A stretch of 64,000 bases of DNA, taken from contig BQJR01000002.1 in NCBI GenBank assembly GCA_021604805.1, positions 704,665 through 768,664 on the forward strand. Reading direction: 5' to 3'. The notes under the pieces are model-generated. The model worked only from the letters and a program-made list of their open reading frames with translations, was not told the origin of the DNA and searched no databases. Source of the DNA: Planctomycetota bacterium. GTDB lineage: Bacteria; Planctomycetota; B15-G4. Within the stretch, counting starts at the first letter, position 1; every line of letters begins with the position of its first letter. A program made the position numbers and the translations under genes. This document shows positions 1 to 64,000 of the stretch, piece after piece.

Positions 1-902
1 TCGAGCAAGCCCGCTTCTTCGTAGGCGCCCAGGATCTCGCCGAGCACGTCGTCCACGTAGCGCACGTTGCCGTCGTAGAGCGCCACGATGGCTTCGCGTT
101 GCTCGGGTGTGGGATGCAGCTTGCCCTTGTAGACGAGCACGGGCTTGATCACGCCGTCGAGGCGTTCGCGCGCGTCGGGCACCCAGAGCGTGTCGTAACC
201 GGAGGGCGGGTTGTAGATCGTGCTGCCGCTGTCTTGGTTCATGCGCGCGGAGTGCACGTCCCAGGCATGCAGGAACAGGAACAGCGGTTGGTCGGGCGGA
301 CGCGTGTCGAGCAACTCGCGCGCGTGCCGCGCCATGGCCTGCGCTTCCTCGTGATGACGCACGACATCGAAGCCGCGATCGAAACCGAAGCGTTCGTGGA
401 TCCAGCCTTCGTAGTAGAGCGAGGCCGTGTGGTAGCCGCGCGCCTGGAGACGTTCGGCGAGCGTGGGGATCTCGTCGGCGAGGCGCGTGCCGTCGGCGTA
501 GATGCCGTGTTGCTCGGGATACAGGCCCGTGAACATCGACATGTGCGAGATGAGCGTCCAGGTGCCGGCGGTGTAGGCGCGCTCGAACACCACGCTCTGC
601 TCGGCGAAGTCGTCGAGCCAGGGCGAGGTGTCGCGCTCGTAGCCGTAGAGCCCGAGATGATCCTGACGCAGCGCGTCGACGGAGATCAGGATCACGTGCG
701 GCGGGCCGGCGTGGTGATCGGGTTCGGATTCGGACGGCCCACAGCCGCCGAGCAACGCGCAGAAGACCAGGAACGGCGCGCTCAGTGAACAGAGCGCGAA
801 GCGCGCGGAAGCAGCTGCGGCGACTGTGCGCGGGGCGTCGCTCGCAGGCGTGGTGTCGAAACGGGCGGTGCGCGCAGACTGCGAGGCGGTCGAGTCGAGC
901 AT
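1..902 (-). CDS. Sulfatase/alkaline-phosphatase-superfamily lipoprotein, 3' end cut by window edge
   Basis: The frame is open from an ATG at 902 to the window edge, so about 300 residues of the N-terminal part are visible. An N-terminal hydrophobic stretch ends in a lipobox (LLGGC, Cys near residue 54), which predicts a lipid-anchored protein facing the periplasm. The core then reads VILISVDALRQDHLGLYGY, the metal-binding start of the sulfatase fold, followed by AYTAGTWTLISHMSMFTG and GLYPEQHG. The formylglycine motif C/S-x-P-x-R of true sulfatases is absent: Thr and Trp-Thr occupy the nucleophile region, so it may act as a phosphotransferase or phosphodiesterase rather than a sulfatase. The metal-binding C-terminal half lies outside the window. 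About 38 residues precede the hydrophobic core, so the start is not certain. Confidence 0.82.
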   Translation of the reverse strand, partial: MLDSTASQSARTARFDTTPASDAPRTVAAAASARFALCSLSAPFLVFCALLGGCGPSESEPDHHAGPPHVILISVDALRQDHLGLYGYERDTSPWLDDFAEQSVVFERAYTAGTWTLISHMSMFTGLYPEQHGIYADGTRLADEIPTLAERLQARGYHTASLYYEGWIHERFGFDRGFDVVRHHEEAQAMARHARELLDTRPPDQPLFLFLHAWDVHSARMNQDSGSTIYNPPSGYDTLWVPDARERLDGVIKPVLVYKGKLHPTPEQREAIVALYDGNVRYVDDVLGEILGAYEEAGLL

Positions 903-950
903 GTCATCCTGCCGGGGCGCGAAACGGCCACGCAGTATGACAGCTCGGGC

Positions 951-1355
951 TCAGCTCGCGTCGACCGGGGGTTGCATCCAGCGGTCGAGCACATCCTTCA
1001 ACTGCGTGTTGGTCACCGGCTTCGCGACGAAGTCGTCCATCCCCACCCCCAGGCACTGCTCGCGATTGTTGTCGAGCACGTGGGCGGTGAGCGCCACGAT
1101 CGGGAGGTGTTGATTCGGCGGCTCGCGACGACGGATCTCCATCGTGGCTTCGTAGCCGTCCATCACGGGCATCTGGCAGTCCATCAACACGAGCGCGTAG
1201 GCGTTGTCGGAGAGCGCGTCGAGCGCGAGCTTGCCGTTGTCCACCACGTGCGTCTGGTAACCCAAACGCTCCACCATGCGACGCGCCACGAGCTGATTGA
1301 CCTTGTTGTCCTCGACGATCAACACGCGGGACATGGGCGAGCGTTCAGTGTTCAT
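951..1355 (-). CDS. Response regulator receiver (CheY-like) protein
   Basis: This 134-residue protein is a stand-alone receiver domain that would accept a phosphoryl group from a histidine kinase. The acidic pocket (LIVEDNKVNQ), the phosphoacceptor Asp in LVLMDCQMPVMDGYEA, the switch Thr/Ala (IVALTAH) and the Lys of FVAKPV are all present, so it should be active. The sequence resembles receiver domains found at the C-terminus of hybrid kinases. The ATG at 1355 has AGGAAAG just upstream and lies 11 nt inside the end of the preceding kinase-like gene, so the pair is translationally coupled; a second ATG at 1334 is possible. No output domain is present. Confidence 0.9.
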   Translation of the reverse strand: MNTERSPMSRVLIVEDNKVNQLVARRMVERLGYQTHVVDNGKLALDALSDNAYALVLMDCQMPVMDGYEATMEIRRREPPNQHLPIVALTAHVLDNNREQCLGVGMDDFVAKPVTNTQLKDVLDRWMQPPVDAS

Positions 1356-1839
1356 CGCTGCTTTCCTGTGGGGAGAGCGCCGAGCGCAACAGCACGCCCA
1401 CGCGGAACCAGTACACGTTGCCTTCGTTCGGATCGCTGCGCACGCCGAGCTCTTCGGCGAAACACTTGGCGGTGTGCGTCCACAGCGCGAGGTTCGCGTT
1501 GCCGTCGGCGGAGAGCGTGGCGAAGCTCGGCACGCTGCCGTCCTCGGGGATGAGCGCCGGCGAGGCGTCGCGCACCTCGAAGTGCAACACGGCTTCGTCT
1601 TCGCTGAGCACGTCGGCCGAGATCTTCAGGTCGACGTCACCCTCGCTCTCGCCCGCGGTCGCCACGGCATGACCGAGCAACAAGTGCAGCGAACGACGCA
1701 AGCGATGCTCGTCGCCACTGAGCGCGGTGGGCACACCCTTCTGCATGCGCGCCACCAAACCCACGCCGTTGCGTTCGCCTTCGGCACGACCGGTGTCGAG
1801 CACCGCTTGGAGCGTGTCGCGCAGGTCGAAGTCGATCAT
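1345..1839 (-). CDS. Degenerate histidine-kinase ATPase-like domain protein
   Basis: The protein begins with FDLRDTLQAVLDTGRAEG and continues LSGDEHRLRRSLHLLLGHA, which matches the segment that joins the dimerisation helix to the HATPase_c fold in hybrid sensor kinases. The N-box Asn is replaced (LLGHAVATA), and no clear D-x-G or glycine-rich lid motifs can be seen. There is no HisKA phosphoacceptor domain and no sensor. It looks like a kinase fragment kept as a separate gene, coupled by overlap to the intact receiver gene downstream. It might bind the receiver without phosphorylating it. The ATG at 1839 was chosen over an upstream TTG at 1938 because the extra residues look non-coding. Confidence 0.6.
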   Translation of the reverse strand: MIDFDLRDTLQAVLDTGRAEGERNGVGLVARMQKGVPTALSGDEHRLRRSLHLLLGHAVATAGESEGDVDLKISADVLSEDEAVLHFEVRDASPALIPEDGSVPSFATLSADGNANLALWTHTAKCFAEELGVRSDPNEGNVYWFRVGVLLRSALSPQESSDEH

Positions 1840-1972
1840 CGTGAGGTCGCCGCCGAACGGGGAAGGACACGGGGTTTCACCACACCTCGGCTCGTCATGC
1901 AGGGCCCGTCGACTTGAGGTTGAATCGCCACAGCTCAAGTCGTCCTACCGAGAACACGAAGCCAACTGAGTC

Positions 1973-3454
1973 ATGAAAACTCTGATCCTCCGCCTCGCCC
2001 CTATGTTCAGCGCAGTGTTGCTGGGCACCGGCGAGATGCGCGCGCAAGACGCGCCCCTGCAAGGTTCCGCCTTCCCGGCGGGTTCGTTCCCTCAGGATGT
2101 CATCGCCGTGGAACTCAACGGTGACGGACGAACGGATCTGGTCGTGGCCAATCAGTTCAGCTCGAGCCTGGCGCTGTTCACGCAACAGGCAGGCGGCGGC
2201 TTCCTCGGGACGGGCAGCGTGGCCGTGGGCAGTCAGCCGGTCGCGCTCGCGGCGGGTGACCTCGATGGCGACGGCGTGCTCGACCTGATCAGCGCCGACG
2301 GCGGCTCGGCCAGCATCTCGGTCGCACGCGGGCTCGGCGGCGGTTCCTTCGCTGCGTCGGTGAGTCACGCGGTCGGCAGTCAGCCGCAAGACCTCTTGGT
2401 CGGTGACTTCGACGACGACGGCTCGCTCGACGTCGCCGTGGCCTCCGACGACACGGTGCAACCGATCACGCTGCTACTCGGCGACGGCGCGGGCGCCTTC
2501 TCCTCGTCGCTCCCGATCAGTCAAGGTTGGGGCGCCGCAGCCCTCGCCGCCGCCGACCTCGACGGCGACGGCTCCCTCGACCTGCTCGCCGGCAGTCTCA
2601 GCGACGACGGCGTGCGCGTGCTGCACTCGCCCAGCTCCGGCTTCCTCGGCGCGCCCGAGATCTACAGCGTGGGCAGCGACCCGCGCGCCGTCGCGCTCGC
2701 CGACCTCGATGGTGACGGCGACCTCGACCTGATCTCCGCCGACTCCGGCAGCAACTCGATCAGCGTGTTGCCCGGGCAAGCCGACGGTCGCTTCGGTCTC
2801 GCGGTGTCCTACGCCGCGGGCGCCTCCCCGCTCGACGTGGTTGTGGGCGACTTCGATGGCGACGAACGCGTCGACGTCATCGCCGTGAACTTCGGCAGCA
2901 GCGATCTGAGCGTGTTCTTCGGCGACGGTGCCGGCGCGCTCGAAGACGCCGTGTCCGTGAGCCTGGGCGCAGGCGCCTTCCCCGCCGGCGCAGGCGTGGG
3001 CGACCTCGACGGCGATCACTTCGACGACATCGCGGTGGCCAACCAGTTCGCCGGCAGCGTGTCGGTGATGCTCAGCACGGCCGGCCCGTGGATCGACCTC
3101 GGTGGCGCGCTGCCCGGCAGCCTCGGCCTGCCCGAGCTCAGCGCCAGCGGTGAACCAGTGCCCGGACAGGTCGTGAGCTTCCTCGCGGAAGGCGTCACCA
3201 AAGCGCGCGGACGCAAACGCAACAAGCCGCTCGGCTTCTTGTTCCTCGGCTTCGACCGCGCCGACGCGGCCTTCCACGGCGGCGTGCTCGTGCCCTCGCC
3301 CGTGCTGCGCATCAAGCTGCGCGGGTCGGTGCCGTTGAGACTGCGCTGGGGCCGCGGCTTGCCCGACGGCACCCCGGTGTACGTGCAAGCTTGGTTCCAA
3401 GGTCGCTTCGTGGCGGGCAGCAACGCGTTGCGCGCGTATCACGTCGACCCCTGA
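1973..3454 (+). CDS. Secreted FG-GAP/VCBS repeat protein with C-terminal shared domain
   Basis: An N-terminal signal peptide of about 24 residues is followed by seven FG-GAP-type repeats. Each carries a calcium-loop motif such as DLDGDGVLDLISAD, DFDDDGSLDVAVAS, DLDGDGSLDLLAG or DFDGDERVDVIAVN. This predicts a seven-bladed beta-propeller outside the cytoplasm, probably for adhesion or binding. The last 125 or so residues form a separate domain (WIDLGGALPGSLGLP, LGFDRADAAFHGGV, SNALRA). The same domain ends the subtilase at 13243-15090, so it is probably a sorting, anchoring or binding module. The gene is divergent from the kinase-like gene. No enzyme motif is visible. Confidence 0.88.
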   Translation: MKTLILRLAPMFSAVLLGTGEMRAQDAPLQGSAFPAGSFPQDVIAVELNGDGRTDLVVANQFSSSLALFTQQAGGGFLGTGSVAVGSQPVALAAGDLDGDGVLDLISADGGSASISVARGLGGGSFAASVSHAVGSQPQDLLVGDFDDDGSLDVAVASDDTVQPITLLLGDGAGAFSSSLPISQGWGAAALAAADLDGDGSLDLLAGSLSDDGVRVLHSPSSGFLGAPEIYSVGSDPRAVALADLDGDGDLDLISADSGSNSISVLPGQADGRFGLAVSYAAGASPLDVVVGDFDGDERVDVIAVNFGSSDLSVFFGDGAGALEDAVSVSLGAGAFPAGAGVGDLDGDHFDDIAVANQFAGSVSVMLSTAGPWIDLGGALPGSLGLPELSASGEPVPGQVVSFLAEGVTKARGRKRNKPLGFLFLGFDRADAAFHGGVLVPSPVLRIKLRGSVPLRLRWGRGLPDGTPVYVQAWFQGRFVAGSNALRAYHVDP

Positions 3455-3640
3455 GGTCCGGCTCACCGGGGCGCGCCATCCTGACAGCGGTGGCAGGCCA
3501 AACTGACTCGCACCTTCTCTCGCACGACACTCTTCGCGCACCCACCCAGCCCCTTCGCGGCGCTGAGTGGGTGCGCGCTTTGATTGGCACGCGCTTTGAG
3601 AAGCGCGTCGACAGCCGTGAACTCGCAACGGAGACGCAAC

Positions 3641-4303
3641 GTGAACACACTTGGAAACAAGGTGATTCGGAACGCGCTCCTGGCCGTCTTCGCGATCGGC
3701 CTGGGCGTTCAAACCTATCGCTTGGTGCAGCTGGAGCACCGACTCGAGGCGCTCGAAGGACAGCGCATCAGCGCTGAGTCCAACGCCGTCTCGGGTGCTG
3801 CGCCCCCCGAGGTCTCGACCACCGACCTTGCGGTGAGAGACGACGCGCAACCCGAGCCGATCCAGCCCGACCGCCCGCGTCGCCGGCGCGGCGCGGTGCC
3901 CGACCCCTTCGCACTGCTCGACGACTGGCCGCTGTTCGGCCCCGGCTGGATGGGCGACGCACTCTTCCCGCGGGCCTCCTCACTCTTCGGCGACCTCCGC
4001 GACTCGGGCGCCTTGCACTTGCAAGCCGGTCTGCAGGATCGGGGCGCGCACTACGAGCTCGAGATCCCACTCCCGTCGGGGGACAGCGAGATCGAGGTCA
4101 GCGTGGAAGGCAACCTGCTGCACGTCGCGACGAACCACCATTCCGACGACTCGCGCGACGAAGCCGGCAGCTCCTTCAGCACCGCGCGCCGCTACGGCAG
4201 CTTCGAGCAGCGTCTCAGTTTGCCGCACGACGCAGACGGGTCCGCGCTGCGCACCGAGCAGGAGAGCGATCTGCTGCGCGTGATCGTCCCCAAGCGCGTG
4301 TGA
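3641..4303 (+). CDS. Membrane-anchored Hsp20/alpha-crystallin protein
   Basis: The protein (220 residues from the GTG at 3641) has one N-terminal transmembrane helix (IRNALLAVFAIGLGV, about residues 9-23). A short coiled or charged segment and a proline-rich linker (PDRPRRRRGAVPDPF) follow, and then a C-terminal alpha-crystallin domain (YELEIPLPSGDSEIEVSVEG, SFEQRLSLP, LRVIVPK). Classical Hsp20 proteins are soluble holdases; this one would be tethered to the inner membrane. The GTG was chosen because GGAG lies 7 nt upstream; the open frame upstream looks non-coding. It is followed 134 nt later by a second, soluble Hsp20 gene, so the two may be co-regulated. Confidence 0.8.
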   Translation: MNTLGNKVIRNALLAVFAIGLGVQTYRLVQLEHRLEALEGQRISAESNAVSGAAPPEVSTTDLAVRDDAQPEPIQPDRPRRRRGAVPDPFALLDDWPLFGPGWMGDALFPRASSLFGDLRDSGALHLQAGLQDRGAHYELEIPLPSGDSEIEVSVEGNLLHVATNHHSDDSRDEAGSSFSTARRYGSFEQRLSLPHDADGSALRTEQESDLLRVIVPKRV

Positions 4304-4437
4304 ACTGCGCGCGACCGTATGAACCCAGAGTCGCTCGTGCGTTCGGCGACTCGTCGGGCGGCAGCACACTCACGCTGAGCTGCCTGTTCCAGACAGAACG
4401 CTTCTCACACTTCGAGTCACAAACAAAGGAGGTTCCC

Positions 4438-4920
4438 ATGATGAACAACGTGATCCCCTGGAAGCACCGTGATGCGGAGAACGCGGTCGCCACGAACGAC
4501 CTGTCTTCGCTCAGCTCACTGCGCCCGAACTGGGACAGGTTGATCGAACAGTTCTTCGGTGCACCGGCTCGTTCGGCGCCGCTCGTGAACATCAGCGGTC
4601 CGCCCCTCGACCTCATCGAGAGCAGCGACACCTTGCGCGTGCGCGCCGAAGTCCCCGGCATCGCGCCCGCCGACTTGCAGGTGGACCTGAGTGGCGACGT
4701 GCTCACGATCACCGGCGAGAAGCGCGAGGAAAGTGAGGAGCACGACAGCAGGCGTTCCTACTGTGAGCGACGCTTCGGGAGGTTCTCGCGCAGCGTGCGA
4801 CTGCCCTGCTCGGTCGAGGCCGATCAGGTGACGGCCGAGCACGAGGCCGGCATCCTCACCGTGACGCTGCCGAAGAGCGCGGCCGCGCGCTCCACGAACA
4901 TCGCGATCAGCACGAGCTGA
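4438..4920 (+). CDS. Hsp20/alpha-crystallin small heat-shock protein
   Basis: This 160-residue protein is a typical Class A small heat-shock protein that holds unfolding proteins for refolding by other chaperones. The alpha-crystallin domain runs from about residue 52 (PPLDLIESSDTLRVRAEVPG, LTITGEKREE, GRFSRSVRLP) to the conserved AGILTVTLPK. The start at 4438 is set by one of the strongest ribosome-binding sites in the window, AAAGGAGGT five bases before the ATG, consistent with a highly expressed stress protein. It follows the membrane-anchored Hsp20 gene and is followed by a strong hairpin at 4932-4967. Confidence 0.93.
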   Translation: MMNNVIPWKHRDAENAVATNDLSSLSSLRPNWDRLIEQFFGAPARSAPLVNISGPPLDLIESSDTLRVRAEVPGIAPADLQVDLSGDVLTITGEKREESEEHDSRRSYCERRFGRFSRSVRLPCSVEADQVTAEHEAGILTVTLPKSAAARSTNIAISTS

Positions 4921-4931
4921 GGACTCACTTC

Positions 4932-4967
4932 GCGGCGAGCCTCGCGCGCTGTCGCGGGGCTCGCCGC
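4932..4967 (+). terminator. Hairpin terminator after hsp20
   Basis: A 10-bp perfect outer stem (GCGGCGAGCC / GGCTCGCCGC), one U-G pair and 4 further pairs surround a 6-nt loop, starting 11 nt after the hsp20 stop codon. Only a weak T-rich tract (ACTTCTCT) follows. It separates the hsp20 pair from the ABC transporter operon. Confidence 0.7.
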
Positions 4968-5098
4968 ACTTCTCTGCGCGCGCAACGCCCGTCACGCATA
5001 ATCTCTACGCATCGACGGATTCAAGCCAAAGTGCGCGGCGCTCCGATCCATGGGCTGAGTATCATCGGCCGCCGCCGCCGTCCCTCGTTCTTGGATCC

Positions 5099-6259
5099 AT
5101 GAGCCAACTCACGCGCCTCACGCTGATCTTTCTCGCAGGCCTCGCGTTCGTCACCTCGTTGCACGGCGCGCTCAACCTCGGGTGGTTCGAAGAGCATCGC
5201 AACGAGCTACTCGTCGGGCACTTACCCGTCACCTGACACCTCACCTGCCCGGTGACCAGTTGGGTCACCGAACACTCACCCGAGCGCACGCTGTTCAAGA
5301 GCCGCCGCTACACGAGCTGGCCGTCCATGACCGAGGACATCTACGCCGGCAAGCTCGACGCCGCGTTCATCCTCGCGCCGCTCGCGATGGTGATGGCGCG
5401 GCAGGACACGAAGCCGGTGAAGATCGTGCACCTCGGCCACCGCGACGGCACCGCGATCGTTGTGCCCACCGAGTCCGACTACAAGAACTTCGGCGACCTC
5501 AAGGGAACGCGCATGGCGATCCCGCACCAGTTCGCCAACCAGCGCATCCTGATCGAGCGCTTGATGGACGACTACGGTTTCGCCGACGACGACATCACGA
5601 TGATCGACTACCCGCCGCCGGAGATGCCCGCCGGCCTGCGCGAGGGCAGCTTCGAGGCCTACATCGTGGGCGAACCCTTCGCCGCCAAGGCCGAAGTCGA
5701 CGGCTTCGGCCGCGTGCTCGCCTTCACCAAGGACATCTGGCCCGACTTCATCTCCTGCGTGCTGATCGTCACGCAAGACTTGATCGACACGCGGCCCGAA
5801 CTCGTGGCCGAGCTCGTGCAAGGCATCACGGCCTCGGGCAAGTGGCTCGATGAGGGCGACGAGACCCTGCTCGGCGGCTTGGTGAGCGAAGCCAACGCGC
5901 CGGTGGAAGGTTCCCGCGAAGCCGCGCGCACCGTGGTCGTTCCCGACGACTTCGGGCGCTCGCCGCGCATGCAGGCCGCGCTCATCGCCGCGCGTCGCGA
6001 GTACTTCAAGCAAGACCCCGAGCTGCTCAAGTTCGTGCTCACGCGCCCCGTGGACCGCGTGAAGTACACGAACCTCGAAGTCGCGCGCGAAGAGTTCACC
6101 GAGATCCAACGCTACGCCGAACGCCTGGGCTTCTTCAGCTTCCGCCCGGTGACCCCCGAGGACCCCTTCGGTTTCGACGACTACGCCGACGCCAGCTTCG
6201 CGCAGTCAGGCCTGTGGGACCTCCCCTTCGTGAACGACGACGGGAGCCCGCAACAATGA
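5099..6259 (+). CDS. Selenocysteine-containing ABC transporter substrate-binding protein (NrtA/SsuA-like, NMT1 family)
   Basis: The predicted 386-residue protein is read through an in-frame TGA at 5234-5236 (codon 46) as selenocysteine. Residues 1-45 hold a hydrophobic signal-anchor (LTLIFLAGLAFVTSLHGAL) and the first strand of the binding domain (ELLVGHLPVT). After the TGA the frame continues HLTCPVTSW and then the full nitrate/sulfonate-type binding domain (LDAAFILAPLAMVM, GTRMAIPHQFANQR, LREGSFEAYIVGEPFAA). The Sec sits in a U-x3-C arrangement with Cys50. A perfect stem-loop placed as a bacterial SECIS follows the TGA (5250-5270). The stop overlaps the permease ATG (ATGA). A GTG at 5252 would give a protein lacking the export signal and first strand, so I reject it. 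The ligand is unknown; nitrate, sulfonates or related small anions are typical of the family. A nonsense mutation or base error is the alternative. Confidence 0.85.
5250..5270 (+). promoter_or_regulatory. Putative bacterial SECIS element
   Basis: A perfect 8-bp stem (CGGTGACC / GGTCACCG) encloses the 5-nt loop AGTTG, with a G at the second loop base. It starts 13 nt after the in-frame TGA at 5234-5236, and the loop starts 21 nt after it. Bacterial SECIS elements sit inside the coding region directly 3' of the UGA at about this distance and have a G in the start of the apical loop, which SelB recognises. The loop falls on the codons AGT TGG; AGT is an uncommon serine codon in this GC-rich window. 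Confidence 0.75.
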
Positions 6260-7035
6260 CCGGCAAGCTGCAGACACTGCTGCTCGGCTGCGTGGGCTTC
6301 GGCCTGTTCGTCGGGTTGTGGTGGATCGCCACGCTCGGGCACTCGGTGAGCGACCCGCCGTCGCCGCCGCTCACTTTCACGGCGCTGCTCGAGATCGCGG
6401 CGTCGGGTGAGTTGTGGTCGAACACGATCGCATCGGTGTTCCGCGTGGCGTGGGGCTTCGTGCTCGCCGCCGCGGTGGGCATCCCCTTCGGCATCGCGCT
6501 GGGTTGGTACGACCCGCTGCGTCGCGCCTTCAACCCGCTCGTGCAATGCCTGCGCCCGATCAGCCCGATCGCGTGGATGCCGGTGACCGTGCTCGTGATC
6601 GGCAACGGCTACGTGCTCAATGGCGACGACGAGTCGGCCATCGCGCTCATCTTCCTGTCGAGCTTCTTCCCGATCGTGACGGCGTCGAACTCGGCGGTGA
6701 ACTCGATCGACCGCAAGTTCCTGCGCTCTTCGCAGAACTTCGGCGTGGGCGGACTCGACATGTTGCGTCGCGTGATCCTGCCGGCCGCCATGCCGCAGAT
6801 CCTCACCGGCTTGCGGCTCGCGCTCGGCATCAGCTGGGTCGTGGTCGTGGCCGCCGAGATGATCGGCGTGCAACACGGTCTCGGCTTTCAGGTGAACATC
6901 GCGCGACAACAGTTGCGCTACGACCACGTGGGCGCGGCCATGGTCGTGATCGCCGTGATCGGCTTGTTGCTCGACTCGTTCATGGCGCGGCTCGAACGCG
7001 CCACGCTCGCACGCCGCGGGATGCTCAGCCGATGA
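6256..7035 (+). CDS. ABC transporter permease (NrtB/SsuC-like)
   Basis: This 259-residue inner-membrane protein forms the channel of the nitrate/sulfonate/taurine class of importers. Several hydrophobic segments are visible, starting with LQTLLLGCVGFGLFVGLWWIA. The cytoplasmic EAA loop that contacts the ATPase reads QNFGVGGLDMLRRVILPAA, followed by the conserved LRLALGISWVVVVAAEM. The ATG at 6256 overlaps the stop codon of the selenocysteine-containing binding protein gene (ATGA), so it is translated only if ribosomes pass the TGA, or by independent initiation. Its stop overlaps a short 24-codon frame that leads to the ATPase start. Confidence 0.92.
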   Translation: MTGKLQTLLLGCVGFGLFVGLWWIATLGHSVSDPPSPPLTFTALLEIAASGELWSNTIASVFRVAWGFVLAAAVGIPFGIALGWYDPLRRAFNPLVQCLRPISPIAWMPVTVLVIGNGYVLNGDDESAIALIFLSSFFPIVTASNSAVNSIDRKFLRSSQNFGVGGLDMLRRVILPAAMPQILTGLRLALGISWVVVVAAEMIGVQHGLGFQVNIARQQLRYDHVGAAMVVIAVIGLLLDSFMARLERATLARRGMLSR

Positions 7036-7102
7036 CAACCCTCGCCAACCACTCCGCGCTCAGCTCGCGCAGCGCGCACGCCCGCGCGGGAGTCACCGCT
7101 TC

Positions 7103-7106
<4 letters not shown>
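7032..7106 (+). CDS. 24-codon coupling mini-ORF between permease and ATPase genes
   Basis: An ATG at 7032 overlaps the permease stop (ATGA), and this frame's own TGA overlaps the ATPase ATG (ATGA), so a 24-residue reading frame exactly bridges the 67-nt gap. The predicted peptide has no recognisable domain. It may serve only to carry terminating ribosomes to the ATPase start. It could also be chance, since both overlaps come from the common ATGA pattern. Confidence 0.3.
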
Positions 7107-7900
<794 letters not shown>

Positions 7901-7906
7901 CTCGGC

Positions 7907-8953
7907 TCAGGCCGCGGGCGGCTTGCCTGTCTCGCTGAGCCACTCGAGCCTGCGCACACCGCGGCGCGCCATGCGGTCGAAGAAGAACACGCCGGCGGCG
8001 AGCACCGCGAGGCTGAACAGCACGAGCAGGGGCGTGAGCGGCACGGCGAAGAGCGCCGCGAAGAACTGCGCGCCGATGGTCGTGTAGAGCAGGCGCGCCA
8101 TGAAGTGCCGCGAGCGCGTCTTGATGAACCACGCGCCGACGGGTGCGCCTACGACCACCACCGGCGCTGCGCACCACCAGTAGTCCCAGGCCTCGGCGGA
8201 TAGCGGAGCGCTGCCGAAGTTGCCCTGCCACAGCGCGCCGACGAGCGCGTTGCCGCCCATCAGCACCACCGATGTCGGCGTGGCCACGCTCTCGCAGATG
8301 CGCAAGCGCAGCACGAGCAACGAGAAGGTCGCGATGTCGAGGCCGCTGCCGGTGATGCTCGAGATCACGCCGCCGACCACGCCCGTGCCGAGCAGCAGCA
8401 GCGCGTGTCGCGGAAGGAAGTGCGTGATGCCCAGGTGCACCTCGCGCTCGCGGTAGCGGTTGATCCAGTACAGCGCGAAAGCGAACGCGAGCCAGGTGCT
8501 CGTGAAGAGCATCTTGGCGTGGTCCGGCGGCAGCAAGGGCGCGATGAACTCGAGCCCGAGGATCACACCGGCGGCGCCGCCGAGGCTGGCCCACACGAGC
8601 GCGTGCGACACGATGCGCACGCGCAACGCGAAGATCGTGATCGACGCCGCCGTCATGCCCACCGACTGGATCATCAGCGAGAAGTCGCGCGCGACGTCGG
8701 GCGCGATGTCGAAGCCCAGCGTCATCACGGGGAACGCGACGGCGCCGCCACCCTCGCTCGTGGCGCCGGCGACAAACGAGCCGAACACCATCGTGACCGA
8801 CATGAACCAGTTGTCGGCGAACAGGCCCCAACGCGCGCCCGACTGCATCAGCGCGGTCCACACCGCCCACACTACGAGCGCGACGATCAGCGGCACCCAG
8901 CACGCGAAGCCCGGCAAGACCTCGGGCGGCGACGATGTCTTGGAGGGGCTCAT
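7907..8953 (-). CDS. TauE/SafE-family membrane permease
   Basis: The 348-residue protein has about eight to ten hydrophobic segments and the glycine-rich repeats of the TauE/SafE (DUF81) family (MVFGSFVAGATSEGGGAV, VVGGVISSITGSGLD). Family members are proposed exporters of sulfite, sulfoacetate and other small organic anions. The gene is convergent with the ABC operon and lies downstream of the box genes but beyond a terminator-like hairpin (9073-9106), so it is probably transcribed separately. The substrate cannot be told from sequence. The ATG at 8953 was preferred to an upstream start at 9073 because the extra residues look non-coding. Confidence 0.85.
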   Translation of the reverse strand: MSPSKTSSPPEVLPGFACWVPLIVALVVWAVWTALMQSGARWGLFADNWFMSVTMVFGSFVAGATSEGGGAVAFPVMTLGFDIAPDVARDFSLMIQSVGMTAASITIFALRVRIVSHALVWASLGGAAGVILGLEFIAPLLPPDHAKMLFTSTWLAFAFALYWINRYREREVHLGITHFLPRHALLLLGTGVVGGVISSITGSGLDIATFSLLVLRLRICESVATPTSVVLMGGNALVGALWQGNFGSAPLSAEAWDYWWCAAPVVVVGAPVGAWFIKTRSRHFMARLLYTTIGAQFFAALFAVPLTPLLVLFSLAVLAAGVFFFDRMARRGVRRLEWLSETGKPPAA

Positions 8954-9072
8954 GGCAGGCGTCGGATCATCGACGCTCGCACCGCGCCGACTCAAGCGCG
9001 TTCGTCGTCGACGTGCGCGTAGAGTTTGCGGGTCGCACTCAGAAATCACGCGCGGCGCAGGCCCGAAACGCA

Positions 9073-9106
9073 AGCGGGCGGGGCCGCGTCAACGACCCCG
9101 CCCGCT
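9073..9106 (-). terminator. Terminator-like hairpin downstream of boxB
   Basis: An 11-bp perfect stem (AGCGGGCGGGG / CCCCGCCCGCT) with a 12-nt loop lies 28 nt after the boxB stop. On the minus strand it is followed by TTGCGTTTCGG, a weak T-rich tract. It probably ends the boxC-boxB transcript. Confidence 0.65.
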
Positions 9107-9133
9107 CGACTCGGCGCGACGTGCGCCCGCGGC

Positions 9134-10555
9134 TCAGAGCTTCACGTACTCGTAGTCGAAGGGCTTGCCGTTGATGCCCTTCGGCGGCTCGGCGATCCAG
9201 CCGGCGATCTTGCCGGGCTCGACGACCTGCTGCATGAGGCTCTTCACGTAGTCGCGGTCGGCTTCGCTCGGGAGCCACTCGTCCTTGCGCGCGTTCCACT
9301 GCTCTTCGGTGAGCGGGTTGCCGTCGAGGTCGAAGTGGAAGCCGGCGAAGGTGCCGATGGCGCGGTTGAAGCGGCGGTGCGGCAAGCGCAGTTCGAAGTC
9401 GGTGTCGTACTTCGCGAGGATCTTGTTCCAGTAGTTGATGCCCTTCTGGTTGTCCTCGATGAACTCTTCGCGCAGCAGCTCGTTCATCGCGTTGCGCAGC
9501 GGCACGTCGTCGGTGACGAGTTGCTTGCCGTCCCACGTGGTCACGCTCTTGGTCTGATCGAGCGCGGTGTGTTCCTCGTGGTTCTTCATCTCCCAGGCGC
9601 GGCCCTTGAGGCTGCCGCCGAAGAAGTTGGCGGAGTTGCTCGAGATCTCGGCGCCGTAGAGGTCGTTGCTGCTGCTCGCCCAGAAGTTGATGTAGCGCTG
9701 CAGCAGCGGCAGGTCGACGCCGCCCGCCTTGCGCACGGCTTCGGGATCGTTGCCGTGCTCCTTCATGAGCTGACACGCGCGCTCGACCACGCGGCCCACG
9801 CCCGTCTGCCCGACGAACATGTGGTGCGCTTCCTCGGTGAGCATGAAGCGGCAGGTGCGCGCGAGCGGATCGAAGCCCGACTCGGCCAGGCTGAGCAGTT
9901 GGAACTTGCCGTCACGGTCGGTGAACATCGTGAAGCAGAAGAAGTCGAGCCAGGTTTGGATCGGCTCGTTGAAGGTGCCCAGGATGCGCGGGTGGTCGGG
10001 GTTGCCCGAGCGGCGCTCGAGCAGCTCTTCCGACTCTTCGCGACCGTCTTTGCCGAAGTAAGTCTGCAGCAGGTAGACCATCGCCCAGAGGTGACGGCCC
10101 TCCTCCACGTTCACCTGGAACAGGTTGCGCATGTCGTAGAGGCTCGGCGCGGTGTTCGCGAGCAGGCGCTGCTGTTCCACCGACGCGGGCTCGGTGTCGG
10201 CTTGCGTGACAATGATGCGACGCAGCCAGTTGCGGTACTCGCCCGGCACTTGCTGCCACGCGTCCTCGCCCATGTGATCGCCGAAGCCGATCTTGCGGTC
10301 CTTCTCGGGCTCGGCGAGGAAGATGCCCCAACGATAGTCGGGCATCTTCACGTGACCGAACTGCGCCCAGCCGTCGCTGTCCACGGACACGGCGGTGCGC
10401 AGGTACACGTCCTTGTCGTTGAACTCGGTCGGGCCCATCTCCTTCCACCACTCGATGTAGTTGGGCAACCAATGCTCAAGCGCGCGCTGCAGGCGCTTGT
10501 CCGAGCTGAGCTCGACGTTGTTCGGGATCTTGCTGTCGTAGTCGATGCTGGCCAT
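9134..10555 (-). CDS. boxB: Benzoyl-CoA 2,3-epoxidase subunit BoxB
   Basis: BoxB is the di-iron oxygenase of the aerobic hybrid benzoate pathway; it converts benzoyl-CoA to the 2,3-epoxide with O2 and electrons from the reductase BoxA. The protein is 473 residues from the ATG at 10555, the usual family length, and starts with the typical IPNNVELS and RALEHWLPNYIEWWKEMGP. Candidate iron ligands are visible in NVEEGRHLW and TEEAHHMFVG. The gene follows boxC with a 50-nt gap and is transcribed with it. No boxA or boxD is seen in this window, so the electron donor must be encoded elsewhere. Confidence 0.95.
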   Translation of the reverse strand: MASIDYDSKIPNNVELSSDKRLQRALEHWLPNYIEWWKEMGPTEFNDKDVYLRTAVSVDSDGWAQFGHVKMPDYRWGIFLAEPEKDRKIGFGDHMGEDAWQQVPGEYRNWLRRIIVTQADTEPASVEQQRLLANTAPSLYDMRNLFQVNVEEGRHLWAMVYLLQTYFGKDGREESEELLERRSGNPDHPRILGTFNEPIQTWLDFFCFTMFTDRDGKFQLLSLAESGFDPLARTCRFMLTEEAHHMFVGQTGVGRVVERACQLMKEHGNDPEAVRKAGGVDLPLLQRYINFWASSSNDLYGAEISSNSANFFGGSLKGRAWEMKNHEEHTALDQTKSVTTWDGKQLVTDDVPLRNAMNELLREEFIEDNQKGINYWNKILAKYDTDFELRLPHRRFNRAIGTFAGFHFDLDGNPLTEEQWNARKDEWLPSEADRDYVKSLMQQVVEPGKIAGWIAEPPKGINGKPFDYEYVKL

Positions 10556-10605
10556 CGGTGGGCTCCGGTGAAGGTCGGGCGGGGCGGTCGCGCGAAGGCG
10601 CGTGT

Positions 10606-12288
10606 TCACACGCGGTCGTAGTTGATCTCGGGACGGTTGGGCGTGCCGTAACACTGCAGCGCGCCGCGTTCGCCCACGGCGTTCGGGCGTTGGAAGATCC
10701 AGTTCTGCCAAGCCGAGAGACGACCGAAGATCTTGGTCTCCATGGTCTCGGGGCCGGCGAAGCGCAGGTTGGCTTCCATGCCGGTGAGCGCGTCCGGGGA
10801 GAAGGCCACGCGTTCTTCGAGCGCGAGGCGCAGCTCGTCTTCCCAGTCGATGATGTCGGGCGCGACGGTGGCCAGGCCGAGTTCATCCGCGGTGTCGGCG
10901 TCGAAGCTGCCGGCGGCCTCGAGCACCTCTTGGACCTTCTCGGGTTCACCGAGGAAGCGCGTCTGCAAACGCGTGAGGCCGTTGCTCATCGGGTACGGCC
11001 CGCCGTTCATGGCCGACACGCCGAGCGTGACCGGGTGATCGGGATCGTTGAGCACGTAGGAGCGGTCGGCGGCCAGCGCGAGCTCGAGGAAGGTGCCGGC
11101 GAAGGCCGAGCCTTCATCCACGATGGCGAAGAAGGTGCGCGAGGTCAGGTCGACGCGCTTCAGCACGCGCTTGATGAAGTGCCGCACCTCGTTCACGAAG
11201 GGAACTTCGGTTTCGGCGGCGAGCAGCTCGTCGGTGTCGAGCGCGACCTGCGCCTCGCCACGCACGTGCAGCGTGATCGTGCCGATCTCGAGGTACTCGA
11301 GGCGCAGGTGCAACAGCGCGTCGTCGAGCTCGCGGAAGGCGCGGAAGATCCACCAGTCGGAGCCGGCGGCTTTGGCGTCGTCGGCGGTGGACGGGCCGGA
11401 CTCCTGCGGCAGGCTGAGCGTGATCGAGGCCGAGCGCGCCTTGTGATCGAGCGCCACGCGCACGTAGCGGTACACGATCGAGTCGTGCGTGAACACGGGC
11501 TCGAGACGCGCGAGTTCCACGCCGTCGGCTTCGGTGTGCTCGGGCAGCGTATCGGCGAGCTCGCGGCTGTGCTTCGCGACGGCGTCGTCGAACTTACTGA
11601 GCGGCGCCACGGCGTCGACCAGGTTCCACTTCACGGCCTTCTTACCCTTCACGCCTTCGGCCGTGGTGTTGAACAGGTCGGCGCGGTCGCGACGGATCTT
11701 GCGCTTGTCGACCATGCGCGTGAGGCCGCCGGTGCCGGGCAGCACGCCGAGCAGCGGCACCTCGGGGTGACTCACTGCAGAGTTGCGATCGTCGACCAAC
11801 AAGATGCGGTCGGCGGCGAGCGCGAGTTCGTAGCCACCGCCGCTGGCCGTGCCGTTGAGCGCGGCGAGTGTTTTGAAGCCGCCGTTCAGCGACGCATCCT
11901 CGAGCGACAGACGCGTCTCGTTCGTGTACTTGCAGAAGTTCACTTTGAAGGCGTGCGCTGAGCTGCGCAGCATCACGATGTTCGCGCCCGCGCAGAACAC
12001 GCGGTCGAGCGAACCGGTGAGCACCAGGCAGCGCACCTCGGGATGCGTGAAGCGCAACCACTGGATGGCATTGCAGAGCTCGATGTCCACGCCCAGGTCG
12101 TAGCTGTTCAGCTTGAGCTGGTAGTCGGGGCTCAGACCCTGCTCCTCCTGCACGTTCATGCGCAGGGTCGCGATGTCGCCGTCGAGCTCGAGCTGCCAGT
12201 GGACGAAGTCCGACGGGCGCAGATCGAAGTCGAGGTGGTCGGGTTGGGTGGCGGGGGCGCTGGGGGCCGCGCGGTCGGTAGCGGTCAC
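10606..12288 (-). CDS. boxC: 2,3-epoxybenzoyl-CoA dihydrolase BoxC
   Basis: BoxC, a crotonase-superfamily enzyme, hydrolytically opens the epoxide made by BoxB to give 3,4-didehydroadipyl-CoA semialdehyde and formate. The protein is 560 residues from the GTG at 12288. The first crotonase-like half holds LTGSLDRVFCAGANI and LNGTASGGGYELALAAD (oxyanion-hole regions), and a second half carries AIVDEGSAFAGTFLELALAAD. The GTG start has GAGGA eight bases upstream; residues upstream of it look non-coding. It is the first gene of the boxC-boxB unit, divergent from the BoxR-like regulator gene. Confidence 0.94.
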   Translation of the reverse strand: MTATDRAAPSAPATQPDHLDFDLRPSDFVHWQLELDGDIATLRMNVQEEQGLSPDYQLKLNSYDLGVDIELCNAIQWLRFTHPEVRCLVLTGSLDRVFCAGANIVMLRSSAHAFKVNFCKYTNETRLSLEDASLNGGFKTLAALNGTASGGGYELALAADRILLVDDRNSAVSHPEVPLLGVLPGTGGLTRMVDKRKIRRDRADLFNTTAEGVKGKKAVKWNLVDAVAPLSKFDDAVAKHSRELADTLPEHTEADGVELARLEPVFTHDSIVYRYVRVALDHKARSASITLSLPQESGPSTADDAKAAGSDWWIFRAFRELDDALLHLRLEYLEIGTITLHVRGEAQVALDTDELLAAETEVPFVNEVRHFIKRVLKRVDLTSRTFFAIVDEGSAFAGTFLELALAADRSYVLNDPDHPVTLGVSAMNGGPYPMSNGLTRLQTRFLGEPEKVQEVLEAAGSFDADTADELGLATVAPDIIDWEDELRLALEERVAFSPDALTGMEANLRFAGPETMETKIFGRLSAWQNWIFQRPNAVGERGALQCYGTPNRPEINYDRV

Positions 12289-12469
12289 GAAGTCGTCCTC
12301 GGGAGCGGGGGCTCGAGAGCCTGGGGCGGGGAAGCGCCGCTGAGACCTGAACTCGAGGCCTGCAGCTCCGTGGCGCGAGGGACAATGCAATCATAGTTCC
12401 GCCAGTCGGGCAACTCAGGCATTTTCTTTCCGGTGTGTGATAGACTGCCGCCCTCTCGCGGAGACCCCC
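12289..12469. promoter_or_regulatory. Divergent boxC / boxR control region with TGCA sites
   Basis: This 181-nt gap lies between the divergent boxC and regulator genes. On the minus strand a -10-like TATGAT (12395-12390) abuts a TGCA (12386-12389), and a second TGCA lies at 12361-12364. BzdR-type regulators are known to protect repeated TGCA sequences, so these are candidate operator sites placed to block boxC transcription. On the plus strand TAGACT (12441-12446) could be the regulator's own -10; I see no convincing -35 for either. Confidence 0.5.
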
Positions 12470-13225
12470 ATGCGCGCTGAACTCCTGCTCCACGAAGTCG
12501 GTCGACGGCTCCGCGCCGCCCGCGCCGCACGCGGCCTGAGCATGACGGAAACCGCGTCCAAGGCCGACCTGAGCACCCGCTACCTGCGCATGGCCGAGGG
12601 CGGTCAGGCAAACCTCTCGCTGCTCAAGCTCGCCGCCCTCGCGCGCGCCTTGCGCGTGCCGCTGCGCGAGCTCTGCGACCTCGACCTCAGCCAGGCGCCC
12701 ACCCTCCGGCTGGCGCTGCTCGGCGTGCGCGGCGCCGGCAAGAGCAGCGTGGGGCGCCTGCTCGCCCAGCATCTCGAGGTGCCCTTCGTGGAGCTCGATC
12801 AGCTCGTGGAAGAACGCGCGGGCACGAACCTGGCGCAGCTCTTCGCGCTGCACGGCGAACGCTTCTACCGTCAACTCCAGGCGGAGTCGCTCGAGCACTG
12901 GCTCACGCAACACGGCAGCGGCGTGCTCGCCACGGGCGGTTCACTCGTGGAAGACCTCGCCACCTACGACCGGCTGCGCGCCACCTGTCGCACGGTGTGG
13001 CTCTCGGCCTCGGCAGACACCCTCTGGCAACGCGTGGTCGACCAGGGCGACTTGCGCCCCATGCGCGATCACCCGCGCGCGCGCGCCGAGTTGCAAGCCC
13101 TGCTCGACGCCCGTCGCGAACGCTACGGCCTCGCCGACCTCGTGCTGCCCACCGACAACGTGTCCGTGCAAGCGCTCGCAGGCACGATCAACAGCTGGGC
13201 GTTGTCGGAGCAGTCGTCCGCCTGA
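12470..13225 (+). CDS. boxR: BoxR/BzdR-like regulator: HTH (XRE) plus shikimate-kinase-like domain
   Basis: The 251-residue protein joins an N-terminal Cro/CI helix-turn-helix (LRAARAARGLSMTETASKA, residues about 10-70) to a C-terminal shikimate-kinase-like domain with Walker A GVRGAGKSS and the following VPFVELDQLVEERAG. This fusion is typical of BzdR and BoxR, which repress benzoate genes until benzoyl-CoA binds the kinase-like domain. The domain still keeps the P-loop. Its place opposite boxC supports control of the box genes. The ATG at 12470 has GGAG seven bases upstream. Confidence 0.92.
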   Translation: MRAELLLHEVGRRLRAARAARGLSMTETASKADLSTRYLRMAEGGQANLSLLKLAALARALRVPLRELCDLDLSQAPTLRLALLGVRGAGKSSVGRLLAQHLEVPFVELDQLVEERAGTNLAQLFALHGERFYRQLQAESLEHWLTQHGSGVLATGGSLVEDLATYDRLRATCRTVWLSASADTLWQRVVDQGDLRPMRDHPRARAELQALLDARRERYGLADLVLPTDNVSVQALAGTINSWALSEQSSA

Positions 13226-13242
13226 TCGCAGGCGCCGGTCGC

Positions 13243-15090
13243 CTAGGGCGTGAAGACTTCCAAGCCGTTGCTCGCCGTCCAACCCAACGGGCCGGAGGCA
13301 TCGTTGGTCCACCACTGGAAGTAGATCGGGAGGTCGGACGGGACACCGGAAGGCATCGGGCCCTGCGCGTTCGTGCTGCCCCCCACGGTTACGAAGAACG
13401 GGCCGGTGAGGATGTCGGGCGCGGGGATCATCACGCCACCACGGAAGGCCACATCGATGCGACTGAAGCCCCAGACCAAGTAGGCGTCGGTGAAGAAGGT
13501 GCCGTTCGCCAACTTGAGCTTGGCCGTGCTGCCCGCGAACAAGCTGCCTTCCCCCGTGGCGACGGGCACGCCGCCGCTGCCCGCGAGACCGCCGCCGATG
13601 TCGACCCACTCGGCTGGAAAGGAGTCCACGAAAGGCAGCGCCTGGAGCGCGGCCTTGAGGTCGGGCAAGGGGCCGATGTGCCCACCGCCCCCCTGCGCCG
13701 TGCCCGTGTCGACGAGCAACGCGCGCAACTGTTGCGGCACGAGCGGCACGCCGAACATGGCCTTCGCCTCCGACTGCACGATCGCGCAGGCCGCCGCCAC
13801 GAAGGGCGAGGCCGAGCTCGTTCCGTTGAAGGTCGACGTGTAGCGCTGGTTCTTGTCGCCGCCGTACTGCGCGAAGCCGCCGTAGCCGAGGGTGAACACC
13901 GAGGTGCCCCAACCCTGCACGTTCACGCGCGAACCGAAGGTGCTGAAGGACAGTGTGGAGTGACTTCCGCCAGCGCTGCCTGCGCCCACGATGATCGCGC
14001 CGGAGTCGCCTTGCGCGAGGTAGCCGGCGTAGGCGGGTGCGTCGAGATCCTGACTGCCGTTGCCCGCGGCGCCGACCACGACCACGCCGGCGTCGGTGCC
14101 GGTCTTGACCACGGTGAACACCGCGCCGTTGAGTTCGGCCGGGCCGAGACCGCCGCCCGCGCCGCCGGTCTGCATCTCGAGCAAGACCACGTCGCCGGGA
14201 GCGCTGTCAGCGATGGCGTTCGTGATCGCGGTGACGCGGCGCAAGCCTTGCTGCACGGACCACTCGGTGTAAGTCGCGACGTCCGCGTCGGGAGCGATCC
14301 CCGACACGCCGTAGCCGTTGACCACGGCGCTCGTCTCGCCGATCACCGCGGTGCCGTGACTGTCCCAACCATTCGAGTACACAGACGGGTGGATCGTCTG
14401 GCCCGGCTCGAGGTTGATGTTGATGTCGTTCAGGTCTTCGTGATCGGGGTTCCAACCGTACTCGCAGTCGGCGATGCGCACGCCGGCGCCGAGCGCGCCC
14501 ACCGAGCGCGCGTAGTCCACGTCCATGCCGGAGCTCGGGGCGAAGTAGTTCTGGTTGCCGCTGAGGTCGGGCGTGGCGGGCGCGATGTCACCGGGCGGCG
14601 GCGGCGCGAGCAGCTCGAACTGCGCGAACTCCACGAGGTCGAGCTCCTGCAGGGCCTGGCCGAGCTGGGCGAGACGCTCCAAGGACAGCTCGGACTCGTT
14701 CACGGCGAAGAGCCCGGCGAGGTCGGGTTGCGCCACGCCGCTGCGCGTTGCGGCGCGACTCTGCAGCGCGAGCAAGCGCGTCTCCGAGAGTTGCACGAGC
14801 GGGCGCAGACTCACGCCTTGTTCATCGAGCAAGCCCTGCGCGGCGCCGATCGGCAAGCCCGCGCGCGACTCCAATCGGCCGGCGCTCGTGAGACGCGCGA
14901 GCGCGGCGTCGCTGAACTTGAGTTGCAGCTCGAAGCGTGGAGGCGCGGCGAGTGCGTCGAGCGCGTCGGTGTTCAAGACCGGCACACGCAGCGGGCCGAG
15001 ATCGAGCGGCCTGCGTGCGGCCAACTCTTGCGACAGAACGGGAGCAGCGAAGAACGAAAGGCCGAGCGCGACCAGCAAATGCAGGCGCAT
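13243..15090 (-). CDS. Secreted subtilisin-like serine protease (S8) with C-terminal shared domain
   Basis: The 615-residue precursor has a signal peptide (LHLLVALGLSFFAAPVLS) and a roughly 170-residue pro-region. The S8 catalytic domain follows, with the triad Asp in VRIADCEYGW, His in WDSHGTAVIG, Ser in NGTSSASPFVAA and the oxyanion Asn in GAAGNGSQD. All catalytic residues are present. The last 125 or so residues (WVDIGGGLAGSGGVP, GFSRIDVAFRGGVMIP, SNGLEVF) match the C-terminal domain of the FG-GAP protein at 1973-3454, so it is probably a cell-surface sorting or attachment module. The start at 15090 has GGAG eleven bases upstream. Confidence 0.9.
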   Translation of the reverse strand: MRLHLLVALGLSFFAAPVLSQELAARRPLDLGPLRVPVLNTDALDALAAPPRFELQLKFSDAALARLTSAGRLESRAGLPIGAAQGLLDEQGVSLRPLVQLSETRLLALQSRAATRSGVAQPDLAGLFAVNESELSLERLAQLGQALQELDLVEFAQFELLAPPPPGDIAPATPDLSGNQNYFAPSSGMDVDYARSVGALGAGVRIADCEYGWNPDHEDLNDININLEPGQTIHPSVYSNGWDSHGTAVIGETSAVVNGYGVSGIAPDADVATYTEWSVQQGLRRVTAITNAIADSAPGDVVLLEMQTGGAGGGLGPAELNGAVFTVVKTGTDAGVVVVGAAGNGSQDLDAPAYAGYLAQGDSGAIIVGAGSAGGSHSTLSFSTFGSRVNVQGWGTSVFTLGYGGFAQYGGDKNQRYTSTFNGTSSASPFVAAACAIVQSEAKAMFGVPLVPQQLRALLVDTGTAQGGGGHIGPLPDLKAALQALPFVDSFPAEWVDIGGGLAGSGGVPVATGEGSLFAGSTAKLKLANGTFFTDAYLVWGFSRIDVAFRGGVMIPAPDILTGPFFVTVGGSTNAQGPMPSGVPSDLPIYFQWWTNDASGPLGWTASNGLEVFTP

Positions 15091-15209
15091 GACGGTGCTC
15101 CGGGTTCGGGGAGGAGGGGAGCGAGCGCTCCGTGGGAGACCCGGTGATCCTACAAGCCAGCGCGCGCAGCGGGGCGACGGCTTCAGTGCGAAGCCCGAGC
15201 GTTCAGCTG

Positions 15210-16202
15210 TCAGAGCCCACTCGCGAGCGCGTGCTCGACGACGCGTGCCTCGGCCCAGAAGTGCGTCGGGGAAGCTTTGCGCGCGGTGCGACCCACGAAG
15301 GCGCAGTGGCCGCCGCGCTGCGCCAACTCCACCGTGAGCGCAGGATTGCGTGCGGCAGCGGCGACCAAGCTGGGGCCGCAAGGCACCATGCGATCGTCGA
15401 GGGCGTGCAGGGCGAGCGTGGGCACGCGCAACGCGTCGAGCTCGTGGAGCGCGCTCGCGCGGGTGTAGTAGTCGAGCGGGTCGCTGAAGTCGTACACGGG
15501 GCACACGCCCGCGGCGTCGTAGGCGAGCAGGCTGTCGGCGACGAGCGCTTCGGCGGTCCACGGGCGCTCACCGTGCAGCTTCGCGTGCACGCGCACGAAG
15601 CGCTTGAGTCGTCGCAAGAAGGAATCGCGGTACACGCGCAGGCCCGGCTCCCCGTCGAGCGCGGACTGACACGCGTGCAAGTCCGCCGCCGCCGACACCG
15701 CCACGAGCGAGCGCAGCTTCGACGGCGCCCGCGCCCCCCAGTGCGAACCCAAGCGCAACACGATGTTGCCGCCCATCGAGAAGCCCGCCAGCGTGAGCGC
15801 ACTCACGCGCCCCTCGTCTTGCAGCGCGTCGACGGCGACAGCCAGGTCTTCGATCTGTCCGGCGTGCCCCAACCACTCGGTCTGCGCTTCGCGTGTGCGC
15901 GCGCCGCGCAGGTCGAGACGCGCCACGTGCAAGCCCGCGCGCAAGGCCAGCCGCGTGGTGCCGAGCATGTAGTTGCTCCGCGCCGAACCGCACATCCCGT
16001 GCACCAACAGCAGCGTGGGCGCCGCCCCGGAGCGCGCCCAGCTCATGTGCAGCGCCACGCGCGTGTGCTCGTCGACCTGCAACCACCGGCACTCCTGCGC
16101 CGGGTCTCCGCGCAAGTGCTGGAAGCGCAGCAGCGCCGCGAACAAGGTCTGCCGATGGAAGCCCGCGACGCCGGGCGCAGGCAAGAAGCGCTCGCCGCTC
16201 AC
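15210..16202 (-). CDS. Alpha/beta hydrolase, YheT/ABHD1-3 family
   Basis: This 330-residue protein belongs to the YheT-type alpha/beta hydrolases, which act on esters or lipids of mostly unknown identity. The lid and oxyanion region (LLVHGMCGSARSNYM), the nucleophile elbow (GFSMGGNIVLR), the acid residue (ALDDRMVP) and the His (RGGHCAFVG) are all visible. It starts seven bases after the stop of the methyltransferase gene and is the last member of the likely mqnB-mqnD run. A role in menaquinone synthesis is not indicated by family knowledge. Confidence 0.85.
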   Translation of the reverse strand: MSGERFLPAPGVAGFHRQTLFAALLRFQHLRGDPAQECRWLQVDEHTRVALHMSWARSGAAPTLLLVHGMCGSARSNYMLGTTRLALRAGLHVARLDLRGARTREAQTEWLGHAGQIEDLAVAVDALQDEGRVSALTLAGFSMGGNIVLRLGSHWGARAPSKLRSLVAVSAAADLHACQSALDGEPGLRVYRDSFLRRLKRFVRVHAKLHGERPWTAEALVADSLLAYDAAGVCPVYDFSDPLDYYTRASALHELDALRVPTLALHALDDRMVPCGPSLVAAAARNPALTVELAQRGGHCAFVGRTARKASPTHFWAEARVVEHALASGL

Positions 16203-16209
16203 GCCCGCA

Positions 16210-17001
16210 TCACCCCACGCGGAACAGCGCGCCCAAGGTGCCGGTGTTCTTGAAGTGCGACCACACCAACCACTTGAGCGGGGGGAACCACTTGTAGCGA
16301 CGGCATTCGAAGAGCGGGATCATGTGGTCGTAGCGTTCCACGCGCGCGCCCGCGGCGTCGGCCAACTTCTGCATGCCTTCTTTGCCGAAGGAATGTTGGT
16401 GGCCGTAGAGGAAGTAGTCGTCGCCGCAGTGCGGGCAGAGCGTCTTCTCGATGTCGATGCAGTACGGCGTGGTCACGAGCACCCACTTGGAGGACACGCG
16501 CGCGAGTTCCTTGAAGGCTTGCTCGGGGTCGTCGAGGTGCTCGAGCAGGTCGGTGCAGACGACCAGCGGCACGGCGTTCGTGGCGAAGGGCAACTCGTAG
16601 ATGCTGCCGCCCGTGAAGCGCACCGCGCGCTTGTCGGCGCCCGCGCGCAGCACCCGACGCAGCGAGAGTTCGCAACCGAAGGCGCGCGTGCCAGCCAGCT
16701 TGCTGTGCAGGTCGAGGCTCAGTGAGCCGTCGCCGCAACCCACGTCGAGGAAGGCCTCGTGCTCTTCCTTGGGAAGCATGCGGTGCACGAGATCGCGACG
16801 GTGTTTCCACGCCACCTCGTTCTCTTCGTCGATGTGATAAGTGTCGGCTTCGTACTCGTAGAAGGCGCGCAAGGTGTCGGCGCGCGCGGGCTCCGACGCG
16901 GCCGCCGAGGGCGCTCCGGGCGCGCGCTCCGAAGCGTGGGGCGTCGTGTCGGCCGAGGCCGGCTCAGACGTGGGGCGCGAAGGCAGCGAGGTGTCAGTCA
17001 T
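16210..17001 (-). CDS. Class I SAM-dependent methyltransferase with C-x2-C/H insertion
   Basis: The 263-residue protein has a low-complexity, Ala/Ser/Pro-rich N-terminus of about 40 residues. The Rossmann methyltransferase core follows: motif I FLDVGCGDGSLSLDL, then CTDLLEHLDDPEQA and VLVTTPYC. After the core comes CPHCGDDYFLYGHQHSFG, a Cys-x2-Cys with nearby His residues that could bind zinc. Such insertions occur in some cell-surface or sugar-associated methyltransferases; the substrate is unknown. It lies between mqnD and the YheT-like gene. The ATG at 17001 is favoured over an upstream start at 17070. Confidence 0.78.
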   Translation of the reverse strand: MTDTSLPSRPTSEPASADTTPHASERAPGAPSAAASEPARADTLRAFYEYEADTYHIDEENEVAWKHRRDLVHRMLPKEEHEAFLDVGCGDGSLSLDLHSKLAGTRAFGCELSLRRVLRAGADKRAVRFTGGSIYELPFATNAVPLVVCTDLLEHLDDPEQAFKELARVSSKWVLVTTPYCIDIEKTLCPHCGDDYFLYGHQHSFGKEGMQKLADAAGARVERYDHMIPLFECRRYKWFPPLKWLVWSHFKNTGTLGALFRVG

Positions 17002-17081
17002 CCAGGCAGCCTCACGGTTGAGCGCCGTTTCGTCAACGTAAGGCTGCGCGGGCTCTGCGGACGCGCGCACTCCCTACCTGT

Positions 17082-17915
17082 TTATGGGGAAGGCGGAGTT
17101 GACGCGGGAAGCGGACGTGGCGCGCTCGGGGCGCCCGCGCGCGAGGCGAGTTCACGCAGTGCGCGCTCGCCCACGTGGCCCAGCTCCGCCGTGTGAGCGT
17201 TGACGTAGAGCTCGACGTGACGCCACAACACCTCGTCGGAGAGTTCCTGCGCGTGCTCACGCATGGTCGGCAGGCACAGCGCCGGCGCCGCGCGGGCCGC
17301 CGCGAGACTCGCGCGCAGCACGCTGCTGAGTTGGCGGTGGGTCTCCGAGCCCAAGTCGTGCCGCGCGAGGAGACCGCCGAGCGGCACCGGACAACCCGTG
17401 GCCGCTTCCCAACTCGCGCCGAGGTCCTCGAGCAACGTGAGTCCTTGCTCGGCGTAAGTGAAGCGCCCCTCGTGGATGCACACGCCCGCCACGGCCTGAC
17501 CGGCGAGCAAGGCCGGCATGATCTCGTCGAAGCGCAGCTGCTCGGGTGGACCCAACTCGGGACGCAGGCAACGCAGCAGCAAGCTGGCCGTGGTGTCGGC
17601 GCCCGGCGCGAGCAGGCGGTCGCCGGGGCCGGGCGGCGCGGATCCCGGCGCGCCCAGCAAGACCGGCCCGACGCCGAAGCCGAGCGCGGCGCCCACCGGC
17701 AGCACGCCGTGCGTGTCGGCCAACTCCAGGCTCAGCGCGAAGCTCGCCTTGGACACGGGCAGCTCGTCGGCGCGCAGGGCCTCGTTGAGTTCTTGCACGT
17801 CGCCGAGCACGAAGTCGAGTTCGAGCGCGCCGGTGTCGACGCGGCCTTGCAGCAAGGGCGCGAACAGAAAGGTGTCGTTGGGGCAGGTCGACAGGCCCAC
17901 GCGGAGGCGCGTCAT
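17082..17915 (-). CDS. mqnD: 1,4-dihydroxy-6-naphthoate synthase MqnD
   Basis: MqnD turns cyclic dehypoxanthinyl futalosine into 1,4-dihydroxy-6-naphthoate in the futalosine route to menaquinone. The 277-residue protein has a periplasmic-binding-protein-like fold with the family signatures GLSTCPNDTFLFAPL near the N-terminus and GVCIHEGRFTYAEQG in the middle. Its ATG overlaps the mqnB stop by four bases, so the two are translationally coupled. The C-terminus is Ala/Pro-rich. Other pathway genes (mqnA, mqnC, mqnE) are not in this window. Confidence 0.94.
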   Translation of the reverse strand: MTRLRVGLSTCPNDTFLFAPLLQGRVDTGALELDFVLGDVQELNEALRADELPVSKASFALSLELADTHGVLPVGAALGFGVGPVLLGAPGSAPPGPGDRLLAPGADTTASLLLRCLRPELGPPEQLRFDEIMPALLAGQAVAGVCIHEGRFTYAEQGLTLLEDLGASWEAATGCPVPLGGLLARHDLGSETHRQLSSVLRASLAAARAAPALCLPTMREHAQELSDEVLWRHVELYVNAHTAELGHVGERALRELASRAGAPSAPRPLPASTPPSP

Positions 17916-18538
17916 GCTCGAGGCTCCGCGGCGAGCCAGCGCGCGAGGCCGGCGTCGAGGGCAGCGAAGGCAGCGTCGAAGGCCCAGCTCGCGTGATCGC
18001 GATCCCCGACGGCGTTGCTCACGGCGCGCAACACGGCAAGCGGCACGCCCGCGCGCTCACAGGCCTGCGCCACGCCCCAGGCTTCCATCTCTTCGAGCAA
18101 CACCTGCGGGCGGCGCGCGCCACGCGCCGCGGCTTCCTGAGCGCTGGCGGAGGCGGCGGCCACGGTGCCCAGCGGCCAGGCCGGTAGATCGTCGAAACAG
18201 GGCGGTTGCTGCAGCGGGTAGACGTCGGCCGGGAGCGGCTCGTCGGCAAGCCCCATGCCTTGAAGGTCGAGGAACTCGCGTCCGTGCCCCACGCCCACGC
18301 ACTCGTTCCAGGCCTCGCTGCCCAGCGCCAAGGCGCCCAGCGGCGCGCGCTCCAGATCGCGACTGCCCGCCAAACCCACGAGCAACACTTCGCTGGCAGG
18401 ACGCTCGGCGAGCGCGGCGGCCGCCCCGAGCGCCGCAGCCACGGGGCCGAGCCCGCAAACCACCACTCGCGACGCCTGCGCCAAGGTGGGCAACTGCGCG
18501 CTCTCCAACCGCGTGGCTACCAACACGAGACGACTCAC
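17912..18538 (-). CDS. mqnB: Futalosine hydrolase MqnB
   Basis: MqnB removes hypoxanthine from futalosine in menaquinone synthesis. The 208-residue protein has a nucleosidase fold with LLVGLAGSRDL, EEMEAWGVAQACERAGVP (catalytic and ribose-binding Glu region) and RAVSNAVGDRD (catalytic Asp region). The GTG at 18538 overlaps the stop of the preceding membrane-protein gene (GTGA), and mqnD overlaps its own stop, so three genes are coupled. The longer upstream frame looks non-coding. Confidence 0.9.
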   Translation of the reverse strand: MSRLVLVATRLESAQLPTLAQASRVVVCGLGPVAAALGAAAALAERPASEVLLVGLAGSRDLERAPLGALALGSEAWNECVGVGHGREFLDLQGMGLADEPLPADVYPLQQPPCFDDLPAWPLGTVAAASASAQEAAARGARRPQVLLEEMEAWGVAQACERAGVPLAVLRAVSNAVGDRDHASWAFDAAFAALDAGLARWLAAEPRA

Positions 18539-19188
18539 CAACGCGGCTCCAGCAGGTCGGCGAGGTCGGGGCGGGCGCGAGTGCCCCAGCGCCCGCGGTT
18601 GATGCGCAGGGCGTAGCGTTGCGCGCCGTCGGTGTGGCGCGCGCCGAGCACCACCACCGCGCTGCGCCGGTAGGGATCGAGCGCCTCGAACACGCTCACG
18701 CACTCGTTGAGGAAGTGTTTCACGCGCTGCGGCGGCACGGGGTCGGCGAGCATGCCCACCAAGTACGGTCGCTCCGCCGAGTGCTTGCGGATCTCGAGCA
18801 ACGCGTCGTCGATCGCGTGACCGAAGGCGTCTTTGGTGGAGACCGCCGGATACACGAGCGCCCTCAGGGCCCAGCCTTCGGAGGGCGGCTCGGGGCCGCC
18901 GGGAGCCAGCAGCACGGTGTCGTAGCCCTGGGAGACGTGGTACTGGAGCGCGGCCCCGTCGAAGGGGGCGAGGGGGCCGTCGCCAGCATCGACCAGCTCG
19001 AGATGGGCGCCCGGGATGGCTTCCGCCAAGCTCGTGAGCGCGGCGCCGTCGAGCTGCGGCTGACTCAGCAGAACGATGCCTGGCACCCCCGCGCCACCCT
19101 GCCTGCGCTCGAAGACCTGCACCGCAGCCAGCCCGGCGAGCAGGATCAGCGCCATGGCGAGCAGGATCTGGGGCAGACGGATTCGCAT
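18535..19188 (-). CDS. Single-pass membrane-anchored protein of unknown function
   Basis: The 217-residue protein has one N-terminal transmembrane helix (LPQILLAMALILLAGLAAV) and a predicted periplasmic domain. The start at 19188 is supported by AGAGGA five bases upstream. The domain contains PYLVGMLADP and VFEALDPYRRSAVVVLGARH, faintly like the last part of sulfatase-fold proteins, but no metal or nucleophile motif is visible and I do not assign a family. It is first in the mqnB-mqnD run and shares a GTGA overlap with mqnB. Confidence 0.6.
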   Translation of the reverse strand: MRIRLPQILLAMALILLAGLAAVQVFERRQGGAGVPGIVLLSQPQLDGAALTSLAEAIPGAHLELVDAGDGPLAPFDGAALQYHVSQGYDTVLLAPGGPEPPSEGWALRALVYPAVSTKDAFGHAIDDALLEIRKHSAERPYLVGMLADPVPPQRVKHFLNECVSVFEALDPYRRSAVVVLGARHTDGAQRYALRINRGRWGTRARPDLADLLEPRW

Positions 19189-19274
19189 GTGTTCCTCTTC
19201 GAGCACGCAGTGGTGGCCAGCACCATGAACGGCTCCGGCCCTATGTTCCACGGCGGAAACGGCACCGGGCCAAC

Positions 19275-19303
19275 TTGACGGCTTCCCGATGGTCTGGTGG
19301 AAT
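19275..19303 (+). promoter_or_regulatory. Sigma-70-type promoter for fusA
   Basis: TTGACG (19275-19280) and TGGAAT (19298-19303) are separated by exactly 17 nt, a near-consensus -35 and a fair -10. The expected transcript start is about 65 nt before the fusA ATG. Confidence 0.6.
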
Positions 19304-19375
19304 GCGCGGCTTTTCCACCTTGTTCGAATTTCCTCCGCGCGGTAAGGACCCCCCGCGCCCAGCAGCCTCGAAGCC

Positions 19376-21502
<2,127 letters not shown>

Positions 21503-21503
21503 G

Positions 21504-21523
21504 CCCGGCCCGCTCGCGCCGGG
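21504..21523. terminator. Short hairpin between convergent fusA and kinase genes
   Basis: A 6-bp stem (CCCGGC / GCCGGG) with an 8-nt loop fills the 22-nt gap between the two stop codons. There is no T tract, so termination would be weak or Rho-dependent. Confidence 0.35.
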
Positions 21524-21524
21524 G

Positions 21525-23186
21525 TCAGCCAGCGCCGGCCGCGGTCTCTTCTTCGGAAGGATCGCCGGCCTCGCTGCTCCCGGTGCTTGCCGCGCCTTCG
21601 CTTTCGGCTTCGTTGTCTTCAGCGACCGAGGGCGGGGACGCGGCTTCGTCCTCATCGGCATCGGCGGCTTCCGCTGAGGGGCTGCCGTTCGCGGCGCTGG
21701 GCCGCGGAGCGCGTGCGCCGTCGTGGGTCACGCCCGGCGTGCGCACGGGCAGGCTGGTGCCGGGGAGCTCGGCGCCGTCGAGCCCGAGCAGCTGCTTCGT
21801 GATCGGGTTGTCGCGCACGCGCTCGAGCAAGGAGTTGGCCTCCTGCATGGCGGGGTCGACCGGCTTGTTGCTGGCCTTGGCCTGCTGCTCGTAGGCCTTC
21901 ACGAGCGACTCGAGCCCGTTCACCAGGCTGAAGCCTTCGTCTTCCTCGTCGTCGATGGTGGTGGAGAGCGCGGCGGCGAGTTTCTTGTCGCCGGTCGTCA
22001 CCGTGTCGACGAACAGGTCGCGGGCACGGTCGAGCACGTCCATCAGGTCGTCGCGCTGCTCCATGAGGTCGCGCGCCTGCTCGGTGTCGCCCGCCACGAG
22101 CGCCTGGTCGATCTGCTTCGAGACGCGCTCGTCGACCGCACGACGCGATTGATCTGCCTCGGTGCGCACCAAGCTCTCCTGCTGACGCTCCTGGTTCTGC
22201 TCGCGACGCTGCGACTCGTTGAGCCAGAAGATCAACGCGATCACCACGAGCGCGCCGGCCACCAGCGCCATCGGCATGCGATGTCGACGCGTCTTGCGCC
22301 ACACGCGGCTGATGCGGCTCGCAGGCACCGCCGAGATCGGCTCGCCCTCGAGGAAGGCGCGCAGGTCGGCGCCGAACTCCGCCGCGCTCTGGTAGCGACG
22401 CGAGCGCCCCTTCTCGAGCGCCTTCAGGCAGATCGTGTCGAGGTCGGGCGGCACGCGCTCCACGACGGTGCGCGGCCCCTTGGGCTCCTCGTTGATGATC
22501 TTGCGCACGATCTCGTGTGCCGACTCGGCCGTGAAGGGCGGACGCAGCGCGAGCAGCTCGTAGAGCGTGGCGCCGAGCGAGTAGATGTCGCAGCGATGAT
22601 CGACTGGGCCGCGGCGGCTGTCGGCCTGCTCGGGCGACATGTAGTACGGCGAGCCGGCCATGTCGCCGGTTTGGGAGAGCGCGAGGCCGTCTTCGACCTT
22701 GGCGAGCCCGAAGTCACCGAGACAGGGGCGGCCGCGGTCGTCGATCAGGATGTTGCTGGGCTTCACATCGCGATGGATGATCCCGCGCTCGTGCGCGTGC
22801 TGGAGCCCGTCGGCGATGTCGGCCAGGCCTTCGGCGATCTCGCGGAAGTAACCCTTGGGTTGCTCACCGACGACCTTGAGCTCCTCGAGCCGGTCGGCCA
22901 GGGTGCGCCCCGAGCCGATCAGTCGCTGAGCGATGAAGAAGCGCTCGTCGGACTGCCCCCAGGCATACACCGACACGATGGCCGTGTGGTCCAGCCGCGC
23001 CGCCGCGTGCGCCTCGCGCTCGAAACGCGCGATCGACTCCCGGGTATGGACCTTGTGCTCGTAGAGCACCTTCAGCGCCACGGGCCGGTTCAGGCTGATC
23101 TGCTTGGCGCGGTAGACGATTCCGAAGCCACCACGCCCGATCTCCTCGATGAGTTCGAAGTCATCGAGACGATCAGGAGTCGACAT
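21525..23186 (-). CDS. Membrane Ser/Thr protein kinase (PknB-like)
   Basis: The 553-residue protein has an N-terminal eukaryotic-type kinase domain: glycine loop GRGGFGIVYRAK, Lys in VALKVL, catalytic loop HRDVKPSNIL, LGDFGLAK in place of DFG, and MSPEQADSRRGPVDHRCDIYSLG. One transmembrane helix (MPMALVAGALVVIALIFWL, about residue 305) is followed by a charged, coiled-coil-like region and an acidic Glu/Asp/Ala-rich tail. No sensory domain of known type is seen outside. It follows rho by about 50 nt. The ATG at 23186 is chosen because GGAG lies six bases before it. Confidence 0.92.
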   Translation of the reverse strand: MSTPDRLDDFELIEEIGRGGFGIVYRAKQISLNRPVALKVLYEHKVHTRESIARFEREAHAAARLDHTAIVSVYAWGQSDERFFIAQRLIGSGRTLADRLEELKVVGEQPKGYFREIAEGLADIADGLQHAHERGIIHRDVKPSNILIDDRGRPCLGDFGLAKVEDGLALSQTGDMAGSPYYMSPEQADSRRGPVDHRCDIYSLGATLYELLALRPPFTAESAHEIVRKIINEEPKGPRTVVERVPPDLDTICLKALEKGRSRRYQSAAEFGADLRAFLEGEPISAVPASRISRVWRKTRRHRMPMALVAGALVVIALIFWLNESQRREQNQERQQESLVRTEADQSRRAVDERVSKQIDQALVAGDTEQARDLMEQRDDLMDVLDRARDLFVDTVTTGDKKLAAALSTTIDDEEDEGFSLVNGLESLVKAYEQQAKASNKPVDPAMQEANSLLERVRDNPITKQLLGLDGAELPGTSLPVRTPGVTHDGARAPRPSAANGSPSAEAADADEDEAASPPSVAEDNEAESEGAASTGSSEAGDPSEEETAAGAG

Positions 23187-23239
23187 GCCCATCTCCTGCC
23201 CGGTTCACCACGCCGAAGAGTCCGGCGAGGGCGATCTTT

Positions 23240-24538
23240 CTACCTGCGGAGCTCGAAGGATTTCAGGAACTCGGCGTTGCTCTTGGTCTCGCGCGTCTTG
23301 GCCATCAGCAACTGCATGCCTTCCACGGGATGCATCTGGCTGAGGACCCGGCGCAACATGACCACCTTGCGGTAGACCTCAGACGGCAGCAGCAACTCTT
23401 CCTTCCGAGTTCCCGACTTGTTGATGTCCACGGCCGGCCAGACACGGCGCTCAGCGAGCTCGCGCGAGAGCACCAGCTCCATGTTGCCGGTGCCCTTGAA
23501 CTCCTCGAAGATCACCTCATCCATCCGTGATCCGGTCTCGATCAGGGCAGTGGCCATGATCGTGAGCGAGCCGCCGTCTTCGACATTGCGGGCGGCCCCG
23601 AAGAAGGCTTTCGGCTTCTCGAGCGTGCGCGAATCCACGCCGCCGGAGAGGGTCCTGCCCGAGTTCCGCACCGTGACGTTGTAGGCCCGGCCGAGTCGCG
23701 TGAGGGAGTCCATCACGATGACGACATCCTTGCCCTGCTCGACCAAGCGCTTGGCGCGCTCGATGGTGAGCTCGGTCACGCGCGTGTGGCGCTCGGCGGG
23801 TTCGTCGTTGGTGGAGGCGATGACCTCGCCTTCCACCGTGCGCCGGAAGTGCGTGGCTTCCTCGGGGCGCTCGTCGACCAGCAGCACCATGAGGTGCACG
23901 TCGTCGTAGACGGCCGAGATGCGGTTGGCGATCTGTTGCAGTAGGATCGTCTTACCTGAGCGCGGAGGCGCGGTGATCAAGCCACGCTGTCCGCGACCGA
24001 TGGGCGTGATCAGGTCGAGCACGCGCATGGAGTCGGCCGCGCCGTTGTCGCCGGGCTCTTCGACCGCGCCCTCGAGCACGAAGCGCTCGGTGGGATCGAT
24101 CGAGGTGAGCTGCTTGAAGAGCGGCAGCGCGGCGGCTTCCGCCGGATGCATGCCGTTCACCGTGTTGATGTCGACGAGCGTCCAGCGACCCTTCACGCGC
24201 TCGGCGAGGCCGACCACGTCGAGCCCGGGGCGCAGGTTGTCGGCGCGGCTCAGCGAGGCGGGCACGTAGGGATCGTCGTCTTCGGGGACGAAGCTCTCGG
24301 CGATGTTGCGGAGCCAGCCCTGACCATCGGGCTGCAGCTCGATCACGCCGCTGACTTCGATGCGGCGTTGCGGGCCGAAAGGCACGTCGTCGCCGCGCGG
24401 CTTGTTCGAGCCACCATGCTGCTGGTTGCCACCGCCGCCTTGTTGCTGTCCGCCCTGATACTGCTTGCGGCCGCGTCCACGGCGGCGGCGACCACGACGA
24501 GATCGGGGCTTCGTCTGTTCCTGCGTCATCCGGTTCAT
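23240..24538 (-). CDS. rho: Transcription termination factor Rho
   Basis: Rho is the hexameric RNA-dependent ATPase that ends many transcripts. The 432-residue protein has an Arg/Gly- and Gln-rich N-terminus of about 50 residues ([25 protein letters not shown]), then the cold-shock RNA-binding domain ([15 protein letters not shown]). The ATPase core follows with Walker [27 protein letters not shown], and [11 protein letters not shown] with the R-loop. All catalytic elements are present. The basic N-terminus may add RNA affinity. Initiation at the ATG at 24538 or three codons later is equally possible. Confidence 0.95.
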
Positions 24539-24842
24539 CTCTCCGGGGCCTCGGCGAAAACCGAGGCGGCGCGGGACGTAGGATCCGGAGGATCTAACCG
24601 TGGAGGTCTAGATCTCGGGCCTGACGGACGCCTTCCCGCGGCGACGACGTCGGGCTTGGAGTGCTTCGGGGGCTGAAAAAGCCGACCCGGGGGGTGATGC
24701 GCGCCTCAGCCGAAGACAGTCAGCTGAGCGATGATTGCTTCCTGATGAAGCCGGCACCGGCGCTTTCCACATCGGTATTCTTGCCCTCCTACCTGCTGGA
24801 TGCCAAGCAGAATCCTGTGACGGGGGTGTTTTTGTGCAGAGC
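24539..24842. other. Intergenic region upstream of rho
   Basis: This gap is the shared upstream region of rho (minus) and the TPR-like lipoprotein gene (plus). It holds a small hairpin (CCTCGG, six bases, CCGAGG at 24549-24566) near the rho start and a stretch of lower GC content. I see no convincing promoter pair, tRNA or conserved small frame. Confidence 0.3.
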
Positions 24843-25754
24843 ATGACCTGTTTGCTGCTCGTTCTGTGCCTCGCTTGCGCACGCTCAGCGCCGCCCACCG
24901 ACTTCGAAAGTCACATGGCTGCAGCGCTGGCCACCCGCGCCGAGGAGTTGCTCGAAGCCGGTGAGGACGATCGCGCACGCGACGCCGCCGAACGTGCCCT
25001 GCAGCGCGCTGTGAGCAGCGGAGCCCGCACCGCCGAGGCGCGCGCCCTGCACGTGCTCGGCCTGCTTGACGGCGACCTGAGCCGTCTGCAACGCGCCCTC
25101 GATCTGCTTCAAAACGAAACGCCCAGCCCCGCGCTCTGGCGCCAGCGCAACGTGCTCGCAGAACTCGCGCTCGAGCAGCAGCTCCCGCAGGAAGTGCTGC
25201 GGCTGGTCACCCGGAACCTCGCCGAATCGGCCGACTGGCCCAACCTCGAAGCGCGCATGCGCAGCGAAGCCCACAGTCATCACCTGCGCGGCCAGGCGCT
25301 CGCCCAACTGGACCGTGGCGACGAGGCCTTCGGCGCCGAACGTCAGGCCAGCCTGGCGCTCTCCGTGCTCGACGACGCCGATCAGCTGCCGTTACGTCGC
25401 GCAGTCGCTCAATCCCTCGGCGACGCCTACGCGTTGCGCAGCGACCCCGTCGAGGCCTTCGAGCAGCACTCGCTCGCCGGTTCGCTGGCGCAAGGCCTGG
25501 GGCTCAGCTCCGAAGAGTTCCTGGCCGTCAGCTGCATGAGCCGCGATCTCGTGCACATGGGCCGTTGGCTCGACGCCGCCGATCATGCGCGCCGCGGTGT
25601 GCGCCTCGCGCGCCAGCACTTGTCGCCCGCCCACGCGCTGCAGCTCGGACACGAAGCGCTCACCTGGCTCGACGGCGACTCGAGCGCTGAAGCCGATGCC
25701 CACCGCGCCGCACTGCGAGCCACGCTGGCTGGGCTGGAGCCACGCGGGGGATGA
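24843..25754 (+). CDS. TPR-like lipoprotein
   Basis: The 303-residue protein starts with a short lipoprotein signal (CLLLVLCLAC, Cys12). The rest is almost all helical and Ala/Leu-rich with repeating helix-turn-helix pairs (EELLEAGEDDRARDAAERAL, RGQALAQLDRGDEAFGAE, LVHMGRWLDAADHARRG) typical of tetratricopeptide repeats. It is likely a periplasmic scaffold. There is no enzyme motif. A GTG three codons upstream is an alternative start. It is divergent from rho and 126 nt upstream of scoA. Confidence 0.68.
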   Translation: MTCLLLVLCLACARSAPPTDFESHMAAALATRAEELLEAGEDDRARDAAERALQRAVSSGARTAEARALHVLGLLDGDLSRLQRALDLLQNETPSPALWRQRNVLAELALEQQLPQEVLRLVTRNLAESADWPNLEARMRSEAHSHHLRGQALAQLDRGDEAFGAERQASLALSVLDDADQLPLRRAVAQSLGDAYALRSDPVEAFEQHSLAGSLAQGLGLSSEEFLAVSCMSRDLVHMGRWLDAADHARRGVRLARQHLSPAHALQLGHEALTWLDGDSSAEADAHRAALRATLAGLEPRGG

Positions 25755-25880
25755 GCGCTGTCGGCGGCCTCGCGGACCGCCGCCTCCCCCTCCCACCCGG
25801 GCCGACGTCCGCGCGCCGTGACCGTTTCGCCCCCCGCCTCCGGTAAGTAGGCTCAGCGCTCCACGCTTCCAGGAGAACCC

Positions 25881-26636
25881 ATGGTCCGCCTCTACGCGAG
25901 CGCCGACGAAGCCGTCGCCGACATCCCCGAGGGGGCCACGCTGCTCGCCGGCGGTTTCGGTCTCTGCGGCATCCCCGAAACGCTCATCGCCGCGCTCGTG
26001 CGCCAAGGCACCACCGGCCTCACCGTGGTCTCGAACAATGCCGGCGTGGACGACTTCGGCCTCGGCCTGCTGCTCCAGTCGCGCCAGATCGCCAAGATGA
26101 TCTCCACCTACGTGGGCGAGAACGAGACCTTCGAGCGCCAGTTCCTCACCGGCGAGCTCGAGGTCGAGCTCGTGCCGCAGGGCACCTTCGCCGAGCGCAT
26201 CCGCGCGGGCGGCGCCGGCATCCCGGCCTTCTACACGCCCACCGGCTTCGGCACGCAGATCGCCGACGGCGGCCTGCCCACCAAGCACGACGCCAGCGGC
26301 AACGTGATCCAAACCAGCGAGGCCAAGGAGACACGCGAGTTCGGCGGCCAGATGTATGTGCTTGAGCCCGCGATCACCGCCGACTTCGCGCTGGTGAAAG
26401 CCTGGAAGGCCGACGAGGCCGGCAACCTCGTGTTCCGCAAGACCGCGCGCAACTTCAACCCGATGATGGCCACGGCCGCGCGCGTCACGATTGCCGAAGT
26501 GGAAGAGATCGTGCCCGCCGGCAGCCTCGACCCCGACCAGATCCACACGCCCGGCGTGTTCGTGCAGCGCTTGGTGCGCGGCACCGGTTACGAGAAGCGC
26601 ATCGAACAGCGCACCGTGCGCAGCAAGGAGTCCTGA
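25881..26636 (+). CDS. scoA: 3-oxoacid CoA-transferase subunit A
   Basis: Subunit A of the SCOT-type transferase that moves CoA from succinyl-CoA (or a related donor) to acetoacetate or another 3-oxoacid. The 251-residue protein has the family start [44 protein letters not shown], and [14 protein letters not shown] at the end. AGGAG lies just before the ATG. Subunit B starts three bases after its stop. Adipate-type substrates from aromatic breakdown are possible but not shown. Confidence 0.92.
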
Positions 26637-26639
26637 ACG

Positions 26640-27296
26640 ATGCTCGACCGCCAAGGAATCATCACGCGCGCCGCGCAAGAGTTGGTCGACGGCCAGTACG
26701 TGAACCTCGGGATCGGCATCCCCACGCTGATCGCCAACGTGATCCCCGAGGGCATGACGATCACACTGCAGAGCGAGAACGGCATGCTCGGCATCGGCCC
26801 CTTCCCGTACGAAGGCGAAGAAGACGCCGACCTGATCAACGCCGGCAAACAAACCATCTCCGAGATCCCCGGCTGCAGCTACTTCAGCAGCTCCGACTCC
26901 TTCGGGATGATCCGCGGCGGCCACATCGACCAGTGCTTCCTCGGCGCGATGCAGGTCAGCCAGAACGGCGACCTCGCCAACTGGATGATCCCCGGCAAGA
27001 TGGTCAAGGGCATGGGCGGCGCGATGGACTTGGTCGCCGGCGCGCGCCGCGTCGTCGTGACCATGGAGCACTGCAATCGCAAGGGCGACGCGAAGATCCT
27101 CGAAGAGTGCGCGCTCCCGCTCACCGGCGTGCGCGTCGTGCAGCGCATCATCACCGACCTGTGCGTGCTCGACGTGAAACCCGAAGGCGGCTTGCGACTC
27201 GTCGAACTCGCGCCGGGTGAGACGGCTGACACGGTGCTCGCCAAGACAGGCGCCCCCGTAGAAGTCCCCGACGACGTGACCGAGATGCGCCTCTGA
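26640..27296 (+). CDS. scoB: 3-oxoacid CoA-transferase subunit B
   Basis: This 218-residue subunit carries the catalytic Glu in [14 protein letters not shown], which forms the CoA thioester intermediate. Further family sequences are [12 protein letters not shown] near the N-terminus, GNMSDLANW-equivalent [20 protein letters not shown], and the C-terminal TDLCVLDV. It pairs with the preceding subunit A gene to form the active heteromeric enzyme and is convergent with lptG. Confidence 0.93.
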
Positions 27297-27372
27297 GCGC
27301 GCGAGCGCCGCGGACTCCGCGCGCCGAGTGAGGCGGCGGTCGCGGCGCGAGCTGAGCAACGCCGCGCGCCGC

Positions 27373-28449
27373 TCAGCGCTCCTTGCTGTCGAACAGCACG
27401 ATCGCGAGGCTGCCGGCCACGATCACGGGTAGCCACGCCGCGAGCACCGGTTGCAGGAAGCCGCGCTTGCCGCGGTCGAGCACCAGCGCGTCGAGCAGCA
27501 TGAAGCCGAGGCAGATGCCGATGGCGGCGGCGAGTCCGCGCAGGTTGCGCCCCGGCATCCAGTCGAGCATCCAAGGCACGGCGAGCAACACGAGCAGCAG
27601 CACCGAGAGCGGGTGCGTGATGTGGTAGTGCAGGAAGAGCTTGTACTTCCGCGCGTTCGGGTAGCGACGCGCGAGATCGCGCAGCTCGGCGAAGGCCAAA
27701 TCGTGCGGCTCGGCGAGGCTGCTCATCATGTCTTCGTGACGGATGTCGGTGGGCACGAAGTCGATCTCGTCTTCAGCGGGGGCGAAGCGCGGGTTGCCGC
27801 TGACGGTTTGCAGGCCGCCGCCGAGTAAGCGCCAGCCGCCGCCTTCGACATCGGGCACGGCGTCGGTGCCTTGGATCGACACGCGGCGGCCGTCGCGGTC
27901 TTCGAAGGAGATCGTGAGGCGCGCGATGCGCTGGGCGTTCACGTCGTAGTCGTGCGCGATGAACAGGCGTCCCTCGTGATCGCGCAGCTTCACGTTCTCG
28001 ATCACCCATTCCTCGCGGTTCTCGATGAGCGAGTTGTAGAGCTTGTCGCGTTCGAGCGCGACGGCCGGCGTGACGACCTCTTGCAAGAACAAGAGCACCA
28101 ACACGAACACACCGGTGAGCATGAAGATCGGACGCAACACGCGGCGCGCCGGGCGCCCCACGAGCACCATGGCGAGCAACTCGTTGTGACGCTTGAGTCG
28201 CATCACGGCCACCAGCGCCGACATCACCATGATGAAGGGCGCCACCTTCAACACCATGCCCGGCGCTTGGTAGAGGTAGTACCGCACGGCGGCGCCGAAG
28301 CCGGAGTCACTGCCGCCGAAGTCTTCGATCAGGTCGTCGAAGTGCGCGAACACGTCGTACACGCCGTAGAGCCCGGTGAAGAACACCACGCTCAACACCC
28401 ACGACGAGAAGAACACCCGCGCGACGTAACGATCGAGGCGATCCATCAT
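27373..28449 (-). CDS. lptG: LptF/LptG-family permease (second copy)
   Basis: The 358-residue inner-membrane protein is of the YjgP/YjgQ family, which works with the ATPase LptB to extract lipopolysaccharide from the inner membrane. It has the expected two groups of transmembrane helices (SSWVLSVVFFTGLYGVYDVF, PFIMVMSALVAVMRLKRHNEL; later HPLSVLLLVLLAVPWML) around a periplasmic beta domain. RHNELLAM is the family's coupling region. The ATG overlaps the stop of the first copy (ATGA). Which of the two is F or G is my assignment by order only. Confidence 0.82.
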   Translation of the reverse strand: MMDRLDRYVARVFFSSWVLSVVFFTGLYGVYDVFAHFDDLIEDFGGSDSGFGAAVRYYLYQAPGMVLKVAPFIMVMSALVAVMRLKRHNELLAMVLVGRPARRVLRPIFMLTGVFVLVLLFLQEVVTPAVALERDKLYNSLIENREEWVIENVKLRDHEGRLFIAHDYDVNAQRIARLTISFEDRDGRRVSIQGTDAVPDVEGGGWRLLGGGLQTVSGNPRFAPAEDEIDFVPTDIRHEDMMSSLAEPHDLAFAELRDLARRYPNARKYKLFLHYHITHPLSVLLLVLLAVPWMLDWMPGRNLRGLAAAIGICLGFMLLDALVLDRGKRGFLQPVLAAWLPVIVAGSLAIVLFDSKER

Positions 28450-29525
28450 GAGACCCGGAACACCCGTCGCGCGAAGAGGGCGCTGATCATCACGAGCAAG
28501 CCGTGCCCGCTCCACGCCGCGATCACGGGCGCGAGCGTGCCGTTCTCGGCGAGCGCTTTGCTCACCTTCACCGACGGGAAGTAGAAGAACAGCGCGAGCA
28601 GGAAGGCCACGAGGAAGGCGCCCACGCGGTCGCTGCGCTTGAAGCGCAAGGCCACCGGGATGCCGAGCAACACGAAGACCACGCACACAGCCGGCGCCGC
28701 GCCGCGCATGGCGACTTCGGTGCGCACTTGCAGCTCGTCGTGGCGACCGCGCATGTCGGGAGGACGCTGCAACCAGGCGAGCAGTTGCGCGGTGGTGAAG
28801 GCGCGCAGACTGAGCTTGGCGTCTTCTTTCAGCAGCGTGCGCGTGAAGCGCGTGCCCGTGCCACCGACGATGTCGCTGCCGCCGACGACCATGCGGAAGT
28901 TGCGCGGCTCCACCACGAGATCGCCGGTGTCTTCGTCGAAGTAGGCGAGCACTTGCTCGGCGAACATCTCCCACTCGAGCGCGCCATCGCTCTTGAAGCG
29001 CGTGATGGTCACGTCTTGGAGCACACCGTTCGCGCCCATGGTCTTGGCCGAGATGATCGTGTTGTCGTCGAGCTTCTCGGGTTCCCCCGAGGCCAACTTC
29101 TCGGCGAGCATCTGACCCACGTCGATGCTGCGTGTGAGACGCCGCGACGCGCGCTCTGCGTAGGGCTTCCACGTGTCCACGCCGATCGCCATCACGGCGG
29201 CCATCAACAGCCCGAACACGAGGCCCGGTGTGAGCAAGTGACCCGGATGCACGCCGCTGCTGCGCAGGGTGTCGATCTCGTTGTCGGCGGCCGCGCGCCC
29301 GTAGGTGAGCACCACGGCCACGAGCACGCTCAGCGGGATCACGATGTCGAGCGAGCTCATCACGAACACGGGGATCGCGAGGAAGAACTCGGCGAGACCG
29401 AGCCCGTCGACCTTGGACATGACTTTCGCGCTGGCCAGCAACACGAGCACGACCAGCAGCAGCGAGAGCGTGGTGAGCGCGTTGCCCATGAGCTCGAAGA
29501 ACTGCTTGCGCTGGAACAACATCAT
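28446..29525 (-). CDS. lptF: LptF/LptG-family permease (first copy)
   Basis: This 359-residue partner permease has the same layout: N-terminal helices (LTTLSLLLVVLVLLAS, SLDIVIPLSVLVAVVLTYG), the cytoplasmic segment ADNEIDTLRSSGVHPGHLL, a periplasmic beta-rich domain and C-terminal helices (VVFVLLGIPVALRFK). With the following gene it should form the membrane part of the LPS export machine. The ATG at 29525 overlaps the ybeY stop by four bases; the frame upstream is non-coding. Confidence 0.83.
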   Translation of the reverse strand: MMLFQRKQFFELMGNALTTLSLLLVVLVLLASAKVMSKVDGLGLAEFFLAIPVFVMSSLDIVIPLSVLVAVVLTYGRAAADNEIDTLRSSGVHPGHLLTPGLVFGLLMAAVMAIGVDTWKPYAERASRRLTRSIDVGQMLAEKLASGEPEKLDDNTIISAKTMGANGVLQDVTITRFKSDGALEWEMFAEQVLAYFDEDTGDLVVEPRNFRMVVGGSDIVGGTGTRFTRTLLKEDAKLSLRAFTTAQLLAWLQRPPDMRGRHDELQVRTEVAMRGAAPAVCVVFVLLGIPVALRFKRSDRVGAFLVAFLLALFFYFPSVKVSKALAENGTLAPVIAAWSGHGLLVMISALFARRVFRVS

Positions 29526-29956
29526 GGCGCGCGCTCCACGCCGGCAGCGGCCAGGATGCGCGCGGCGTGCGCGTTCATGCTGCGCCTGCGCTCGGGCGTG
29601 TCGTCGTCCCAACCGAGCAGGTGCAGCGTGCCGTGGGCCACGTAGAGCAGCAGTTCGTGCGCGGGGTTCACGCCGCGCGCTTGCGCTTCGCGCAGCGCGG
29701 TTTCCGCCGAGACCACGACCTCGCCGCGCAACTCATCGGGGCTCGGGTCGTCATCGTAGGAGAACGAGATCGAGTCGGTGGCCCAGTCGTGATCGAGGAA
29801 GTCGCGGTTGATCTCGCGGATCGTGGCGTCGTTCACGAGCGCCACCGACACTTGCGGCTCGCCGGCCTGCTCCTGCTCGAAGACCGCGCGCACGATGGCG
29901 CGCACCTGCGCCGCGCGAACGGCCACGCGCCGTTGGCGATTGGCCACGGGGATCAC
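29522..29956 (-). CDS. ybeY: Endoribonuclease YbeY
   Basis: YbeY is a zinc-dependent RNase used in 16S rRNA 3'-end maturation and ribosome quality control. The 144-residue protein has REINRDFLDHDWATDSISFSY and the metal site YVAHGTLHLLGWDD. The third metal ligand, His in the classical H-x3-H-x5-H motif, is Asp here; I recall the same change in some other phyla, so activity is likely retained. GTGA and ATGA overlaps link it to phoH and lptF, the usual phoH-ybeY neighbourhood. Confidence 0.9.
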   Translation of the reverse strand: MIPVANRQRRVAVRAAQVRAIVRAVFEQEQAGEPQVSVALVNDATIREINRDFLDHDWATDSISFSYDDDPSPDELRGEVVVSAETALREAQARGVNPAHELLLYVAHGTLHLLGWDDDTPERRRSMNAHAARILAAAGVERAP

Positions 29957-30933
29957 CGGTGGTGGCGGCCGTCGTCGTCGCGTTCGTGCGTGCGCGTCTC
30001 GTAGGCGTTGACGATCCTCTGCACCAACGGGTGGCGCACGATGTCCTTCTTGTCGAGACGCACCACGCCGATGCCCGACACGTTCTTGAGCAAGCTCACG
30101 GCTTCGATCAGTCCCGAGGGTTCGTCGTCGGGCAGGTCGGTCTGGGTTTCATCGCCGGTGACGACGACCTTGCTGTGCTGCCCCATGCGCGTGAGGAACA
30201 TCTTCATCTGCGAGCGCGTGGTGTTCTGCGCTTCGTCGAGGATGATGAAGGCTTCGTCGAGCGTGCGACCGCGCATGTAGGCCAGCGGCGCGATCTCGAT
30301 CACGTCGCTCTCGAGGAAGAACTTGAGCTTGCCGGGCTCCATGTGCGCGGAGAGCGCGTCGTAGAGCGGACGCAGGTACGGGTTGATCTTGTCGCGGAAG
30401 TCGCCGGGCAGGAAGCCGAGACGCTCGCCGGCCTCCACCGCCGGACGCACGAGCACGAGGCGCTTGAAGTGCCCGCGACGCAAGGCCGACAGCGCCAGCG
30501 CCGCCGCGAGGTAGGTCTTGCCCGTGCCCGCCGGCCCGATCGCGAAGGTGGCCGTCTCGCGCATCATCGTGCGGATGTAGTGCTCTTGCCCGCGACTCTT
30601 GGGTGCCACGCCGGTGGGCAACAAGAGCCCATGCGTTTCGGTGTCTTCGGACGACTCGGCTTGCGGCGCGGCCGGCGTGTTCGCGAGCAGTCGCGCGAGC
30701 ACCGCCTCGTCGAGCTCACCGTTGCCACCCGGGCGACGGATCTCGTCGAGCAGCGCGCGCACCACGGACACGGCGTCGGACACGGCTTCCTCATCGCCAT
30801 CCAAGACCACGCGGCCCTTGCGCACCGTGAGCGTGATCCCGAAGCGGTTCCGGATCGCACGCGCGTGCATGTCGCGCGCACCGAGCAGCGCGCGTTCCTC
30901 TTCCAACGAGTGCAGCGGGACGGTGACGCTCAA
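29953..30933 (-). CDS. phoH: PhoH-like ATPase
   Basis: The 326-residue protein is a PhoH/YbeZ family P-loop ATPase, thought to act with YbeY on RNA. A KH-like N-terminal segment (LLGARDMHARAIRNRFGI, LTVRKGRVVLDGDEEAV) precedes the ATPase core: Walker A GPAGTGKTYLAAALAL, LVRPAVEAGERLGFLPGD, Walker B FIILDEAQNTT and VVTGDETQTDLP. All motifs are intact. It overlaps ybeY by four bases. Confidence 0.93.
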   Translation of the reverse strand: MSVTVPLHSLEEERALLGARDMHARAIRNRFGITLTVRKGRVVLDGDEEAVSDAVSVVRALLDEIRRPGGNGELDEAVLARLLANTPAAPQAESSEDTETHGLLLPTGVAPKSRGQEHYIRTMMRETATFAIGPAGTGKTYLAAALALSALRRGHFKRLVLVRPAVEAGERLGFLPGDFRDKINPYLRPLYDALSAHMEPGKLKFFLESDVIEIAPLAYMRGRTLDEAFIILDEAQNTTRSQMKMFLTRMGQHSKVVVTGDETQTDLPDDEPSGLIEAVSLLKNVSGIGVVRLDKKDIVRHPLVQRIVNAYETRTHERDDDGRHHR

Positions 30934-30960
30934 TGCAATCGCCGCCTTCGCGACGCCTCT

Positions 30961-31851
30961 TCAGGTGAGCAGGGCAGTATAGGCGAGCGCGAATGGGCCG
31001 ACCAAGAGCAGCGAGTCGCCCAGGTCGAGGAAGCCGCCCGATTCGCCGAAGACGTGGCCGCTGTCTTTCACCTCGCAGGAGCGCTTGAGCAGCGACTCGG
31101 AGAGGTCGGACACGATCGTGAGCGCGCCCAGCGCAAGGCCGTGCCCTGCGGCGCCCAAGGCCCCACCCGCGAGCGTGATGGCGCTGCCGTCGGGGGCGTT
31201 GCCCACGCGCACCCCGTTCAACAACCACGCGGCCACGAGCGCCGGCAGCACCATGCCACCCAGCGCGCCTTCCACGGTTTTGTTCGGGCTGACGCGCGGC
31301 GCGAGCTTGCGCTTGCCGAGCGTCTTGCCGGTGAAGTAGGCGCCGATGTCGGAGGACTTGGCCACCAGCACCACGCCCAGCACCCACTCCACGCGCCCGC
31401 TCATGAGCAGCGCCACGAGACAGGCCAAGCCGCCGGTGTAGGGCACGGCGAACCACAGGCTGCGCGCGAGCTTGCCGGTGCCTGGGTCGGGCCCGCGACG
31501 GATCTGGATCGCCAGATAGAGCGCCGCGAGACCGGCCGCCGCCGCGAGCAGATCGCCGGTCTGAACGGCGGCGCCCACCACGCCCGCGGGCCATGCGTCG
31601 CCCCAGGGGCCAGCCGCCGCGCCGGCGAAAGCGAGCGCGAGCAGCCAAACCACACCCGCCACAACCCCCACGTGACGCTGGCGTCGCGGGCACTGCCCCA
31701 TGCGCAAGAGCTCCACGAGCGCACCCAAGGTGAGCGTGGAGCCGATCAGCGCGAGCAGCGGCGAGGCGCCACCCATGAAGCGGTCGTCGAGCGCATAAGC
31801 ACCCAACACGACCCCGAGCACCAGCGCGCCGGTGAGTGTGCGCTTGAGCAA
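30961..31851 (-). CDS. cdsA: Phosphatidate cytidylyltransferase CdsA
   Basis: CdsA makes CDP-diacylglycerol from phosphatidate and CTP, the branch point of phospholipid synthesis. The 296-residue membrane protein has about eight hydrophobic segments and KSSDIGAYFTGKTLGKRKL, SPNKTVEGALGG and SDLSESLLKRSCEVKDSG. In the C-terminal signature the usual HGG is SGG and the usual DRxDS is DLGDS, unusual for the family. The TTG at 31851 has GAGG upstream and follows the uppS stop by seven bases, giving the best operon fit. Confidence 0.85.
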   Translation of the reverse strand: MLKRTLTGALVLGVVLGAYALDDRFMGGASPLLALIGSTLTLGALVELLRMGQCPRRQRHVGVVAGVVWLLALAFAGAAAGPWGDAWPAGVVGAAVQTGDLLAAAAGLAALYLAIQIRRGPDPGTGKLARSLWFAVPYTGGLACLVALLMSGRVEWVLGVVLVAKSSDIGAYFTGKTLGKRKLAPRVSPNKTVEGALGGMVLPALVAAWLLNGVRVGNAPDGSAITLAGGALGAAGHGLALGALTIVSDLSESLLKRSCEVKDSGHVFGESGGFLDLGDSLLLVGPFALAYTALLT

Positions 31852-31858
31852 GTCGGCC

Positions 31859-32614
31859 TCAGCCGTGCAGCGCTTCGGGTTGCGGATCCACCAAGCCACC
31901 GAACTTGCGCGTGCGCGTGGCGTAGTCGCGTAGCGCCGCGTGCAACTGGTCGACGCCGAACTCCGGCCAGCAAGCATTCGTGACGAAGATCTCGGCGTAG
32001 CTGATCTGCCAGAGCAGGAAGTTGCTCACGCGCATCTCGCCAGCCGTGCGCACCAGCAGGTCGGGATCGCGACCGGGCTGGTAGAGCGCGCGCGAGATGG
32101 TGGACTCGTCGATGTCTTCGGGGGCGAGTTCGCCCGCGGCGATGCGACGCCCGAGCTCGCGCATGGCGTCGGTGAGCTCAGCGCGCCCGCCGTACGACAG
32201 GGCCAGGCACAGGTTCAGACCGCCGTTGTCCGCGGTGAGCTCCATGGTCTTGTCGAGCTCGCGGCGCGCCGGGGCAGGCAGGTCGTCGAGCCGGCCGATG
32301 GCTGTGAGCCGCACGTCGTTCTCCATCAGCGTGGGGCGCTCGTTCACCAGGAACTTGCGCAGCAGTCGCATCAGGAAAGTGATCTCGGTGCGCGGGCGCT
32401 TCCAGTTCTCGTTGCTGAAGGCGTAGAGCGTGAGTTGCTCGAGGCCCAACTTGGCGCACTCGGTCGTGACCGTGCGGATGGTGTCGGCGCCGCTCTCGTG
32501 ACCGGCCGCGCGCAACATGCCGCGGCGCTGCGCCCAACGGCCGTTGCCATCCATGATGATCGCGAGGTGCCGCGGCAACTTGGCCGGGTCGAGAGCCTGC
32601 TGCGGCTCGCTCAT
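31859..32614 (-). CDS. uppS: Undecaprenyl diphosphate synthase UppS
   Basis: UppS is the cis-prenyltransferase that makes the C55 carrier lipid for peptidoglycan and surface glycans. The 251-residue protein has the catalytic Asp in IIMDGNGRWAQRRG, the conserved FSNENWKRP, LALSYGGRAELTDA and RTAGEMRVSNFLLWQ. The ATG at 32614 overlaps the purA stop. uppS-cdsA adjacency is the standard gene order. Confidence 0.95.
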   Translation of the reverse strand: MSEPQQALDPAKLPRHLAIIMDGNGRWAQRRGMLRAAGHESGADTIRTVTTECAKLGLEQLTLYAFSNENWKRPRTEITFLMRLLRKFLVNERPTLMENDVRLTAIGRLDDLPAPARRELDKTMELTADNGGLNLCLALSYGGRAELTDAMRELGRRIAAGELAPEDIDESTISRALYQPGRDPDLLVRTAGEMRVSNFLLWQISYAEIFVTNACWPEFGVDQLHAALRDYATRTRKFGGLVDPQPEALHG

Positions 32615-33894
32615 GGCGCCTCCCGAATGATGGTGGACTCGCGACCCGGACCCACCGACACGATCTCCCAGCGCACACCCACCCGCGCGCTGATCTCCTC
32701 GACGAAGGCCCGGCAGGTGGCGGGAAGCTCTTGGAAGCTGCGCACCGCGCGAACGTCTTCGCTCCACCCGGGGAACATCTTGACGATCGGCTTGGCGCGT
32801 TCAATGAGCGGTGTGTCGACGGGGTAACTCTCCACCGTCTCGCCGTCGATCTCATACGCGACGACGAGGCCGATCTCCTCCATGCCCGAGAGCACGTCGA
32901 GCTTGGTGAGCGCCAAGCCGTCGAAGCCGCAGAGTTCGGCCGCGTAGCGCGCGGCGGGCACGTCGAACCAACCGCAGCGCCGCGGGCGGCCCGTGGTCGC
33001 GCCGAACTCGCCGCCACCTTCGCGCAGGCGTTCGCCGCGGTCGTCATGCAGTTCGCTGGGGAAGGGGCCGGCTCCCACGCGCGTGCAGTAGGCCTTGGCC
33101 ACGCCGATCTGGTGACCGATGGCGCGCGGCGGCACACCCGTGCCCGCGGCGATGCCGAGCGAGTCGGAGTTGCTGCTGGTCACGAAGGGGTAAGTGCCGT
33201 GGTCGAGATCGAGCATCACGCCTTGGGCGCCCTCGAAGAACACGTGCTTGTCGGCGGCGAGGGCCTCGCGCAGCAGCGCGCCCGTGTCGCTCACCAGCGG
33301 CTTGAGCTTGCGGCCCTGGGCGCGGGCGACCTCGAACATCTCGTCGAAGTCGAGCGGGTCCGACTCGAACATGCGCGTGAAGAGACGGTTCTTCTCGTGG
33401 ACGTTGGCGGCGAGGCGCGCGCGCAGGCGGTCTTCGTCGATCAGGTCCCACATGCGGATGCCGCAGCGGTTGGCTTTGTCGGCGTAGGCCGGGCCGATGC
33501 CGCGCCCCGTGGTGCCGATGACCACGCCGGCCTTCTGACCTTCGCGCAGCCCGTCGAGCACGCGGTGGTAGGGCATCACGCAGTGGGCCGCGCCGGACAC
33601 GCGCAAGCGGCCGTCGAGACTGATGCCGCGGTTCTCGAACTGACCGACCTCGTCGAGCAGGACCACCGGGTCGATGACCACGCCGTTGGCCAGCACGTTG
33701 AGCTTGTCTTCGCGCAGCACGCCCGAGGGCAGCAGATGGAAGACGAACTTGTTGCCTTCCACGATCACCGTGTGGCCGGCGTTCGCGCCGCCTTGGAAGC
33801 GCACGACCACGTCGGCGCGGTCGGTGGCCAAGTCGATGATCTTGCCCTTGCCTTCGTCCCCCCACTGGGCGCCGATCACGCTGGTTGCTGGCAT
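32611..33894 (-). CDS. purA: Adenylosuccinate synthetase
   Basis: PurA joins aspartate to IMP using GTP, the first committed step to AMP. The 427-residue protein, of normal length, starts with SVIGAQWGDEGKGKIIDL, the GTP-binding and catalytic Asp region. It also has GGANAGHTV with the catalytic His, GTTGRGIGPAYADKANRCG, FEGAQGVMLDLDHGTYP and TTGRPRRCGWFD. It heads the overlapped run purA-uppS-cdsA-phoH-ybeY-lptF-lptG and has its own candidate promoter. Confidence 0.96.
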   Translation of the reverse strand: MPATSVIGAQWGDEGKGKIIDLATDRADVVVRFQGGANAGHTVIVEGNKFVFHLLPSGVLREDKLNVLANGVVIDPVVLLDEVGQFENRGISLDGRLRVSGAAHCVMPYHRVLDGLREGQKAGVVIGTTGRGIGPAYADKANRCGIRMWDLIDEDRLRARLAANVHEKNRLFTRMFESDPLDFDEMFEVARAQGRKLKPLVSDTGALLREALAADKHVFFEGAQGVMLDLDHGTYPFVTSSNSDSLGIAAGTGVPPRAIGHQIGVAKAYCTRVGAGPFPSELHDDRGERLREGGGEFGATTGRPRRCGWFDVPAARYAAELCGFDGLALTKLDVLSGMEEIGLVVAYEIDGETVESYPVDTPLIERAKPIVKMFPGWSEDVRAVRSFQELPATCRAFVEEISARVGVRWEIVSVGPGRESTIIREAP

Positions 33895-33920
33895 GTTGGT
33901 GGGTCCGGGGGAAAAGGCGC

Positions 33921-33949
33921 ACTCTAGATGCCGCCGAGGGGGGGAGCAA
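33921..33949 (-). promoter_or_regulatory. Sigma-70-type promoter for the purA-lptG run
   Basis: On the minus strand TTGCTC (33949-33944) and TAGAGT (33926-33921) are separated by exactly 17 nt, and the -10 ends 26 nt before the purA ATG. The first stem arm of the hairpin at 33950-33967 lies next to the -35. Confidence 0.5.
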
Positions 33950-33967
33950 GGCGCCAACGGGGGCGCC
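33950..33967 (-). terminator. Hairpin after the sulfatase-like gene
   Basis: GGCGCC is repeated as an inverted pair around a 6-nt loop, two bases after the sulfatase stop codon on the minus strand. No T tract follows, so termination is uncertain. Confidence 0.3.
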
Positions 33968-33969
33968 GC

Positions 33970-36672
33970 TCAGGGAGCCTCGTCGAACTCTTCAGCGGCG
34001 GGTTCGGCGGACGGCACAGCCGGCTTCTGCGACGGCGCATCCTCGCTCGCCTGCAGGTAACCGAGCGCGGCCAGGGCCTCGAGCTGATCCATGCCAGCGC
34101 CCGCTTCGGGTCCGCGCAGGGCTTCGCCCAAGCTTCGACGCTGCTGCGCCTCGAGGTAACCCGAGAGCTGCTCGTACACAGCGCCTTCGAGCGGCAGGGC
34201 GCGCTCGCCGCCGGGCGTGTCGCTGAGCTCCCAGAACTCGTCCCAGGCTTGCCGCGCGGCGCCGCTGTCGGGATCGACCTCACGTGGCAGCGGGAAGGAG
34301 CGCACGAGCAGGTGCTCGCCCGTGCGTACCGCGCGCGCCCACCGCCGCAACGGATCGCCCGGTTGCGGACGCGTGGGCGCGAGCTCGCCCTCCGCAGCCG
34401 GCTCACCGCTGAACTCGATCACACCGATGGCGGGCGCCTTGTCCGTCTCGAGCCACGCCGCCGGAGCGTTGCGCAGCTGCTCTCCCAGCGCGGGACGCAA
34501 GTTCGCGCGCGCCTCGATGTCGAGCAGGCCGAGCAACGTGGCGTGCAGCCCGTCGGTGGAGACCTGCTCATGCACCTCGGCGCCTTCCTGGAACGCCGCA
34601 CCGCGCGACCAACCCGCCAGCGCCCCCGGCGGCACGATCAGCAGCGGCACGCGCGTGGCTGGCCCCATCAAGTTGCTGCCGTGTCCCCACAACCCGTGCT
34701 CGCCGAATTCCTCGCCGTGATCCGCGGTGAACACGAGCGCCGTGTGGGCCAAGGCGCCCTGCGCATCGAGGGCGTCGAGCAGGCGATCGAGCTCGCGGTC
34801 GAGATAGGCCACGTCGCCGAAATAGCGCTGACGCAGGTAGCGCAGGTTCGGATCGCTCGGGTCGAGCGGCTGCAGCGCGCGCATCTGCGCGATGATCGCG
34901 TCGCTGGCTGACTTGAAGTCGCGGTCACGCAGGTCCGGCTCCACGAACTGGTCGCGGAACTCGGCGGGCGCATTGTGCGGACCGTGCGGGTCGAAGGGAT
35001 GCAGGAACAGGAACCAGCGCGCGTCGCCCTGCGCGGCCACCCAGTCGCGCGCCATCGCGCCCACTTGCCGCATGTGCAGATAGGGCAGCTCGAGCCAGTC
35101 GACGAAGCCGCGCGACCAACCGGTGTGCCCGTTGAGCAGCGTGTTCGTGACCATGCCGCCCGTGACCCAACCCGCCGCCCGCAGACGCTCCGCCAAGGTG
35201 ACGGCGGCGTCGGGCAGCGCACCGCGATCGTGCCGCACCACACCGTGCGAACTGGGCGAGAGACCGGTGAAGAGCGTGGCGCTCGAGGGCAGCGTCCACG
35301 AGCTCGGCGACACGGCTTGCGTGTAACTCACACCGGCGGACGCGAGCCGCGCGAGGTTCGGCGTGAGGTCGGCGGGCACGCCCTCGCCGCCGAGCACGTC
35401 GGCGCGCAGGGTCTCGGCGTGGATCAACAGCAGCGACGGGTGTTCGTGACTGGCGACCTCGCGCGCCTGCTCACCCCAAGGCGACTCGAGGCGCGGCTCG
35501 GCGAACCCCGCGCGCAGGCGTTGCGCCCGGTAGAGACGTTGCTCGAAGGTGCCGCTCACGAAGTCGGGCACCTGCACGCGCGCCTCGTCGCCGAGCAAGG
35601 CGCTGCCTTCGAGCGTGATCTCCAGCCTGTGCTCGCCGCGGTCGTCGCGCGGGATGCCGAGGTCGAGGTCCACGCTCTCCCAGTGCGTGCTGCGCACCGG
35701 CACGCGCGCGCGCTCCTGGCCGTCGATCCGCACCACGAAGTCACCGGCCGCGCCCGCGGGCATGCGCGCATCGAGGGCCACGGCGCCGCGCAGATGGAAA
35801 CCGCCCAGGTTCGACTCGCGCCAGGTCGCCACGGCGTCGTCGAGGAAACCCAGGGCGTGACGCGGCTTGTGACCCAGGAAAGCGCCCGTCTCGCGCAACG
35901 GCTCCACGTGGTCGGTGCCGCTGTTCGGGCGCCCTGCGGCTGCGCGCTCGGCGGCCACCTGCTCGTTCTCGGTGCGCCAGGTGGCGAGCGGCGCGGACTC
36001 TTGCTCGCCCACCTCCAAGCGCGACATGAGGCGACGCGAATGCTCCGGCCAGGCGATAGGGCGCTCGCTCAGCGGCACGCGCGGCGCGGCCACCACGAAG
36101 CGCGGCGAGAGCAGGCCGACCAAGGCGTTCGGCGGCACGTCGCTGGAGCTGACGCTGAGTTCCAGCGTGGCCACGGGCACGGACGTCGTCACGTGCACCT
36201 GCGCGGGGCTCGGGCCTTCGCGCCAGTTGTCCGCGCGCGCATCGGGTTCTGCCGCGACCGTGGCGAGCGGGATGTCGCTCTCGGAGATCACGCCGCCTTG
36301 CGCGTCGAGCAAACGCAGCGCGACGCGGCACTCGCCCTCGTCGGCGCCGGTGCCGAAGGGCAAGCGCACGAGCCCGGCGTGGAAGCTCGAGCCGCCCGGC
36401 ACGTGGACCTGCCAGCGCAACTTCGACGGCCGCGCGATGCGCAACAGGATCTCGTCGCGGTCGGGGTTGCGGCCTTCGAGGTCGTTCCAGACTTCCAGGC
36501 TCGTGTAGCCGCCGAAGCCTTCGAGCAGCTCCACGTGGTCGGCGTCGGCCAGCATGTGCAGCACGGGCGGACGCGCGGGCAGCGTGGCCGGCGCGTCGCC
36601 GCAAGCCGAGAGCGCGGCGAGCAAGCTCACACACAGCGAAGCAAGGAAGAGAAAGCGCGGCGACGAGATCAC
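33970..36672 (-). CDS. Large sulfatase-superfamily lipoprotein
   Basis: The 900-residue protein has a lipobox (ALSAC, Cys24). About 370 residues of beta-rich extracytoplasmic sequence follow, then a sulfatase-fold domain (LLIHAETLRADVLG, VSPSSWTLPSSATLFTG, FHPFDPHGPH-like FLFLHPFDPHGPHN, FTADHGEEFGEHGLWGHG). The usual first metal Asp is Glu (HAET), and the formylglycine C/S-x-P-x-R motif is replaced by S-W-T-L-P, as in the truncated protein at 1-902. It may be a phosphohydrolase or transferase rather than a sulfatase. Near the C-terminus ALAALGYLQA is the short motif often seen at the end of this subfamily. The start is a GTG with only a weak ribosome-binding site. Confidence 0.85.
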   Translation of the reverse strand: MISSPRFLFLASLCVSLLAALSACGDAPATLPARPPVLHMLADADHVELLEGFGGYTSLEVWNDLEGRNPDRDEILLRIARPSKLRWQVHVPGGSSFHAGLVRLPFGTGADEGECRVALRLLDAQGGVISESDIPLATVAAEPDARADNWREGPSPAQVHVTTSVPVATLELSVSSSDVPPNALVGLLSPRFVVAAPRVPLSERPIAWPEHSRRLMSRLEVGEQESAPLATWRTENEQVAAERAAAGRPNSGTDHVEPLRETGAFLGHKPRHALGFLDDAVATWRESNLGGFHLRGAVALDARMPAGAAGDFVVRIDGQERARVPVRSTHWESVDLDLGIPRDDRGEHRLEITLEGSALLGDEARVQVPDFVSGTFEQRLYRAQRLRAGFAEPRLESPWGEQAREVASHEHPSLLLIHAETLRADVLGGEGVPADLTPNLARLASAGVSYTQAVSPSSWTLPSSATLFTGLSPSSHGVVRHDRGALPDAAVTLAERLRAAGWVTGGMVTNTLLNGHTGWSRGFVDWLELPYLHMRQVGAMARDWVAAQGDARWFLFLHPFDPHGPHNAPAEFRDQFVEPDLRDRDFKSASDAIIAQMRALQPLDPSDPNLRYLRQRYFGDVAYLDRELDRLLDALDAQGALAHTALVFTADHGEEFGEHGLWGHGSNLMGPATRVPLLIVPPGALAGWSRGAAFQEGAEVHEQVSTDGLHATLLGLLDIEARANLRPALGEQLRNAPAAWLETDKAPAIGVIEFSGEPAAEGELAPTRPQPGDPLRRWARAVRTGEHLLVRSFPLPREVDPDSGAARQAWDEFWELSDTPGGERALPLEGAVYEQLSGYLEAQQRRSLGEALRGPEAGAGMDQLEALAALGYLQASEDAPSQKPAVPSAEPAAEEFDEAP

Positions 36673-36773
36673 CCGCTCATCTTGGCCCAGGACGGCAACG
36701 CCCGCCAGCCGCTGGCTGCGTGGAGCCGGATCGCGCCGCGGGCACAGAGCTCGCGACCCGCGCGCCGGTGCAC

Positions 36774-37211
36774 TCAGCCAGCCGACTCACTGCGCCTCAC
36801 CATCTCGGCGAGGTAGGCGTCGTAGAGCACCTGCTCGAGGTGCACGTCCATCTTGGGCTCGCCCCACAGCTTGCCGTCGGTGAGGTGCTCATCGAGCGTT
36901 TCGACCAGCGCCAGCATCTCCACAACGGCGCCCGCTCCCTCGCGACGCAGGTGCAGGTGCAGCCGCATGCGCCGACTCGATTCGGTGATCGGCGACATCA
37001 CGAGGTTTCCCGTGTCGGGATCCCAGTCCATGGAGAAGCCGCCGCCGAAGAGTCGGCTGAACTCGGCGCGCGTGACCTCCTGCACGAGATCCACGCTTTC
37101 CTCGTAGCTGAGATCGGGCAGCGGGTACTCGCGGAAGTCGATCGGCGCGGGCGGGAACATCAGGCCGCAGCCGTTGCAAGCCAGCAGGAGCAGTAGTGCG
37201 AATCGAGCCAT
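36774..37211 (-). CDS. Small predicted lipoprotein of unknown function
   Basis: The 145-residue protein has a short signal (ARFALLLLLACNGCG) with Cys residues suited to lipid attachment. The mature part is charged, with PLPDLSYEESVDLVQEV and SSRRMRLHLHLRREGAGAVVEMLALVETL, which looks like a mixed alpha/beta domain. I do not recognise the family. It is divergent from the RIFT-barrel lipoprotein gene and about 100 nt upstream of the large sulfatase-like gene. Confidence 0.62.
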   Translation of the reverse strand: MARFALLLLLACNGCGLMFPPAPIDFREYPLPDLSYEESVDLVQEVTRAEFSRLFGGGFSMDWDPDTGNLVMSPITESSRRMRLHLHLRREGAGAVVEMLALVETLDEHLTDGKLWGEPKMDVHLEQVLYDAYLAEMVRRSESAG

Positions 37212-37357
37212 CTTCAGTTCCTCCGCCGTGTGAACCGCATGGTGGCGCCGCGGGTTGCGCGTCTCAAGCTCCCAGCTGCCCCCGTGTGCCGGCGGCGGGA
37301 ATCGGCGACACTAGAGGACTCCTGGGGGAGATCGCTGCGCGCGCTCCCCGTTCCTCG

Positions 37358-39967
37358 ATGTGCGGTCCCATGTTGCGCCGGTCTGCTTTCCTGTTGTTCG
37401 CCTTGCTGCTGCTCGCGGCCTGCGCGTCGAGCCGCCCCGCCCCGCAAGATGCGGAGCCCGGCGAACCGCCCGAGGGCGAGACGCTCAGCGTGCCTGCGCG
37501 GCCGTCGCCTCCGGCCACCTTCCAAGCCGCGGCACCAGACCGTCGCAGCGACTCCGAACGCTTGCTCGCCGAGCGCTCGGCGTTGGCGCACATCACGGTC
37601 ACGGAAACACAGACCCGTCAGCGCGACGGAGCCCCGCTGTCCTTCGGCGTGCCCTTCGCACGCGGCCGTCTGCACGACGCCACTCAACTGCGCGCCTGGG
37701 TCACGAACTCGGGCGCGGCGCTGCCGGTGCAAACGCGCGTGCTCTCGCGCTGGCCCGACAACAGCCTGCGCTGGGTGCTGGTCGACACGCGCGTGGCGCT
37801 CAGCGCGCGCGCCGAGGTCGTGGTCGCGGTGGGCTTGGCGTCCGACCTCGCGGCCACACCCGTGCCTTGGAGCGTGGAGGAATCCCCCGCGGGCGAACTC
37901 AAGCTGCACGACGGCGACCGAAGCTGGACAGTGCTCCGTCGCCGGCCCGAGGGCGACGAGATCGCCGGCCTGCGCGCCCTGCTCGTGGATCGTTTCGGCC
38001 TCGACTACGTGTCGCGCGTGGACGGCGGCGTGAAGTGGGTCGAGTGGGGTCCGCTGCGCGCCACCGCTCGCCTGCGCGGGGCGCATCGCAGCGCGTCGGA
38101 CAACGGGCTCGACATCGACTTCCACAGCTTCACGGTCTTCGTGCACTTCCTCGCCGGGCTCGACGGCCTGCGCGTGGAGTGGTCGCTCGAGAACGGACCG
38201 CTGCACGAACCGCCCGGTCGCCTCGCCTTCCGCTCCTACGAGTTGCTCGCGGCGATGCCGAGCCCCGTTCCGGCCGTGGAGATCGCGGGCCGCTCGGTGC
38301 AACCCGGCTCGTCGGTCACGCTCACGCAGACCGCGTCGGGTGAACAGCGCAGCGTGGACGGCGTGCGCGTGGCGCCGAGCGCGCGTCTCAGGGATGCCTG
38401 GATCGGCCTGCGCGCCAGCACGCGCGACGGCGGCCAGCAAGCGCTCTGGGTGCACCGCGAGGACTCCGCCGCGAACCACCCGAACGGCTTCGTGATGCGT
38501 CCTACCGAACCGCTGCGCATCGGCTTGTTGTCGCCCTCACCCGGCACCGAGTTCTGGCTCGACGACGCCACGCGCAAGACCTTCTACCTGAACCTCTCGC
38601 GCGGGATCGAAGGCCGCGGCCAAGCCTTCATCGCCGAGGCTGCGAACCCGCCGCACGTGGCGCTCGACCCGCTCGAAGTGCGCCTGAGCAAGGCCTGGGG
38701 CGACGCGGGCCTGTTCGTGCTGCCCACGGCCGCCGACCTCAGCAACTCCATCGGCGTCCCCCGCGACGCGCCCACGGGCTGGGCCGACTGGGGCGAGCGC
38801 TCCGCCAAGAACACGCACCAGACCGGCTCGCCGCGCAACCGTCTCTCCGTGTTCCTCGAAGCGCTGCAAACCGGGCGCGCCGATCTGTTCCGCTGGAACA
38901 TGGCGCGCGCCCGCCACGCCATGGACATGCGGCCGTATCACATCCAAGGCTTCTCCGCCGACGAGTTCCCCGACGCCAACCTCTACGAAGGCGTGCCGCA
39001 CTGGAACGAGCGCCCCGCGATCCGCCTCGGCCGCAGCGAGATGTCGGCGCGCTTCGTGAACTACAAGCACGGCCTGCCCGAGAAGGGTCACGGCTACAAC
39101 GGCTTCGACCCCGAACACATGGCGCTCGACGACGTGTACGAGGCCTACCTGCTCACCGGCTCCTGGCAAGCGCTCGACGCCCTGCAGTCGGCCGGCGAAG
39201 CGATGCTCACGTGGTGGGAAGTGAAACCGGGCGGCAAGAGTTTCAGCAGTCGCAGCTTCGGTTGGACGCTGCGCGCGCTCATCCAGGTGCACCGCGCCAC
39301 CGGCGACCCGCGCATCCTCGACGCGGCGCGTCGCATCGTGCATCGCCAGAACGAGTCGCGCGGTCAGGGCGACACCAAGTGGTTCATCAAGCAGAAGCCC
39401 GACGGCCGGCACCTCGCCGACAAGGAGTGGGACTCACCGTGGATGGTGGCGATCGCGCTGCACGGACTCGCCGCCTACTTCCACGAGACGGCCGACCCGA
39501 TCGTGCCGCCGCTCGCCGCCGACCTGAGCGACTTCTGCCTGAGCGCCCTGCGCGGCCCCGTGTTCATGCCCGACATCCCCATCGACGGCAGCGAGATCCC
39601 CGTCGAGGATCAAGAAGTGATGGGCGTGAGCCTGTGGGTGCCGGGCGGCCTCGCAGCAGCGGCCTTCATCACGGGCGACCACCGCCCCGTGGATCGCGCT
39701 CTCGGCGTGTACGAAGCGCTGCTCAAGCATCGCGACAAGCCGCTGGCGATGGGCACCGCCGGCTGGATCTGGTGGCAGACGTACCGGGTGTCGCTCCGGA
39801 TGCGCTACGGCGCCGAAGCCGCCGTGAACCCGGCTCGTGTGCGAGAGCTCATGAAGCAGCGCGCGGCGAAGAAACAAGCCGATGAGGCCAGCAGCGAGGC
39901 GCCGCCCGAGGATCCCAGCGCGCCCGTCGACCCCAGCAAGCCACGGAAGCTCGAACGCCCGCGCTGA
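37358..39967 (+). CDS. Lipoprotein with PcRGLX/YetA-like RIFT-barrel and toroid architecture
   Basis: The 869-residue protein has a lipobox (LLLLAACASS) and a Pro-rich linker. An N-terminal domain follows that resembles the RIFT barrel of exo-rhamnogalacturonan-lyase-like (PcRGLX/YetA) proteins: GVPFARGRLHDATQLRAWV, RWPDNSLRWVLVDTRV. The long C-terminal part is helical with glycan-enzyme-like sequences (NYKHGLPEKGHGYNG, FDPEHMALDDVYEAYLLTG). It is probably a surface polysaccharide-processing enzyme; the substrate is unknown. The start could also be the ATG at 37370. The C-terminal tail is Lys/Glu/Pro-rich. Confidence 0.75.
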   Translation: MCGPMLRRSAFLLFALLLLAACASSRPAPQDAEPGEPPEGETLSVPARPSPPATFQAAAPDRRSDSERLLAERSALAHITVTETQTRQRDGAPLSFGVPFARGRLHDATQLRAWVTNSGAALPVQTRVLSRWPDNSLRWVLVDTRVALSARAEVVVAVGLASDLAATPVPWSVEESPAGELKLHDGDRSWTVLRRRPEGDEIAGLRALLVDRFGLDYVSRVDGGVKWVEWGPLRATARLRGAHRSASDNGLDIDFHSFTVFVHFLAGLDGLRVEWSLENGPLHEPPGRLAFRSYELLAAMPSPVPAVEIAGRSVQPGSSVTLTQTASGEQRSVDGVRVAPSARLRDAWIGLRASTRDGGQQALWVHREDSAANHPNGFVMRPTEPLRIGLLSPSPGTEFWLDDATRKTFYLNLSRGIEGRGQAFIAEAANPPHVALDPLEVRLSKAWGDAGLFVLPTAADLSNSIGVPRDAPTGWADWGERSAKNTHQTGSPRNRLSVFLEALQTGRADLFRWNMARARHAMDMRPYHIQGFSADEFPDANLYEGVPHWNERPAIRLGRSEMSARFVNYKHGLPEKGHGYNGFDPEHMALDDVYEAYLLTGSWQALDALQSAGEAMLTWWEVKPGGKSFSSRSFGWTLRALIQVHRATGDPRILDAARRIVHRQNESRGQGDTKWFIKQKPDGRHLADKEWDSPWMVAIALHGLAAYFHETADPIVPPLAADLSDFCLSALRGPVFMPDIPIDGSEIPVEDQEVMGVSLWVPGGLAAAAFITGDHRPVDRALGVYEALLKHRDKPLAMGTAGWIWWQTYRVSLRMRYGAEAAVNPARVRELMKQRAAKKQADEASSEAPPEDPSAPVDPSKPRKLERPR

Positions 39968-40029
39968 ACGGCAAGCCCCGGCCGCGTTGCTTGTGACTCC
40001 CGTCGAACCTGCGATACCCTTCGCGACTT

Positions 40030-40797
40030 ATGAAAAAGCTCCTGATTGGTTGCGGCATCGTGGCGGTCCTGCTCTTGGGCGCGCTCGGATACATCGGGTG
40101 GAAGCTCGCGCCGGCGGTGCAGCAGTTGATGAATGCCGGCGACGCCCTCCAAGAGTCGTTCGTCGAGCTCAACGTGCGCTACCCCTACGACCCCGAAGTC
40201 GAAACCGACTTCAGCGTCGACCGCTTCCAGACCGCGCTCGAACTGCGCAGCGAGTTGCGCGTCACCTTGGCGGGTGTGGCACAGAGCTTCGAAGAGATCG
40301 AGAAGGGTGAGCTGGGCTTCTTCGAATCGGTCGAGGCAGCCTTCACTGCCGTGACCGAGCCCTTCGAGAAGAGTTCGCAGCTGCTCGACCAAGCGCGCAT
40401 GTCGCCGGTGGAGTTCACGCAACACGTGCTCGCCTACTGGGCCGCGGCGAAGTCCGCGCACGACGGTCTCGGCGACCAGCAAGCGCTCGCATCGCTGCGC
40501 GCGAACTACGAGCTCTTCGCCCAGACCTACGCCAAGGCGCGCGAAGACAGCGAAGACATCCCGCGGCTGGCCACGCTGCTCGAAGACGTCGCGCCCGATC
40601 AGATCGCCGGCGCTCGTGAGTACCTCGAGATGAACCACGATCTCGCCGAACTCGGTGAAGCCGAGCTCGTGCTCGAGCTCGTGATGGTGCAGCTCTCGAA
40701 CCCCGAAACCGGCTTCGCCCAGCTGCAAGGCTCCAACGGCAACATGTCGGGCAGCATCCGCTTCAACCCGGGCAACGGCACCGACGAAGACCCGTGA
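40030..40797 (+). CDS. Single-pass membrane protein of unknown function
   Basis: The 255-residue protein has one N-terminal helix (LLIGCGIVAVLLLGALGYIGW) and a mostly helical periplasmic domain (ALQESFVELNVRYPYDPEVE, LEDVAPDQIAGAREYLEM). The C-terminus is Gly/Asn-rich. No family is recognised. Its stop overlaps the GTG of the Cu(I) ATPase gene by GTGA, so the two are co-translated, and it may be an accessory to metal handling; this is inference from position only. Confidence 0.65.
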   Translation: MKKLLIGCGIVAVLLLGALGYIGWKLAPAVQQLMNAGDALQESFVELNVRYPYDPEVETDFSVDRFQTALELRSELRVTLAGVAQSFEEIEKGELGFFESVEAAFTAVTEPFEKSSQLLDQARMSPVEFTQHVLAYWAAAKSAHDGLGDQQALASLRANYELFAQTYAKAREDSEDIPRLATLLEDVAPDQIAGAREYLEMNHDLAELGEAELVLELVMVQLSNPETGFAQLQGSNGNMSGSIRFNPGNGTDEDP

Positions 40798-42953
40798 CCC
40801 GAACGCTGGTGGTGCCGGTTCGAGGCATGACCTGCGCGGGTTGCGCCGCGTCCATCGAGAAGGGTTTGGGCAAGCTCGAAGGCGTGAGCGAGGTGAGCGT
40901 GAGCTACGCCACGCGTTCGGCGCGCGTGGACACCGGGCTGCCTGAGGAGCAGGTGCTCAGCGCCATCGCGGCGCTCGGCTACGAAGGCGTGCCGTCGATC
41001 GAAGGCCAGCTCGGCGACCACGACGGTGAGCACGAAGCGCGCGTCGCCACGCGTGCCGCGCTGCAAGCCATGGCCTGCGCCGTGGGCGTGCTCGTGTTCG
41101 GCGGCGAGCCCGTGATCGCGTTGATCCTGACCACGCTCGCGCTCGTGTTCCCGGCGCGCGGCATGCTCGTGCGCGCGCTCGCACAGGCGCGTCACCGCAG
41201 CGCGAACATGGACACGCTCGTGAGCCTGGGCGTGCTCGCCGCGTTGGGTCACGCGCTCTGGAGCTGGGCGACGCACGGTCACGTGATGCTCATGGCGCCG
41301 GCCTTCATCATGGGTTTCGTGCTGGTCGGCAAGGCGCTCGAAGCGCGCGCGCGAGTGCACGCCGGCGAAGCGATGCGCAAGTTGGTCGCCGCCGTGCCGC
41401 GTCGTGCGCGGGTGTGGCGCGACGGGCGCGCGCAAGAGATCGCCGCCGAAGAGGTCGCTGAGGGCGACGTGTGCCTCGTGCACGCCGGCGAGTCGGTCCC
41501 GGTCGACGGTGAGCTCGTCGAAGGCAACAGCGGCTTCGACGAATCGCTGCTCAGCGGCGAGTCGATGCCGGTGTGGAAGCGCGTCGGGGATCGCGTGGTG
41601 GCGGGCTCGGTGAACGCCGGCGGCGAAGCCGTGCGCCTGCGCGCCACGGCGGTCGGCGGCGAGAGCACGCTGGCCAGTTTGCTCAGTCAACTCGCGGCGG
41701 CGCAGAGCAGCAAGCCGCCCGTGCAGCGCTTGGCCGACCGCGTGTCGGGCGTGTTCGTGCCGGTGGTCGTGGCCATCGCCGCGCTGGCCTGGCTCGTGAA
41801 CGGCCCGCTCGCCGCCGTGGCCGTGCTCGTGATCGCCTGCCCCTGCGCGCTCGGCTTGGCCACGCCCGTCGCCGTGCAGATCGGCACTGGCCGCGCCGCG
41901 CAACTCGGCATCCTGGTGCGCGACGCCGCCGCCTTCGAAGCCGCCGGCCGACTCGACCTGCTGCTGCTCGACAAGACCGGCACGATCACGCGCGGCGAAC
42001 CCGTCGTCGAAGAGCTGCGCACCGTGAACGTGGACGTGGACGACGAGCCAAGCGCCTCGACCGACGACGCCAACGAGGCTCTGGCCGCCGCAGTCGGCCT
42101 CGAAGCGCGTGCGTCACACCCGCTCGGTCGCGCGCTCAAGGCCGAGCTGCAACGTCGCGGACTGCACGCCGCTGAGGTCGACGAGCTGAGCGTGCGCCCG
42201 GTGGACGGCGGCCTGCTCGGGCGCCTCACCGACGGCCGCAAGGTCACCGTCGGGAACGCGCAACTCATGCACATGGAGAGCGTGCCGCTCGACGCCGGCG
42301 AGTCCACGCGCACCGAGTTCACGCGCCGCGGTTGGAGCTTGGTGTTCGTCGCGCTCGACGGCGAGTTGCGCCTCGTGATCGGCGTCGGCGATCAGATCCG
42401 CCCCACGAGCACGCGCGCCGTGCGCATCCTCAAGGGCCTCGACATCGAACCGGTGCTGTGCACGGGCGACCACGCCGCCGCCGCGCAAGCCATGGCCACG
42501 CTCGCGGGCATCACGCGCGTGCACGCCGAGCAATCGCCCGCCGAGAAAGCCGAGCGCGTGGAAGAGTTGCGCGCCGCCGGTCACAAGGTCGGGATGGTCG
42601 GCGACGGCAGCAACGACGCCCCTGCGCTGGCCGCCGCCGACTGCGGCCTCGCCGTGGGCGCGTCCACCGACCTGGCCCGCGCCGCCGCCCCGCTCGTGCT
42701 CATCGACGGGGACCTCGCGCGCGCCGCCACCGCGCTCGAACTCGCGCGCGCCACGCTGCGCGTGATCCGCCAGAACCTCGGCCTCGCCTTCGCCTACAAC
42801 CTGGCCGCCTTGCCGCTGGCCTTCGCCGGCCTGGTCGACCCGCCCTTCGCCGCCGGCGCGATGGCGCTCAGCTCGCTCGCCGTGGTCGGCAACGCGCTGC
42901 GCCTGCGCCGCTTCCGCCCGAGCCTCGACACGGCCTTCGGGCTGGAGAGCTAG
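40794..42953 (+). CDS. copA: P-type Cu(I)-exporting ATPase (CopA-like)
   Basis: The 719-residue protein is a P1B-1 ATPase that pumps Cu(I) out of the cytoplasm. It has an N-terminal heavy-metal domain (GMTCAGCAASIEKG), the CPC metal motif in IACPCALGLA, the phosphorylated Asp in LLDKTGTITRGEPV, and MVGDGSNDAPAL. The Cu(I)-specific residues YN (FAYNLAALPL) and MxxSS (AMALSSLAVVGN) are in the last helices. The GTG start overlaps the upstream membrane protein gene. It is convergent with glnA across a hairpin. Confidence 0.95.
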   Translation: MTRTLVVPVRGMTCAGCAASIEKGLGKLEGVSEVSVSYATRSARVDTGLPEEQVLSAIAALGYEGVPSIEGQLGDHDGEHEARVATRAALQAMACAVGVLVFGGEPVIALILTTLALVFPARGMLVRALAQARHRSANMDTLVSLGVLAALGHALWSWATHGHVMLMAPAFIMGFVLVGKALEARARVHAGEAMRKLVAAVPRRARVWRDGRAQEIAAEEVAEGDVCLVHAGESVPVDGELVEGNSGFDESLLSGESMPVWKRVGDRVVAGSVNAGGEAVRLRATAVGGESTLASLLSQLAAAQSSKPPVQRLADRVSGVFVPVVVAIAALAWLVNGPLAAVAVLVIACPCALGLATPVAVQIGTGRAAQLGILVRDAAAFEAAGRLDLLLLDKTGTITRGEPVVEELRTVNVDVDDEPSASTDDANEALAAAVGLEARASHPLGRALKAELQRRGLHAAEVDELSVRPVDGGLLGRLTDGRKVTVGNAQLMHMESVPLDAGESTRTEFTRRGWSLVFVALDGELRLVIGVGDQIRPTSTRAVRILKGLDIEPVLCTGDHAAAAQAMATLAGITRVHAEQSPAEKAERVEELRAAGHKVGMVGDGSNDAPALAAADCGLAVGASTDLARAAAPLVLIDGDLARAATALELARATLRVIRQNLGLAFAYNLAALPLAFAGLVDPPFAAGAMALSSLAVVGNALRLRRFRPSLDTAFGLES

Positions 42954-42974
42954 ACGCGGCGCCCGCAACGCGAG

Positions 42975-43008
42975 CGAGCCGCCGCCGGGCAACCCCGACG
43001 ACGGCTCG
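42975..43008. terminator. Hairpin between convergent copA and glnA
   Basis: A 7-bp stem (CGAGCCG / CGGCTCG) with an internal 4-bp stem (CGGG / CCCG) lies in the 83-nt gap between the two stop codons and could serve both strands. No T tract is present. Confidence 0.45.
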
Positions 43009-43036
43009 ACGCGTCACGACAGACTGCAGCAGCGGC

Positions 43037-44461
43037 TCAGCCGTCGAAGTACATCTCGAACTCGAGCGGGTGCGGGCGCACCTTCATCTTGAGCACCTCT
43101 TCGCGCTTCATGGCGAGGTAGCTGCGGATGAAGTCCTCGTCGAAGACGTCGCCGCGCAGCAGGAACTCGTGGTCGGCCTCGAGCGCGGCCAGCGCCGCTT
43201 CGAGCGAGGTCGGCGCGTCGGGCACGTTGGCCAGCTCTTCCGGCGGCAAGTCGTAGATGTTCTTGTCCATCGGCTCGCCGGGGTCGATGCGGTTCTGGAT
43301 GCCGTCGAGCGCCGCCATGCAGATCGCGGAGAACGTGAGGTAGCCGTTCGCCAACGGGTCGGGGCAGCGGAACTCGAAGCGCTTACTGGCCGGGCTGCTC
43401 GAGAACATCGGGATGCGCACGGCCGCGCTGCGGTTGCTGCTGCTGTAGGCCAGCTTGATCGGCGCCTCGAAGTGCGGCACCAAGCGCTTGTAGCTGTTCG
43501 TGCTCGGGTTGCTGATCGCGATGATCGCGTGAGCGTGACGCAGCAAGCCGCCGATGGCCCACTTGCCCATGTCGGAGAAGCCGGCGTAGCCGTCGCCGGC
43601 GAACAGGTTCTTGCCGTCTTTCCAGATCGACATGTGGCAGTGCATGCCGGAACCGTTGTCGCCGAAGAGCGGCTTGGGCATGAAGGTCGCGGTCTTGCCC
43701 GCGGCCACGGCAGTGTTCTTCACCACGTGTTTGAACCACTGCAGCTTGTCGCCCATGGCGAGCAGCGAGTCGAACTTCATGTCGATCTCGCACTGGCCGG
43801 CCGTGCCGACTTCGTGGTGACTGGCTTCGGTCTCGATGCCCAATCTCTCGAGCGTCATGAGCATGTCGGAGCGCATGTCTTGCAGCTGGTCGATCGGCGG
43901 CACGGGGATGTAGCCGCCCTTCGACTTGGGCCGGTAGCCGCTGTTCGGAGCTTCCTCACCGCTCTTCCAGAAGCCTTCGTCGGAGTCGATCAGGTAGTAC
44001 GACGACCACGGGTCGTTGCTGAAGCTGATCGAGTCGAAGATGAAGAACTCGGCTTCGGGGCCGAAGAACGCCGTCTCGCCGATGCCGGTGGAGCGCAGGT
44101 ATTGCTCGCAGCGACGCGCCACGCCGCGCGGGTCGCGCGTGTACTCCTCCTTCGTGATCGGGTCGACCACGTTGCCGATGAGCACGAGCGTCTTGCGTTC
44201 GTAGAACGGTTCCACGAGTGCGGTGCTCGGGTCGGGCACCACGATCATGTCGCTCTGATCGATCGTCTTCCAACCGCGGATCGAGCTGCCGTCGAATCCG
44301 AAACCATCTTGGAAGGTGGACTCTTCGATGCGGTGACTCGGCACGGTGAAGTGTTGCCACTGCCCGTACAGATCGCAGAAACGGATGTCGACGAGATCGA
44401 TGTCTTCCGACTTGATCTTCTCGATGACCTGCTGGGGGCTCATGCCTCCGGTGGTTCCCAC
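43037..44461 (-). CDS. glnA: Type I glutamine synthetase
   Basis: GlnA makes glutamine from glutamate, ammonia and ATP, the main nitrogen-assimilation step. The 474-residue protein has FDGSSIRGW, FFGPEAEFFIF with metal-binding Glu residues, NGSGMHCHMSIWKDG and RSAAVRIP. The adenylylation site Tyr is present in DKNIYDLPPEE (near residue 400), so the enzyme should be under covalent control. The GTG start at 44461 has GGAG six bases upstream; an ATG at 44443 with GGAGG is an alternative. It follows an atypical PII gene by 79 nt. Confidence 0.95.
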   Translation of the reverse strand: MGTTGGMSPQQVIEKIKSEDIDLVDIRFCDLYGQWQHFTVPSHRIEESTFQDGFGFDGSSIRGWKTIDQSDMIVVPDPSTALVEPFYERKTLVLIGNVVDPITKEEYTRDPRGVARRCEQYLRSTGIGETAFFGPEAEFFIFDSISFSNDPWSSYYLIDSDEGFWKSGEEAPNSGYRPKSKGGYIPVPPIDQLQDMRSDMLMTLERLGIETEASHHEVGTAGQCEIDMKFDSLLAMGDKLQWFKHVVKNTAVAAGKTATFMPKPLFGDNGSGMHCHMSIWKDGKNLFAGDGYAGFSDMGKWAIGGLLRHAHAIIAISNPSTNSYKRLVPHFEAPIKLAYSSSNRSAAVRIPMFSSSPASKRFEFRCPDPLANGYLTFSAICMAALDGIQNRIDPGEPMDKNIYDLPPEELANVPDAPTSLEAALAALEADHEFLLRGDVFDEDFIRSYLAMKREEVLKMKVRPHPLEFEMYFDG

Positions 44462-44489
44462 TTGGGTCTCCTCAGTGCGGCTCGGGGTT

Positions 44490-44542
44490 GTTGAAGTGCT
44501 TCTCGGGCTGGTTGGAGTGCTGCTCGGTCTGGTTGAGTTCTC
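44490..44542. repeat. 21-nt imperfect tandem repeat in the PII-glnA spacer
   Basis: Two 21-nt units (44490-44510 and 44511-44531) differ at only three positions, and a partial third unit follows to 44542. The repeat fills most of the gap between the PII stop and the glnA start. Its function is unknown. Confidence 0.6.
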
Positions 44543-44849
44543 AGATTGCTTCGGGGCCGGTTTCACCGGTGCGAATGCGAATCACGTCGTGCAGTTCCCA
44601 GGTGAAGATGCGGCCGCGGTCGCCGCCGGCCTGTTCGATGGCGGCGATGGCGCGCGCGACGAAGTCGTCGTTCACACCAACCTCGATGCGCACCATGGGT
44701 TCGGGTGAAACTTGTTCGTCGGCCAAGCTGGCCATGTCGCTCACGCCGTGCACCTCGCTCACCGTCATGCGGTGGATCTCGGCCTCGGCGAGCAGCGCGG
44801 TCACCGCCTGCAGTCGGTCGGGTTCGAGGATCGCTTGGACGATGCGCAT
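44541..44849 (-). CDS. PII-like nitrogen regulatory protein with shortened T-loop
   Basis: The 102-residue protein has the PII core (TVSEVHGV; ends DVIRIRTGETGPEAI, matching the conserved C-terminal IRIRTGE). It is about ten residues shorter than classical PII. In place of the T-loop with its uridylylated Tyr (GRQKGHTEIYRGAEY in the classical form) it has SDMASLADEQVSPE, with no Tyr. The B-loop also lacks the usual TGKIGDGKI, reading GGDRGRIF. It may sense ligands without uridylylation. It precedes glnA on the same strand, the usual PII setting. Confidence 0.82.
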   Translation of the reverse strand: MRIVQAILEPDRLQAVTALLAEAEIHRMTVSEVHGVSDMASLADEQVSPEPMVRIEVGVNDDFVARAIAAIEQAGGDRGRIFTWELHDVIRIRTGETGPEAI

Positions 44850-45238
44850 GGTGTCGCGACGGAGCTCTTCGCCTCGCGTGGCCCGCGCCGGGTTGTTCCC
44901 AGTCCGTCGCCCACGAGGTCTGGGGCCGAAGGGTATCCGTGAGCCGGTGGGCGATGAAGCCCGCAGACGGGAAAGTGTGCGGCGAGCCGCGAGAGGGGCG
45001 TGGCGCAGGCGCTCTGAGGCTGCGGCGTGCGAGCGAGGTCGCGCCGGAACGGGCGGGCGTGGAGGCGCGCGGGGCGCGGCCGGTGCCGTCGATCCGTGGC
45101 CTGCGGGCCGGAATCGGGGCGCAACCTGCGCACTTGCGGCGTGTTTCTCGCGAGAGAAGCGTCACTTTCGCTCGGCTGCACGTCTTGAAGATGGAGTGAA
45201 GGCGCCTGCCCACTCCGGGCGAGACACTGGAGATCGCG
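44850..45238. other. Intergenic region between PII gene and small membrane-protein gene
   Basis: This 389-nt gap separates the divergent PII and small membrane-protein genes. It contains a short palindrome (TTCTCGCGAGAGAA). I found no sigma-54 type TGGCAC/TTGC pair upstream of the PII gene, no tRNA, and no convincing further frame. Confidence 0.3.
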
Positions 45239-45346
45239 ATGCCAACCGTCACGAATGAGCTGTCCATGCGCTGGGTGTTCGCGAGCCTGACGTTGCTGGC
45301 CTTGGCCGTCACGCTCACGCTGTTCCGCGGCATGGGACCTGCCTGA
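45239..45346 (+). CDS. 35-residue single-pass membrane peptide
   Basis: A short frame starts at an ATG with GGAG six bases upstream and encodes one strongly hydrophobic helix (WVFASLTLLALAVTLTLF) with charged residues before and after it. The ribosome-binding site and the single clean transmembrane segment argue for a real small protein. It lies 98 nt upstream of mutS. The function is unknown. Confidence 0.5.
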   Translation: MPTVTNELSMRWVFASLTLLALAVTLTLFRGMGPA

Positions 45347-45444
45347 AACCCGTTCGAGCGCCGTGGCGCGGCGAGGAGCGCGTCGCGGCGCTCGCCGGGA
45401 TTCTGAGCGGGGTGCGCGCGCTGACCGCTAGAATCGCGGCCCAC

Positions 45445-48357
45445 GTGAGCACCCCCGACTCCACACCTTGGCTGTTTCCCGCGTCGAACTCCTCGAAACA
45501 GGGGGAGGCCGCGCCGTCGAAGGCTGCCGCGAAGCGCGAGGCCGAGCCCAAGTCTGAGCTCGAGGCGGAGGCGGAAGCGGAAGCCGAGCCCGAGCCCGAG
45601 GCGGAGGCGGAGGCGGAGGCGGCGGCCGAGATCGTTGCGGAGCCGGAGCCGCGGGCCGAAGCGGCAGCGCAAAAAGCGGCGCGGGCAGAACGGCCCGCCG
45701 CGAAGCGGAAGGCGCGTCGCGGGAAGCCGGCCAACCCGCGCGCGAAGTCCGGCGACACGCCGATGATGCAGCAGTTCCACGCCGCCAAGGCCGAGGTCGG
45801 AGACGCGCTGCTGTTCTTCCGCATGGGCGACTTCTACGAACTCTTCGGCGACGACGCCAAGGTCGCCGCGCGTGTGCTCGGCATCACGCTCACCTCGCGC
45901 TCCAAGGGCAGCGGCGCGATGCCCATGGCCGGCGTGCCCGTGAAAGCCTACGAGCGCCACCTGCAAACGCTCATTCGCGCCGGCCATCGCGTGGCGCTCT
46001 GCGACCAAGTTCAGGATCCGCGCGAAGCCAAAGGCATCGTGGACCGTCGCGTCACGCGCATCATCACCGCGGGCACGATCTTCGAAGACGACCTGCTCGA
46101 CCAACGCGCGAGCAACTTCCTGCTCGGCGTCCAGGTGCAGGGCGACGAAGCCGGCCTGGCCTGGCTCGACGTGAGCACCGGCCACTTCCGCGTGGCCGTG
46201 GTGCCGCGCGAACGCCTGGGTGACGAAGTCTCGCGCTTGGATCCCGCCGAAGTGCTCGTGCCCGAAGGCGACGACGGCCGCCCCGGCGCCCCCGCCGATG
46301 AGTTGAAGTTGGTCACCAACGCGCCGCTCGTGCCCGCGCCCGCGTGGAGCTTCGGCAGCTCGAACGCGCTGCAAGCACTCACGCGCGCGCTCGGTGTGGC
46401 CACACTCGAAGGCTTCGGTGTCGACGAGAACTGGCCCTGCGTGGGCGCCGCCGGCGCCTTGCTCGACTACGTGGAACACACGCAACGCGGCACCACAGCG
46501 CCCGTGTCAGGCCTCTCGGTGCACGACCCGAACGCGCGCGCCGGACTCGATCGCGCTACGCGCTCCTGCCTGGAAATCCTGGCCACGCAGCGCGAAGGGC
46601 GTCGCGAGGGCTCGCTGCTCTCGGTGATGGACGGCACGCGCACGGGCATGGGCGCGCGTCGCTTGCGCGAGTGGCTCGTGGCTCCGTTGATCAACACGGC
46701 CGCGATCGAACGACGTCAATCGGCGGTGGCCGAGCTCGTGGCGCAACCCAAGGTGCTCGACCGCCTGGTGAGCGTGCTCGACGACTTGCCCGACATCGAA
46801 CGCATCGCCACGCGCCTGCTCGCGGGGCGCGCGTCACCACGCGACCTGGCGGCGCTGCGCGCTGGGCTCGCGGCGGTGCCCGAGTTGCGCGACACGCTCA
46901 CGAGTTGCGCCAGCGAAGCACTCGCGCAAGCCGCGTCGGAACTCGAGCCGCTGCCCGAGTTGCTCGACGTGTTGCAGCGCGGCCTCGCCGAACAACCCGC
47001 CGCCACGCTCTCCGAAGGCGGACTCATCGCGCCCGGTTGGCACGCCGAACTCGACGAGTTGCGTCGGCTGCGGAGCAACGGCGCCGAGGAGGTCGCGCGC
47101 TTCCAAGCCAACGAAGCCGCGCGCCTCGGCATCCCGTCGCTCAAGGTCGCCTACAACAAGGTGTTCGGTTACTACGTGGAGATCACGCACGTGCAGGCCG
47201 CGGGCAAGACGCTGCCCGACACCTACATGCGCAAGCAGACGCTGACCTCCGCCGAGCGCTACATCACGCCCGAGCTCAAGGAGCTCGAGACCTCGATCCT
47301 CACCGCCGAAGAGCGCGGGCGCACTCTCGAGGCGCAACTCTTCGGCGAGCTGCGTGACCGCGCCGCGCAAGACGCCGAAGTCATCCGCGGGCTCGCACGT
47401 TCCGTCGCCGGGGTCGACGTGTTGGCTGGCTTCGCGCGACTGGCTCGCGAGCGCGCCTGGGTGCGCCCCGAGATCGACGACGGCCCGCGCATCGAGATCC
47501 ACGCAGGTCGTCACCCCGTGCTCGACGTGCTCATGCGCGCCGGCGATTTCGTGCCCAACGACGTGCTGCTCGATCGCGACGAAGCGCGCCTGGTGCTGAT
47601 CACCGGCCCGAACATGGCGGGTAAGTCCACATTCATCCGCCAGGTCGCGCTGCTGACCCTGCTCGCGCAATGCGGCTCCTTCGTGCCGGCGAGCAGCGCG
47701 CGCATCGGTGTGGTGGATCGCATCTTCACGCGCGTGGGTGCGGCCGACGACCTGTCGAGCGGACAGTCCACCTTCATGGTCGAGATGACGGAGACGGCTG
47801 CGATCCTCAACGGCGCGAGCGAGCGCAGCCTCGTGATCCTCGACGAGGTCGGCCGCGGCACCTCCACCAGCGACGGGCTCTCGCTGGCCTGGGCGATCAG
47901 CGAGTACCTCTACCGCAAGCTCGGCGCGCGCACACTCTTCGCCACGCACTACCACGAGCTCGTGGAGCTGGCGCAGGAGTTCGAGGCGGTGCGCAACGTG
48001 AACGTGGCCGTGCGCGAGTGGGGCGACGAGATCGTCTTCCAGCACAAGATCGTGCCCGGCGGCACCGACCGCAGCTACGGCTTGCACGTGGCGCGCCTCG
48101 CGGGCGTGCCGCAACCTGTGATCGAGCGCGCGCGACAGATCCTCGCCGACCTGGAACTCAGCGCGCCCGACCTGCGCCCCGCAGCGGGTCGTTCGGCGGC
48201 CGGCGGGAGTGAGCCGGAAGTGCGGCAGGAACCGCTCTTCCCGAAACCTGTGGCGAGCGTGATCGCCGAGCTGCGCGGGCTCGACCCCGATCAACTCGCC
48301 CCGCTCGACGCACTCCTGCTCGTGAAACGGCTGCAGGAGCGCCTCGGTGACGGCTGA
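45445..48357 (+). CDS. mutS: DNA mismatch repair protein MutS
   Basis: MutS binds mispairs and starts mismatch repair. From the GTG at 45445 the protein is 970 residues, longer than usual because of a roughly 105-residue N-terminal extension rich in Glu and Ala. The family start then follows (TPMMQQFHAAK, FFRMGDFYELFG with the mismatch-contacting Phe). The core has Walker A GPNMAGKSTFIRQ, DEVGRGTSTSDGLSLAW and FATHYHELVE, all intact. The start is uncertain: a TAGAAT (45428-45433) just upstream of the GTG could be a -10, or translation may begin at 45412. Confidence 0.93.
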   Translation: MSTPDSTPWLFPASNSSKQGEAAPSKAAAKREAEPKSELEAEAEAEAEPEPEAEAEAEAAAEIVAEPEPRAEAAAQKAARAERPAAKRKARRGKPANPRAKSGDTPMMQQFHAAKAEVGDALLFFRMGDFYELFGDDAKVAARVLGITLTSRSKGSGAMPMAGVPVKAYERHLQTLIRAGHRVALCDQVQDPREAKGIVDRRVTRIITAGTIFEDDLLDQRASNFLLGVQVQGDEAGLAWLDVSTGHFRVAVVPRERLGDEVSRLDPAEVLVPEGDDGRPGAPADELKLVTNAPLVPAPAWSFGSSNALQALTRALGVATLEGFGVDENWPCVGAAGALLDYVEHTQRGTTAPVSGLSVHDPNARAGLDRATRSCLEILATQREGRREGSLLSVMDGTRTGMGARRLREWLVAPLINTAAIERRQSAVAELVAQPKVLDRLVSVLDDLPDIERIATRLLAGRASPRDLAALRAGLAAVPELRDTLTSCASEALAQAASELEPLPELLDVLQRGLAEQPAATLSEGGLIAPGWHAELDELRRLRSNGAEEVARFQANEAARLGIPSLKVAYNKVFGYYVEITHVQAAGKTLPDTYMRKQTLTSAERYITPELKELETSILTAEERGRTLEAQLFGELRDRAAQDAEVIRGLARSVAGVDVLAGFARLARERAWVRPEIDDGPRIEIHAGRHPVLDVLMRAGDFVPNDVLLDRDEARLVLITGPNMAGKSTFIRQVALLTLLAQCGSFVPASSARIGVVDRIFTRVGAADDLSSGQSTFMVEMTETAAILNGASERSLVILDEVGRGTSTSDGLSLAWAISEYLYRKLGARTLFATHYHELVELAQEFEAVRNVNVAVREWGDEIVFQHKIVPGGTDRSYGLHVARLAGVPQPVIERARQILADLELSAPDLRPAAGRSAAGGSEPEVRQEPLFPKPVASVIAELRGLDPDQLAPLDALLLVKRLQERLGDG
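45561..45632 (+). repeat. GAGGCG-type hexanucleotide repeats in mutS N-terminal extension
   Basis: GAGGCG and GAGCCC-like hexamers are repeated through this stretch and encode alternating Glu-Ala and Glu-Pro. Such repeats can slip during replication, but the hexamer unit would keep the frame. Confidence 0.6.
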
Positions 48358-48368
48358 TCGCTCGCGGC

Positions 48369-48998
48369 TCAGTTCGTCGCGTTCGTGAGTTGCTGCAACT
48401 GTCGGTCGTGCAGGCGCGCGAAGAGCAGCTGCACGAAGAGCGCACCGCCCAACGCGAGGGCCATGTCCCATTGCGTGTCCCAGGCATCACCTTGATGGCC
48501 GAGGAAGGCGGTGCCGGCGTCGGGGTCGGTGAGCAAGGCCGCCCACCATTCGATCAACTCGTAGAGCGCGGAGATCGCGAGCGCGATGGCGCACACGATC
48601 CAGAAGAGCGCGCGTCCGGCGCGCAGTGGTGTGCGGCGCAGCAGCATCTCGCGCGCGAGCAGCGCGGGCGTCACGCCCTGCAGGAAGTGACCGAGGCGAT
48701 CGTAGGGGTTGCGCGACAGGTCGAACTGTTCTTGCACCCAATGACCGAGCGGCACGCGCGCGTAGCTCCAGTGGGCGCCGCCACAGAGAACGAGTGAGAA
48801 GGCCACGCACCAGAACACGGTGAGCGGCGTCCACGGGAAGCGGCGCCAGAGCAACGCCATCAGGCCCATGCCGACGGCGGCGGGAGACGCTTCCATGAGC
48901 CAGATGTCGCGACGCCAGGGCTCCCAACCCGAGAGCAACACCGCGAGCGCGACGATCAGGAAGCCCGCGCGCACTGCGGAGGACGGCGCGCGCGACAC
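48369..48998 (-). CDS. DUF2238 / YjdF-like integral membrane protein
   Basis: The 209-residue protein has about six transmembrane segments and the family sequences YDRLGHFLQGVTPALLAREMLLR and SALYELIEWWAALLTD, plus FLGHQGDAWDTQWDM. Family function is unknown. The GTG at 48998 follows the stop of the RlmI-like gene by one base, so it is translated in the same run. The longer upstream frame looks non-coding. Confidence 0.82.
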   Translation of the reverse strand: MSRAPSSAVRAGFLIVALAVLLSGWEPWRRDIWLMEASPAAVGMGLMALLWRRFPWTPLTVFWCVAFSLVLCGGAHWSYARVPLGHWVQEQFDLSRNPYDRLGHFLQGVTPALLAREMLLRRTPLRAGRALFWIVCAIALAISALYELIEWWAALLTDPDAGTAFLGHQGDAWDTQWDMALALGGALFVQLLFARLHDRQLQQLTNATN

Positions 48999-48999
48999 G

Positions 49000-50280
49000 T
49001 CAGTCGCGCTCCAGCAGCACGACCTTGAGGTAGTCGGACTCGGGGAAACCGAGGCGCACGGGATGGCACGCGGCCGCACCACGACGTGCGAGCACGCGCG
49101 CTTGCACGCGGGCGTCGGAGGCGGCCTCGCCGAGGACGCTCTCGAACTCGGCGGCAGAGAGATGGAACGAGCAGGAGCACGTGAGCAGGCGTCCGCCGGG
49201 TCGCAGCAAGCGCAGCGCGCGCAGGTTGAGCTCGCGATACGCACGCCGGCCGCTGCTGAGCGCCTTGCGCTGCTTCGCGAGCGCTGGTGGATCGAGCACG
49301 ATCGCGTCGAAGAGTTCGCCTTGGTTCACGAGCTCTCGCAAGTGCTCGAAGACGTTCACCTGCAGCGTCGTCACGCGCTCGGACACGCCCGCGAGTTCCG
49401 CGTGACGCGCCGTCTGCGCGAGCGCGTTGGCGCTGGAATCGAGTGCGAGCACGTGGCTGCCGGCGCGCGCGAGTTGCAGCGCGAAGCCGCCGTCGTTGCA
49501 ACAGACATCGAGTGCGCGCCCGACCGGCAACTGCGTGGCGGCCCAGACTTGGTTCTCGCGCTGGTCGAGATAGGTGCCAGTCTTCTGCCCGCTCCACGGT
49601 GCGACCTCGCGCGCGCAACCTGCTTGGTGCCAAATGACGAGTTCTGGGACCTCACCGGCGAGCAGCTGCACGCCCTCGGGCAGCTTCTCCGCGCGACGGA
49701 AGGCGCCGTCGTGACGCGCGAGCACGCCGCGCAGACCGTGCGCGGCCATGAGGTGTTCGGCGAGCTCGGGGAGCGCGCGGTCGGTGGCGAGACAGCCGGC
49801 CTGCACGACCGCGATGTCGGCGTAGCGATCGACGACGAGGCCGGGCAGCCCGTCCGCCTCGCCGTGGACCCAGCGGCAGGCGTCGGGGTTGGTGGGCGCG
49901 TCGGGGTTGGTGGGCGCGTCGGCGGAGGCGGCAGTGTTCGCGGCGGCGGCGCCGGCCGCACTCGCGTGCTTATGAGCGGCGGTGGCGGGTAGCGAGGTGC
50001 GGCGCGCGATGGCGGCATCGAGCGGGGCGCGCCACCAGTCGGCGCGCGCGGGCAGGCGCGGGTCGACGCTGAGCACACGCAGCGCGAGGCGCGAGGCGGA
50101 GTTCCACAACGCGAGACCGCGCGGCACACCGGCGGGGCCTTCGAGACGCACGAGCGTGCCGTCCTCGGCATGGCACTCGGCGACCTTGTTGGCGTGGATC
50201 CAGGGGTGGCCGCGCATGAGCCGCTTCACGCCGGCCCGGTCGAGGACCACGTGGCCGATGCTCATCTCTGTGGTGCTCAC
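49000..50280 (-). CDS. RlmI-like class I SAM-dependent rRNA methyltransferase
   Basis: The 426-residue protein has an N-terminal PUA-like segment (VKRLMRGHPWIHANKV), a middle domain and a Rossmann methyltransferase core: GQKTGTYLDQRENQ, LDVCCNDGGFALQLA, DAIVLDPPALAKQRK and LLTCSCSFHLS. These match the 23S rRNA m5C methyltransferase RlmI and relatives. An Ala/Asn/Pro-rich insert of about 30 residues in the middle is encoded by a perfect 18-nt tandem repeat. The GTG overlaps the dipeptidase stop (GTGA); an ATG five codons later is possible. Confidence 0.9.
   Translation of the reverse strand: MSTTEMSIGHVVLDRAGVKRLMRGHPWIHANKVAECHAEDGTLVRLEGPAGVPRGLALWNSASRLALRVLSVDPRLPARADWWRAPLDAAIARRTSLPATAAHKHASAAGAAAANTAASADAPTNPDAPTNPDACRWVHGEADGLPGLVVDRYADIAVVQAGCLATDRALPELAEHLMAAHGLRGVLARHDGAFRRAEKLPEGVQLLAGEVPELVIWHQAGCAREVAPWSGQKTGTYLDQRENQVWAATQLPVGRALDVCCNDGGFALQLARAGSHVLALDSSANALAQTARHAELAGVSERVTTLQVNVFEHLRELVNQGELFDAIVLDPPALAKQRKALSSGRRAYRELNLRALRLLRPGGRLLTCSCSFHLSAAEFESVLGEAASDARVQARVLARRGAAACHPVRLGFPESDYLKVVLLERD
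49880..49922. repeat. 18-nt perfect tandem repeat within the methyltransferase gene
   Basis: Two identical 18-nt copies (49880-49897 and 49898-49915) and part of a third encode D-A-P-T-N-P repeats in a linker of the RlmI-like protein. The unit keeps the reading frame. Confidence 0.7.
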
Positions 50281-51287
50281 GAACCCTCGAACACGCGCAT
50301 CAGGTTGCCGCCGAGCACGGCGCGAATCGAATCGGGCGCGTGGCCCCGCTCGAGCAAGCCCTCCGTGATGCGCGGCAGTTGCGCGACGTCGTGCATCCCG
50401 ATCGGCGTGGTGGGAATGCCGTCGAAATCGGAACCCAGCCCCACGTGCTCGGCGCCCGCCACGCTGAGGAAGTGCTCGAGGTGCGCGAAGAGATCGCTCA
50501 GTTGAGCCTCGCCCGCGCTCACGAGGAAGGGCGGGTAGAAGTTGAGGCAGGCCACGCCACCTTGCGCGGCGATCGCGCGCAACTGGTCGTCGTCGAGGTT
50601 GCGGGGATGGTCGCGCAGCGCGCGCGCGCAGCTGTGGCTCGCGATGAGCGGGCGGGTGGTGCAGGCCAGCACGTCGTCGAAGGTGCTGCGCGCGGCGTGG
50701 GAGACGTCGACGATCATGTCGAGCTCCTCCATCGCGGCGACGACCTCGCGTCCGCGGGCCGTGAGTCCGCCGTGCGGGCCCGCGTCACCGCAGCCATCGG
50801 CCCACTCGTTGCTGTTGTTCCATGTGAGCGTCATCGTGCGCACACCACGACGCCGGAACTCGAGCAGGTGGTCGAGATCGTTCTCGAGCGCGTGACCGCC
50901 CTCGATCGCGGGCACGATCGCGAGCTTGCCGCCGCCGAGAGCCTCCGCGATCTGCCCGCGTTCGGCGCACAGCGCGATGCGCTCGGGAAAGAGCGCGAGC
51001 TGTCGATCGAGCGTGTCGAGCTGAGCGCGCACCCGCGCCGCTCCCTCAGGCAAGGACTTGGGGCTCACGAAGGCAGTGAGCACCTGCACGTCGAGGACGC
51101 CGCCCGCGCAGCGCTGCAGGTCGAGCTGGCTGCCCTCGAGGCCAACGTCGAGGTCGTAACCCCGATCGGTCATCTCGGTGAGCGTGTCGGCGTGGGCGTC
51201 GAAAACGACCGCGCGGGAGTGCAGGGCCCGCGCGCGCTCGGACACCGCGGGCTGAGAGATGTGTTCGTGAGTTCCGCTCGTCGACAT
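50277..51287 (-). CDS. Membrane-dipeptidase-like zinc peptidase (M19)
   Basis: The 336-residue protein is an amidohydrolase-fold dipeptidase of the M19 family. Zinc-binding residues are visible in DAHADTLTEM, AIEGGHALEND, DVSHAARSTFDDV and IASHSCARALRDHPRN, and the catalytic Asp in GLGSDFDGIP. No signal peptide is seen, so it is probably cytoplasmic. It is followed by the RlmI-like gene through a GTGA overlap and preceded by a 7-bp hairpin. Confidence 0.93.
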   Translation of the reverse strand: MSTSGTHEHISQPAVSERARALHSRAVVFDAHADTLTEMTDRGYDLDVGLEGSQLDLQRCAGGVLDVQVLTAFVSPKSLPEGAARVRAQLDTLDRQLALFPERIALCAERGQIAEALGGGKLAIVPAIEGGHALENDLDHLLEFRRRGVRTMTLTWNNSNEWADGCGDAGPHGGLTARGREVVAAMEELDMIVDVSHAARSTFDDVLACTTRPLIASHSCARALRDHPRNLDDDQLRAIAAQGGVACLNFYPPFLVSAGEAQLSDLFAHLEHFLSVAGAEHVGLGSDFDGIPTTPIGMHDVAQLPRITEGLLERGHAPDSIRAVLGGNLMRVFEGS

Positions 51288-51309
51288 GCGCGCAGTATGG
51301 CGCCTGCGA

Positions 51310-51326
51310 CGACTCGGAACGAGTCG
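51310..51326 (-). terminator. Small hairpin between the HEAT-like gene and the dipeptidase gene
   Basis: A perfect 7-bp stem (CGACTCG / CGAGTCG) with a 3-nt loop lies after the stop of the upstream membrane-protein gene on the minus strand. No T tract follows, so it could be an mRNA end or only a structural element. Confidence 0.4.
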
Positions 51327-51348
51327 GCCTTCGTCGCGCTCGGCGGCC

Positions 51349-52797
51349 TCAGTTCTCCAGCTTCGCCTCGATGTAGCTGGCGAGCTCGGCGTCCTGCTCC
51401 TGACTCACCCAGGCTTGGAGCAGCGCGCGCGATTCCGCGCCGAGGGCGCCGGAAGTTCCCGCGAGGCCGTCGACAGCCATGCGGCGTAGGAAGGGGCTGT
51501 CGTCGCCCTCGAGGACGCCTCGCAGCGAGTCCATGCGGGCGTACCCGTCGTCCATGAAGATGACCAGCGCGCCGACAGCAACCGTTCGGAGATCGGAGTC
51601 GGTCGCGGTCTCAAGAGTCAGCGCGAGCTGCTCCTGCGCGAACAGCATGTCGGCTGCGGGGACCCCGCCTTGTTCTTCTGCCATCGCGGTCAGCCACTTG
51701 GTGCACGCCCCCACGGCGAAGAACTTCTCCATGGGCCCGCTCGAACTGCTGAGCGGTTCCAGCAACTCGCGCACATCGAGTCCCGCAGCTCCCTTCTCCG
51801 CCATCCACATCCTCGCGGCGTCGGCCCCCGGATCGCCTGAAGGAGCCTCGCGCAGATAGCGCTGCAAAGCCGAGAGGGCCGTTGCCGACTCACTTCTCGA
51901 GAGGACGAACAGAACGGGATATCGAACCTGACGGCCGAACTGAGAGTCGTCGAAGAGCAGCTGCAGAAAGGTGGACAGCACGTGCTCGCGCAGATCGAGA
52001 GCGGTCCCCAAAGACAGCGCCGCGAGATACCGGTCCATGATGCCTTCGAAGTCATCCGCGGTCTTGAGCAGGGCTGCGAACAGCACCTCCTCGAGCTCTT
52101 GCGACGGAGGACGTTGCAGCACGAACTGCAATGCCGGAGTGGGCTCCGGTCGCCCGGCGAAGGCGAGGAACTCGCTGAGCGCGAGTCGGAGACCAACCGA
52201 AGTCGCGCCGACACCTTCCGGATCGGTGGCTGGCCACGCTGCGGTGAGTCCTAGCCAGACCCCGCGTCGTTCTTCGATCCCCCAATCGCTCAGCGGCAAC
52301 AGCTCTTCGCTTGGCGCCAGCGCACCCCACAGAGCGATCAAGGCCCCGCGGATGGGTCCCGGACGAAGGATCGTGTCCAAGTCGGCAGCCAGCTCGGTTG
52401 CCAGCGCATCCCGATCGCCACCGACAGACTCCAGGTGCTCGAGGAGCAAGTCAGGCGCGTGCTGGTAGTAGGACCGGGAGTCCGCGGCGTACTCCCGCTC
52501 GAGTGCTGCAATGAGGTCCGCGAGCAAAGCGGGACTCAGTTCGACGGCACCCGCTCGAGCTTGCTGCGGCGCCGTGCCCACAGGCGGACCAACAGGGAGC
52601 GAGAGTTCCTCCGGCGGCGGAGCGCTGGACTCAGGCAGCACACGCTGTGGTTCGTTGCCGGACGAACGCTGCAACACTTCCACGGCAGCCGGTTCATCCT
52701 TCGCGCCCGGGCCCCATAGCCAGACGCTGAGAGCGACCAACGCTACGAGGCCCAGGCTTCCCCACACGAATCGACTTCGAGTCAGGGAATCACTCAC
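51349..52797 (-). CDS. Single-pass membrane protein with helical-repeat-like domain
   Basis: The protein (482 residues from the GTG at 52797) has one N-terminal transmembrane helix (FVWGSLGLVALVALSVWLWG), a Pro/Glu-rich linker, and a long helical domain. The segments LREHVLSTFLQLLFDD and SALQRYLREAPSGDPGADAA suggest HEAT-like repeats. No enzyme motif is seen. Codon use is somewhat less biased than its neighbours. The GTG overlaps the stop of the small Cys-rich gene (GTGA), so the two are coupled; an ATG at 52815 is possible. Confidence 0.65.
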   Translation of the reverse strand: MSDSLTRSRFVWGSLGLVALVALSVWLWGPGAKDEPAAVEVLQRSSGNEPQRVLPESSAPPPEELSLPVGPPVGTAPQQARAGAVELSPALLADLIAALEREYAADSRSYYQHAPDLLLEHLESVGGDRDALATELAADLDTILRPGPIRGALIALWGALAPSEELLPLSDWGIEERRGVWLGLTAAWPATDPEGVGATSVGLRLALSEFLAFAGRPEPTPALQFVLQRPPSQELEEVLFAALLKTADDFEGIMDRYLAALSLGTALDLREHVLSTFLQLLFDDSQFGRQVRYPVLFVLSRSESATALSALQRYLREAPSGDPGADAARMWMAEKGAAGLDVRELLEPLSSSSGPMEKFFAVGACTKWLTAMAEEQGGVPAADMLFAQEQLALTLETATDSDLRTVAVGALVIFMDDGYARMDSLRGVLEGDDSPFLRRMAVDGLAGTSGALGAESRALLQAWVSQEQDAELASYIEAKLEN

Positions 52798-53120
52798 GGA
52801 CTGCTGGCCATGCACGCATTGAAGACGGATTGCGCGTTGAACTTGCAGATCTTCAGAGCCGTGGTGTCACACAACTCGACCAACCAGAAGTAGGTGCTGC
52901 AGTAGAGCGTGTGGCAGCCCGCGACGTTGCTCAAGAAGTCGTTGAAGCACTCCTGCCCGGCTCCGCCAGCGGTTGCGCCCCCCCACTGCCCCGCAGGACC
53001 GTGCACCGGCCCATCACCTCCGGGCGATCGGTTGACGCTGTCCCCCGCCATCGCGACACCGCCCGCGAACAGCAGCGCGACCATCGCGATCACCATCACT
53101 CGCTTCGAGATCATCCCCAT
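52794..53120 (-). CDS. Small secreted six-cysteine protein
   Basis: The 108-residue protein has a clear signal peptide (VMVIAMVALLFAGGVAMA), a Gly/Pro-rich linker, and a C-terminal domain with six Cys residues (ECFNDF, AGCHTLYC, VELCD, KICKFN, NACMA) that could make three disulfides. No family is recognised. It is translationally coupled to the helical membrane protein that follows, and the pair may act together at the cell surface. Confidence 0.65.
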   Translation of the reverse strand: MGMISKRVMVIAMVALLFAGGVAMAGDSVNRSPGGDGPVHGPAGQWGGATAGGAGQECFNDFLSNVAGCHTLYCSTYFWLVELCDTTALKICKFNAQSVFNACMASSP

Positions 53121-53336
53121 CTTTCACCCCCTCACCTGGTGCCATCTCTCTCGAACCCAGGCGGCGTGGTCGTGCTGTGTCCCCTTCGCGCCGCCGGTTG
53201 CAGTTCGCTGCAACTGCACCCACGACACCGCGCGTCCTCTGCGGTAACACCCCCATTGGACGGCAGCTCGCTCGCTCCCTAGGCTGCCCTGCTCAGCGTC
53301 GCGTCGCGGCGTGCTCAGCGCTCCATCGAGACTCCC

Positions 53337-53747
53337 ATGGCCGGCCCCCGCGTCTTCACCATCGAAGAAGCCGAGCAGTTGCTCCCCGACATCGACGCCG
53401 CCTTCGAAGAGGTCGACGAGCTGCGCGAAACACTCCGCACCGCAAAGCTGAAACTCTCAACCCTCGAGATGATCTGGGGGCCAGCGCTCCAGAACGACGA
53501 CTGCCCCGATCACAAGGAAGCGGCCGCGCTCTTCGAGCAACTTCGCGACACCCAAGAAGAGGTCGCCGGCATCGTGCAACGTCTCTCGACCATGGGCGTC
53601 GTGGTGAAGGACGTGGCCAGCGGACTCGTGGACCTCTACCACGTGCGCGACGGCCGGCTCGTGTACCTCTGCTGGAAGCGCGGCGAGGACAACTTCATCG
53701 CCTGGCATCACGTGGACGAAGGCTTCGCCTCACGCCAAGCGCTCTGA
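53337..53747 (+). CDS. DUF2203 family protein
   Basis: The 136-residue protein has FTIEEAEQLLPDIDAAF near the N-terminus, a helical middle, and DGRLVYLCWKRGEDNFIAWHHVDEGFASRQAL at the end, the layout of DUF2203 proteins. Their function is unknown. It is convergent with the following methyltransferase gene, nine bases apart. Confidence 0.85.
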   Translation: MAGPRVFTIEEAEQLLPDIDAAFEEVDELRETLRTAKLKLSTLEMIWGPALQNDDCPDHKEAAALFEQLRDTQEEVAGIVQRLSTMGVVVKDVASGLVDLYHVRDGRLVYLCWKRGEDNFIAWHHVDEGFASRQAL

Positions 53748-53756
53748 GCGCCGCGG

Positions 53757-54494
53757 TCAGTCGCGCCGACGCGCCCAAGCAACGAGCGAGGTTCCGAACG
53801 GGAGCGGGCAACCCACCCAACGTTCGACCGCACCCGCGCCGGTGAGCAAGTTGTTCATCAGGCCCGACACCGGCGGAAACTCCATCTCCTGCACCTGCTT
53901 CGTCACGCGACGTTGCCACCACGCGGGCGGCACGCAGTAACTGAAGGCGTGACGCAGGCGCAGCAACTCCCAGCCGCCGCTCGCGAGATGGTCGCGCAAA
54001 CTCGCGCGCGTGTAGCGACGGAAGTGCCCGCACACGTCGTCCCACTTACTGTGCAGGCTCGGCATGGCGGGGACGCTCACCACGAGCCGCGCATCCGGCG
54101 CCGACGCTTCGCGTAAGTGTCCGAGCGCGAGCACGGGGTCTTCGAGGTGTTCGAGCACGTCGAGCGTGGTGATGGCGGTGGGCGCGAAGGGCAGCTCGAG
54201 CGGCTTGCGGAAGTCGGCGTAGGCGGCGGGCAATCCGCGCGACAACGCCACGTCGACCGCTTCTTGCGTGCCGTCGAGGCCGAGCGCTTGTCCGGGGGCG
54301 AAGCTCTCGATCACGTCGCCGAGCATGCCGCCGGCGCCGCAGCCGAAGTCGAGGAAGGCACCGCTGGCATCGAGGCCCGCGGCGCGCAGGCCGGCTTCCA
54401 CGTGGGCGCGGCGCACGCGGTACCACCAGTAGCTGCCGTCATCGGCGGCGGAGAGCTGTGCGACGTGTTGGCTGGAGATCTCGCGTCCGGACAT
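53757..54494 (-). CDS. Class I SAM-dependent methyltransferase
   Basis: The 245-residue protein begins with SYWWYRVRRAHVEAGL. The core has LDFGCGAGGMLGDVI (motif I), GLDGTQEAVDVALSRG, TTLDVLEHLEDPVLALGHLR and ARLVVSVPAMPSLHS, the common arrangement of small-molecule or sugar methyltransferases. The C-terminal helices (WWQRRVTKQVQEMEFPP) may help fix it near the membrane. It lies just after the strong terminator at 54523-54556 on its own strand. Confidence 0.85.
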   Translation of the reverse strand: MSGREISSQHVAQLSAADDGSYWWYRVRRAHVEAGLRAAGLDASGAFLDFGCGAGGMLGDVIESFAPGQALGLDGTQEAVDVALSRGLPAAYADFRKPLELPFAPTAITTLDVLEHLEDPVLALGHLREASAPDARLVVSVPAMPSLHSKWDDVCGHFRRYTRASLRDHLASGGWELLRLRHAFSYCVPPAWWQRRVTKQVQEMEFPPVSGLMNNLLTGAGAVERWVGCPLPFGTSLVAWARRRD

Positions 54495-54522
54495 GGCGGG
54501 AGGATACCGCGCAGCGCGCAAA

Positions 54523-54556
54523 GAGGCCCGGGCGACGTGATCTTCGCCCGGGCCTC
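54523..54556 (-). terminator. Strong terminator after the sigma-factor/vWA operon
   Basis: A perfect 13-bp stem (GAGGCCCGGGCGA / TCGCCCGGGCCTC) with an 8-nt loop is followed on the minus strand by TTTGCG. It lies 66 nt past the stop of the vWA-domain gene and separates it from the methyltransferase gene. It is the best intrinsic-terminator candidate in the window. Confidence 0.8.
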
Positions 54557-54622
54557 GGTCCTGCGGGTGTCCCCCCGGGACAACCCTGTCCTGAATGCTG
54601 AGTGTTGTGAGCGCTGCTGCGT

Positions 54623-57340
54623 TCAGCCGTCGATGACGATGTCTCCGTCGCCGACCAGCCCGGCTGCTTGGGCCCGGCGAAGCATCTCGATGTCGGAGAG
54701 CTCCGCAGCGGGCAGCAAACCTTGCGCGCGCAACGCGAGATTCACGAACTCCGCACGCTGTCCCTCCGGGTCGTTGCCGCGGGCTGCGCGCGCGGCTTCC
54801 GACACTTCACTCAGCGGCCAGTGACCGGCGTAGGGCGAGCTGCGCAGCGCCATCCCGAAAGCCAGCACTGCGGCGCCGAAGCGGAAGTCGTCGCTGGCTT
54901 GCGCGAAGGGCACCTCGCCGTCGGTGAAGGGCGTGCTGAACTCGGCCGCCTCGTCGGTGGGCTTCGCACCCGGGTGCTTCCAGCGCAAGTTCACCGTGAG
55001 CAGCTCGGGGCTGACGTCGTCCGCCAAGGCTTGCGGCGCTTCGGGAACCGCGGCCTCGTACTTGAGGTCCGCCGTGCCGCTCAACACCGGCGCGCCCGAC
55101 GGCACGATCTCGTAGTACGCGACCACCGAGTGCCCCGCGCCGATCTCGCCCGCATCCTTCTTGTCGTTGCGGAAGTCTTGCGCGGCCATCTTGCGGTTCT
55201 CGTAACCGAGCTGACGCCAGGCGCGCACGTGCGCCGGGTTGAACTCGAGTTGCAGCTTCACGTCTTGCGCGATGGTGACCAGCGTGCCCGTGAGTTGACG
55301 CACGAACACGTGGTGCGCTTCGTCGAGCCCGTCGATGTAGGCGTACTGACCGTTGCCCCGATCGGCGAGCGTTTCGGCGGTGACGTCTTGGTAGTTGCCG
55401 CTGCCGAAACCGAGCACGGTGAGGAAGGTGCCCGTCTTCGCTTTCTCGGCGATCAGGTCGTGCAGACCTTGTTGCGACGTGACGCCCACGTTGAAGTCGC
55501 CGTCCGTGCAGAGCAACACGCGGCGCGTTCCACCGTCGCCGACATCACCGCCCTCGGCCACCTGGTAAGCGAGCTGCAAACCGGCGCTGGCGTGCGTGGA
55601 ACCGCCCGCGCTGAGCGCGTCGATGGCGGCCAGGATCGTGGCCTTCTCGCCGGCCGACGTCGACGGCAACACCACCTTGCTCCCGCTGGCGTAGGTCACG
55701 AGCGCCACGTGATCGCGCTCGTCGAGCTGCTCCACGAGCAAGCGCAGCGACTGCTTGAGCAGCGGCAACTTGTCCTGGTTCTGCATCGAACCCGACACGT
55801 CCACCAAGAAGGTGAGTTGTGCGGGCGGACGCTGCGCCTTCTCGATCACGCGCCCCTTGAGCGCCACGCGCACGAGCCGGTGTTGCGGCGCCCACGGTGC
55901 CGACGCCGAACTCACGTGCACCGCGAACGGAACCTCCGAGTCGGGCGCCGGTGCAAGGTCGCTGTACTCGAACGCGTTGACGAGTTCCTCGAGCCGCACC
56001 GCGTCCGCCGGCGGCAACTGGTTGCGCTGCAGGAAGCGACGCACGTTCGAGTAACTCGCCCGGTCGACGTCCACGCCGAAGGTCGAGAGCCGCGTGAGCG
56101 AGTTCGTCGCGACGACCGACACGAACGCGTTGTCTTGCAACGGCGCGTAGCCTTCGCCGCCAGCGCGGCGGGCGGCGTCGAACTCGGGAGCCTTGAACCA
56201 ACCCTGCGTGTCGCTGAGCGGGTAGGCCAAGGGGCCGGAGGAAAGCTTGGGCGCCTCCTCACGTTCACCGAAGAAGTCCTCAGACTCAGACGTGAACACT
56301 TGACCGCCACCGTCTTCGAAGACGACACCGGCGTTGGGGTTGCCGCCAGCCCGTCCCGCAAGTTTCCCAAGGCCGCCGGACGCGGCGCCGCTCGAGTTGC
56401 TGGGCGCGGGAGGCGCCGCGCTCTCGACAGAGGCTCCGAGCAGCACGCTCTGACGAGAGCCGTCAGCCTGCTGAGGCTTGTTGCCCTCACGAGGAGCGTG
56501 CAGCATCCCCGCCGTCGAGGTGCGAGGCACCGGCCCCATGTGAAGGAATCTCGAGGACGGCTCGCCCGCGTTGTCGATGAAGGGGGACGGGAAGCCGGCG
56601 GCCTTCTTCTCACCCGAAGCGGGATCGCCCGCGGCGACTCCGAGCTGTTCACTGACGTGAGTCTCAGCGGGCGGGTTCGGCGACGATGGCTTGCCAGCGC
56701 GAGGACTCTCGCCGCTCCCGGAGCGCGCCGGGCCTTCGTCGGAACCGACGTAGCCGAGGGACCTCAGCATGTCCATGTCGGGGGCATCGAGCGACTCGGT
56801 GATCGCGGTGTCGCCGTCGATGTCGCCCATCGCGGCGAGACCCTCCCGCTGATCATCTTGCTGCGGAACAGAACTCCAACGCACGTCGCCGCGCGCGCCG
56901 CGCTCGCTCTCGTTCATCGCGACCTCGCCATGAGGCGCGGACTCCGAGCCGAACAGCTCGTAGCGGAAGGAGCCTTCTTCGCCGTCGCCGAGCAGGCCGG
57001 GCAGGATCCAGAAGGACGCCGTGGCGAGCAGCAGGACCGCGGCCGCGGCAGCGAACTGTCGGCCGGCGCGGATCGGGATCACCGGCGCGAGGGCACGCTC
57101 AGGGTCCGACGCAGCTTGCGCGCTGATCGCGTCGCGTTGCGACTGGCTCAAGCGTGGCGCACTCTCGTTCGCGAGTTCGGCGCTCAACGTGTCACCGAGC
57201 GCGCGCAGTTCGTCGACAGCAGCTCGCGCATCGGGGTTGTCCGCGAGGAAGCGTTCCACCGCGGCGGCGTCTTCGCCTTGCAACTCGCCCAGCGCGTACG
57301 CGGTCAGGCGGGGGTCGTCGATCTTCTTGATGGGGTCCAT
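54623..57340 (-). CDS. YfbK-like vWA protein with anti-sigma-like N-terminus
   Basis: The 905-residue protein starts with a zf-HC2-like segment (RLTAYALGELQGEDAAAVE), the usual N-terminus of anti-sigma factors, but without the zinc His/Cys. A transmembrane helix follows near residue 100 (AAAAAVLLLATASFWILP), then a long low-complexity region. The C-terminal half has the YfbK layout: a preceding domain (GVDVDRASYSNVRRFLQRN), a vWA domain with intact MIDAS (LVDVSGSMQNQDK) and a final domain (ELLTVNLRWKHP). A short DMLRSLGYVG motif lies in the linker. AAAGGAGGT precedes the start. It follows the sigma factor gene by 11 nt and probably controls it. Confidence 0.88.
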   Translation of the reverse strand: MDPIKKIDDPRLTAYALGELQGEDAAAVERFLADNPDARAAVDELRALGDTLSAELANESAPRLSQSQRDAISAQAASDPERALAPVIPIRAGRQFAAAAAVLLLATASFWILPGLLGDGEEGSFRYELFGSESAPHGEVAMNESERGARGDVRWSSVPQQDDQREGLAAMGDIDGDTAITESLDAPDMDMLRSLGYVGSDEGPARSGSGESPRAGKPSSPNPPAETHVSEQLGVAAGDPASGEKKAAGFPSPFIDNAGEPSSRFLHMGPVPRTSTAGMLHAPREGNKPQQADGSRQSVLLGASVESAAPPAPSNSSGAASGGLGKLAGRAGGNPNAGVVFEDGGGQVFTSESEDFFGEREEAPKLSSGPLAYPLSDTQGWFKAPEFDAARRAGGEGYAPLQDNAFVSVVATNSLTRLSTFGVDVDRASYSNVRRFLQRNQLPPADAVRLEELVNAFEYSDLAPAPDSEVPFAVHVSSASAPWAPQHRLVRVALKGRVIEKAQRPPAQLTFLVDVSGSMQNQDKLPLLKQSLRLLVEQLDERDHVALVTYASGSKVVLPSTSAGEKATILAAIDALSAGGSTHASAGLQLAYQVAEGGDVGDGGTRRVLLCTDGDFNVGVTSQQGLHDLIAEKAKTGTFLTVLGFGSGNYQDVTAETLADRGNGQYAYIDGLDEAHHVFVRQLTGTLVTIAQDVKLQLEFNPAHVRAWRQLGYENRKMAAQDFRNDKKDAGEIGAGHSVVAYYEIVPSGAPVLSGTADLKYEAAVPEAPQALADDVSPELLTVNLRWKHPGAKPTDEAAEFSTPFTDGEVPFAQASDDFRFGAAVLAFGMALRSSPYAGHWPLSEVSEAARAARGNDPEGQRAEFVNLALRAQGLLPAAELSDIEMLRRAQAAGLVGDGDIVIDG

Positions 57341-57351
57341 GGGACCTCCTT

Positions 57352-57870
57352 TCAGGCCTCGGGGCCGAGCGGTGCGAGGCGCGTGCGGAGCGTCTTCATG
57401 CCTTCGTGCAGCAAGACGCCCACGTAGCTCACCGAGTGCGTGGTGACGGCGGCGATCTCCTTGTAGGAGAGGCCGTCTTGGAACTTGAGCCGCAGCACTT
57501 CCTGCTGCCGCTGGGGGAGCGCGGCGAGCATCTGCAGCGCTCGCCCGAGCACTTCCTTCTGTTGAACGCCCTGCTCCGGCGGGGGCTCATTGCCCTTCAG
57601 CGCGAGCAGACCGCTTTCATCGCTGGTCCTCATGCGGGACTCCTTGCGGAGGATGTCGAGGACCCGATTGCGGCAGACCGTGTAGAGCCAAGCGCGCAGG
57701 TTGAGCGAGAGCTTGTCGCGGTCTTGTGCGAGGCAGCGCAGGAACACGTCCTGCACGACGTCGCGCGCCCGCTCCACGTCACCCAGCATGTGCAGGGCGT
57801 AGCGCGTGAGCGGGCGCTCGTACTCGGCCACGACGGCCTCGATCCAACCGTTTTGCTCTGGGGGGCTCAT
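57352..57870 (-). CDS. ECF-type RNA polymerase sigma factor
   Basis: The 172-residue protein has region 2 (YERPLTRYALHMLGDVERARDVVQDVFLRC, with the -10 contact helix) and region 4 (LPQRQQEVLRLKFQDGLSYKEIAAVT with its helix-turn-helix). The ATG at 57870 is set by GGAG five bases upstream. It is the first gene of an operon with the anti-sigma-like vWA protein, so release of the sigma factor probably depends on that membrane partner. Confidence 0.92.
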   Translation of the reverse strand: MSPPEQNGWIEAVVAEYERPLTRYALHMLGDVERARDVVQDVFLRCLAQDRDKLSLNLRAWLYTVCRNRVLDILRKESRMRTSDESGLLALKGNEPPPEQGVQQKEVLGRALQMLAALPQRQQEVLRLKFQDGLSYKEIAAVTTHSVSYVGVLLHEGMKTLRTRLAPLGPEA

Positions 57871-58124
57871 GGTTCTCCGCTCGGGTTCGGCCAGCTTCAA
57901 CGCACCGCCGTCGATCTTCTTAGCGGGCGGCCCGGACTCAATGACGCGCTCGGCAAGTTCCCCCGTTTGCGCGAGCTCGCACCGGACGCCCCGCCAGAGG
58001 GCGCTCAGACCCTTCCAAACCAGGGGTTCAGGCTCCTTCAAGTGCGAACGCGGAGCTGCCGATGAGGAACTCGGGCCGCCCGCCGTCTGTGGGCAGCCCT
58101 TGTCCCACCTCACGGATTCGCGTC
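57871..58124. other. Divergent upstream region of the ECF sigma factor gene
   Basis: This 254-nt gap separates the sigma-factor gene (minus) from a membrane-protein gene (plus). ECF sigma factors often drive their own promoter from such a position, but I could not identify a clear ECF -35 AAC motif. A possible upstream ATG at 58062 for the plus-strand gene lies inside it. Confidence 0.35.
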
Positions 58125-58943
58125 ATGCCCGAGGACGTCTACTTCGAGCGCATCGCCGGTGTCGGTGCTGCCGGCGAGGCCAACAAGCCGCTTCGTCAGC
58201 CCAAGCCCGAGCTCGTGCTGAGCATGGATGACGATCTCTCCGGCGCCGCTCCCGCTGAGGATCTGCCCGCGACCAACCCGCAGCACGTGGGCCTCGACGA
58301 GAACGGCTTCCCGCTCAACCCGCTCAAGAACCAAGACCAACTCTGGTTCGTGCAGGCCGGCGAGCTCTACCGCCCCATCGAGCGCGTCGCGAACACCGCG
58401 CGCTCCACCGGCGCGCTGGTGCTCATCTCGGGCCTGCTCACGGTGGTCATCTCAGGCATCGTGGCGCTCGCGCAAGGCGACCCCACCAGCCAACTCATCG
58501 AACTCGTGGTCGGCGCCATGCTGATCACGCTCGGCGCCATCGAGCGCAGCGCCGCACGCGACATCCTGCGCGCCGTGCCGCGCGCGTGCAGCCGACTCGT
58601 CTGGAATCAGATGATGCTCTTCGGCGTGGTCGCGCTGTGGTGCGGCAGCCAGATGAAGAACTTCAGTGACGCCGCCGCCGCAGGCAGCGCCACGCTGATC
58701 AGCCCGGAAGCGGAACCGTTGCTCGCCGAAGCCTTCCCGGGGCTGTCCACGCAGCTCACCGAGCTGCAGGTGATCTTCCCGTCGCTGGTGTACGGCTTCT
58801 TCGGCTTCCTGGTCGTGATGAGCTTGATCTTCCAGGGCACGATGGCGCTCTACTACAACGGCGGCCGTCGCAAGATGAAGTCCTTCCGTGAAGACTTGCC
58901 GCCGTGGGTCGCCGAGATCGTGGCGACGATCCTCGCGCGCTGA
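58125..58943 (+). CDS. Integral membrane protein of unknown function
   Basis: The 272-residue protein has an acidic soluble N-terminal part and four or so transmembrane segments (STGALVLISGLLTVVISGIVAL, LIELVVGAMLITLGAI, MMLFGVVALWCG, SLVYGFFGFLVVMSLIFQGTM). PRACSRLVWNQMMLFGV and FREDLPPWVAEIVATI flank the last helices. The family is not recognised. It is divergent from the ECF sigma factor gene and about 140 nt before the mla operon. The ATG at 58062 with GGAG seven bases upstream would add 21 residues that look non-coding; I prefer 58125. Confidence 0.65.
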   Translation: MPEDVYFERIAGVGAAGEANKPLRQPKPELVLSMDDDLSGAAPAEDLPATNPQHVGLDENGFPLNPLKNQDQLWFVQAGELYRPIERVANTARSTGALVLISGLLTVVISGIVALAQGDPTSQLIELVVGAMLITLGAIERSAARDILRAVPRACSRLVWNQMMLFGVVALWCGSQMKNFSDAAAAGSATLISPEAEPLLAEAFPGLSTQLTELQVIFPSLVYGFFGFLVVMSLIFQGTMALYYNGGRRKMKSFREDLPPWVAEIVATILAR

Positions 58944-59080
58944 CAGCGCACGGCCGGACACGCGCTCCGTGAAGCGCGACGAGCCTCTCGCCGGGTAGGA
59001 TGCGCGCGTGATGCGCGGTGCGTCGCGGACACGGAAGTCCCGGGTCCCGCACCCCGCGCCCGTGCCTGGAACCCGGCCCC

Positions 59081-60211
59081 TTGAGCAGCGACACGCTCCG
59101 AGTCGAGCGCGAGACCCTCGCCGACGGCAGCGTGCAGTTGCGCTTGGCGGGCGAGCTGCGGCTGGATGCGAGCCACGACTTGCGTGCGCGCCTCGACGCG
59201 CTGCGTCCCGACCCTGCCGCCCCGCTGCAGATCGACCTGAGCGAGCTCGAGAACCTGGACGGCGCCGGCGCCGCCCTGCTGCACGCCTACGCCCACGCCT
59301 GCGAAGACAGCGGCGCGCGCCCGCGGATCAGCGGCGCACGCGACGGCGTGGCCACGATCCTCGAGCTCTACGAACCGCGCGGCAAGCGCCCCTGCGAACG
59401 TCCGCCACCGCAACGCCTGAGCACCGTGGAGCACGTGGGCAACACGTCGTGGGAACTCTGGCTGCGCACCCGCGACGCACTCGACTTCCTCGGCAACTTC
59501 GCGCTCGCCTGCCTGGCCGCGCTGCGACGCCCGCGCTCGGTGCACTGGGCCGACCTCGGGAAACTCTGCGAACGTGTCGGCGCCGACGCCGTGCCGATCG
59601 TGGCGCTGATCGCTTTCCTGATCGGGCTCGTCACCGCCTTCCAGTCGGCCGAGACCTTCAAGCAGTACGGCGCCAACATCTTCGTGGCCGACATGGTCGG
59701 GCTCTCGATGACGCGCGTGATGGGTCCGCTGATGATGGCGATCCTCGTGGCCGGCCGCTCGGGCGCAGGCTTCGCCGCCGAACTCGGCACCATGAAAGTC
59801 TCCGAAGAGATCGACGCGCTGCGCACGCTCGGCCTCGACCCGCTCTCCTTCCTCGTGATCCCGCGCGTGGTCGCGCTCGTGTTGATGGTGCCGCTGCTCA
59901 CGCTGCTCGCCGACCTGCTCGGCATCGTCGGCGGACTGCTGATCGGCATGTCGGTGCTCGACCTCACGCTCACGAGCTTCTTGAACCGTCTCAGCCTGGC
60001 CCTCGATCTCTGGGACGTGGGCACGGGCCTGATCCTGAGCGTGGCCTACGGCGTGGCCATCGGCGTGATCGCCTGCGAGCGCGGGCTGGCCACCAGCGGC
60101 GGCGCGGTGGGAGTGGGACGCAACACGACCTCGGCCGTCGTCACGATCCTGTTCAACCTGGTGTTGATCACGTCGGTGCTCACGATCCTGTTCCAGATGT
60201 GGGGGATCTGA
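59081..60211 (+). CDS. mlaE: MlaE-type lipid ABC permease with N-terminal STAS domain
   Basis: The 376-residue protein begins with a STAS-like domain (LRLAGELRLDASHDL, IDLSELENLDGAGAALLHA). The MlaE permease follows, with FQSAETFKQYGANIFVADM, GRSGAGFAAELGTMKVSEEI, LDPLSFLVIPRVVAL and CERGLATSGGAVGVGR. It should move phospholipids between the membranes together with the next three gene products. In the classical Mla system the STAS protein MlaB is separate; fused forms are known. The TTG start is only the best guess; a GTG at 59018 is possible. Confidence 0.86.
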   Translation: MSSDTLRVERETLADGSVQLRLAGELRLDASHDLRARLDALRPDPAAPLQIDLSELENLDGAGAALLHAYAHACEDSGARPRISGARDGVATILELYEPRGKRPCERPPPQRLSTVEHVGNTSWELWLRTRDALDFLGNFALACLAALRRPRSVHWADLGKLCERVGADAVPIVALIAFLIGLVTAFQSAETFKQYGANIFVADMVGLSMTRVMGPLMMAILVAGRSGAGFAAELGTMKVSEEIDALRTLGLDPLSFLVIPRVVALVLMVPLLTLLADLLGIVGGLLIGMSVLDLTLTSFLNRLSLALDLWDVGTGLILSVAYGVAIGVIACERGLATSGGAVGVGRNTTSAVVTILFNLVLITSVLTILFQMWGI

Positions 60212-60213
60212 GC

Positions 60214-60957
60214 ATGGCGCTCATCGAAGCACGCGACGTGGAGATCGGCTTCGGCGGCCCGCCCATCCTGAGTGGCGTGAACGTGGACATCGAGGCCGGC
60301 GAGATCTTCGCCATCCTGGGCGGTAGCGGTTGCGGCAAGAGCACCTTGCTGCGTCATCTGATCGGCTTGCAGGCGCCGCAGGCCGGCACGATCCGCGTGC
60401 AAGGCGAGGACCCCGCGGTGGCCCGGCAAGACGCGCCGCCCTTCGGCGTGATGTTCCAGTCGGGGGCGCTCTTCGGCTCGCTCACGCTGACGCAGAACGT
60501 GGCGCTCCCGCTCGAGGAGTGGAGCACGCTCGACGCCGACTCGATCGCCACCGTGGCCGCGGCACGCCTCGCACTCGTGGGCCTCGACGGCTTCGAGAAC
60601 CACCTGCCCGCCGAGATCTCCGGCGGCATGAAGAAGCGCGCCGGCATCGCGCGCGCGCTGGCGCTCGAACCCGACATCCTGTTCCTCGACGAACCCAGCG
60701 CCGGGCTCGACCCGGTCACGTCGGTGGAGCTCGACGAGCTGCTGCTCAAACTCAATGCCAACCTCGGCGTGACGATCGTGCTCGTCACCCATGAACTCGA
60801 CAGCTTGTTCAAGATCGCGAAGCGCTGCGTGATGCTGGATCGCGACGCGGCCGGCGCCATCGCCAGCGGCGACCCGCGCGCGCTGCGCGACGACAGCACC
60901 GATCACCGCGTGCACCGCTTCTTCAACCGGCAGTCCTCTGGAGCCGCGCCCGCATGA
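60214..60957 (+). CDS. mlaF: MlaF-type lipid ABC ATPase
   Basis: The 247-residue ATPase powers the Mla transporter. It has Walker A GGSGCGKST, FGVMFQSGALFGSLT, the signature EISGGMKKRAGIARALA, Walker B LFLDEPSAGLDPVTS, and VTHELDSLFKIAKR. FQSGALF and GGMKKR are typical of the MlaF group. It starts two bases after the mlaE stop and its own stop overlaps the mlaD ATG (ATGA). Confidence 0.95.
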   Translation: MALIEARDVEIGFGGPPILSGVNVDIEAGEIFAILGGSGCGKSTLLRHLIGLQAPQAGTIRVQGEDPAVARQDAPPFGVMFQSGALFGSLTLTQNVALPLEEWSTLDADSIATVAAARLALVGLDGFENHLPAEISGGMKKRAGIARALALEPDILFLDEPSAGLDPVTSVELDELLLKLNANLGVTIVLVTHELDSLFKIAKRCVMLDRDAAGAIASGDPRALRDDSTDHRVHRFFNRQSSGAAPA

Positions 60958-62024
60958 GCGCCTCGACCACCAATCACTGGAAGCTCGGCGCCTTCGTGGT
61001 GTCCGGCGTGACCCTCGCCATCGTCGCGCTGGTCTGGCTGGGCAACGCGCAGTTCGACCGCGAGATCACGACCTGCCGCGCGTACTTCAAGGAGTCCGTG
61101 AACGGGCTCGAGGTGGGCTCGCCGGTGAAACTGCGCGGCGTCAAGATCGGGAGCGTGGCCAGGATCGGCTTCGCGCCCGACGGCCGCGCCGTGGAAGTGC
61201 AACTCGACGGCTACCGCGACGCCATGCGCCGGCTCGGACTCGAAGGCGCCTACGAGGACCCCACGCGCCCGCACGCCGGCCTCGAGAACGTGTACGCGCA
61301 GCTCGCCAGCTCGGGCATCACCGGCGGCAAGTACATCCTGGTCGACTTCATCGACGCCGACAAAGGCGCGCCCGCGCTCAACCAGTTCGACTTCCCGCTG
61401 GGCGACGACGTGATGGTCACGGCGCAGTCGAGCCTCGAGAGCCTGGAGCAGCTCTTCGTGCACGCCGCACGCACGCTGCCCGACACGCTCGACGACCTCA
61501 GCGGCATGGCCGGCAAGGCGCGCGAACTGATCGACTCGATCGACTTCGCCACCACGCAGTCGAGCATCGAAGAGATGGCCGCCACGATCCGCGACCAAGC
61601 CAAGGCACTCGATGTGGCCGGCTTGCAGACCGACCTCGACACCACACTGCTTGAAGGCCGCGACACGCTCATCGCGCTGCGCGAGGTCGCCGACTTCTTG
61701 CTCGAGCGGCGCGATCAGCTCGGTGTCATGGTCGACGACCTGGGCTCGGTGGCCGAAACGCTCGACCGCGAGCTCGGCGCCTCGCGCCTGTCCGACACGG
61801 CCGCGGGCCTGCGCAACGCCACCGACTCCGTGATCGGCGTCGCCGACAACGCCAACGACATGACCCGTGAAGCGCGCCGTCTCCTCGACGAGCTCAACGG
61901 TTCCGCCTTCGAGCTGGCCGAGACCTTGCGCGCCCTGCGCATGCTCGCCGACCTCCTCGAACGCGACCCCGGCGCCTTGCTGCGCGGTCGCGAGAGCCCG
62001 TCCCCCGCACCGAGAACACCCTGA
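60954..62024 (+). CDS. mlaD: MlaD-type MCE-domain protein
   Basis: The 356-residue protein is anchored by one N-terminal helix (GAFVVSGVTLAIVALVWLG) and has an MCE domain (ARCYF-type CRAYFKESVNGLEVGSPVKLRGVKIGSV) that forms the lipid-binding ring in the periplasm. A long helical region follows (LDDLSGMAGKARELIDSI, ANDMTREARRLLDELNGS). The ATG overlaps the mlaF stop. The extended C-terminal helices suggest a longer bridge than in E. coli MlaD. Confidence 0.9.
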   Translation: MSASTTNHWKLGAFVVSGVTLAIVALVWLGNAQFDREITTCRAYFKESVNGLEVGSPVKLRGVKIGSVARIGFAPDGRAVEVQLDGYRDAMRRLGLEGAYEDPTRPHAGLENVYAQLASSGITGGKYILVDFIDADKGAPALNQFDFPLGDDVMVTAQSSLESLEQLFVHAARTLPDTLDDLSGMAGKARELIDSIDFATTQSSIEEMAATIRDQAKALDVAGLQTDLDTTLLEGRDTLIALREVADFLLERRDQLGVMVDDLGSVAETLDRELGASRLSDTAAGLRNATDSVIGVADNANDMTREARRLLDELNGSAFELAETLRALRMLADLLERDPGALLRGRESPSPAPRTP

Positions 62025-62611
62025 TGGCTCGCCGACTCCGACTTCCGCTCACTCTCGCGCTCGCGCTGTGCGTGTCGGCCTGTGGACTGGTTCCCGACTC
62101 GGCGCCGAGCTTGCGCTACTTCGAGCCGCCGCTGGCCGCGATCCCGCTCGCGAACGCGCCCGGCGCGCGGGTCCCGCACCTGCGCGTGCGCGGCACTCGC
62201 GCCAGCGCGCACCTCGACACGCACATGGTGTATCGACTCAGCTCGGTCGAGAGCGGTCAGCACCCCACGCGCCGGTGGACGCAGCCGCCCGCGTACTACG
62301 TGGACCTCGCGCTCGGCGCGGCGCTCTTCGAATCGGGCCGCTTCCGTCGCTCGGTGGGGAGCGGTGAGGCGCTGCTGAGCGTGGAGTTGCTCGCCTTCGA
62401 AGAACTGCGCGATGGCGACGGCGGCGCGCGCGTCGAGTTGCGCGCCGTGCTCGAAGACAGCCACGGATTCGCGCTCCTCGAACGTCGTTACGAAGCCTCG
62501 GTCGACGCAGCTCTCGGCCCCGACGAGGTCGCGCGCGCACTCGGCCTGCTGCTCTCTTCCGAGGTCGGCAAGCTCGCCGCCGACGTCAGCGAAACGCTGG
62601 CTGCGAGCTGA
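62024..62611 (+). CDS. ABC-type transport auxiliary lipoprotein (PqiC-like)
   Basis: The 195-residue protein has a lipobox (LCVSAC, Cys20). A mature domain of PqiC/YmbA type follows, with SLRYFEPPLAAIPL, MVYRLSSVE and YYVDLALGAALFESGRF. Such lipoproteins are usually encoded at the end of mce/mla operons and probably form the outer-membrane partner. The ATG overlaps the mlaD stop by one base. Confidence 0.82.
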   Translation: MARRLRLPLTLALALCVSACGLVPDSAPSLRYFEPPLAAIPLANAPGARVPHLRVRGTRASAHLDTHMVYRLSSVESGQHPTRRWTQPPAYYVDLALGAALFESGRFRRSVGSGEALLSVELLAFEELRDGDGGARVELRAVLEDSHGFALLERRYEASVDAALGPDEVARALGLLLSSEVGKLAADVSETLAAS

Positions 62612-62699
62612 GTCGCGACAGCCGGCGCAAGGCGCTCCCGCATCCGCGACGCGAGTGCGTGCCGAGCCGTGACCGTGCCGCGTGCGCGGGGGCGCGCGC

Positions 62700-63710
62700 T
62701 CAGGCGAGGCGCTGCATCGCAGCGAACACGAGCGGCTCGAAGACTTCGCGCAGGCGCTCGTTGCCGAAGGCCAGGACATCGAGCGGGGTCTCGGTGTCGA
62801 GCGGGGCGTCGAGCGGCTGAGCCTGCGCATCGAGCACGGGCACGCCCGCGGCGCGATAGATCGGCAAGCAGGCGAGGTCGTAGGGTTTGGCGGTGAAGTT
62901 CGGCAGGCCGCGCGTGGCGCGCAACCAGCCGCGCAGGTCGGCGAGCAAGCGATAGCGACCGGTGCTCACCAAGAAGAGTTGGCCCGCGCTGCACAGGTAG
63001 TTGTCGTCGTAGAGCAGGCGTGGGCTGAGGTCGTGGGCGGCGATCAGCGCGTCGAGCACATCGTGTTCGAGCGCGGCGACCAGCGAGCGTTCCACCGGAA
63101 GGTAGCGCGTGAAGCAGAGGTAGCCGTTGTCGAGCGGGAGCTCGGGCGACACGCGCAACTCGCCTTGCTGCAAGGCCGCGCCGGTGCTCACGTCGTGCAG
63201 CGCGTGCTGTGCGGGGTCGTCGAGCTGCCAGCTGAGCACGCGGTAGCGGCCGGCGGTGCTCACGGGGAGTTCCGTCTGCACGCAGACTTCGAGATCGGAG
63301 AGGTGCGTGTCAGCGCCGCGGTCGGGAGCCACGCCGGTGAGCGCCCACGCGGAGCGCAGCTCGTGCATCAGCGAGCGAGTGCCGTCGACGGGGTCGATGA
63401 TCGCGCGCAGCGGAGGCCCGCTCGCCGACGCGCCGTAGCGCCGCACGCCCGGACCTTCGGCCACGAGCACGAGCGGGTGGCGCGCCCCGACACGCGTGCC
63501 GAAGTCATCGAGCGCGGCCTCGGCGACTTCGTCGAGTCGATAGCCGAGATCCCCGGCGCCCCACTGCGTGGGCGCGTTCGCGAGCTCGGGCCGGCCTGCG
63601 CGTGCGGCCTCGTTCAGCAGGGCAGAGACGGCGGCACGGATGGCCTCGTGCAGCGCGCGGATGTCGGCGTGCAGCGCGTGGCGTTGCGCTCGGCTCAGCG
63701 CGCCGCGCAC
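62700..63710 (-). CDS. Inositol monophosphatase family protein
   Basis: The 336-residue protein has the metal-binding signature AIIDPVDGTRSLMHEL (normally D-P-I/L-D-G-T) and the second metal region NFTAKPYDLACLPIYRAAGVPVLD. It belongs to the Mg-dependent phosphatase family that includes inositol monophosphatase and CysQ; the substrate is not clear. In the N-terminal half VLVAEGPGVRR stands where family members usually have EE. The start is a GTG next to the stop of the preceding gene. Confidence 0.8.
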   Translation of the reverse strand: MRGALSRAQRHALHADIRALHEAIRAAVSALLNEAARAGRPELANAPTQWGAGDLGYRLDEVAEAALDDFGTRVGARHPLVLVAEGPGVRRYGASASGPPLRAIIDPVDGTRSLMHELRSAWALTGVAPDRGADTHLSDLEVCVQTELPVSTAGRYRVLSWQLDDPAQHALHDVSTGAALQQGELRVSPELPLDNGYLCFTRYLPVERSLVAALEHDVLDALIAAHDLSPRLLYDDNYLCSAGQLFLVSTGRYRLLADLRGWLRATRGLPNFTAKPYDLACLPIYRAAGVPVLDAQAQPLDAPLDTETPLDVLAFGNERLREVFEPLVFAAMQRLA

Positions 63711-63713
63711 GGC

Positions 63714-64000
63714 TCAGTCGTCCGCCGGGACGCTCTCGAGCACGGCGCCGTCGAGCATGCCTTCGAGCAGCTCCTCGACGAGCGGCGCGAGCAGGCGCGG
63801 CGTGCGTCGGTCCACGTCGGAGAGTGTGCCGCCGCGCTTCTCTCCGCGCGCGTAGGCCACCAGTTCGCCGTCGCTCGTGCGACGCAAGCGCAGCGCGATC
63901 TCCGTGCGGTCGGGGTCGCCCTGGAACTTGATCGTGGCCTCGTTCCAGACCAGGAACTCCCCCTCGACGAAGTAGTCGAGGCCCAGTTGGCGCGCGCGCT
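63714..64000 (-). CDS. Protein of unknown function, N-terminal part outside window
   Basis: Only the last 94 or so residues are visible. The sequence LGLDYFVEGEFLVWNEATI and IALRLRRTSDGELVAYARG resembles the end of CsgG/LpoB-like or TolB-like periplasmic domains, but the match is weak. It ends four bases before the phosphatase gene on the same strand. Confidence 0.55.
   Translation of the reverse strand, partial: RARQLGLDYFVEGEFLVWNEATIKFQGDPDRTEIALRLRRTSDGELVAYARGEKRGGTLSDVDRRTPRLLAPLVEELLEGMLDGAVLESVPADD

What the first reader, a model, noticed from the sequence alone, without database searches (positions are those of the whole stretch)
5099..6259. In-frame UGA predicts a selenocysteine-containing ABC substrate-binding protein
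The reading frame from 5099 is open except for one TGA at codon 46. The upstream 45 codons encode a signal-anchor and the first strand of the binding fold; the downstream 340 codons encode the rest. The TGA falls in V-T-U-H-L-T-C, a U-x3-C arrangement. I recall Cys at this position in homologues, but cannot check it here. A Sec residue in a solute-binding protein would be unusual and suggests redox- or metal-dependent ligand binding, or a role in selenium or sulfur uptake. Standard callers would start at 5252 and lose the signal.
Basis: partly seen in the sequence, partly recalled or inferred. Interest (0 to 1): 0.95.

Follow-up and report, generated by a model that had tools for sequence, protein, structure and literature searches.

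The report
Selenocysteine in a transporter's binding loop
A planctomycete importer's substrate-capturing protein has an in-frame UGA codon, likely read as selenocysteine, exactly where relatives carry cysteine, which is predicted to place selenium in the loop that meets the cargo; only a few such importer proteins are in the 2026 catalogue of bacterial selenoproteins, and this one is not.

Summary
Frame 5099-6259 has one in-frame TGA (codon 46) and encodes a membrane-anchored NrtA/SsuA-like substrate-binding protein, followed by its permease and ATPase. The checks mostly support selenocysteine: all 43 listed homologues spanning the site have Cys; 22 distinct orthologue DNAs have TGA, 7 a Cys codon; the genome has selA, selB, selD and tRNA-Sec(UCA). 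A hairpin meeting published bacterial SECIS rules follows the TGA; its inner six pairs and AGUUG loop recur in all 22, with silent double-sided changes. A tree needs at least five Sec/Cys switches. Six orthologues show purifying selection upstream of the TGA. The AlphaFold model (pLDDT 94.5) puts residue 46 between first strand and first helix, the usual ligand loop of this fold; the nearest solved structure, with zinc bound, has His there. Against: fold energy is no lower than in codon shuffles, and one TGA-bearing draft genome lacks a detectable selA. The substrate is unknown. The 2026 catalogue already lists Sec-type binding proteins (SaoX, SaoB, BtuF), so this is a new variant of a known kind. 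Selenium insertion is predicted, not measured.

The parts
5099..5233 (+). N-terminal 45 codons: membrane anchor (helix 3-26), first strand (36-41) and start of the ligand loop
   Evidence: translation; AlphaFold secondary structure; in six orthologues (window not included) dN 0.26-0.48 against dS 1.0-1.7 over 44 codons in the 6 of 15 pairs printed
5234..5236 (+). in-frame TGA, predicted selenocysteine codon 46
   Evidence: TGA in 22 distinct orthologue DNAs (window included), Cys codon in 7; Cys in 43 of 43 spanning homologues
5250..5270 (+). SECIS-like hairpin CGGTGACC-AGTTG-GGTCACCG (loop 5258-5262)
   Evidence: fold -15.1 kcal/mol; pair counts and covariation over 22 sequences; meets the four bSECIS rules quoted in PMC13188914
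5237..6259 (+). rest of the substrate-binding protein, with its own TGA stop at 6257-6259
   Evidence: PF13379 119.8 bits, PF09084 51.8 bits; model pLDDT 94.5
6256..7035 (+). ABC permease, overlapping the SBP stop by 4 bases
   Evidence: PF00528 86 bits; best NCBIfam hit SaoP 140.3 bits, under its 295 cut-off; relative found in 31 of 32 loci of 2.8-11 kb (four of them duplicates); the miss, L036, is 2.9 kb
7103..7900 (+). ABC ATPase
   Evidence: PF00005 117.3 bits; best NCBIfam hit SaoA 237.6 bits, under its 360 cut-off

Best explanation
The TGA at 5234-5236 lies at a column where homologues have Cys (43 of 43 that span it), and is likely decoded as selenocysteine by the genome's own SelA/SelB/SelD/tRNA-Sec set, predicted to be steered by the hairpin at 5250-5270, which would give a membrane-anchored ABC-importer substrate-binding protein with selenium in its ligand loop. 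Steps shown: one in-frame TGA; Cys or TGA only at that column; sel genes present; conserved, covarying hairpin with a fixed loop; SBP-permease-ATPase gene order; sequence family of the NrtA/CmpA/TauA class. Steps inferred: (1) UGA is decoded as Sec (about 0.93); (2) Sec46 and Cys50 (U-x3-C) line the substrate cleft at the N-end of helix 1 (about 0.8, from the predicted model and the fold class); (3) the selenolate takes part directly in holding a soft ligand, such as a thiophilic metal or a sulfur- or selenium-bearing oxyanion, perhaps with the invariant His114 and Cys220 (about 0.4); (4) the permease and ATPase then import it. Cys can likely stand in, since the site switches between Sec and Cys several times; Sec would then tune affinity or reactivity and not be an absolute need. 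The confidence given is for steps 1 and 2 and the protein family; step 3 carries its own odds.
Against: No protein, 75Se or mass-spectrometry data. The fold energy of the region is no lower than that of synonymous-codon shuffles (mean z -0.35 in the 22 Sec rows, -0.12 in the 7 Cys rows, Mann-Whitney p 0.53), and a stem of six Watson-Crick pairs alone arises in about 16% of shuffles (window codon usage); the case rests on the fixed loop and covariation. One of the 7 Cys rows (L038) keeps the stem with another loop, and 2 of the 4 Cys rows with Ser there also use AGT. One search's shuffles do not exceed chance for the number of pairs with a double change (2; 240 of 500 as high). G135 carries TGA but has no selA and only weak tRNA-Sec matches (best 49.4 bits; draft 84% complete). 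Five of 6 Cys-type genomes also have selA, so machinery does not decide the residue. His in 3un6 is not known here to be a zinc ligand.
Confidence: 0.85

Rival explanations
1. The protein is a selenoprotein, but Sec46 works as a redox partner: Sec46 and Cys50 form a selenenylsulfide that switches binding on or off, and the ligand is held by other residues.
For: U-x3-C, with Cys50 present in all 28 rows of alignment A1 (besides the window) that span the site; the review judges that most uncharacterised selenoproteins are likely redox proteins (PMC13188914, section 7 parts 1 and 2 read).
Against: Apart from shadow reading frames, only the SBP, permease and ATPase are shared by more than five of the 21 neighbourhoods compared, so no redox partner stands out; families shared by 3 to 5 loci were only partly identified. 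No geometry of residues 46 and 50 was measured.
Confidence: 0.25
2. TGA is a true stop: the 45-codon piece and the downstream ORF (from GTG 5252 or ATG 5327) are separate, or the gene is broken or mis-sequenced.
For: Public gene callers treat it that way: 77 of the 120 listed homologues start downstream of the site. G135 has TGA without a detectable selA.
Against: The same TGA in 22 distinct genes, 19 of the genomes bearing 18 genus codes, and in a complete genome (Pla86, L025); conserved protein on both sides; first strand of the predicted fold upstream of the TGA; the window's genome has the Sec machinery.
Confidence: 0.04
3. UGA is read through with another residue (Trp or near-cognate insertion), without selenium.
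For: None specific.
Against: The only alternative residue seen at the column is Cys; TGA ends this same gene at 6257-6259, which speaks against reassignment in this genome; tRNA-Sec with UCA anticodon present.
Confidence: 0.03

Closest known systems
SaoX / SaoB (Sec-assisted organometallic system; NF040735, NF040727)
   Same: ABC substrate-binding proteins predicted to carry Sec; the SaoX profile matches residues 78-246 (42.7 bits, E 3.8e-11), and SaoP and SaoA are the best NCBIfam hits of the permease and ATPase.
   Different: All three score far under the Sao cut-offs (42.7 of 300, 140.3 of 295, 237.6 of 360). The Sec motif here is UHLTC; the catalogue gives UxP for SaoX and CUxxT for SaoB (PMC13188914 Table 1). 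SaoL, SaoC and SaoT relatives were not searched for in the neighbourhoods.
BtuF, Sec-type cobalamin-binding protein
   Same: Another ABC-importer binding protein in the catalogue of selenoproteins.
   Different: Listed under another domain (cd01144) with motif CxxU; not compared here.
3un6, Staphylococcus aureus ABC ligand-binding component with zinc bound
   Different: His, not Sec or Cys, at column 46; no Cys at column 50; 25% identity.
NrtA / CmpA (nitrate, bicarbonate) and SsuA / TauA (sulfonates)
   Different: 18% or lower identity; below the SsuA_fam cut-off (87 of 163.5); no Sec-type member known to me (recalled).
Cys-type orthologues in Pirellulaceae
   Same: 68-69% identity (P0006 Rhodopirellula sallentina, P0009 Neorhodopirellula lusitana; names, identity); C-x3-C at the site; permease and ATPase beside it in L019, Aporhodopirellula.
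   Different: Cys instead of TGA; in L019 only 3 of the 6 inner hairpin pairs are Watson-Crick.

Membership tests
Bacterial selenoprotein | In-frame UGA at a column that is Cys in homologues | tested here: met
   43 of 43 spanning homologues Cys; 22 TGA and 7 Cys orthologue DNAs
Bacterial selenoprotein | Sec machinery in the genome (selA, selB, selC, selD) | tested here: met
   all over their cut-offs
Bacterial selenoprotein | bSECIS: 3-9 nt loop, 4-16 bp stem, G in first two loop positions, 16-37 nt from UGA to loop, MFE <= -7.5 | tested here: met
   5-nt loop AGUUG, 8-bp stem in the window, G at position 2, 21 nt, -15.1 kcal/mol (rules quoted)
Bacterial selenoprotein | Selenium in the protein | not testable with these tools
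   needs 75Se labelling or mass spectrometry
NMT1_2 / NitT-TauT substrate-binding proteins (PF13379) | Pfam score over the gathering cut-off, and fold | tested here: met
SaoX (NF040735) | Score over the curated cut-off (300 bits) | tested here: not met
   42.7 bits
SaoX (NF040735) | Sec at the homologous column | not testable with these tools
   no SaoX sequence was obtained; Haft and Gwadz 2023 is not held
SsuA family (TIGR01728) | Score over 163.5 bits | tested here: not met
   87 bits
NrtA / CmpA | Nitrate- or bicarbonate-binding residues | not tested
   the matched stretches of the NrtA and CmpA chains do not reach the N-terminal part; no coordinates

The most novel reading that the evidence does not exclude
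A widespread planctomycete importer uses selenocysteine itself as a substrate-gripping residue: the selenolate in the binding loop captures a soft metal or a sulfur- or selenium-bearing anion, making Sec a transport ligand instead of a redox catalyst, with Cys as an interchangeable lower-affinity version.
Probability: 0.35. Interest if true: 0.8.

Novelty: new variant of a known kind. Interest (0 to 1): 0.62.

Why it matters
If true, an importer family is widely mis-annotated: gene callers cut off its membrane anchor and first strand (77 of the 120 listed homologues start after the site). It adds a Sec-type substrate-binding protein outside the curated Sao models, with natural Sec/Cys switches that let one ask what selenium does at a binding site. 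It would also give Sec-using planctomycetes a transport reason to keep the Sec system.

Tried and rejected
Fold energy against synonymous-codon shuffles did not separate Sec from Cys rows; the pair and loop counts did. L050 folds otherwise by MFE although it has the same stem. Rfam at gathering thresholds found nothing in the window.

Substrate from gene neighbours: beside the SBP-permease-ATPase trio no widely shared gene was found. A TauE/SafE gene is beside it in the window and, among the loci fetched, in G179 only; a Fer4/NrfD protein lies near it in 3 loci (G239, G358, G292) and a TerC gene in G239. The box genes next to the window operon had no match in any fetched locus. No substrate follows from these. 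A paper search for 3un6 gave one listing, on another protein.

Sao membership was rejected on score. No earlier report of this family was found in: the listings of the paper search; Table 1 of PMC13188914 (section 7, parts 1 and 2 of 3 read; further passages); passages of PMC4807772, PMC9312934 and PMC5029168; term searches without hits in PMC12013277 and PMC2398784. PMC4807772 lists selenoprotein candidates of two planctomycetes in a supplementary table (S9) that I could not read, and the two Haft papers are not held, so an earlier listing is not excluded. The order and class genome searches returned only 14 genomes, all already seen.

Full report
What is there. Frame 5099-6259 holds 45 codons, a TGA at 5234-5236, 340 further codons and a TGA stop at 6257-6259 that overlaps the ATG of the permease at 6256. 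The product belongs to Pfam NMT1_2 (119.8 bits) and is followed by an ABC permease and an ABC ATPase. The window lies in a 4.47-Mb, 11-contig assembly.

Is the TGA special? A protein search found 1625 homologues and listed 120. Of these, 43 span the site and all 43 have Cys; the other 77 (303-347 aa) begin downstream of the site, as a gene caller would do after a TGA. For those 77 the DNA was not read one by one. DNA confirms the point where it could be read: 7 of 8 loci from named genomes carry TGA and one, Aporhodopirellula, carries TGC. In a draw of 392 phylum genomes, 25 have a match at E<=1e-60, 19 of them with one in-frame TGA and 6 with none. After dropping four duplicates, 29 distinct sequences remain: 22 TGA and 7 TGC/TGT. 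A maximum-likelihood tree with the residue masked needs at least five changes between Sec and Cys, also when only starred branches are trusted. In six orthologues the 44 codons upstream of the TGA evolve as protein: mean differences at codon positions 1, 2 and 3 are 14.2, 9.7 and 22.7 of 44, and dN is well below dS in the six pairs printed of fifteen.

Machinery. The genome has selA (436.9 bits), selB (330.3), selD (267.5), each over its cut-off, and a tRNA-Sec (74.3 bits; ARAGORN gives anticodon TCA) 3.5 kb from selA. selA is over cut-off in 18 of 19 TGA-type genomes and 5 of 6 Cys-type ones, against 238 of 392 in the draw as a whole (275 at the looser E-value). The exceptions are G135 (TGA, 84% complete, no selA) and G269 (Cys, 98% complete, no selA). 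Their best tRNA-Sec matches, 49.4 and 47.9 bits, are close to the 48-bit side matches in the window's own genome and far under the 68-77 bits of the six other genomes in that call. G135 speaks against the reading unless its draft is missing the genes.

SECIS. After the TGA and 13 further bases the window can form an 8-bp stem with a 5-nt loop AGUUG; 21 nt lie between UGA and loop. This meets the four rules for bacterial SECIS elements given in PMC13188914 (passages). Over the 22 TGA-type sequences the seven named pairs are formed in 95.5% of cells. The inner six are formed in all 22 (one as G-U in 3). Two pairs flip on both sides: C-G to G-C in 4 sequences, G-C to C-G in 3; the latter pair is open in 7. 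Covariation is 0.169 against 0.064 in shuffles (0 of 500 as high) and at most 0.055 in slid controls. All the flips are silent. The loop is AGTTG in 22 of 22, fixing the Ser codon AGT, which is 4 of 145 Ser codons in seven window genes, this one included. Related sequences are not independent, so these are not probabilities. Weaker results: overall fold energy does not beat synonymous shuffles (mean z -0.35; p 0.53 against Cys rows); one of the 7 Cys rows keeps the stem with loop AACTG, and 2 of the 4 Cys rows with Ser there also use AGT.

How it most likely works. The SBP is predicted to be anchored by its N-terminal helix, to hold its cargo between two lobes with Sec46 and Cys50 at the cleft, and to pass it to the permease and ATPase. 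A selenolate is more acidic and more nucleophilic than a thiolate (general knowledge), so a soft metal or a sulfur- or selenium-bearing anion is a likelier cargo than plain nitrate. This last step is inference at about 0.4. A redox switch through Sec46-Cys50 is the main rival.

Known or new. The 2026 review counts 119 prokaryotic selenoprotein families or subfamilies; its Table 1 holds SaoX (UxP), SaoB (CUxxT) and BtuF (CxxU) as ABC-importer binding proteins, and the permease SaoP. No entry with this motif or a NitT/TauT label other than SaoX was seen there. The present protein scores 42.7 against SaoX's cut-off of 300, and its permease and ATPase have SaoP and SaoA as best hits, also under cut-off. 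So it may share descent with the Sao importer and works somewhat like it, but it is not a member by the curated models. I rate it a new variant of a known kind. Supplements and the two Haft papers could not be read, so an earlier listing cannot be excluded.

Noticed in passing
window 9137-12390 (-) and 12437-13222 (+): Aerobic benzoyl-CoA pathway genes beside the operon: BoxB (765.5 bits, cut-off 499.1), BoxC (762.8, cut-off 712.3) and a shikimate-kinase-like benzoate regulator (227.1, cut-off 204). No match to them in the other fetched loci.
   Followed up: partly
window 7907-9073 (-); L058 3046-3972: TauE/SafE-type sulfite exporter family gene (61.2 bits) convergent with the operon; a 67.5% identical copy lies beside the Sec-type SBP gene in G179 too.
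   Followed up: partly
L018 4309-9132 (G000 contig C1): selA and tRNA-Sec lie within 5 kb of each other near a contig start, while selB and selD are elsewhere.
   Followed up: no
L069 10534-12048, L070 3913-5472, L074 2805-4412: A fused 4Fe-4S/NrfD protein lies within about 4 kb of the SBP gene in three genomes (best NCBIfam hits of the L070 copy: TtrB and DsrO, both under cut-off); a TerC gene is next to the Cys-type gene in L069.
   Followed up: partly
window 6256-6259: The same gene appears to use TGA both as predicted Sec codon and as its stop, the latter overlapping the permease start.
   Followed up: no
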